A stretch of 32,847 bases of DNA, taken from Brachyspira sp. (GTDB lineage: Bacteria; Spirochaetota; Brachyspiria; Brachyspirales; Brachyspiraceae). The position numbers and the translations under genes were made by a program. Each line of letters begins with the position of its first letter. Within the stretch, counting starts at the first letter, position 1. A model generated the notes under the pieces. That model was not told where the DNA came from and did not search any database. It saw only the letters and a list, made by a program, of their open reading frames with translations. The DNA lies in NCBI RefSeq assembly GCF_029258575.1, contig NZ_JARHYI010000027.1:1-32847 (forward strand), read 5' to 3'. Shown in pieces: positions 1 to 32,847 of the stretch.

Positions 1-870
1 GAAACTAATGATAAATCGGATAATTCATATACAAAAGAAAATTTTCTTAGTGAAGTTTTTATATCCGAAGAAAAATATGATACTATTATTAATTTACTTG
101 ATAGAAAGAAGAATATTATTTTTCAAGGCTCACCGGGAGTTGGAAAGACTTTTATGGCAAAAAAACTTGCTTATTCAATTATAGGCGAAGCTGATGATAA
201 AAAAATAAAAATGGTGCAGTTTCATGAAAGTTATTCTTATGAAGATTTTATTATCGGGTATAAACCTACCGATAAAAACTTTGAATTAAAAAACGGTGTG
301 TTTTATGATTTTTGTCAGAAGGCTGCTTCAGATATGGATAATGATTATTTCTTTATAATAGATGAGATTAACCGCGGAAATATATCTAAAATTTTTGGTG
401 AACTTTTAATGCTTATAGAATCAGATAACAGAGATGCAGAAATTATACTATCTTATAATAATGAAAGTTTTACAGTACCTAATAATTTATATATTATTGG
501 TATGATGAATACTGCTGACAGAAGTATTGCTGTTATTGATTATGCTTTGAGAAGAAGATTTTGTTTTGTAGATATTGAACCTGCTTTTAAAAATGAAAAG
601 TTTGAAAGCTATTTAAAAAATAAAAATGTAAATGATAATCTTATAAAGAAAATAATTGATAAATTTACTGCTTTGAATAATTTTATAAAAAAAGACAGAA
701 CTCTAGGAAAAGGCTATACTATAGGACATAGTTATTTCTGTGACAAATTAGATGATGAGGAATATCAAAATATTATAGAATATGAAATTGCTCCTACACT
801 GAGAGAGTATTGGTTTGATAATGAGGAGAAAGCAGAAAATGAAATAAAAAAGTTATTAGATAAAAAATAA
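1..870 (+). CDS. mcrB: McrB-family AAA+ GTPase subunit, 5' end outside the window
   Basis: The frame is open from base 1, so the ATG at 154 is internal and the true start lies upstream. Codons before it encode the Walker A loop GSPGVGKT (127-150). Downstream, YFFIIDEINRGNISKIFGE (about 346-402) is the Walker B/DEINR block characteristic of McrB, and GMMNTADRSIAVIDYALRRR (about 499-558) is the sensor 1 and arginine-finger region. McrB is the GTP-hydrolysing motor of the type IV system McrBC, which cuts modified foreign DNA. The DNA-recognition N-terminus cannot be judged because it is cut off. mcrC follows after 57 bp on the same strand, which supports a functional pair. Confidence 0.93.
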   Translation, partial: ETNDKSDNSYTKENFLSEVFISEEKYDTIINLLDRKKNIIFQGSPGVGKTFMAKKLAYSIIGEADDKKIKMVQFHESYSYEDFIIGYKPTDKNFELKNGVFYDFCQKAASDMDNDYFFIIDEINRGNISKIFGELLMLIESDNRDAEIILSYNNESFTVPNNLYIIGMMNTADRSIAVIDYALRRRFCFVDIEPAFKNEKFESYLKNKNVNDNLIKKIIDKFTALNNFIKKDRTLGKGYTIGHSYFCDKLDDEEYQNIIEYEIAPTLREYWFDNEEKAENEIKKLLDKK

Positions 871-927
871 TTTTATTTACACTTTTTTGATGTTTAAAAA
901 ATATGAGCAAAATTAATTTAATATAAA

Positions 928-1977
928 ATGAATAATAATATAAAAATACCTATTAAAAATATATACTACATGCTATCTTATGCTTGGAATATTTGGAATG
1001 TTATTGATGAAGATTATCAAAAAGAAATTTTCTCAGATGAAGAGTTTGATAATATTTATAATGTTATGGCTTATATATTAATTATGTTTTTGGATAAATT
1101 AATTAAAAGAGGTTTCTATAAAGGATATATAACTTTAGAAGAAGATTTGTCTTTTTTGAAAGGAAAAATTGACTTTTCTAAATCTATCAAAAGAAATACT
1201 ATTAATTATAAAAAATTAGTATGCAGCTATAATATTCTTTCTAATGATATACTTTTTAATAGAATCATAAAATCCTCTTTAAACAAACTTATAAATTATA
1301 AAAATATAGATAATGATATTCATCAGAAATTAATAAATTTGAATCACTACTTTATTAAAATAAAAAATATAGAAGTTAATAATAAAACTTTTAAATTGTT
1401 GAAATATAATAAAAATAATATGCATTATAAGATTATAATTAATATATGCAAATTCATTCATAAAAATTTAATGGTTAATAAAAATAGTGATGAAGATTTT
1501 TTTATTGATTTTAATGAAGATAAAAGAATGCATTTACTTTATGAAAAATTTGTTTTGAACTTTTATAAATTTCATTTTAGAAATAATAAAAATATAAAGG
1601 TAAAAAATAAAACTATAAAATGGAATATAAATGATAATGAATATATACCATTGATGAAAACTGATATAATGATTTATAATAAAGAGAAATGTCTGATAAT
1701 AGATACTAAATTTTATAAAAATATTTTAATAAATAATAATGATAAATTTTCTATAAGAAGCACTCATTTATATCAAATATTTTCTTATATGAGTAATGTC
1801 AATAAAAGATTTAAAACTATAAAAGGCATTTTGCTTTATCCTTTATGTATTGATAATTTAAATAAAGAATATAAATTAGAAAATAAATTATTTGCAATTA
1901 ATACTTTAGATTTAAGCAAAGATTTTAAAACTATGGAAAAACAATTAGTAAATATTTTAAATGATTTTTTTATATAA
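928..1977 (+). CDS. mcrC: McrC-family endonuclease subunit of McrBC
   Basis: This 349-residue protein has the length and layout of McrC. The C-terminal third carries the PD-(D/E)XK-type nuclease signature: D246 in TDIMIYNKEK, then D259-T-K261 in IIDTKFYK, followed by the family's HLYQIFSYM helix. McrC joins the McrB hexamer and supplies DNA cleavage. The N-terminal half is very rich in Asn, Lys and Ile, as expected from base composition, and has no obvious motif. No strong Shine-Dalgarno sequence precedes the ATG, so translation may be coupled to mcrB. The stop lies 12 bp from the convergent stop of the phage tail gene, leaving almost no room for a terminator. Confidence 0.9.
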   Translation: MNNNIKIPIKNIYYMLSYAWNIWNVIDEDYQKEIFSDEEFDNIYNVMAYILIMFLDKLIKRGFYKGYITLEEDLSFLKGKIDFSKSIKRNTINYKKLVCSYNILSNDILFNRIIKSSLNKLINYKNIDNDIHQKLINLNHYFIKIKNIEVNNKTFKLLKYNKNNMHYKIIINICKFIHKNLMVNKNSDEDFFIDFNEDKRMHLLYEKFVLNFYKFHFRNNKNIKVKNKTIKWNINDNEYIPLMKTDIMIYNKEKCLIIDTKFYKNILINNNDKFSIRSTHLYQIFSYMSNVNKRFKTIKGILLYPLCIDNLNKEYKLENKLFAINTLDLSKDFKTMEKQLVNILNDFFI

Positions 1978-1989
1978 TAAATTTAAAAA

Positions 1990-3153
1990 TTATCTTGTAT
2001 ACATTTGACTATTTCTCACTTTGTAACTGTTCATAAGTTTATAAACTTCATCAGGATTCAAAGCTTGTTCTACATTTATAGTAACATTCCAAATATCGCC
2101 TTTTTGAAATCCGCTTTCTTTAAGTTGAGCATTACTCTGAACTGCAATTTTACCAGACTTGTTTGTAACTATTTCAGCCCCCATCTCTCCTACTATAGCA
2201 GAACCTCCGTCTGGAATAATATAACCTGCAGTACCGAATGCAAATTGAGGTGCTTGTGGAGGATTTGATTTTATACTATCTAATGCATTAGCAGATGATA
2301 CTATAGCAGAAGCTGCAGAAATAGCAGAAGATACTGCAGTTGCAGATATTATAAGTCCTGCTGCAAATCCTGCTGGTCCACTTTGACCAAATGAAGCTGC
2401 AACACCCAAAGCTGACTGAGCTATTGCAAGCGATGGTATCAAAATTGCATCAGCTATTGCCTTGGATTTTTCCATCTCAGCAAGTTTTACTTGATTATCC
2501 CATTCAGCATAGGCTTTATTATATTCAGCCTGTGCCAACTCTTTTTCTAATAATGCCCTTTGATTTTGTATTTCTTTTTCTTTTTGTAAATCCTCTTTTT
2601 CTTTATCCTGCTTTTTCTTTAACTCCTCCTGCTTTATTCTTATAGCCTCAGCACTTATAGCATCTTTATTGTTGATAGCTAATTCTAATTCTTCATCGAG
2701 CCTAGCTAAATAATTTTCATAATCCTCATCATCTGCCGATTTTTTATTTTCTTTAAGCTCCCTTTGATATTCATCAAACTCTTCAAGTTTATTTTTTGCC
2801 TCTTCTATAGCATTATCATATGAACTTAAATCATAATGAAAAAAATCAATAAATGCTGAACTTAAATCTTTATATATATTTGATATACTTGAAAGAGAAT
2901 CTTTTATACTATCTGCAAATTTTGTTATATCAATATTTTTTATACTCTTATCAAGATTATCAAATGAAGATGCTGTATCATCTACTGCAGTTACTGCTCC
3001 ATCTGCTGATGATGTGAAATCATTTAATATTTCATTTGAATCATTAAAAAATGAAGAAGATTCAAATGATGAATTTATTTTTTTTATGCTGTTTTCTATA
3101 TTATTTAATTGTTTATTTATATCATTTAAATCTTTATTTAGATTATTATTCAT
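1990..3153 (-). CDS. Phage tail tape-measure-like protein (small)
   Basis: The protein has 387 residues. Residues 1-125 are Asn/Ser-rich and helical. About 120-235 is a highly charged coiled coil (EELKKKQDKEKEDLQKEKE). About 237-290 is an Ala/Ser/Gly-rich hydrophobic segment (IPSLAIAQSALGVAASFG). The C-terminal block contains FGTAGYIIPDGGSAIVGEMG and the segment GAEIVTNKSG, a signature commonly seen near the C-terminus of phage tail tape-measure proteins. It is far shorter than a normal tape measure and lies last in its gene row, so it is either a truncated tape measure or a tail-tip protein sharing that domain. The Shine-Dalgarno AAAGGA sits 9 bases before the ATG. It follows the hub gene by 23 bp, probably in the same transcript. 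Confidence 0.7.
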   Translation of the reverse strand: MNNNLNKDLNDINKQLNNIENSIKKINSSFESSSFFNDSNEILNDFTSSADGAVTAVDDTASSFDNLDKSIKNIDITKFADSIKDSLSSISNIYKDLSSAFIDFFHYDLSSYDNAIEEAKNKLEEFDEYQRELKENKKSADDEDYENYLARLDEELELAINNKDAISAEAIRIKQEELKKKQDKEKEDLQKEKEIQNQRALLEKELAQAEYNKAYAEWDNQVKLAEMEKSKAIADAILIPSLAIAQSALGVAASFGQSGPAGFAAGLIISATAVSSAISAASAIVSSANALDSIKSNPPQAPQFAFGTAGYIIPDGGSAIVGEMGAEIVTNKSGKIAVQSNAQLKESGFQKGDIWNVTINVEQALNPDEVYKLMNSYKVRNSQMYTR

Positions 3154-3176
3154 ATTTATAATCCTTTTTCAATATA

Positions 3177-4439
3177 TTAAAAACTGCTACTATTTAAAAT
3201 TTTTTCTAGGCTCTTTCTTTTCTCTTCCTGACTATATAGATAATTCATAAGATTTACATTCATCTTTGACAATTCCAAATCTATATTAAGAGTATTATTG
3301 TAAAATTTATAATTTATTGTTCTTATATTCATATCATCTATTCTTGATGCAGAATCAAAAAAGCAAATGAATTTTTCGTAAAGTATATTTCCTCTCTCAG
3401 AAGTTATTATAATATCTCTCTTGTCATATCCTCTTAGATCAAATACTCCGAATCCATTAGTAAAATATTTTCTTTGAGAATGTTTCTTATCTTCTATTTG
3501 AAATACAGCTGATTTTGTTTCTTGATTATCTTGTATACCGTCAGAGAAAAATATAACTATCTTTGTGATATTATAGCTTTGATTACAAATTTGTTTATAG
3601 TATCTGTCTATATTAGCAAGTGCCACAGAATATTGCTGCTTATAATTAGGATATTTTCTATATTCTATCGGTTCATCAATATCCAAAATATCTGAAGAAT
3701 AAACTTTATTTAATCTACTTTCTGCTTCTGTGAATTCATTAAAATCTATAATTTGATAAAAGTTATTGGTCGGTTTTAATATGCATTCTATACATTCATT
3801 AATATTTAAATCATTTCTTTTATGATTGAGGCTTTTTATTTTAATAATTTCTTTCTTAGTTTGATTGGCTAGAAACTGATAAGCAAATTTATAAGCTAAA
3901 TCATAATTTTCTAACTTATATTCTATTGCAAATATATCAGTTTTTATTCCTATTTCTTTTTCTAAAGGTATTGGAGGATATAATTTATCAGCTCCTATTA
4001 TTTTAGGAAGAGTTCTATATACTTCTTTTTCATTTCCTTCTTCATCAGTAATATTATCTTTCATTTTGATTATATAACGGCTTACCAAATCTGCAGAATC
4101 TTCTTCATACTCGCTTTCAGAAAAATCATTATTATGCCAATTAAGTTTTTTACTTGGTATATCTGAAAACTCTTTAAAATAAAAATTGTTATCAAAATCT
4201 ACTCCCCAGCACCAAGTATCTGACATGTTTTCTTCTACCTCATCAAGTATATCTGAAATATTTCTCCCGCTGAAAGACATAGTTATTTTTTTATCATTAT
4301 TTAGTGTAATATTTCTTTCATCAAATATTATACCCATCTCTTCAATTTTTTCTTTTAATGATAAAACTATATTCAAAGCACCTTTAGTAGATTCTAATAT
4401 TAAATCACCCTGTATATATTGATGAAGAAGTTTGCCCAT
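3177..4439 (-). CDS. Phage baseplate hub / tail-tip protein, C-terminal part of a split gene
   Basis: This 420-residue open frame lacks a Shine-Dalgarno sequence before its ATG. The segment KITMSFSGRNISDILDEV, followed by TWCWGVDFDNNFYFKEF, fits the pattern of phage hub proteins (gp44/Tal/GpD type): a 'short-time domain' strand, a helix, then a strand ending in 'D.dG.lyF.e'. The C-terminal half is beta-rich and has no recognised motif. The bases just upstream, read in a different frame, continue the same protein (see 4483-4761), so this ATG is probably internal and the original gene ran from 4761 to 3177. The remaining frame is intact for 420 codons, which suggests recent breakage or sequence error rather than old decay. 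Confidence 0.6.
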   Translation of the reverse strand: MGKLLHQYIQGDLILESTKGALNIVLSLKEKIEEMGIIFDERNITLNNDKKITMSFSGRNISDILDEVEENMSDTWCWGVDFDNNFYFKEFSDIPSKKLNWHNNDFSESEYEEDSADLVSRYIIKMKDNITDEEGNEKEVYRTLPKIIGADKLYPPIPLEKEIGIKTDIFAIEYKLENYDLAYKFAYQFLANQTKKEIIKIKSLNHKRNDLNINECIECILKPTNNFYQIIDFNEFTEAESRLNKVYSSDILDIDEPIEYRKYPNYKQQYSVALANIDRYYKQICNQSYNITKIVIFFSDGIQDNQETKSAVFQIEDKKHSQRKYFTNGFGVFDLRGYDKRDIIITSERGNILYEKFICFFDSASRIDDMNIRTINYKFYNNTLNIDLELSKMNVNLMNYLYSQEEKRKSLEKILNSSSF

Positions 4440-4482
4440 ATAGGTATGATGCTCAAATTAAGTCCTGCATTATCTATACTTT

Positions 4483-4761
4483 CTACATATCCTGCAAATC
4501 TTTTTTTCCATTAAGATAGTATTCAACTTTATCATTAATATTAAAATAATTAAGAGGTGTACTGAAACTTACTTTACTTACATCACCGCCTCTTTTATTA
4601 ACTTTAAACTCATATCTCAAATAAGTATTATAAGTATTCTCAGCATATATGGTATCATTAATTTTTATATAATTGCCGAACTTCTCAAAATTAATATATG
4701 GGGCAGGGGGAAGTTTATATATTTTATCTCTAAGAAAATGATAAGGACTTTTATTTATCAT
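4483..4761 (-). CDS. Phage baseplate hub protein, N-terminal fragment of a split gene
   Basis: This 92-codon frame starts inside the stop of the Dit-like gene (ATGA overlap at 4758-4761), a classic coupled start. It ends early, in NGKKDLQDM then TAG. At codons 85-87 the run A7 (4501-4507 on the plus strand as T7) is where it goes wrong. With one extra A the frame reads NGKKRFAGYVESIDNAG, a typical hub strand pair ('G.i..i'), and continues to about 4443. A second missing base near 4440 then leads into the 420-residue frame. The two parts therefore look like one gene of about 530-540 residues carrying two one-base deletions. A programmed -1 slip at A AAA AAA would fix only the first break. Confidence 0.6.
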   Translation of the reverse strand: MINKSPYHFLRDKIYKLPPAPYINFEKFGNYIKINDTIYAENTYNTYLRYEFKVNKRGGDVSKVSFSTPLNYFNINDKVEYYLNGKKDLQDM

Positions 4762-5552
4762 ATAAGAATACCCCTTTTATATCTTATAGAAGACTTTATA
4801 CAAGTTTGATTGCTCTCTAAATAAAATACATTATTCCCAACATTTAATTCAGGCTGAACTCCTTTATAATTATAGGCAACTCCGTTTATATTTAATCTCT
4901 CTCCGTCAAAGTCTATATTATAAACTCCATTTCTTAATTCCGCATTGCATTCTATTCCAAAATTCTGCCTGTTGGCAAATAAGAATTGTAGCTCTCCTCC
5001 TACAACTATAAACTCCAAATTAAAACTCAAAGGAACAGGTACTAAACTTAAAGATTTATAATTGATATCCTGTTTATAATCCTCTGTAATTGTTAATTCA
5101 TATTCTTCTTCTTTCTGTCTTAAAAATACTTTATCCAATGCCTCAAGTGAAATATCAATAACGCCTAAATTATTTATATATTTAATATTGTATCCACCTA
5201 CTGATTTTATGATATATTCAGCTTCATAAATTTCATCTTCAAATATCGTTCTTATAAAATATCTTTTAATATTGCTAGATAAAATCATGCTAGTATATTT
5301 TGTATATTGATTCTCTATTTTTACCCAACTACCTATTTCATCTTTATATTCATATATAGGAATTCCAAAATTAAATGATCTTCCACTTGATATATTGCCT
5401 ATGCCTGTTTTTATAGAATAATATCTACTTCCATCAGATACTTTATAATCAGTTTTTATATCATTAGATTTTATGTTTTCTGCTATATTTATAATATCAA
5501 AGATTTCTTCTGAATATTTATCTCTTACTATCAATTTGAAATCAAATGACAT
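4758..5552 (-). CDS. Phage distal tail (Dit-like) protein
   Basis: The protein has 264 residues, is beta-rich, and has no signal peptide or membrane segment. The N-terminus (MSFDFKLIVRDKYSEEIFDI) and the C-terminal GVQPELNVGNNVFYLESN ('L..G.N.f.l.s') resemble the galectin-like C-terminal domain of siphophage distal tail proteins. The call rests mainly on gene order: a protein of this size immediately before a hub/Tal-type gene, coupled by an ATGA overlap, as in tail-tip modules of Gram-positive siphophages and related particles. The Shine-Dalgarno AAGGAG (5561-5566) lies 8 bases before the ATG and may be masked by a hairpin. This is the first gene of the three- or four-gene minus-strand module. 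Confidence 0.55.
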   Translation of the reverse strand: MSFDFKLIVRDKYSEEIFDIINIAENIKSNDIKTDYKVSDGSRYYSIKTGIGNISSGRSFNFGIPIYEYKDEIGSWVKIENQYTKYTSMILSSNIKRYFIRTIFEDEIYEAEYIIKSVGGYNIKYINNLGVIDISLEALDKVFLRQKEEEYELTITEDYKQDINYKSLSLVPVPLSFNLEFIVVGGELQFLFANRQNFGIECNAELRNGVYNIDFDGERLNINGVAYNYKGVQPELNVGNNVFYLESNQTCIKSSIRYKRGILI

Positions 5553-5560
5553 GAATAAAA

Positions 5561-5598
5561 CTCCTTATATTATTATATTAATAGTAAAAAATATAAGG
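5561..5598 (-). promoter_or_regulatory. Ribosome binding site overlapped by a 9-bp inverted repeat
   Basis: On the minus strand CCTTATATT (5598-5590) is a perfect complement to AATATAAGG (5571-5563), separated by 18 bases. The second arm contains AAGG of the AAGGAG ribosome binding site (5566-5561) of the Dit-like gene. If the RNA starts upstream of 5598, folding would hide the site. AT-rich arms make the stem weak, so regulation is a hypothesis. Confidence 0.4.
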
Positions 5599-5721
5599 TA
5601 TTATAAGATATTATTATCTTAGTTAAATTAAAAAATTATTTGATGCATACATATATTATTTGCATTATCATTGAGCAATAAATGCAAATATTTAAATTCA
5701 TTATACATAGTGTATTTATCA

Positions 5722-5952
5722 TTACAAATTTACGAAAAACTTGGCTTGGTTTAATATTTCTATTAAAGTATAAAGAATAATTAAAATTCTATTTTTAAAA
5801 CAGTGTAAAAAAGAATAAAGGGTAGGGAATGTAAAATTTTGATTTGGAAGTATAAGATTTTCTACTTCCTCATATTTAGTAGGCTCTTCTTTTATCTCTT
5901 TAAAAATATTTAATTTCTTAATATAATAAACTCTTTTTATTATAAATAATAA
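5722..5952 (-). other. Coding-like relic in the 527-bp spacer 5553-6079
   Basis: The minus strand has 76 stop-free codons with no good start. The first half reads like real protein (KEIKEEPTKYEEVENLILP), and the second half overlaps the G-box repeat of 5731-5840. It is flanked upstream in the same frame by several stops. It may be the tail of a decayed gene. A GGAAGTA/TACTTCC hairpin (5846-5869, loop 10) lies inside. The rest of the spacer shows nothing but AT-rich sequence and the terminator at 6031-6069. Confidence 0.25.
5725..5850 (+). repeat. Two-box G-rich intergenic element, degenerate copy D
   Basis: The left part, AAATTTACGAAAAACTTGG, matches copy B at 28053-28073 closely. Its left box is decayed (GGCTTGG, 5743-5749). 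The right box GGGTAGGG (5820-5827) is followed by AATGTAAAATTTT, like the AAGTTTT tail of copies A and B. The distance between boxes is 77 bp. It is the most diverged of the four copies. Confidence 0.55.
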
Positions 5953-6030
5953 TTAAAAAATACAGTTTTTTATGAAAGCCTATTAGAAAATTATAACTTT
6001 TTATATTATCGGGTTAAAACTATATAAATT

Positions 6031-6069
6031 AATAGTACTGAATTTTTTAATAAAAATAACAGTACTATT
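6031..6069 (-). terminator. Stem-loop 11 bp after the alcohol dehydrogenase stop
   Basis: AATAGTACTG (6031-6040) and CAGTACTATT (6060-6069) form a perfect 10-bp stem with a 19-base loop, directly downstream of the minus-strand stop at 6080. The stem is followed by AATTTATATAG rather than a clean T run, so it may act as a terminator or as a 3' stabiliser. Confidence 0.5.
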
Positions 6070-6079
6070 TCAATGTATT

Positions 6080-7240
6080 TTATTTATATGATTTTTCTAA
6101 TATGTTTAATACCTCTTCATCTGTGAAATTATGAGGATCACATTGGAATAATCCTCCCATAGCGAATCTAGCATTTTTAGCTATATCGGGAAGTTCTTCT
6201 TTTTTCATACCATAATCTGAAAGTTTCAAATCATCAACACCGCATGCCTTTTGTAAATCAGTTAAAGCATCTACAAAATCCATAGTTTTAGAAGCATCTT
6301 TTTTGCCTAAAGCTTTAGCCATATTTATCATTTTTTCATCGCATTTATGAGATTCAGCAATAGCAGTATAATATTCTTTACTAATTATAATAAGTCCTGC
6401 ACCATGTTCAAGTTTAGGATAATAGGCACTTAAAGCATGTTCTATAGAATGTTCGGCAGTACAGCTTGAAGTACTTTCTACTATACCAGATAATGTATTT
6501 GCCATAGCTACATTTTCTCTTGCTTCCATATCATTTCCGTCTTTAACTGCATTAGCCAAACTTTTTCCTATAAGCTCTATTGCTTTTAAGGCAAATAAAT
6601 CACTCATTTCACTTGCTATTTTATTTATATAACCTTCTGTACTATGAAATAAAGCATCGAAACCCTGATATGCTGTAAGTTTAGAAGGTACTGTTTTCAT
6701 AAGTTCAGGATCAACTATAGATAGATAAGGATAAGTTTTTTCATAACCAAAACCTATTTTTTCTTTTCCATTAGTTATTACAGTCCAAGGATCTGCCTCT
6801 GTACCAGTACCTGCTGTAGTAGTTATTGCAACAACAGGAAGAGGATCATTTGGTATTGGCTTACCTTTACCTGTACCTCCAAATATATAATCCCAGTAAT
6901 CACCGTCATTAGAAGCCATAATCGCAATAGATTTTGATGAATCAATACTGCTACCTCCGCCTATTCCTATAATAAAATCACAGTTTTCTTTTCTTGCCAA
7001 AGCTGCCCCTTCCATTACATGTTCTTTAATAGGATTAGGAAGAATTTTATCAAATAAACAATAATTAACATTAGCTTTATCCAATTCTTCTTCTAATCTT
7101 TTTAAATATCCATACTTTTTTATAGAAGTTCCTCCTGTTACTATTAATGCTTTTTTACCTGGTAATTTTTGTTTATGCAGTTTATTTAATGAACCGCATC
7201 CAAATAGTAATTTACTAGGCATATAAAAATTAAAATTCAT
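6080..7240 (-). CDS. Iron-containing alcohol dehydrogenase (BDH/YqhD-like)
   Basis: This 386-residue protein has the usual length of family III alcohol dehydrogenases, which reduce aldehydes to alcohols with NAD(P)H in the cytoplasm. The nucleotide-binding GGGS is at residues 94-97 (IGIGGGSSIDSSK). Metal ligands are D195 and H199 (GFDALFHSTEG), H264 and H279 (TAEHSIEHAL...LEHG), and the conserved extra H268 is also present. The N-terminal part (LLFGCGSLNKL) and N69-P70 match butanol dehydrogenase-like members, so the substrate is probably a short aldehyde in fermentation. The Shine-Dalgarno AAGGGG lies 9 bases before the ATG. It has its own promoter at 7283-7311 and a stem-loop after the stop, so it looks monocistronic. 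Confidence 0.92.
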   Translation of the reverse strand: MNFNFYMPSKLLFGCGSLNKLHKQKLPGKKALIVTGGTSIKKYGYLKRLEEELDKANVNYCLFDKILPNPIKEHVMEGAALARKENCDFIIGIGGGSSIDSSKSIAIMASNDGDYWDYIFGGTGKGKPIPNDPLPVVAITTTAGTGTEADPWTVITNGKEKIGFGYEKTYPYLSIVDPELMKTVPSKLTAYQGFDALFHSTEGYINKIASEMSDLFALKAIELIGKSLANAVKDGNDMEARENVAMANTLSGIVESTSSCTAEHSIEHALSAYYPKLEHGAGLIIISKEYYTAIAESHKCDEKMINMAKALGKKDASKTMDFVDALTDLQKACGVDDLKLSDYGMKKEELPDIAKNARFAMGGLFQCDPHNFTDEEVLNILEKSYK

Positions 7241-7282
7241 ATTTACTACCCCTTATATTAATACTAATATATTATGTTTACT

Positions 7283-7311
7283 ATTATATACTTATATGAT
7301 ATTTAAATCAA
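7283..7311 (-). promoter_or_regulatory. Sigma-70-type promoter of the alcohol dehydrogenase gene
   Basis: On the minus strand TTGATT (7311-7306) is followed by 17 bases and TATAAT (7288-7283). Transcription would begin near 7276, giving a leader of about 36 bases that contains the ribosome binding site. Confidence 0.7.
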
Positions 7312-7325
7312 ATTGATAATTAATA

Positions 7326-10300
7326 CTAAGAATATGGAAGTCTTTTTATTATTTGAAGATACTTTATGAATCTTTTTATCTTTACATTTTTCTTATCTAT
7401 ATTCAATGCCTTATTATAATATTCTAAAGAATTATTATAATAAGAATTTACCTCCCTATGTTTCTTATATTTAAAATAATAACAAATCCCAATACAGAAA
7501 TAAATCTCATAATCATTCTTGCCATAATATTTATTTTCTATAGACAAATTATAATTATATATAGCCTTATCAAGATATTGTTCATCTGGTTTCTGTTTTT
7601 TATATAGAAGCAAATATATATCCCCAATAAGTGAATAGGCTTTAATATTGCCAAGCTTTATAGATTTATATAAATTATTAAATGCATTTTCTATATAATC
7701 AATTTTTAAAGTTTTTTCAAATAAATGTTTCAATATCAAAGCTCTATTATAGTTGCATTTAGGATAATTATTATCAATATCCAGCACTCTGCTGTAGCAA
7801 TGAAAAGAATGAATTATATACTCATAATTTTTATTTTTTAAGAATATGGTATAGTATAAATTTCCCATATTAAAATAATAATCTATATTGTTTTTTTCTA
7901 TTCCAGAAATATATTCCAAATAAAATAAAGCAAATAATGCATACTTTATTTTTTTAGTAATATTAAATAAATACTGAAAATAATCTATACATAATCTTAT
8001 AGAAAATATATCATTGTTAAAACTATTTAAACATTTACCAGCCCTTATCAAATATTTATTATTTTTATGAATATCATACATAACATTATTTAATATGAAT
8101 AAATATTTATTTGCCAATATTCTATTTTCTTCTAAAAGATTAATATTTTTATCAAAATAATTATTAATAATAACTTTATTATTATATTCAGTAAATAGTA
8201 TAAAATAAATACGACTTAATTTTTTATAAATAGTATTTACTCCTATACCATTATTTATAGCTTTATCATAATATTCAATACATATTATAATATACTGATA
8301 TTTAGTTTCTCTGTCAAAATTATTATTAGATATTTTTAAACTATATAAATCTCCAATAGATTCCAATGCAATTAATGAGTTTTCATTATTGTGCAATATA
8401 GTTTCAAAGCATGAATAAGCATTATCAAATATCCCATTAATATTATAAACTACATAAACTATGCTGTATAAAAAACCTAAATTTTCAATTGCAATATAAT
8501 ATGAATTATCAAAATTAATAGCCTTAATATAACTGTCTTCAGCAAGTTTATAATCTTCAAATCTGCTTTCAATTATTCTAAAATGATAAAGAAGTGCCAA
8601 ATTATAATATAATGTTTTATCATATTGATTTATTTCTAAAGCATAATTAAAATTATCCAAAGCAATATTAAAATATTTTATATCTTTTTTTACCCTATAT
8701 ATTTCATAATATAGTATAGCCTTTTGAGATAAATTTTTTATATCATATTTACAATTCTTAAAATTCTTATCTATATAATTTAATGACAAATCAAAATATT
8801 TATTTGTATTATGATCTTCTAAATATTTTACTCTGTAAAGTTCGCTTATAGCAATGAAAGAATTTGAACGGTTTAAAAAGAATAATGCTTTAGTAAAAAA
8901 ATTCTCTCTCAAATTATAATAGGATTCAGTAAATTTATCTTTTAAACTTTCGCAGTATAAATAATAATAAAAGTATCCCATATTATAATTGGTATAATAT
9001 TCTAAAGTATTATCAGAATCTAATGCCCCTTCACTTGATAAAGTTTCATAATCATTTAATGATAATGTGAAATAATTAGGATCTTCAAAATGATAAAAAG
9101 CTAATCTATATAATTCAAATCTATTTATATAAGTATAAAAATAATCACAATCAATGGAAAGTGCTTTATTATAAAAAAATAATGCATTATCAAAATCTTC
9201 TTTATTTTTATTTATATCAAATTTGCATTCATAAAGATATGCAATAGAATTCAATATATCACATTCATCTAAATCTAAGTGATGAAATGAAGAGAGTGCA
9301 GCATTAAAATATAAATCATCTTTCGTATTTTTATAACAGTATATATAGAGATATGCCATAAAATAGTAGGCATTATTATCTGTATCTTTTGCTTTATTAT
9401 AATAATTCATAGCAGAGGTAAAATCTTCTTCATTTTGTGTTAAATTATATTTAATGCTGTAGGTATATCCTAAAATATAATACAAAAGATTATCATAATT
9501 ACCACTGTCTTCTATTTTCTCTAATATTGAAATTGCATCATCAGAAAAATATATATATTTGCTGTATTTAAACATAATAGTATGTAAGAAAGCAATATTA
9601 AGTAAAGTGTTAATATCATTACTACTATAATATAATTCTATATAATAATTTATAGATAATAAATAATAATCAGGATTCTTTGTAAATAAAAATTTATCTT
9701 TATATAATTTAGCTATATAATACAATGCAAAAATATTATCATTATCAAAATCTAAAATACTTAAATATGCTTCGGCAGCAATATCAAAATATTTTTCTTT
9801 TTCAGCATTATCATATTTGTATTTATATAATGAAAAAATATTATAGCTTAAATTGATGTCATTTCCTATTAAACTTGATACTTCTTTATAGCATTCTAAA
9901 GATTTATTAAAATATTCATTATCTTTAGTATTAATATATTTAAAATGATATAGTATAGCCAAGATGAAATAAGTTATTTCGTTATGATGATGTATTACTT
10001 TATTTATATTTTCCAATACTAAATCATAATAAATATTATCAAGATTATAAATATATCTAGTATAATATAAAAATGCAGCTTTATTTCTAGCATATAAATT
10101 ACCGCTATTTTTTATAAGTATAGAATTGATTCCTCCTATAACATTTTCAAAACTTTCATCATCTCCATTATAGGCACATTCATCTATATATGAATCTATA
10201 AGCGATTGAATTATAGCCGTATCGTTATATCTTATATTTAATTCTTTTTTATCCTTTATTTTTTTGATTATATCATAAAAATACTTATCATTATTTTCCA

Positions 10301-10388
10301 AAGTTTCAAAATCTAATTTTTTAAGAAGAGAAAGTCCTGAGTCTGCTTTCATATTATTGATAAAATTATAATAGTTCATATACTGCAT
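7326..10388 (-). CDS. Large tetratricopeptide-repeat protein, 1020 residues
   Basis: No signal peptide or membrane segment is visible, so a cytoplasmic location is likely. Nearly the whole length consists of degenerate 34-residue helical hairpins with the TPR pattern (recurring A/G...Y...A or N.AL..). Examples are YYNKAKDTDNNAYYFMAYLY (about 330), FNYALEINQYDKTLYYNLAL (about 585), YNRALILKHLF (about 880) and LEYYNKALNIDKKNVKIKRF (near the end). The spacer often runs 'N.YF..A', as in other giant spirochaete TPR proteins. Such proteins are binding scaffolds, and the partner cannot be inferred. Two starts are possible (10388 and 10379), neither with a good ribosome binding site. It ends 85 bp upstream of the alcohol dehydrogenase, which has its own promoter. 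Confidence 0.8.
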   Translation of the reverse strand: MQYMNYYNFINNMKADSGLSLLKKLDFETLENNDKYFYDIIKKIKDKKELNIRYNDTAIIQSLIDSYIDECAYNGDDESFENVIGGINSILIKNSGNLYARNKAAFLYYTRYIYNLDNIYYDLVLENINKVIHHHNEITYFILAILYHFKYINTKDNEYFNKSLECYKEVSSLIGNDINLSYNIFSLYKYKYDNAEKEKYFDIAAEAYLSILDFDNDNIFALYYIAKLYKDKFLFTKNPDYYLLSINYYIELYYSSNDINTLLNIAFLHTIMFKYSKYIYFSDDAISILEKIEDSGNYDNLLYYILGYTYSIKYNLTQNEEDFTSAMNYYNKAKDTDNNAYYFMAYLYIYCYKNTKDDLYFNAALSSFHHLDLDECDILNSIAYLYECKFDINKNKEDFDNALFFYNKALSIDCDYFYTYINRFELYRLAFYHFEDPNYFTLSLNDYETLSSEGALDSDNTLEYYTNYNMGYFYYYLYCESLKDKFTESYYNLRENFFTKALFFLNRSNSFIAISELYRVKYLEDHNTNKYFDLSLNYIDKNFKNCKYDIKNLSQKAILYYEIYRVKKDIKYFNIALDNFNYALEINQYDKTLYYNLALLYHFRIIESRFEDYKLAEDSYIKAINFDNSYYIAIENLGFLYSIVYVVYNINGIFDNAYSCFETILHNNENSLIALESIGDLYSLKISNNNFDRETKYQYIIICIEYYDKAINNGIGVNTIYKKLSRIYFILFTEYNNKVIINNYFDKNINLLEENRILANKYLFILNNVMYDIHKNNKYLIRAGKCLNSFNNDIFSIRLCIDYFQYLFNITKKIKYALFALFYLEYISGIEKNNIDYYFNMGNLYYTIFLKNKNYEYIIHSFHCYSRVLDIDNNYPKCNYNRALILKHLFEKTLKIDYIENAFNNLYKSIKLGNIKAYSLIGDIYLLLYKKQKPDEQYLDKAIYNYNLSIENKYYGKNDYEIYFCIGICYYFKYKKHREVNSYYNNSLEYYNKALNIDKKNVKIKRFIKYLQIIKRLPYS

Positions 10389-10519
10389 TAATTTTAAATA
10401 GACAATATAAAAATTATGATAATCAAATATATATATTTTTTCATACTATACCCTTTGAAGAATAGTCAATTATATTATACATAAAAAAGTAATTTATTTA
10501 AATATATTCATATTAATAT

Positions 10520-10640
10520 TTTAATAACAAACCCCACCCTTCAAAATTTTTTTAATTTTATTTTAAATTTTCACTTTAATTATATTAAAAATGAAAATAA
10601 GAAAAAGCAAACCCACCCAAGCGATAATTAAGTTTAAAAA
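10520..10640 (-). repeat. Two-box G-rich intergenic element, copy C (minus strand)
   Basis: Read on the minus strand, GCTTGGGTGGG has its box at 10618-10612 and GAAGGGTGGGG has its box at 10539-10532. The boxes are 79 bp apart with AT-rich filler, followed by TTTGTTATTAAAAT. The orientation matches the flanking minus-strand genes, which differs from copies A and B. Confidence 0.6.
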
Positions 10641-10729
10641 CTTTTTAAACGCACGATGAGTGATTTTTTGATATGCATTTAATTATGATTAAAAATCATA
10701 TTATATTTTTAATTTTATTCTTCGTGCGT
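10632..10729 (-). other. Palindrome and wide inverted repeat after the outer-membrane protein gene
   Basis: ACGCACGA (10649-10656) pairs with TCGTGCGT (10722-10729), starting 6 bases after the stop at 10736. Within the 65-base loop TTATGATT/AATCATAA forms a smaller hairpin. The perfect palindrome GTTTAAAAACTTTTTAAAC (10632-10650) follows on the transcript. Together these could form the 3' end of the upstream mRNA. With the repeat at 10520-10640 this accounts for most of the 347-bp spacer 10389-10735, and I see nothing else in it. Confidence 0.4.
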
Positions 10730-10735
10730 CATTAT

Positions 10736-13510
10736 TTACCAAGACATTTGAAAACCAAATCCAATATATAAATCATTTATAGTAGGATAATTTGCAATGA
10801 TATTCTTATCCAAACTTGTAGGAAGCCTTAAAGCTAATAATATATAAGGCTCTCCTGTTACAACATTCTGATGCCCTGATATTGGTATGCTGGCATCAAA
10901 ACCTGCTTTTAAAGCTAGAGAATGCATATAATCTTTTGAATAGTAGGCATACCTGTATGAAATAGAGGCAAAAAAATTATCAAAATATATATGACTTAAA
11001 TTAAAATGAGAATTTAAGTAACCTAGAAGTTCAAAATCTCCTCCCAAAAAATAATTGTCTTTGTATTTTTTGTTTTTCACATATGCATAAAACTCTTCTG
11101 GGGCTTTTACTTCCCTTTCGCCAAATATAGTAGAAGCTCCATCAAATGCTGCATTGGTATCGAATGCATAAGAACCATAAAAAGAAGCTCTTATAGGAAT
11201 ATATCTTGTTTGAAACTTCGTACTGAAATCTATTGCAAATTTATTGTATTTTATTGAGTATGTAGGATAAATTGTTATATTGATTAAATCATCTCTGTAT
11301 GGTTTATCTGCTTTTACTTTAAATATCATTGAGGCTTTAAGCGATGCATTAAGAGTCCAAGAAGAATATTTCCAAGTAAATGCCGATGAAGTATTAGTTT
11401 TAGGATTAACAAATTCCGAAAATAAGGCTCCTGATACTAAAGGCTCAATAAAAAAATAAAGTTTATCACTTTCTGTATTAATAAGAAACTGCATTCCTAT
11501 ATAAGAATTTAATCTCCAATAATTATATACAGAATATACAACTTCGCTTTTAAATCCAAAATATATAGGATAAAGAAAATTAAAAGATGTAACTGTAAGT
11601 TCCGTTTGAAGGAAGTTTGAAGGTATATCATATCCTATCCAAATCAAAGCTAAATTATTTAATGCAGGAGTAGCTATAACAGAAAGTATACCAAAACCAT
11701 TAACTAAAAATTGAAAAGTATTATTAATTTGAGGCAAAGGAATCCACATAGACCAAGGCTTTAAATATTTAAAAGCATTATAATTTCCAAGCTCCATTTC
11801 TGGATTAAAATCATATTTATTTATTGTTTTATCTGTATATGTGAATTTTTTTGTTACAGAAGTGTTATCTGTATATTTCATAAGTCTGTCAAACTCTGAA
11901 AATCTTCCCATATAATATATATTTTCTCCAGCATAAACTGCAGAAAATACTCCCCCTGAATAATCTTTTGGGTAAAGTTTCATGCTGTTATTATTTAAAT
12001 CTATTTCTCCAAGTTTGTAATATTTATCATTATTGTTGTATGAAAAAAGAAGCTTATTATTAGAATGCCTTAAAGTTCTAACATAGTTAAGAGTATTGTC
12101 TTGAGTTTCTATATATTTAATAGATTTATTATTATAATTAAATATTGCTATATGCTTTACTCCTTTTTCTGTAACTATCAATGCTATATTATCATCATCA
12201 ATAACTGCAGGAGAACTGTATCCGAAATTATCATTAGCAGGAATGAGAATTTCTTTTTCATTATTTTCATTTATATAAATAAGAATAGAATTATGCAAAT
12301 CTTTTGATACACCTATAATACCGTTTTTAAAATATCTTGCATACTGCAAATCAAACCATTTTCTTTTTGTTCTTCTTTTTTTATTCAAATCATATTCTTT
12401 AACAATATATTTATAAAGTCCTCCATTATACATTAAAGAAACTATCAAAGCATTATTTCCGTCTTCTGATATATCCAAACTTTCAGAACTTCTGTCTATA
12501 AGAAACTCTACTTTTAAATCTTTTTTATTATTTTGATTATTTCTCTTTTCTTCATAAGAGTATAAAGCTCCAATATTAGCATCAATATAATAAACTCTAT
12601 TATTGTATGAATAAATATCATTAATAAAAGTTTCCTTATTATTCACCCTCATATCTTCGCTAGGATTTATATTTTCTAAAACCAAAGAGTTTTGAAAATC
12701 AGCCCATGCTTCTATAAATTTTATTCCATATACTTTTTGAAAAGCTCCGTAAACTCCAGAATTATATATAAAAAATGAAAAATGAAGTTTGGTCTGCATT
12801 CTATTCCAAAACTCATTATACTTTTCCATTCCGAATCTTTCCTGAAGATATTTAGAGAATAATCCTCCATATTCATAATAAATATTTCCATAAGGTCTTT
12901 TAGTCCAAAGATAAGAAGCCTGAATTGGAGTTCTAAAATTTCCTTCAAATATATCCTGTCTTAATCTCTGTTTTACCAAAGGATCATTAGCACGTCCGAA
13001 ACCTGTTAAACTTTCCATGCTTACAGGAGCACCTTCAATCATAAAAGGCATAGCGTTTATATGAACAAAAGAAGCCCAATTTCCCATTACTTTAGTTGCA
13101 AGTCCTGTGTTTTCTGAAGCCATAGTAAGAAGATGGGTAAGTTCATGTATAAACACAGACTCAAAATTATTATTATAGCTTGTAAAGTTTTCATCTAAAT
13201 TTGTATCATAAAGTATTAAACTTGAATACGGTATTATCATTGCCGCTGAATTGAATAAATTAAAGTCAGGAGTTATTGTTATTGCTATTTTTCCTTTTAC
13301 TGTGCTATTTAAAATCTTTGAATATTTTTCATATATATCATCAGCAACTTTTGCTAAATTTTCTGCCGTTCTTCTGGACTCTATAGGAAATATTATTTCA
13401 AATTTCTTTGTTTGTATTGTATGTAATTTTCTAAATGGTTTAAAAGTCTGCGTATATAGATTAACGCTTAAAATCAATATTAATATAAAAAATAAAAAAA
13501 TTCTTTTCAT
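10736..13510 (-). CDS. Outer-membrane protein with zinc metallopeptidase, propeller-like and beta-barrel regions
   Basis: The protein has 924 residues. A Sec signal peptide (MKRIFLFFILILILSVNLYT) opens it. Residues 30-270 look like a gluzincin peptidase: HELTH at 122-126 gives two zinc ligands and the catalytic Glu, and MIEGAPVSME offers E159 as the third ligand, in the place of the usual 'EGxA' glutamate. Residues about 285-580 are short beta repeats of the TolB/propeller kind (YSYNNRVYYIDA, LDISEDGNNALIVS, GYSSPAVIDDDNIALIV). From about 610 to the end come amphipathic strands, ending in YIGFGFQMSW with a terminal aromatic residue, as in outer-membrane barrels. It is probably anchored in the outer membrane. 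The periplasmic or surface placement of the peptidase and its substrate are unknown. A TATAAT-like -10 lies about 30 bp upstream. Confidence 0.75.
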   Translation of the reverse strand: MKRIFLFFILILILSVNLYTQTFKPFRKLHTIQTKKFEIIFPIESRRTAENLAKVADDIYEKYSKILNSTVKGKIAITITPDFNLFNSAAMIIPYSSLILYDTNLDENFTSYNNNFESVFIHELTHLLTMASENTGLATKVMGNWASFVHINAMPFMIEGAPVSMESLTGFGRANDPLVKQRLRQDIFEGNFRTPIQASYLWTKRPYGNIYYEYGGLFSKYLQERFGMEKYNEFWNRMQTKLHFSFFIYNSGVYGAFQKVYGIKFIEAWADFQNSLVLENINPSEDMRVNNKETFINDIYSYNNRVYYIDANIGALYSYEEKRNNQNNKKDLKVEFLIDRSSESLDISEDGNNALIVSLMYNGGLYKYIVKEYDLNKKRRTKRKWFDLQYARYFKNGIIGVSKDLHNSILIYINENNEKEILIPANDNFGYSSPAVIDDDNIALIVTEKGVKHIAIFNYNNKSIKYIETQDNTLNYVRTLRHSNNKLLFSYNNNDKYYKLGEIDLNNNSMKLYPKDYSGGVFSAVYAGENIYYMGRFSEFDRLMKYTDNTSVTKKFTYTDKTINKYDFNPEMELGNYNAFKYLKPWSMWIPLPQINNTFQFLVNGFGILSVIATPALNNLALIWIGYDIPSNFLQTELTVTSFNFLYPIYFGFKSEVVYSVYNYWRLNSYIGMQFLINTESDKLYFFIEPLVSGALFSEFVNPKTNTSSAFTWKYSSWTLNASLKASMIFKVKADKPYRDDLINITIYPTYSIKYNKFAIDFSTKFQTRYIPIRASFYGSYAFDTNAAFDGASTIFGEREVKAPEEFYAYVKNKKYKDNYFLGGDFELLGYLNSHFNLSHIYFDNFFASISYRYAYYSKDYMHSLALKAGFDASIPISGHQNVVTGEPYILLALRLPTSLDKNIIANYPTINDLYIGFGFQMSW

Positions 13511-13600
13511 AAATGACTGAAAGCTAGTATATTATAATTCATATTTTTTGCAATAAATTGTTATACATAACTTAATTATCATTAAAAAAAATGAAAAAAT

Positions 13601-13736
13601 ATCATATCGCATAACCCTAAAAATAAGGTTTCAATAAAAACATTCCTTCCAAAATATTTCTTTATTATGAAATATATATTAATAATTTTTATATTCACAA
13701 ACCTATTTAATTAAAGAAACTTAAAGGCGATATGAT
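13601..13736 (-). other. Wide inverted repeat after the radical SAM gene
   Basis: ATCATATCGC (13601-13610) and GCGATATGAT (13727-13736) are perfect complements 116 bases apart. The upstream arm lies 17 bases after the minus-strand stop at 13753, and the far arm is followed on the transcript by ATTTTTTCATTTTTTTT, so the pair could form a 3' terminator-like structure. GC content at the arm tips (CGC/GCG) makes chance less likely in this DNA. Confidence 0.35.
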
Positions 13737-13752
13737 AATCAAATATTTACAT

Positions 13753-14727
13753 TTACTGCCGATTCTTATTATCATTATTCATACCCTGAACTATATTTTT
13801 TTCTTTCATATTTTTCATTATGAGATTTATTATTACTCCCTTTGATTTTTTCCATTTAGGAGCTATCAAACTATCTCCTAAACTATCTCCCATCAAACGA
13901 GCTATTATAATATCCGAACGCGTAAAAGAAATTGCCTCGCTTATTAAATCTATATAATAATCTTCATTTAAAGTAGGAAATAAATATTCTCTATACATAT
14001 TTTCAAAATATGAATCTTTTACTATATCAAGCTGATGAAACTTTACTGCATCTATTTTTAATGATGATATATCTTTTACTGTTTTAAGCATATCATCTCT
14101 GCTTTCTAATTCTATACTATTATTGATAATTCTTTTTGGAAGTCCGAATATAACATGTGTACATATTATAATATTTGCATAATTGCTTTTTATATGATTT
14201 ACCATTTTAGAAAAAGAATTATAATCATGACCCCTATTAATTAACTTTGAAGTTTCATTGTTTGAAGACTGAAGTCCCATTTCTAGCCAAATTTCTTTAT
14301 TATAAGAAACAGATAAATCATTAAGCTCCTTTAATACATTTTCTTCAAGCATATCGCTTCTTGCTCCAAACATAAGTCCTACGCAGTCATCAAAATGCAC
14401 CAATTTATTAGCATATTTTAATGATTCTTGGCAAGCCAATGGAGATAATGGAGTGCCTAATTGAAAATAGCCATAAAATTTTTGATACCTTCCTCTATAA
14501 TTTTTTACACCATTTATCCATTGATTATTAATATCTTCTTCTCTGACATAGGGAGGTTTATAGCTATTTAAATTACAGAATCGGCAGCCTCCGTCATTGG
14601 CTTTATGAGCACAGCCAAAATCCGTATCTATAGAAATTTTACCTACTTTTAATCCGAATTTATTTTTTACATAATCAGAAAATGAATAATAGTTTTTATC
14701 GTTTTGTTTATCAATTTTTTTTTGCAT
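13753..14727 (-). CDS. YhcC-type radical SAM protein (TIGR01212 family)
   Basis: This 324-residue protein opens with NYYSFSDYVKNKFGLKVGKI, like 'RYysl..ylke.fG.kv.Ki' of YhcC. The iron-sulfur cluster cysteines are C39, C48 and C51 (CAHKANDGGCRFC), with the long C-x8-C-x2-C spacing typical of this family rather than CxxxCxxC. Further family blocks are YFQLGTPLSP, EIWLEMGLQSSN (the 'iGLQS' strand) and THVIFGLPK. Radical SAM enzymes cleave S-adenosylmethionine to start radical chemistry. The substrate of YhcC proteins is not established to my knowledge. The Asn/Lys tail after 300 is low complexity. A TATACT -10-like element lies about 15 bp upstream of the ATG. It stands alone. Confidence 0.85.
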   Translation of the reverse strand: MQKKIDKQNDKNYYSFSDYVKNKFGLKVGKISIDTDFGCAHKANDGGCRFCNLNSYKPPYVREEDINNQWINGVKNYRGRYQKFYGYFQLGTPLSPLACQESLKYANKLVHFDDCVGLMFGARSDMLEENVLKELNDLSVSYNKEIWLEMGLQSSNNETSKLINRGHDYNSFSKMVNHIKSNYANIIICTHVIFGLPKRIINNSIELESRDDMLKTVKDISSLKIDAVKFHQLDIVKDSYFENMYREYLFPTLNEDYYIDLISEAISFTRSDIIIARLMGDSLGDSLIAPKWKKSKGVIINLIMKNMKEKNIVQGMNNDNKNRQ

Positions 14728-14800
14728 ATTGATAACAGTATATCATAAAATAAATTTTTTAAAACTAATATTTAGTATCCTATAAAAGATTTTTAATTTA

Positions 14801-14931
14801 AAATATACTAGGGTGGGTGTTAAAATGACAGTTGAAAATAAAAAAATTAAACATCGTAAAAATAGCTTTTGTATATTATAAGTCTATAGGGCGGGGTATG
14901 TAAATTAAGTTTTAAAATTTATACTCACTCC
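14801..14931 (+). repeat. Two-box G-rich intergenic element, copy A
   Basis: Box 1 GGGTGGG (14811-14817) is followed by TGTTAA. Box 2 GGGCGGGG (14889-14896) lies exactly 78 bp downstream inside TTATAAGTCTATAGGGCGGG, then TATGTAAATTAAGTTTT. About 38 bases around box 2 match copy B at 28138-28176 almost base for base. A further tail, ATACTCACTCC (14921-14931), resembles 19281-19291. It fills most of the 295-bp spacer 14728-15022. Confidence 0.75.
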
Positions 14932-15022
14932 ACACCCTTTTATTTTTATAATTTAAATATCAAATGAAATATGAATTAGAATTTTCATTATAAATAAAGT
15001 ATGCTTTCCCTAACGAAATATA

Positions 15023-16522
15023 TTAATCCTTTATATCAATATTATAATCTTTCAAAGTATCAAGAATTAAAAGCATAGATATTTCATCTTGATTATTTAA
15101 ATTGTATTTGTCTATATTGATTATATTTTTTATAGCATTCTGACTTCTGCCAGAAATAAATAAAACATCATCATTTTTTAAAGCAGGCATTATTCTGCTT
15201 GATGAGTTCACATTCCAGAAAATTATTGTAGGAAGTTTATAATTATTTTTATTGAATGATTCTTTCCAATATTCAAAATTAGTTTTGTTTGCTTTATCAC
15301 AGGCATTAAACTCCATATCAGAAATTATTATTATATATTTAGGAAGTTCTTCTTGTGATACATGATTTTTTAAAGCAGTGTCAAGCAAAGCATTAAATAC
15401 AGAATCTATATTTGTACTCATATCTATAGATGATCTTAAAATATAATCAACTATATCTACTATATTATTGATATTAGATATATCATGCATTTTAGAATTG
15501 CCACAGAAATCTATAAAATTATTATGAAATACAGATTTATTTAACTGTGCTATATATATTGCCAAAGCCACAGAACATATTAAAGGTTCCCCATTTAAAT
15601 TTATACCCATACTGCCAGATACATCGCATGCAACAATAGCATTTAAATTATCATCTACAAAAATGTTCGGAAGATTTTTCCAAGTCAAATCAAATTCTTC
15701 TCTTCTTAATTTTTTATCTTCTACTGGGCAAAATATAATTTCTCTTATAATGTCAAAAGGAGTTAATGTACTTGTATTTAATTTAACTTTTCCTAGCTTT
15801 ACATCTTCAAAAAACTGCTTGTATCTTTTTTCATCATTTCTAATGAAAGCCTTTGAATATTTCCTCATAGCAAGAGAAGTAACTTGAGAATAATCAAAAG
15901 TATAATCTTTCTCTCTCAAATTATTTTCTACTAATTTTATTTTCTTTCTTAAGGTAGATAAAGTTTTTCTGTATTCTTTAGCATTAATATTTAAAAGTTT
16001 TATTAATTCTCTTGCAATGTTTCTTGTATTTTTTGAAGAAGTGTTTTCACTAGGAAGCCATTTAGCTAAAAGCGAAACATTATCAGATTTTTTATCTTTT
16101 TCTAATTGCTCTAATATTATGTTTTTTGTAAAATCAGAAATATTTTTATTTTCTTTATTATCATACCATATATAAATAATATCATCCCATCTTCCAAGCT
16201 CTGGTATAGTTCTTAGAATTTCTATTGCAGTGAGAATATGATTTAGTTTAATCATAATATTAATATACTTTCTGAAAACTTCTCTCTCCCCAATGCCTTT
16301 TCTTATATCCCTTAAATACATTATTGATTTGCAAGTAAGTTCAGGACTTTCTCGCCAAGCATCTATAAAATATTTTAATAATTCATCATCCGTTTTTGAT
16401 CTGCTTGCCCCCATAGTGGCAAATAAATCTATAACACCACTTAATGATGATATATTAGTATCAGAAAAATTATGAGTATAAGTTTTATTAAAAGAATTTT
16501 TAATCAAATCCAAAAAAGACAT
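15023..16522 (-). CDS. DUF2828 protein: TROVE-like helical repeat region plus von Willebrand A domain
   Basis: The protein has 499 residues. The N-terminus GVIDLFATMGASRSKTDDEL and the following ESPELTCKSIMYLRDIRKGIGEREVF match the DUF2828 family, whose helical ring resembles the TROVE domain of the RNA-binding protein Ro60. Later family blocks are LLAKWLPSENTSSKNTR and EYRKTLSTLRKKI. The C-terminal vWA domain has the metal site D300-x-S302-x-S304 (ACDVSGSMG), a downstream Thr in STNIDSVF, and Asp in IIISDMEF. By analogy it may bind structured RNA or act as a scaffold, but function is unproven for the family. GGAG lies 10 bases before the ATG. There is no partner gene beside it. Confidence 0.85.
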   Translation of the reverse strand: MSFLDLIKNSFNKTYTHNFSDTNISSLSGVIDLFATMGASRSKTDDELLKYFIDAWRESPELTCKSIMYLRDIRKGIGEREVFRKYINIMIKLNHILTAIEILRTIPELGRWDDIIYIWYDNKENKNISDFTKNIILEQLEKDKKSDNVSLLAKWLPSENTSSKNTRNIARELIKLLNINAKEYRKTLSTLRKKIKLVENNLREKDYTFDYSQVTSLAMRKYSKAFIRNDEKRYKQFFEDVKLGKVKLNTSTLTPFDIIREIIFCPVEDKKLRREEFDLTWKNLPNIFVDDNLNAIVACDVSGSMGINLNGEPLICSVALAIYIAQLNKSVFHNNFIDFCGNSKMHDISNINNIVDIVDYILRSSIDMSTNIDSVFNALLDTALKNHVSQEELPKYIIIISDMEFNACDKANKTNFEYWKESFNKNNYKLPTIIFWNVNSSSRIMPALKNDDVLFISGRSQNAIKNIINIDKYNLNNQDEISMLLILDTLKDYNIDIKD

Positions 16523-16624
16523 AGAATCAATTCTCCAATATGAAAAACAATATATAATAAAAAAATATTCTATGCCTATTAAATAATAAACATAGAATTA
16601 AAAAACTAGACACAATAATACACC

Positions 16625-16810
16625 ATGAAAAAATGGCTAAAGGAGTTGAACCTTCTTATTGTCCCAAAATTAAATTGCTGTTTGTGCCTAAAATATTATT
16701 TCAATAATAATAAACTAGATTCCATTTTATCCAGTATAGTGGTTTTAATATTATTTGCTGTTGGAATCTGTTCTTATTTTATATTTAATCTATGCTTTTG
16801 TCAATTCTAA
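16625..16810 (+). CDS. Possible cysteine-rich small membrane protein, 61 residues
   Basis: The frame starts ATGAAAAAATGG and has one hydrophobic helix (about 34-56, SILSSIVVLILFAVGICSYF) and six cysteines (C18, C19, C21, C49, C57, C59), far more than its neighbours. It precedes the copper ATPase on the same strand, and metal handling would fit, but that is speculation. There is no Shine-Dalgarno sequence. A second frame from ATG 16633 has AAAGGAG just inside it and encodes EPSYCPKIKLLFVPK, a zinc-ribbon-like scrap, so the locus may instead be a frameshifted small gene. The rest of the 452-bp spacer 16523-16974 holds only the copA promoter and dyad. Confidence 0.25.
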   Translation: MKKWLKELNLLIVPKLNCCLCLKYYFNNNKLDSILSSIVVLILFAVGICSYFIFNLCFCQF

Positions 16811-16887
16811 AAATATTATTTAATAATTAATATACCCGTATACCCTACTTGAAATTTATAACGAATTATGATATATTTATTGTTAGA

Positions 16888-16916
16888 TTGATTTAACTTT
16901 TATAAGCATATATAAT
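16888..16916 (+). promoter_or_regulatory. Sigma-70-type promoter of copA
   Basis: TTGATT (16888-16893), 17 bases, TATAAT (16911-16916). Transcription should begin near 16923. The leader of about 52 bases carries AGAGGG, 9 bases before the ATG at 16975. Confidence 0.75.
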
Positions 16917-16933
16917 AATATTATTATTATGCT
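16905..16933 (+). promoter_or_regulatory. Dyad over the copA -10 box, candidate operator
   Basis: AGCATA (16905-16910) and TATGCT (16928-16933) are perfect 6-base complements flanking 17 AT-only bases that include the -10 box and start site. The placement suits a repressor. No copper regulator gene is in the window, and the AT-only centre makes a chance match possible. Confidence 0.35.
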
Positions 16934-16974
16934 TTTTATGTAATAGTATTTTAATTTTAAGAGGGTTTTTATTT

Positions 16975-19251
16975 ATGAAAATGACATTAAAAATAGGTGG
17001 TATGCATTGTGCTGCATGTTCAAGAGCAGTAGAACGTGCATTGAAAAAAACAGATGGTATAGAAGATGCCAATGTAAATATAGCTACTGAAAAAGCAGTA
17101 TTTAATTACGATGAAAAAAAACTTCAATATAATGATATAGTAAATATTATAGTAAAGGCAGGATATCAGGTACTTGGTCAGGAGGAGGATCCTTCTGTTG
17201 TGAAGGCTAGGGAGATTAAGGATCAGAAAATAAGATTGATAGTTTCTGCTGTATTTTCTATACCTTTATTTTATATATCAATGGCACCTATGGTGAGTTT
17301 GGTAAAGTTTCCAATACCTAGTTTTTTGGTTCATCATATCAATCCTCAGGTTTTCTCTATAGTAGCTATACTTTTATGTGTACCTGTTATGTTATCAGGT
17401 TATAAATTTTATACATTAGGTTTTCCTGCACTTTTTAGAGGCTCTCCGAATATGGACTCTCTTGTAGCAATAGGTACAACAGCGGCTTTCAGTTATAGTA
17501 TCTATTCTACTATTTTATCTTTTATGGGTCTTAATCCTCATGGCGACAATTTATACTATGAATCAGCTGCGGTTATAATAACATTAGTACAGTTCGGTAA
17601 ATATTTAGAGGCTAGAAGTAAGGGAAAGACAGGTGAGGCTATAAAAAAACTTATGGGACTTCAGCCAAAAACAGCTACTATAATAAAAGATGGAGAAGAA
17701 AAAGAAATAAAAATTTCAGAGGTAAAAATCAATGATATAGTATTAGTTCGTCCTGGTGAGAAGATACCTGTTGATGGAGAAATAATAGAAGGATACAGTA
17801 GTGTAGATGAATCAATGCTTACAGGAGAGAGTATACCTGTTGAAAAAACTGTAGGGGATAAAGTTGTTGGTGCTTCTATAAATAAAACAGGAAGTTTTAA
17901 ATTCAAAGCTCAGAAAGTAGGAGCGGATACTGCATTAGCTCAGATAATAAAACTTGTAGAGGATGCTCAGGGTTCAAAAGCTCCTATAGCTCATATTGCA
18001 GATGTTGTATCATCTTATTTTGTACCTGCCGTAATAACTATAGCTGCAGTATCAGCGGTGATTTGGTTTATAGCTGTGCATGATTTTGTATTTGCTTTAA
18101 CTGTATTTGTATCGGTGCTTGTAATAGCATGTCCTTGTGCTTTGGGGCTTGCTACACCTACTGCTATAATGGTTGGTACTGGAAAAGGTGCTGAACTTGG
18201 CATACTTTTTAAGAATGCCGAAGCTCTAGAAGTATCAGGAAAAATAAATGCTGTTATGTTTGATAAAACAGGTACTCTTACAGAGGGTAAGCCTTATGTT
18301 ACTGATATTATTTCTAATGATAAGGATAAACTTCTTCTAATAGCGGCAAGTTCAGAAAATGGAAGCGAACATCCATTGGGTGAGGCTATAGTGAGAGAGG
18401 CTAAAGAAAAAAATATAAAACTTCTTAATATAGAAAATTTCAAAGCTATAGCTGGTTTAGGGATAGAGGTGTTTATTCATAATAAGAAAGTTTTGATGGG
18501 CAATGATAAATTAATGAAAAAAGAAAATATAAATATAGAAAATTATTATTCTGATATGGATAAACTTTCAAAAGAAGGAAAGACTCCAATGTATGTTGCC
18601 TATGATAATGAACTTTTAGGAATAATAGCTTGTGCTGATAAATTAAAACAGGAAAGCATTGAAGCTATAAAAAGACTTCATAAACTTGGAATAAAAACTG
18701 CTATGATAACAGGCGACAATAAAAACACTGCTAATTCAGTTGCCAAGGAAGCTGGAATTGATATAGTATTTGCTGAAGTTCTTCCAGAAGAGAAATCTAA
18801 TGAGGTGAAAAAACTTCAGGAGCAAGGTTTAACAGTTGCTATGGTAGGAGATGGTATAAATGATGCACCTGCTTTAACTCAGGCTAATGTAGGTATTGCT
18901 ATAGGAAGCGGTACAGATGTTGCTATTGAAAGTGCCGATATAGTTCTTGTAAAATCAAATACTAATGATGTTGTAACTGCTATAGAATTAAGCAAGGCTA
19001 CTATGAGAGATATTAAGCAGAATCTTTTCTGGGCATTCTGTTATAATGTTATAGGAATACCGATAGCCGCAGGAGTTTTACATATATTCAGAGAGCCTTT
19101 AATAGCTTCTTCTATAGGAAATTTTTTAGTTTCTATTATGGGAAGAGATTTACTTCTAAATCCTATATTTGCAGCTCTTGCTATGAGTTTAAGTTCTGTT
19201 TCTGTAGTTACTAATGCTTTGAGACTTAATTTCTTTAAACCAAGTAAATGA
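16975..19251 (+). CDS. copA: Copper-exporting P1B-type ATPase
   Basis: This 758-residue protein is full length for a one-HMA CopA. The N-terminal metal-binding domain has C12 and C15 (GMHCAAC). TGE is at 283-285, the membrane metal site C386-P-C388 is present, and the phosphorylation site is D430 (DKTGT). The HP pair is at 466-467 (SEHPLGEA) and the hinge GDGINDAP begins at 625. Helix residues typical of copper-specific members follow (CYNVIGIP and MSLSSVSVV). It pumps Cu(I) out of the cytoplasm using ATP. No CopZ chaperone or CsoR/CopY regulator is adjacent. It has its own promoter, with a dyad over the -10 box. Codon use shows more GCT, CTT and GGA than the hypothetical genes around it, as expected of a conserved, well-expressed gene. 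Confidence 0.95.
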
Positions 19252-19260
19252 TGTTTTATA

Positions 19261-19292
19261 TAAATTAAGTTTTTGAATCATACTTACTCCTA
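19261..19292 (+). repeat. Partial copy of the G-box element tail
   Basis: TAAATTAAGTTTTTGAATC followed by ATACTTACTCC resembles the 3' part of copy A (14900-14931), TAAATTAAGTTTTAAAA then ATACTCACTCC. No G-rich boxes are present, so this is either a remnant or a separate small motif just after the copA stop. Confidence 0.35.
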
Positions 19293-19327
19293 AATACCGT
19301 AGTATAATTTTATGATTTTCATTGCTA

Positions 19328-19356
19328 TTGACAGATATATTTTAAAAATATATAAT
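19328..19356 (+). promoter_or_regulatory. Consensus promoter of the metNI operon
   Basis: TTGACA (19328-19333), exactly 17 bases, TATAAT (19351-19356): a perfect sigma-70 consensus. The leader would be about 78 bases, too short and too AT-rich to hold a recognisable SAM riboswitch. Strong expression is expected unless repressed. Confidence 0.85.
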
Positions 19357-19440
19357 TATTGGTATTAATTTTCATTTATCAAAGAATAAAATTATATTTC
19401 ACACAAAGTAATAATAAAATTTTAGGGTACAGGATAATAG

Positions 19441-20493
19441 ATGATAGTTTTGGAAAATGTCAGTAAGATATTTAAAACTGCAAAAAATAAACAGCTTAAT
19501 GCAGTTAATAATGTATCTTTAAAAATAGAGAAAGGCGAAATATATGGCATAATAGGTTTTTCAGGAGCTGGTAAATCTACTTTGGTAAGATGTATAAATT
19601 TACTTGAAAGACCTACATCAGGAAAAGTTTATTTAGATGATGTGGAATTAACATCTTTACCTCCTAAACAGTTAAGAGATACTAGAAAAAAAATAGGTAT
19701 GATATTTCAGCAATTCAATTTATTCGGTTCAAGGAATGTATTTAAAAATGTTGCCTATGCATTAAGATATAGAGGACTTCCTAAAGATGAGATAGAAAAA
19801 AAAGTAATGTATCTTCTTGAGCTTGTAGATATAAAAGATAAGGCTTATGTTTATCCTTCTCAATTAAGCGGTGGGCAAAAACAGAGAGTAGCTATTGCAA
19901 GGGCTTTGGCTAATGATCCGCAAATACTTTTATGCGATGAAGCTACAAGTGCCTTGGATCCTCAAACAACTTTTTCTATATTAAAATTATTAAAGAAATT
20001 AAATGAAGAGTTGGGACTTACTATAGTGGTAATAACTCATGAAATGAATGTAGTTAAAGAGTTATGTCATAAAGTTGCCGTTATGAATAATGGTAATTTA
20101 ATAGAAGAAGGAAATATATTTGAAGTATTCTCTCGTCCTAAAAATCAAGTTACTCAGGACTTTATAGATACTACTTCTAATGTATCAAAAATATATTCGC
20201 TAGTTGAAGAAAAACATAATATAACAAAATTAAAAGCTGGTGAATGTATAGTAAGATTAAAATATAAAAAAGAAAGTGTAGGGGAGGCTTTGGTTTCCCA
20301 TATTTCTAGAAAGTTCAATGTTGATGTTAATATAATATTTGGAAATGTTGAACTTATAGATGATAGTTTGCTTGGTGGTCTTGTTGTTATACTTCATGAA
20401 AAAGAGAAAGGAGGAATAACAGGTGCAATAGATTTCCTTATAGAACAAAATGTTGATGTAGAGGTGATAACAGATGCTAGATATTCTGAATAA
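19441..20493 (+). CDS. metN: Methionine ABC importer ATP-binding protein
   Basis: This 350-residue protein has Walker A GFSGAGKS (39-46), Q-loop in MIFQQFNLF, signature LSGGQ (142-146), Walker B LLCDEATSALD (D166-E167) and the switch His in VITHEMN. The C-terminal 85 residues (from about 265, LKAGECIVRLKYKKESVGEA) match the NIL regulatory domain, which in MetN binds methionine and inhibits transport when methionine is plentiful. The stop overlaps the start of metI by 20 bases, and the metQ-like lipoprotein genes follow. The only weak point is its ribosome binding site (AGGA). Confidence 0.95.
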   Translation: MIVLENVSKIFKTAKNKQLNAVNNVSLKIEKGEIYGIIGFSGAGKSTLVRCINLLERPTSGKVYLDDVELTSLPPKQLRDTRKKIGMIFQQFNLFGSRNVFKNVAYALRYRGLPKDEIEKKVMYLLELVDIKDKAYVYPSQLSGGQKQRVAIARALANDPQILLCDEATSALDPQTTFSILKLLKKLNEELGLTIVVITHEMNVVKELCHKVAVMNNGNLIEEGNIFEVFSRPKNQVTQDFIDTTSNVSKIYSLVEEKHNITKLKAGECIVRLKYKKESVGEALVSHISRKFNVDVNIIFGNVELIDDSLLGGLVVILHEKEKGGITGAIDFLIEQNVDVEVITDARYSE

Positions 20494-21154
20494 TTTAATA
20501 CCTAATGTTATGGCGGATTTGCCTAGACTTTATCAAAGCATAATACAAACTTTTGTAATGCTTTTTTATTCTGGTATAATATCATTTTTTGTAGGTGGTT
20601 TTTTAGGTATACTTTTAATAGTTACTAAAAGATTCGGTATTATGGAAAATATAATAGTATATGAAGTTTTGAGTAAGTTGATTAATTTTTTTAGGGCTAT
20701 ACCTTTTATCATACTTCTTGCAATGCTTGTACCTCTGACCAGATTTATAATGGGTACAGCTATCGGGGTAAAGGGAGCTATTATACCATTAATATTCGGA
20801 ACTGTACCTTTTTTTGCAAGACAGATAGAAAGTGCATTATCTGAGATTAATTCGGGATTGATAGAGGCTGCTCAGTCTATGGGATCATCTCCTATAGCTA
20901 TAATTTTTAGGGTATATTTAAAAGAGAGTATTGCCCCTATAGCTAGAGGAACTACTATTACAGCTATTAGTTTGATAGGTCTTACTGCTATGGCTGGAGC
21001 TGTAGGTGCTGGAGGACTTGGTACTTATGCTATACAATCTGGATATTATAGAAATAAATTAGATATTATATATGTATCTGTAATACTTCTTGTAATACTT
21101 GTAGGTATTATACAGGCTATAGGAAATTTTGTAGTAAAAAAGTCTACTCATTAA
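20474..21154 (+). CDS. metI: Methionine ABC importer permease
   Basis: This 226-residue inner-membrane protein has about five hydrophobic helices, the usual size for MetI. The cytoplasmic EAA loop that contacts MetN is at 131-150 (EAAQSMGSSPIAIIFRVYLK). FFRAIPFIILL (72-82) and the C-terminal GAVGAGGLGTYAIQSGYYR are hallmarks of D-methionine permeases. The start lies inside metN, with GAGGTGA (20461-20467) placed 6 bases before the ATG, so translation is coupled. It partners with MetN and the downstream lipoproteins, from which it is separated by a dead ldh relic. Confidence 0.95.
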   Translation: MLDILNNLIPNVMADLPRLYQSIIQTFVMLFYSGIISFFVGGFLGILLIVTKRFGIMENIIVYEVLSKLINFFRAIPFIILLAMLVPLTRFIMGTAIGVKGAIIPLIFGTVPFFARQIESALSEINSGLIEAAQSMGSSPIAIIFRVYLKESIAPIARGTTITAISLIGLTAMAGAVGAGGLGTYAIQSGYYRNKLDIIYVSVILLVILVGIIQAIGNFVVKKSTH

Positions 21155-21176
21155 TTTTTTATAAAAGTATTTAATT

Positions 21177-21497
21177 ATGGATACTATAAAAAGAAGAAAA
21201 GTTGTTTTAATAAGGCTTGGCATGTAGGATATGTTTTTGCTTCTTAGGGTTTAGTTGAATAGATTATTTATATTGATATAGATGAAAAGAAATCATTTTC
21301 TTATGCTTTGGATATATATGATTATTTAAATGTTAAATATGAACAAAATGATGTTTATGCTTCTGTATCTGCTTTGCTTGGAAGAAATAGTGTTGAAAAA
21401 ATTATTGAACTTAATATGAATGAAGAAGAGAAAAAAAATATTTGATGAGTCTTGTAATATTATGAAAACAAATTATGAATTATCTTTAACTATGTAA
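21177..21497 (+). pseudogene. ldh: L-lactate dehydrogenase relic with large internal deletion
   Basis: Joined across frames the text reads as both ends of an L-lactate dehydrogenase. The N-terminus KRRKVVLI.LGHVGYVFA.GLVE resembles the Rossmann 'KVaLIGaG.VGssyAfa...l..e', followed by IYIDIDEKKSFSYALDIYDY ('vviDin.eka.g.a.Dl.h'). It then jumps directly to the C-terminus, EQNDVYASVSALLGRNSVEK and IIELNMNEEEKKN, and after a frameshift to FDESCNIMKTNYELSLTM and TAA. A full gene has about 310-320 residues, and some 200 central residues, including the catalytic His and substrate Arg, are gone. There are two in-frame TAGs, one early frameshift and one late. It lies between metI and the first metQ and cannot be functional. 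Confidence 0.8.
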
Positions 21498-21514
21498 TAT
21501 AAAGAGGAGAACAT

Positions 21515-22315
21515 ATGAAAAAAATAATATTATTCTTATTTTCTATAATGCTTTTTATATCATGTTCAAATACGGATAAAAATGTTAATGTTATTAAAGT
21601 TGGATATATAGGAGAGTCAGATAGGGTTATTTGGGAAGAAGTGAAAAGACAGGTTTCCAATGATAATATTAAAATAGAATTAATATCTTTTGGAGATTAT
21701 TTGCTTCCTAATCAGGCTTTGAATGATGGAGATATTGATTTGAATAATTTTCAGCATTATGCTTTTTTCAATAATGAAGTTGAAACTAAAGGTTATCAAT
21801 TAACTGCTATAGCGGATACTTGTCTTGCTGCTATGAATATATATTCTGATAATATAACTAATATTAATCAATTAAAAGAGAGAGATAAAATAGCTATACC
21901 CAATGATCCTTCTAATGGTGGAAGAGCTTTAAAAGTTTTGGAGGCTGCTGGTATTATAAAATTAAAAGATAAATCTATACAAAATCCTGTTTTGAAAGAT
22001 ATAAAAGAAAATCCTCTTAATATAGAGATAGTTGAAGTTGATGCGGGAAGTATATACAGTCTTCTTCCTGATGTTGCTTGTGCTGTTATTAATTGTAATT
22101 TTGCTTTGAATTTCGGACTTAATCCTGATACTGATTCTATATTTAAAGATAATCCTACTAATTATAATGATAAGAATTATATAAATTTAATAGCATCAAG
22201 AACTGAAGATAAGGATAATCCTATATATAAGAGAATAGTAGAGGCTTATCAATCTGATGAAGTTAAGGAAATTTATAATAAAGATTTTAAGGGGGCTTAT
22301 ATAGCTGTTTGGTAA
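21515..22315 (+). CDS. metQ: MetQ/NlpA-family methionine-binding lipoprotein, copy 1
   Basis: The protein has 266 residues. The lipoprotein signal MKKIILFLFSIMLFISC places the acylated Cys at C17. The mature part is the NlpA fold that hands methionine to MetNI: VGYIGESDRVIW at the first strand, ISFGDYLLPNQALNDGDIDL, NFQHYAFFNNEVE, AIPNDPSNGGRALKVLE and YSLLPDVACAVINCNFAL are all family blocks. AGAGGAG lies 6 bases before the ATG. It is the first of four tandem paralogues. The cluster resembles the B. hyodysenteriae blpGFEA lipoprotein genes, and this copy would be in the blpG position if collinear (inference). Confidence 0.92.
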   Translation: MKKIILFLFSIMLFISCSNTDKNVNVIKVGYIGESDRVIWEEVKRQVSNDNIKIELISFGDYLLPNQALNDGDIDLNNFQHYAFFNNEVETKGYQLTAIADTCLAAMNIYSDNITNINQLKERDKIAIPNDPSNGGRALKVLEAAGIIKLKDKSIQNPVLKDIKENPLNIEIVEVDAGSIYSLLPDVACAVINCNFALNFGLNPDTDSIFKDNPTNYNDKNYINLIASRTEDKDNPIYKRIVEAYQSDEVKEIYNKDFKGAYIAVW

Positions 22316-22336
22316 TAATGCTATATATTATGATGA

Positions 22337-22489
22337 TATAAAAAATATTCAAATCTTGGTACAAAATCTCATGTGAATTTAGTAGTCAGCAGAGAGAAAT
22401 ATGAGAGAGGCAATATTTATAAGCTACAAGCAAAAATAAAAAATAAAATTAAAGAAAACAAGTTATCAGTTATTACCGATATTTATTAA
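22337..22489 (+). pseudogene. Short coding relic between metQ copies 1 and 2
   Basis: Fifty codons, open but without a start, end in a real-looking tail: LGTKSHVNLVVSREKYERGN, then IYKLQAKIKNKIKENKLSVI and TAA. The segment HVNLVVSREKYERGNIYK is reminiscent of YINLIVSRLED...VIYK in the neighbouring MetQ proteins, so it may be the last third of another decayed solute-binding paralogue. The match is short and I hold it lightly. Confidence 0.3.
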
Positions 22490-22507
22490 ACATAATTGGA
22501 TTTTATT

Positions 22508-23299
22508 ATGAAAAAAATATTATTAACTTTATCATTATTATTTGTATTTATATCATGCAGTTCTAAAAAAAATTATGAAGTAATAAGGCTTGGATATATA
22601 GGGGAATTTGATGTAGAGATATGGGAATCATTAGGCAGCGAATTGAAAAGTAAAAAAATAGTTTTAGAGTTAATACCTTTTTCTGATTATTCTGCTCTTA
22701 ATAGAGCATTAAACAGCAAATATATAGATTTGAATCATTTTCAGCATTATGCTTATTTTATTGATGAAACTAATAAAAATGATTATTATTTGGGTATTGT
22801 AGATAGAACTTTTATCGCTTCTATGAATATATATTCAAGAAATATTACTAACTTATCGCAATTGAGTTTGGAATCAAAAATAGCTGTTCCTAAAGATCAT
22901 GTGAATTTTTCAAGAGCTTTAAAAATATTGGAATCTGTTGGTTTATTGAAATTATATAATAATAATGATGTTAATTATAATTTTACAACTAATGATATAA
23001 TAGAAAATTCTTTAAATTTGGAATTGGTAGCTATTGATGCTAATAATATATATTCTGCTATATCATCTGTTGATGCTGCTATTGTAAATTATAATTATAA
23101 TTTTGATTTTAAAAATGAGAATGTTTTATATTCTGATGATCCTAGCAAATATTATTCTGATATGTATATAAATTTGATTGTATCTAGGCTTGAAGATGTA
23201 AATAATGTTATATACAAAATAATTGCAGATACCTATAAAAACAGAGTTAAGAAATTAGTTGAATCTGGTAAATTAAAAGGTATTATTCTTAATTATTGA
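22508..23299 (+). CDS. metQ: MetQ/NlpA-family lipoprotein, copy 2 (diverged)
   Basis: The frame extends to a TTG at 22496, but the ATG at 22508 gives a clean lipoprotein signal, MKKILLTLSLLFVFISC, with Cys at 17, so I use it (263 residues). It keeps the framework (LGYIGEFDVEIWESL, LIPFSDYSALNRALN, DLNHFQHYAYFIDET, AVPKDHVNFSRALKILE). It has lost residues constant in the other copies: PNDPSNGGRAL has become PKDHVNFSRAL, and the DVACAVINCN strand has become SVDAAIVNYN. A different ligand or relaxed selection is therefore likely. The ribosome binding site is poor (GGA only). It sits between copy 1 and the wrecked copy 3. Confidence 0.88.
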   Translation: MKKILLTLSLLFVFISCSSKKNYEVIRLGYIGEFDVEIWESLGSELKSKKIVLELIPFSDYSALNRALNSKYIDLNHFQHYAYFIDETNKNDYYLGIVDRTFIASMNIYSRNITNLSQLSLESKIAVPKDHVNFSRALKILESVGLLKLYNNNDVNYNFTTNDIIENSLNLELVAIDANNIYSAISSVDAAIVNYNYNFDFKNENVLYSDDPSKYYSDMYINLIVSRLEDVNNVIYKIIADTYKNRVKKLVESGKLKGIILNY

Positions 23300-23337
23300 T
23301 TTATTAAATTATTTATTATATAATATAAAATACAATA

Positions 23338-23733
23338 ATGAAGAGAATATTACTGGTATTTACTTTGATATTTGTTAAAACCTGAAACATGCAATTTCCA
23401 AAGTATAAATGATATAATAGAAAATTACCTTAATGTGGAAATAGTAGAAGTTGATGCTGGAAGTATATATAGTTTTCTTCCTAATGTTACTTGTGCTGTT
23501 ATCAATTGTAATTATGCTATAGATTTTGGGTTTAATCTGGTAGTTGATTATATATTTAAAGATGATTCTTCTATATTATACAGGAAATTCTTTCACTAAT
23601 TTGATAGCTACAATAACTGAAGATAAAGGATAATGAATTATACAAAAAAATAGTTGCTTCTTATCAATATGCTGAAGTAGAGAAGGTATATGCTAAAGAT
23701 TTTAAGGGAGTTTATTTACCTGTTTGGAAATAA
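23338..23733 (+). pseudogene. metQ: MetQ/NlpA lipoprotein copy 3, deleted and frameshifted
   Basis: It starts MKRILLVFTLIFVKT then stops. The signal peptide runs straight into sequence equivalent to residue 146 or so of copy 4 (KPETCNFQSINDIIENYLNV), so about 130 residues including the lipobox Cys are missing. The C-terminal half is still readable (VEIVEVDAGSIYSFLPNVTC, YAIDFGF). A frameshift near 23575 (ILYRKFFH versus IYTGNSFTN) and another near 23625 precede the tail DFKGVYLPVWK. Similarity to copy 4 is high throughout, so decay appears recent. An in-frame remnant of 75 codons (23372-23599) has no signal peptide and should not be taken as a gene. Confidence 0.85.
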
Positions 23734-23767
23734 TTAAAAATAATATAAATATTTTAAGGAGAGAAAA

Positions 23768-24583
23768 ATGAAAAAAATTTTATTATTAGTATCATCGCTT
23801 ATATTATCATTATCGATATTATCATGCGGACAAAGTTCTTCAGAAAATAATCAGTTGATTAAAGTTGGTTTTGCTGGGGAGTCTGATTATCAAATTTGGG
23901 ATCCTATAGTAGCAAAATTGGCAGAAGAAGGAATAACAGTTGAATTGGTATCTTTTTCTGATTACACTATACCTAATCAGGCTCTAAATGATGGAGAGAT
24001 AGATTTGAATGCTTTTCAGCATTATGCATATTTTAATGATGAAGTATCAAATAAAAAATATAATATAACTGCTATTGCTGATACTTATATATCGGCTATG
24101 AATATTTATTCTACTAATATCACTGATATTAAAGAATTAAAAAACTGAGATAAAATAGCTATACCTAATGATCCTTCTAATGGCGGAAGAGCTTTGAAAG
24201 TACTTCAGGCTGCAGGTCTTATCAAAGTTAAGCCTGAGGCAGGAGATACTCCAAGTGTAATTGATATAATAGAAAATCCTCTTAATCTTGAAATAATAGA
24301 AATGGATGCTGGTGCAATTTACGGTGTACTTCCTGATGTTGCTTGTGCTGTTATAAATGGAAACTATGCTATAGATTTTGGTTTGAATCCGGGTACTGAT
24401 TATATATTTAGAGATGATCCTTCTATTTACAGCGGAAAATCTTTTGTTAATTTGATTGCTGCAAGAACTAAAGATAAAGATAATGAATTATACAAAAAAG
24501 TAGTTGCTGTTTATCAGTCTGAAATAATAGAGAAAGTTTATAATGAGAATTTCAAAGGTTCTTATCTTCCTACTTGGAAATAA
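23768..24583 (+). pseudogene. metQ: MetQ/NlpA lipoprotein copy 4 interrupted by one TGA (BmpB/BlpA-like)
   Basis: This would be a perfect 271-codon gene but for a TGA at codon 127 (24146-24148). The context is ELKN-stop-DKIAIPNDPSNGGRA, where the family has 'K(D/N)GDKIAIPNDPSNGGRAL', so GGA has become TGA by one transversion. Everything else is intact: AAGGAG ribosome site, lipoprotein signal ending SILSC (C20), the core blocks FQHYAYFNDEV and DVACAVINGNYAIDFGLNPG, and the tail SYLPTWK. If collinear with blpGFEA, this is the position of BlpA, also called BmpB, the 29.7-kDa immunodominant lipoprotein of B. hyodysenteriae. It may be a true null allele or a sequence error. A strong terminator follows. 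Confidence 0.85.
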
Positions 24584-24614
24584 ATTAAATATAAAATTTA
24601 ATTGTTAAAAAATT

Positions 24615-24642
24615 AAGCCCTATATAATTTTATATAGGGCTT
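24615..24642 (+). terminator. Rho-independent terminator of the metQ cluster
   Basis: AAGCCCTATATA pairs with TATATAGGGCTT over 12 bp with a 4-base loop, then TTAT. The GCCC/GGGC core is exceptional for this DNA. It lies 32 bp after the metQ copy 4 stop. The preceding run TTAAAAAATTAA makes it weakly usable from the other strand too. Confidence 0.88.
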
Positions 24643-24813
24643 TTATAAAATATAAAAACTTGTTAAAGTTAATTACCATATTAATCTGTACAAATTCTTT
24701 TTGAGTTTTTTATTATTAATACTATAAACATATCATTTTGAGGTATATTATGAACAAGTAACAAGTCTAATATATAACAGCAGCACAATTACACCATATA
24801 TAATTTACCATAA

Positions 24814-24966
24814 TATATTTTAAAGTTGAAACTGAAAAATGTTCTTATAGAGCCTTTTATAAGACTTCAATATGATCAGGCATTAAAAACAAAAGATGAA
24901 AATGGAAAAGAATGGGCAGGAGAGAATTTTTATGTAACAGCATTCAATCAGGCAGAATTTCTATAG
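24814..24966 (+). pseudogene. C-terminal coding relic, possibly an outer-membrane protein
   Basis: A 50-codon open stretch without a start reads LIEPFIRLQYDQALKTKDEN, then WAGENFYVTAFNQAEF. After a one-base shift near 24956 it continues ISIAFNNRVI. Alternating polar and hydrophobic residues resemble barrel strands, and the sequence may be the end of a lost surface protein. I cannot name the family. The remaining parts of the 637-bp spacer 24584-25220 show nothing beyond the terminator at 24615-24642. Confidence 0.3.
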
Positions 24967-25220
24967 CATTTAATAATAGAGTAATACAGAACCTACACCA
25001 CCAAAATTCAACTAATTTTTTATATAGTTACATATTTTTAGAACAGTAAATATGCATTACAGCTGACAAAATGTTTTCTTTAAACTGATTAAATAAATAT
25101 TGATTTATAAGTTTTATTTTAAAAATTCTAAATAATACTAAAAGCTATAAACAATATGTTTCAGTTTACTATGATTTTATTATTCATTATGATAAAAATA
25201 AAATTAATTAATATGACAAA

Positions 25221-26603
25221 TCATAATTTTTCTTTCATACTTTTTAAATTTTTTATTTCTATACTCACCATTATAACAGTAACTATCAAAGCAGCACCAT
25301 CTGAAATAGGACCTGCATACATTACACCGTCTATACCTAATATTCTAGGAAGTAATATTATTAGCGGTGTAAGAAATATTATTTGTCTAGTCATAGATAT
25401 GAAAGCACCTTTAAATGCCTTTCCCAAAGATGTAAAGAATGTACCTGTTACAGGCTGTATGCCGTTTATTATCATTAATGCCATATATATTCTCATATAC
25501 CTTTCAGCAAAATGAAAATATAATTCGCTTCCTTCACCGAATATTCCTACAATTTGTCTTGGAAAAAGCTGAAATGATAAAAATGCTATGAATGCTATTA
25601 TTGTAGTAATAGTTATGGTAAGTTTATATGAACTTATTACTCTGTCATAATTTTTAGCTCCGAAATTAAAACCTATTATGGGCTGACTTCCTTGAGAGCA
25701 TCCTATTATAAAAGCCATTACAAGTGTATTTACTTTTGAAATAATTCCAGCTACTGCCAAAGGTATATTTCCACCGTACATTGAATTAGCTCCATAATAG
25801 CTTAATACATTATTCATAGTGATTTGTACTATCATCATCGCCAATTGATTGAATCCTGCTGATGCTCCTAATGAAAATATTTGAAATATATTTTTAATAT
25901 CTATTTTGAAGTTGGATTTTTCAAGTTTTATATGCTTGAATTTGAACATATATTTTACAACCATGATAAAAGAAACAAAGTGTCCTATTATAGTAGCAAG
26001 AGCAGCTCCTGCAATTCCCATATTAAAAGTAAATATAAAAATAGGATCCAATATAGTATTAACTACAGCACCTACAAGTACGGATATCATAGAATATTGA
26101 GGACTTCCATCGGCTCTTATTATATGGCTCATCATAGCTGAAAATATAAATGGTATGAAACCTAATGCGGTTATACTTATATATTCTATTGCAAATGGAA
26201 GAACTTCTTCGGTAGCACCGAACATTATCATTAAATTTTTATTGAATATTTTCACTATTACAGTTAATATTAATCCCAATATAAAAGTAGATGATATTGC
26301 ATTTCCTATAAACTTTGCAGCTTTTTCATTATCGCCCTTACCAAGAAATATGCTATACATTGAAGCACCGCCGAATCCATGAAACAATGCTATTGATATA
26401 CAAATAATAGTGAGAGGAAAAGCAACATTAGTAGCAGCATTTCCATTTATACCTACTCCCTGTCCTATGAATATTTGATCCACTATATTATATAAAGAAC
26501 CCACCAGCAGAGATATTATACTTGGGGTAGCATATTTAATAAGAAGTTTATATGGTTTTTCATAGTATAGAGGATTGGAAGTAACTGCATTATTATTGTT
26601 CAT
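25221..26603 (-). CDS. MATE-family multidrug/sodium antiporter 1
   Basis: This 460-residue polytopic protein has about 12 hydrophobic segments in two halves. The start (YEKPYKLLIKYATPSIISLL) is followed by YNIVDQIFIGQGVGINGNAA, the MATE helix 1-2 block with its Asp, and GGASMYSIFLGKGDNEKA, the 'lg.g..ek' loop. The second half has IGCSQGSQPIIGFNFGAKNYDRV, the family's 'G..qa.qP..gyn.GA...' motif. MATE proteins export cationic compounds against Na+ or H+. The GFNFGAKNYDRV form is typical of the DinF/MepA-like branch of Firmicutes and spirochaetes. It is divergent from hisF, with decayed transposon DNA between. There is no clear ribosome site. Confidence 0.92.
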   Translation of the reverse strand: MNNNNAVTSNPLYYEKPYKLLIKYATPSIISLLVGSLYNIVDQIFIGQGVGINGNAATNVAFPLTIICISIALFHGFGGASMYSIFLGKGDNEKAAKFIGNAISSTFILGLILTVIVKIFNKNLMIMFGATEEVLPFAIEYISITALGFIPFIFSAMMSHIIRADGSPQYSMISVLVGAVVNTILDPIFIFTFNMGIAGAALATIIGHFVSFIMVVKYMFKFKHIKLEKSNFKIDIKNIFQIFSLGASAGFNQLAMMIVQITMNNVLSYYGANSMYGGNIPLAVAGIISKVNTLVMAFIIGCSQGSQPIIGFNFGAKNYDRVISSYKLTITITTIIAFIAFLSFQLFPRQIVGIFGEGSELYFHFAERYMRIYMALMIINGIQPVTGTFFTSLGKAFKGAFISMTRQIIFLTPLIILLPRILGIDGVMYAGPISDGAALIVTVIMVSIEIKNLKSMKEKL

Positions 26604-26731
26604 AAAAAATACTAACCTAATAAAAATATAAAAAATAATTCCATTAAGTATATTTTATTTTTTTGTTTTTTCAATAATATAATTTTGGTAATTATATATA
26701 AAATTTACTCAAACAAAATAAAATTACTTGA

Positions 26732-26914
26732 CTTACCCTGTATATATATTATCTATATAAAGAATATGTAAACGGTGAGATATATACTAATACAATAGAA
26801 GGGGCTTTTGGTATAATAAAAAGAACCTTGTATGGAATATATCATAAAGTAAGCAAAAAGCATTTACAAAAATATTTAAATGAAATAGTTTATATATATA
26901 ATAAATGGAGATAA
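26732..26914 (+). pseudogene. IS1595-family (ISXO2-like) transposase, C-terminal remnant
   Basis: The last 50 codons read GEIYTNTIEGAFGIIKRTLY and continue GIYHKVSKKHLQKYLNEIVY then IYNKWR and TAA. This is the C-terminal end of ISXO2-like DDE transposases: 'htNtiEg.ws.lKrgi.GiyH.vs.kHLqrYl.Ef.fryN.r', including the catalytic Glu of TIEG. A stop at 26729-26731 closes the frame upstream, and the first two catalytic residues are absent. A dead insertion sequence therefore once lay upstream of hisF. Confidence 0.75.
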
Positions 26915-26994
26915 AAATAACTTTGACAAGTTTGAATTATGCTTATATTATATGAATAATAGATTAAAATATTAGGACTTAATCTTTACATCTA

Positions 26995-27114
26995 ATGTCT
27001 TTTCTTTTGGCGTTGCATCAATATTCAGGAATGTATGTTATAGAATTCTTAACTGACTCAATCAAACTTAATTATGGATCAAAAGAACATACTCTAACTT
27101 TATATAAAGTATAA
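26995..27114 (+). other. 39-codon open frame, probably a coding relic
   Basis: It reads MSFLLALHQYSGMYVIEFLT then DSIKLNYGSKEHTLTLYKV and TAA. Composition looks like real protein rather than translated spacer, but there is no ribosome site and no family that I recognise. It follows the transposase relic, so it may be the tail of the gene the insertion sequence interrupted. The 634-bp spacer 26604-27237 is otherwise explained by the transposase relic, the hairpin and the hisF promoter. Confidence 0.25.
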
Positions 27115-27135
27115 CATAAAGCTGGTGTACCAGCA

Positions 27136-27178
27136 AGATACAATAGGTAAATTTTATATATAATTACCTATTGTATCT
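27136..27178 (+). terminator. Strong 15-bp hairpin just upstream of the hisF promoter
   Basis: AGATACAATAGGTAA (27136-27150) pairs perfectly with TTACCTATTGTATCT (27164-27178), with a loop of 13 bases. A smaller GCTGG/CCAGC palindrome (27121-27134) precedes it. There is no T run on the plus strand, so classical termination is uncertain. It may insulate hisF or be a leftover end of the insertion sequence. Confidence 0.5.
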
Positions 27179-27182
27179 ATGC

Positions 27183-27211
27183 TTTACGAAATGCTATTTT
27201 TACTATATAAT
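27183..27211 (+). promoter_or_regulatory. Probable hisF promoter
   Basis: TTTACG (27183-27188), 17 bases, TATAAT (27206-27211). The -10 box is perfect and the -35 box matches 4 of 6. It begins 5 bases after the hairpin ends, and the leader would be about 20 bases with AGGTG before the ATG. Confidence 0.55.
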
Positions 27212-27237
27212 TTTATAAATTAAATTAGGTGTTTCAT

Positions 27238-27993
27238 ATGATAACGAAGAGAATAATACCATGTCTTGATATAAGAAATGGCAGAGTTGTAAAGGGTACC
27301 AATTTTGAAGGTTTGAAGGATGTTGATGATCCTGTTGAGCTTGCTAAATATTATAATAGTATGCAGGCAGATGAGCTTGTATTTTATGATATTACAGCTT
27401 CTTATGAGGGCAGAAAATTATTTGTGAATGTACTTGAAAATGTAGCCAATGAAATATTTATACCTCTTACAGTGGGTGGTGGAATAAACACTATAGAAGA
27501 TTTTGATATGGTATTAAAGTCTGGTGCTGATAAGGTGAGTGTGAATTCAGGTGCTATAAAGAATCCTGATTTAATAAGGGAAGCTGCCGAGAAATACGGA
27601 AATCAATGTGTTGTGCTTTCAATAGATATAAAAAGGGTTAATGGTAAATATTCAGTATTTTCCAAAGGCGGCAGAGAGGATACTGGTATTGATGCTATAA
27701 AATGGGCTATAGATGGTGAGAAAAAAGGTGCGGGAGAGCTTGTAATAAACAGCATAGATACTGATGGGGTAAAGAATGGTTTTGATATAGAGCTTCTTAA
27801 AGAGATAGCTAATAATGTTTCTATACCTTTAATTGCATCTGGAGGTGCTGGAAATATGGAGCATTTCAAAGATGTATTTCAGGTTAAGGGTGTTGATGCA
27901 GGGCTTGCCGCTTCTATATTTCATTTCAAAGAGATTGATATAAAAGACTTAAAAGAATACTTACAAAAAAACAATATCAATGTAAGACTTTAA
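27238..27993 (+). CDS. hisF: Imidazole glycerol phosphate synthase cyclase subunit
   Basis: The frame extends to a GTG at 27229, but MITKRIIPCLDIRNGRVVKG from the ATG at 27238 is the canonical HisF start, with AGGTG 6 bases ahead. That gives 251 residues, the normal length. Catalytic Asp residues are D11 (PCLDIRNG) and D130 (LSIDIK). The phosphate-binding loops LTVGGGINTIEDF, INSIDTDGVKNGFD and PLIASGGAGNMEHF are intact on a (beta/alpha)8 barrel. HisF works with the glutaminase HisH to make IGP and AICAR in histidine synthesis. No hisH or other his gene is in the window, so the partner must be elsewhere. It has its own promoter. Confidence 0.95.
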   Translation: MITKRIIPCLDIRNGRVVKGTNFEGLKDVDDPVELAKYYNSMQADELVFYDITASYEGRKLFVNVLENVANEIFIPLTVGGGINTIEDFDMVLKSGADKVSVNSGAIKNPDLIREAAEKYGNQCVVLSIDIKRVNGKYSVFSKGGREDTGIDAIKWAIDGEKKGAGELVINSIDTDGVKNGFDIELLKEIANNVSIPLIASGGAGNMEHFKDVFQVKGVDAGLAASIFHFKEIDIKDLKEYLQKNNINVRL

Positions 27994-28052
27994 ATTATTA
28001 TTCAAAAATACTCATATATTAAAAATTTTATTTTGTATACATTATAGTTTTT

Positions 28053-28181
28053 GCAAATTTAAATAAAACTTGGGTGGGCTGTTAACAATTCTAATTATAC
28101 AATATAAAAAATAAAAGTTTATATTGAAAATTTAAGTTATAAGCCTATAGGGCGGGCGTATGTTAATGAAGTTTTCAATAT
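28053..28181 (+). repeat. Two-box G-rich intergenic element, copy B
   Basis: Box 1 GGGTGGG (28072-28078, then CTGTTAAC) and box 2 GGGCGGG (28150-28156, within AAGCCTATAGGGCGGGCG) lie exactly 78 bp apart, the same as copy A. Box 2 is enclosed by a perfect 10-bp inverted repeat, ATATTGAAAA (28121-28130) and TTTTCAATAT (28172-28181). It lies between the convergent hisF and MATE genes, so it could form their shared 3' structure. Confidence 0.75.
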
Positions 28182-28206
28182 ATATTCATTTTTTCAATTA
28201 ATTAAT

Positions 28207-29580
28207 TTATGGAGTGATTTCATTTTCTATAATATGATTTTTCTTTGTTGTTCTATAAATATAGATATACATTATTCCTGCTAATATTATAGAAGCTACA
28301 TCTGAAATAGGTTGAGCCCATATAATTCCGTTAATACCGAAAAATTTTGTACCGAAATATATTGCAGGTACGAATGCTATACCCTGTCTACATACTGAAA
28401 GAATCAAAGAAGGCAAAGGTTTTCCTAATGCCTGGAATGTCGATATGAATATAAACTGAAAACCTATAATAGGTGCTACAGAATATGTAGCTATTAAAAA
28501 TTTAGAACCGTATTCTATAACTTCATCATTTTTTATAAATATTCTAATAAGTTCTCTTGAAAATATTAAAGCAAATGTTAAAAAGATACTTCCAGATACA
28601 AAACTAAATAAGCATGAAAGTTTTATAGATGTATTCATTCTCTTATAATTTTTAGATGCAAAATTGTACCCTATGAAAGGCTGTATTCCCTGCCCCAAAC
28701 CTATAAACACCAAAAGTACAAGCATAAATATTCTTTGAGAAACTCCAAGTCCTGCAACTACATTATCATTATATTTTGAAGCAAAATTATTTATCAAAAT
28801 ATTTGCTATACTTATAAGTGAATTATTTATAAATACTGGAAATCCTATTGAAAATACATTGACTAATATATCACTTGATAATATAAAATCTTTGAATCTT
28901 ATAGATAGAAAATTACTTTTTTTAGCTATATGCCAAATATAATATAATGCAGATGTCGCATTTCCTATTATAGTAGCAAGAGCAGCACCAACAACTCCCA
29001 TATTCATATAAAGTATCATTATTGGATCTAATATAATATTAATTACAGTTCCTATTATCATACCAGCCATAGCTTCTTTTGAAGAGCCTTCTGAACGAAC
29101 TATCTGTCCCAATGACATTTGACAAACTACAAATATAGCTCCGAATGCCACTATAAGTAAATAGTGCTGAGCAAATTGATATGTATTTGTACTAGCACCT
29201 GATAATTTTAATATTTGATTTAGAAATATTAAAAAAACTATCATACATGCTATTCCTGTAATAATACTTGCATAAAAAACGAAAGAAGAAACCTGTTTTG
29301 CTTTATCATAATTTTTAGCACCTAAACTTCTAGATATATAAGAAGCTCCTCCTATACCGTATATGGAACCGAAGGACATAAGCACCAAATAAATAGGCAT
29401 AGTTAAAGAAACAGCTGCCACCTGATTAGGATCATTAGTTTTTCCTACAAAAAAAGTATCAACCATATTATAAAAAACATTCACAAGCATTCCCAATATA
29501 GTTGGAAGTGCTAATGTTATTAATGCTTTATATACTGGATAATTTTCAAATATATCTATCTTTTTATCATTTTGACTCAT
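28207..29580 (-). CDS. MATE-family multidrug/sodium antiporter 2
   Basis: I start at ATG 29580 (457 residues, MSQNDKKIDIFENYPVYKAL) because GGGAAAG lies 6 bases before it. The upstream in-frame TTG at 29604 falls at the predicted transcription start. About 12 membrane segments form two halves. Family blocks are YNMVDTFFVGKTNDPNQVAA, GGASYISRSLGAKNYDKAKQ and GLGQGIQPFIGYNFASKNYK. It is a distant paralogue of the MATE gene at 25221-26603, sharing QPfIGyNF and the phrase ATIIG.. in helix 6, so the two probably handle different compounds. It is convergent with hisF across the repeat copy B. Confidence 0.92.
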   Translation of the reverse strand: MSQNDKKIDIFENYPVYKALITLALPTILGMLVNVFYNMVDTFFVGKTNDPNQVAAVSLTMPIYLVLMSFGSIYGIGGASYISRSLGAKNYDKAKQVSSFVFYASIITGIACMIVFLIFLNQILKLSGASTNTYQFAQHYLLIVAFGAIFVVCQMSLGQIVRSEGSSKEAMAGMIIGTVINIILDPIMILYMNMGVVGAALATIIGNATSALYYIWHIAKKSNFLSIRFKDFILSSDILVNVFSIGFPVFINNSLISIANILINNFASKYNDNVVAGLGVSQRIFMLVLLVFIGLGQGIQPFIGYNFASKNYKRMNTSIKLSCLFSFVSGSIFLTFALIFSRELIRIFIKNDEVIEYGSKFLIATYSVAPIIGFQFIFISTFQALGKPLPSLILSVCRQGIAFVPAIYFGTKFFGINGIIWAQPISDVASIILAGIMYIYIYRTTKKNHIIENEITP

Positions 29581-29608
29581 AAATATCTTTCCCAAAAGAA
29601 TCAAGTGT

Positions 29609-29636
29609 ATTATATTAGATTTTATTTTTATAGCAA
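29609..29636 (-). promoter_or_regulatory. Promoter of the second MATE gene; decides its start
   Basis: On the minus strand TTGCTA (29636-29631), 16 bases, TATAAT (29614-29609). RNA would begin near 29602, just after the TTG at 29604, so translation must use the ATG at 29580. Confidence 0.7.
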
Positions 29637-29727
29637 GTATTTATACGAATACTTTACATTTTTACTAAAATAATAGTATCTATAATAATGAATAATGGAG
29701 TTTATGAAAAACTTATTAATAAAAATT

Positions 29728-30582
29728 TTAAATTATAATTAATTTATCATCTGAAATTATATTATTAAAATTATCACAATCCAAACTTAATAATAAATTA
29801 TTTTTATTATCATTGATAATATCATTAAATTCATTACAATTTTCTATTATAATATTATGATTATAGTATTTCATAAATATTTTTATTAAATCAAATCTTG
29901 TTTTTATATTAGATAAATTTTCTTTTTGAGATATTTCATTTATCTTAAATATAAAATCTCTCAAAGGCATATTTTTTTTGCTTGCTGTATCTAAATTAAT
30001 ATTTTCAAAATTATAATCTGCTATATATAAAGTACTTGATATATTTTTATTTAATAAAATTTTTAATATATTTTCTAATACCATCATAAAAATATCTATT
30101 TTTCTGCTGAAGAAAATTTTTGATAAAAAACTTTTTCCCTCAAAACTTATTATAATATTTATAATTTCATCAGTTTCAAAATTTGAATTAATATTAATTT
30201 CATAATTTGAATTTGGTTTTAGATATATTTTTTCTATATCAATATTTTTATTTTCTATAAATATTTTTGATATTATTTTATTTTTATTTGAGTAAATAAT
30301 ATCATTGGTAAAATCTATGCATTCAAGTATCATATTATTATCTATATTAGCCTGATATTGATAATTCTCCATTATTCCGCTTATAATTTTACTTATAGAT
30401 AATAATTCATAATCATTAATTCTATAAAACTCAAAGAAGTGGCAGTTATTAATATACCAAATTAAATTGAGTAAATAATTATCATCATTTGAGAATACTG
30501 TAATTGGATATATATTAATTTCTTTTTCTTTTATATTATAATTATCTATTTTAAAATTTTCTATACATAAACTAATATTCAT
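29728..30582 (-). CDS. Unrecognised protein resembling an AAA/ABC-type ATPase N-terminus without its P-loop
   Basis: This 284-residue, Asn/Ile-rich protein has no signal peptide. The opening ISLCIENFKIDNYNIKEKEI, then NIYPITVFSNDDNYLLNLIWYI, copies the layout of 'M.I.IenFg.Ik.aeI.l.pltvfiGpNnsGKS.l..liy.l' seen in OLD/AAA_15-type ATPases. However, the GxxxxGKS loop is replaced by SNDDNYLL, so ATP binding there is unlikely. Around residue 193, TLYIADYNFENINLD recalls their 'iYIPAdRn'. No Walker B or signature motif follows, and the protein is about half the usual length. The family match is my inference by eye. It starts 9 bp after the MgtC-like gene stop, so it is the last gene of that operon. 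The ribosome site is weak (AAAAGA). Confidence 0.6.
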   Translation of the reverse strand: MNISLCIENFKIDNYNIKEKEINIYPITVFSNDDNYLLNLIWYINNCHFFEFYRINDYELLSISKIISGIMENYQYQANIDNNMILECIDFTNDIIYSNKNKIISKIFIENKNIDIEKIYLKPNSNYEININSNFETDEIINIIISFEGKSFLSKIFFSRKIDIFMMVLENILKILLNKNISSTLYIADYNFENINLDTASKKNMPLRDFIFKINEISQKENLSNIKTRFDLIKIFMKYYNHNIIIENCNEFNDIINDNKNNLLLSLDCDNFNNIISDDKLIII

Positions 30583-30591
30583 AATAATCTT

Positions 30592-31374
30592 TTATTTTAA
30601 TAGGTTTAAATCAATTTTTTCTCTTTTATTTTTTAATATACATAAAGGCTTTATTTCCAAACTCATTAATATATTTTCTATATTTTTATAATCTAATTGA
30701 GGCACAAATATATTCATCTTACTCATAATATTCGGAGTTTTTTCATTCTTATCATAATTTTCTTTCCAGCCCAATATTTCCAAATTATTTAGTTTTATTC
30801 CGAATCTATATAATTCTGTTTCTATATCTATTTTAGGAGAATGTTCTATTACATATACTATAGATTTTTTTTTATTTGATATATAGTAAGGTATAAAGAA
30901 TCTGTAAATAGAAGTGCTTAAGAATATGCATATACATCCTATAGTTGATAATACCCATTGTCCCGAACCTATAACTATTCCAAGACATGCAGTTACCCAA
31001 ACTATAGCGGCAGTAGTTACGCCATGCAATATACCTCTATTTTGTATAATCATACCTGCACCTAAAAATCCAATACCTGAAACAATCTGTGCTGATATTC
31101 TATTATAATCTGGAACTGTATATAAAAGTTCGCTTCCTAATTTCATTAATTCAGCATTTTCAAGTATTATAGCACGTGCAAAAACATCTTCATAGCATGA
31201 TAAAATTGCAGCTCCCATACAAACAATACTAGTAGTTCTACTTCCTATAGGTTTTTGATGTTTAGCTCTTTCCCAGCCTATGAATATTCCCATAATATAT
31301 GCCACAAGTATTCTTGTAGTTATTTCTACTATACTATAATCTGCTAATGTATATTTAATAGATTCTTTAATCAT
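30592..31374 (-). CDS. MgtC/SapB-family inner-membrane protein
   Basis: The protein has 260 residues. Hydrophobic helices lie at about 18-34, 45-60, 96-112, 118-136 and 140-160. The family signature is clear: LVAYIMGIFIGWERAKHQKP, then GSRTTSIVCMGAA ('G.RTh.lVclGaal'), RISAQIVSGIGFLGAGMII and HGVTTAAIVWVTACLGI. A soluble C-terminal domain (165-260, VYVIEHSPKIDIETELYRFG) is ACT-like in MgtC. MgtC proteins in other bacteria modulate F-type ATP synthase and survival at low Mg2+ or in hosts. The role here is unknown. It lies 37 bp after a solute-binding lipoprotein gene and 9 bp before the unrecognised gene, in one apparent operon. No Mg2+ leader element is visible. Confidence 0.9.
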   Translation of the reverse strand: MIKESIKYTLADYSIVEITTRILVAYIMGIFIGWERAKHQKPIGSRTTSIVCMGAAILSCYEDVFARAIILENAELMKLGSELLYTVPDYNRISAQIVSGIGFLGAGMIIQNRGILHGVTTAAIVWVTACLGIVIGSGQWVLSTIGCICIFLSTSIYRFFIPYYISNKKKSIVYVIEHSPKIDIETELYRFGIKLNNLEILGWKENYDKNEKTPNIMSKMNIFVPQLDYKNIENILMSLEIKPLCILKNKREKIDLNLLK

Positions 31375-31411
31375 AAAATAAATCCGATAATAAAATCAAT
31401 TATAATAATTT

Positions 31412-32170
31412 TTAATTAGTACCCAAATGCTTTTCTACTAATTTTGCTTGAAATCCATTAGTCATTATTTGAGATAATGATTTATTAATTTCATTTAAAA
31501 GTTCAGTGTCATTTTTTCTAAATGCTATTGCATAATCTTCTTTTGGATATTCTATAGATTCTACAAGTTTTATATCATTATCATATAATAGATAATAATC
31601 GCATGTTGCTTTATCAAATACTGCCGCATCAATATTGCCGATTTTTAAAGCAAGTATTATACTTCCTCCTGAATCAAATCTATTTATATTAATTTCGTCT
31701 TTTTGAGAAATTCTACTATCAGCAACAGTACTTCTTATTACACCTACATTTTTTCCTATTAAATCTTTTTCAGTATTTATAGTATCATTATCTTTTTTTA
31801 CTAAAACAGCCTGACTTGATGTATAATATTTATGAGAAAAATTAAGCTCTTCTTTTCTTTTTTCGGTTATATTCATAGCTGCTATTATCATATCTATTCT
31901 TCCAGATTTTAAAGATGGAATAAACTCTTCAAATTTCATAGGCTTCAAATTAATTTTAATTTTAGATATTCTTGCTATTTCATTAATCAAATCATAATCG
32001 AATCCTCTTATATTTTCATTTGATAAATATCCGAAAGGATAATCATAAACATATATCCCTACATTAAATTTCTTCTTCTTTATTAATTCTTTACTTGTTT
32101 TTCCTTGGGTATTCTCTTTGCATGATGATAATAATATGATAATTGAAATAACTAGTATAATTTTTTTCAT
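31412..32170 (-). CDS. Amino-acid-type ABC solute-binding lipoprotein (family 3)
   Basis: This 252-residue protein has a lipoprotein signal, MKKIILVISIIILLSSC, with the acylated Cys at C17. The body is a bacterial family 3 periplasmic binding protein: FNVGIYVYDYPFGYLSNENI, then GFDYDLINEIARISKIKI ('GfdvDl...ia'), FIPSLKSGRIDMIIAAMNIT and EKRKEELNFSHKYYTSSQAV, the most typical block. GKNVGVIRSTVAD and IDAAVFDKATCDYYL follow. The ligand is probably a polar amino acid. No permease or ATPase gene is next to it, and MgtC follows instead. AGGA lies 8 bases before the ATG, with a promoter at 32198-32226. Confidence 0.92.
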   Translation of the reverse strand: MKKIILVISIIILLSSCKENTQGKTSKELIKKKKFNVGIYVYDYPFGYLSNENIRGFDYDLINEIARISKIKINLKPMKFEEFIPSLKSGRIDMIIAAMNITEKRKEELNFSHKYYTSSQAVLVKKDNDTINTEKDLIGKNVGVIRSTVADSRISQKDEININRFDSGGSIILALKIGNIDAAVFDKATCDYYLLYDNDIKLVESIEYPKEDYAIAFRKNDTELLNEINKSLSQIMTNGFQAKLVEKHLGTN

Positions 32171-32197
32171 TTTTTTTCCTAGTGAGTGTTTAAATAT

Positions 32198-32226
32198 AAA
32201 TTAATATGTATACATAAAAAAGTCAA
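32198..32226 (-). promoter_or_regulatory. Probable promoter of the lipoprotein-mgtC operon
   Basis: On the minus strand TTGACT (32226-32221), 17 bases, TAATTT (32203-32198). The -35 is strong and the -10 fair. The start would be near 32191, with a leader of about 20 bases. Confidence 0.55.
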
Positions 32227-32452
32227 GTATTACATTAACAGCTATTTTATTTAGTATATAATTAATTTTTTAATATTATATTTCTACTAATTTGATTTTT
32301 GATTTTATCATCATATTCAGCATAATCATTATTCGTAATACTACCTATAATAAAAATATAATTTTTTTTATTTACACAAAAAATAATATATCATTATAAA
32401 AAAGTCAATATATTTTACATAGAATTGTAAATTTTTAATACATAAAAAATAT
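32227..32452. other. Divergent spacer between the lipoprotein operon and lepA
   Basis: The whole 385-bp gap 32171-32555 holds the two promoters listed here and no open frame of substance. A second AAAAAAGTCAA block (32398-32408) duplicates the one at 32216-32226, but no good -10 follows it. I see nothing else. Confidence 0.5.
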
Positions 32453-32480
32453 TTGCAAAAACATCATCATATATTATAAT
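32453..32480 (+). promoter_or_regulatory. Promoter of lepA
   Basis: TTGCAA (32453-32458), 16 bases, TATAAT (32475-32480). RNA would begin near 32487, giving a leader of about 69 bases with AAAGGA before the ATG at 32556. Confidence 0.7.
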
Positions 32481-32555
32481 GTATCATCAATAATATGAAT
32501 AAATAGCTCATTTTAATTAAATATTTAGATTATTTTAAAGGATATATTTTAATAA

Positions 32556-32847
32556 ATGTCATACTCAGAAAAAATTAGAAATTTTTGTATCATAGCACAT
32601 GTTGATCATGGAAAAAGTACTTTAGCTGATAGAATAATAGAACATACCAAAGCAGTTTCAAGCAGAGAAATGAAAGCTCAAATTTTGGACTCTATGGATA
32701 TAGAAAGAGAGAGAGGAATCACTATAAAAAGCCAAGCGGTTAAATTATCTTATCAGGCTAAAGACGGAGAGGTTTATACGCTTAATTTGATAGACACTCC
32801 AGGACATGTGGATTTTAATTATGAGGTTTCTCGTTCTCTTGCTGCAT
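32556..32847 (+). CDS. lepA: Elongation factor 4 (LepA), 3' end outside the window
   Basis: The first 97 residues are present. The opening [20 protein letters not shown] with STLADRIIE is the LepA G1 loop (AHVDHGKST). [20 protein letters not shown], then TIKSQAVKL, is the switch I/G2 region in the LepA-specific form (EF-G has a different sequence here). [11 protein letters not shown] is the G3 box, and YEVSRSLAA is where the window ends. LepA is a ribosome-binding translational GTPase that eases stalled or mistranslocated ribosomes. AAAGGA lies upstream of the ATG with a slightly long spacing. The gene is open to the last base and has its own promoter. Confidence 0.95.

Follow-up and report, generated by a model that had tools for sequence, protein, structure and literature searches.

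Among the closest described counterparts of the locus analyzed here is the BmpB locus of Brachyspira hyodysenteriae, which Cullen et al. in 2003 reportedly described as four paralogous lipoproteins and of which we take BmpB to be the product of the last gene. BmpB, Bhlp29.7 and BlpA are one B. hyodysenteriae protein, used as a vaccine and ELISA antigen (PMC4955376, PMC3305480). The presence of the antigen gene in that species is debated in print: in one German study it was not amplified from 33 (45%) B. hyodysenteriae isolates (PMC3305480), and a later German study reports it in all B. hyodysenteriae isolates (PMC4973917). In a 19-strain genome study, all 19 lipoproteins of strain WA1 were found in every strain (PMC4476648), and 32 pseudogenes are reported for the B. 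hyodysenteriae type strain (PMC5255933). None of PMC4955376, PMC3305480, PMC4973917 and PMC4476648 concerns the host species of the locus described below.

We analyzed a 32,847-nucleotide stretch of Brachyspira DNA (the window), which is a whole contig of a 2.66 Mb draft genome in 155 contigs (completeness 99.26, contamination 0.96). It carries metN-like and metI-like genes followed by an array of NlpA/MetQ lipoprotein copies, three of which are referred to below as c1, c2 and c4. The relevant features are as follows.

19441-20493, + strand: metN-like ATPase gene, intact, with ABC_tran and NIL domains (PF00005, PF09383); also intact in 22 relatives
20474-21154, + strand: metI-like permease gene, intact (PF00528)
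21177-21494, + strand: lactate/malate dehydrogenase gene remnant, only the 5' and 3' ends, about 200 codons missing
21515-22315, + strand: c1, first NlpA/MetQ lipoprotein copy, intact, 266 aa (PF03180, E 2.2e-71)
22311-22465, + strand: second NlpA copy, frame-shifted C-terminal remnant (matching copy 'b' of the relative G021 at E 8e-8)
22496-23299, + strand: c2, divergent NlpA copy, intact (PF03180, E 2.6e-44); ATG at 22508 is the likelier start
23375-23730, + strand: another NlpA copy of which just the C-terminal part survives, spread over three frames (E 5e-42 to G021 copy 'd')
23757-23761, + strand: AGGAG, ribosome-binding-site-like, 5' of c4
23768-24583, + strand: c4, last NlpA copy, BmpB/BlpA type, 272 codons including the final stop, with an internal TGA
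24146-24148, + strand: the in-frame TGA, codon 127 of c4
24820-24954, + strand: remnant of a vsp (variable surface protein) gene; intact relative at L039:12837-14003 (PF05540)

The c4 frame opens with ATG at 23768 and runs through 126 sense codons, the TGA, 144 further sense codons and a TAA at 24581-24583, confirming an earlier sequence-only reading that had placed a TGA at codon 127 with 270 intact codons around it. The Pfam profile PF03180 (NlpA/MetQ) matches both pieces (E 1.5e-28 and 1.3e-38), a domain pattern around the stop that is far beyond chance. When the search tool reads through the stop, c4 scores 247.7 bits over positions 1-236 and is the top-scoring PF03180 member in a profile search of the whole genome; own-genome searches likewise place one TGA inside a full-length c4 match. 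The claim that expression signals are kept also held, in that the AGGAG precedes the frame and the N-terminus carries a lipobox-like lipoprotein signal ending LSC, as read by eye without a signal-peptide program. Sites found in a promoter scan were no more numerous than in shuffled sequence. A search for phage matches yielded none, nor did a search for plasmid matches to window positions 16900-24800.

Comparison with MetQ/NlpA lipoproteins (PF03180) shows both likeness and difference. Both halves of c4 match the family, the gene is linked to and lies 3' of metN and metI, and its N-terminus is lipobox-like; unlike those proteins, c4 has no complete two-lobed open frame, being cut after 126 residues by the TGA at codon 127, and it therefore encodes no complete binding protein. 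Judged from its sequence, c4 is an NlpA/MetQ family gene but not a working member. With TGA a normal stop in this genome, translation would end after 126 residues, and the cell would make at most a truncated product, predicted from the family fold to be a lipidated first half unable to form the two-lobed binding site. With respect to BmpB/BlpA of B. hyodysenteriae, c4 is the ortholog by position and sequence, but it resides in another species, is interrupted and belongs to an array reduced to two intact copies. Its assignment to the BmpB/BlpA position, proposed earlier, was borne out: it is last in the array and 90.0% identical in amino acids to its counterpart at the end of the type-strain array of B. 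hyodysenteriae, a copy that is intact.

B. hyodysenteriae as the host species is not supported. The sequence-only reading had pointed to an immunodominant lipoprotein of B. hyodysenteriae and to the importance of its loss for diagnosis. Our reference genome for B. hyodysenteriae ATCC 27164 (identified by its 32,598-base plasmid, which has the length of that strain's plasmid record and 100% identity to it across 20,000 compared bases) shares only 87.0% nucleotide identity with the window across metN and metI, and identity of these genes to any of the 22 relatives is at most 88.9%, the nearest being G021, an uncultured Brachyspira bin. These values lie below species-level nucleotide identity, so the host is, by this measure, a separate Brachyspira species, related but distinct. 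Because it is another species, nothing direct follows for swine-dysentery diagnosis, and the significance earlier attached to the finding in that respect is withdrawn.

The first half of c4 was matched in all 26 Brachyspira genomes searched, its own included. Of the 25 other genomes, G003, G013 and G019 were set aside because contig ends interrupt their last copy or because they have one divergent copy only. This leaves 22 comparable relatives, and in 22 of 22 the last copy is a single uninterrupted open reading frame. At the codon-127 column, glycine occurs in 21 and lysine in one, G021. The earlier statement that relatives have Gly (GGA) is thus right as to the residue and too narrow as to the codon, GGA being used in seven relatives and the other two glycine codons in 11 and three.

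The remainder of the c4 coding sequence is almost unchanged. Pairwise omega between c4 and the 22 relatives is 0.09-0.20 (median among the relatives 0.12), and of the 179 columns at which these 22 all agree, just three are altered in c4, all conservatively. Had c4 been inactive over most of its branch, far more loss would be expected; the stop is accordingly, on present sequence evidence, very recent, a polymorphic allele or a sequence error. The dN of c4 to four outgroups ranks 15th of 18 (17th for the 5' half), which is on the high side but within the range of intact copies and would fit a slightly older relaxation.

Collectively, these data lead us to favor, with a probability of about 0.75, a recent nonsense mutation as the newest step in erosion of the metNI-lipoprotein operon in a Brachyspira species other than B. 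hyodysenteriae, with c1 probably feeding MetNI. On this reading, the mutation is real and very recent and lies in the gene that closes the array of MetQ-like lipoproteins linked to metNI. Against this explanation, c4 is the best PF03180 scorer of the genome and hence the copy in which loss would be least expected; the somewhat high dN also counts against it.

The same near-absence of decay around the stop is how an assembly or base-calling error would look, or a minority allele carried into the consensus, with c4 intact in most cells; the genome is, moreover, a draft in 155 contigs. We scanned for in-frame interruptions using a reference-free coding score on both sides and thresholds of our own choosing, so that the counts have comparative value only. 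Seven candidates were found in 365 kb of the host genome, and 12 and 10 in 400 kb of each of two relatives. This lack of excess makes a generally error-ridden assembly unlikely, although it cannot clear this one base. Real lesions elsewhere in the same operon also speak against an artifact or minority allele, which we consider unlikely though not negligible. A further in-frame TGA, flanked by coding signal in both directions, was seen at L134:19848 of the same genome.

An interrupted frame can also arise where TGA is read as sense throughout a genome, a reading for which the c4 site alone speaks. The host genome encodes RF2 (prfB, L129:181-1288; 513.8 bits, above cut-off), and the start of the gene keeps the ATG...CTT TGA C arrangement of the RF2 autoregulatory frameshift site. 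An apparent internal TAA does not mean that prfB is broken: upstream of the usual frameshift position, the search tool had read the gene in its second frame. In the 365 kb sampled, TGA terminates 25 of 211 open reading frames of at least 200 aa, similar to B. hyodysenteriae (26 of 230 long frames) and another relative, G010 (22 of 235), and just three of the seven in-frame interruption candidates of the host genome are TGA. TGA is an ordinary stop in this genome, and we reject its genome-wide reassignment as scarcely credible.

Programmed read-through, by selenocysteine insertion or otherwise, would yield a full-length c4 protein and would fit the coding constraint that persists 3' of the stop. 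The host genome has a tRNA-Sec gene above the family cut-off, so that selenocysteine machinery probably exists, and selenoproteins have been described in Brachyspira (PMC2897892). Against this, the codon-127 column holds glycine or lysine, with neither cysteine nor selenocysteine in any of the 22 relatives, and the RNA 3' of the TGA folds no better than shuffles. No hairpin was found directly 3' of the TGA (-4.3 kcal/mol, z +0.92), and for the 61 bases around the stop, 164 of 200 shuffles fold as well or better. Selenocysteine at codon 127 was therefore rejected despite the tRNA-Sec gene, and read-through of any kind appears very improbable.

The sole exception to glycine at this column has its own likely history. 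In G021, the fourth and last copies have in common an exact run of 89 bases spanning codons 104-133 (L040:7935-8023 and the neighboring copy in L040:6795-7595). Since the run covers the codon-127 column, the lysine of G021 probably derives from gene conversion. This tract may also account for the position of G021, which among the relatives is closest to the window in metNI and c1 but not in the last copy. Exchange of this kind raises the idea that the array is a recombining cassette set whose copies, broken ones among them, swap segments by gene conversion, the interrupted antigen copy being a transient off-state and not a dead end. The longest exact runs between copies are 12-35 bases in the arrays of four other relatives examined, and within the window's own array no comparably long run was found, the longest being 26 bases. 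We regard the off-state idea as improbable.

The preferred reading, a recent nonsense mutation, gains context from the surrounding DNA. The description of c4 as otherwise perfect is true of the gene itself but took no account of the decayed genes that flank it. In relatives, metI and c1 are separated by a lactate/malate dehydrogenase gene of 317 aa, intact in G021 (L040:3350-4300, PF00056/PF02866); the window retains a remnant that bears stops and frame changes. The G021 array consists of five NlpA copies without internal stops, against which the first and third copies of the window are intact, the second and fourth are remnants and the fifth has the TGA. The dehydrogenase and the two NlpA remnants share one 3.5 kb segment with c4, the vsp remnant lies downstream, and the three neighboring lesions are not present in this sister species. 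The TGA thus appears, from sequence comparison, as a single episode in the gene loss that this stretch has undergone after its lineage parted from that of G021. Over that time the operon would also have lost the dehydrogenase and two more lipoprotein copies, and the TGA is most likely the newest of these losses. No description of the loss of c4 by a stop was found in the open-access literature. Nothing notable distinguishes c4 from other Brachyspira pseudogenes; it is best read as an ordinary single-lesion pseudogene, or fresh null allele, in a shrinking operon.

If c4 is lost, its place may be filled from within the array. The best PDB match of c1 is MetQ (4yah, E 1.4e-54); c2 is more distant from MetQ (4yah, E 5.8e-23; best match 1p99, E 9.2e-28), and its IPNDPSNGGRALKVL segment has diverged. 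As c1 is closest to a solved MetQ, it is the likely partner of MetNI, and because whole-genome searches revealed no NlpA-family gene or second intact copy outside the array, it is also the best remaining MetQ candidate. The proposal that the first copy would have to serve MetNI therefore stands, with c1 (21515-22315) likely the remaining MetQ and now probably the protein that feeds the transporter.

These results, of modest significance, indicate that one lineage can lose the MetQ-like lipoprotein that is most conserved in Brachyspira, and that in the host lineage the metNI-lipoprotein operon is becoming smaller. They also advise caution in taking a BmpB/BlpA-type antigen as universal across Brachyspira, while being silent on B. 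hyodysenteriae itself. Array decay is seen in other lineages as well, with a frame-shifted copy in the relative G015 (L036:6772-7527) and another in G016.
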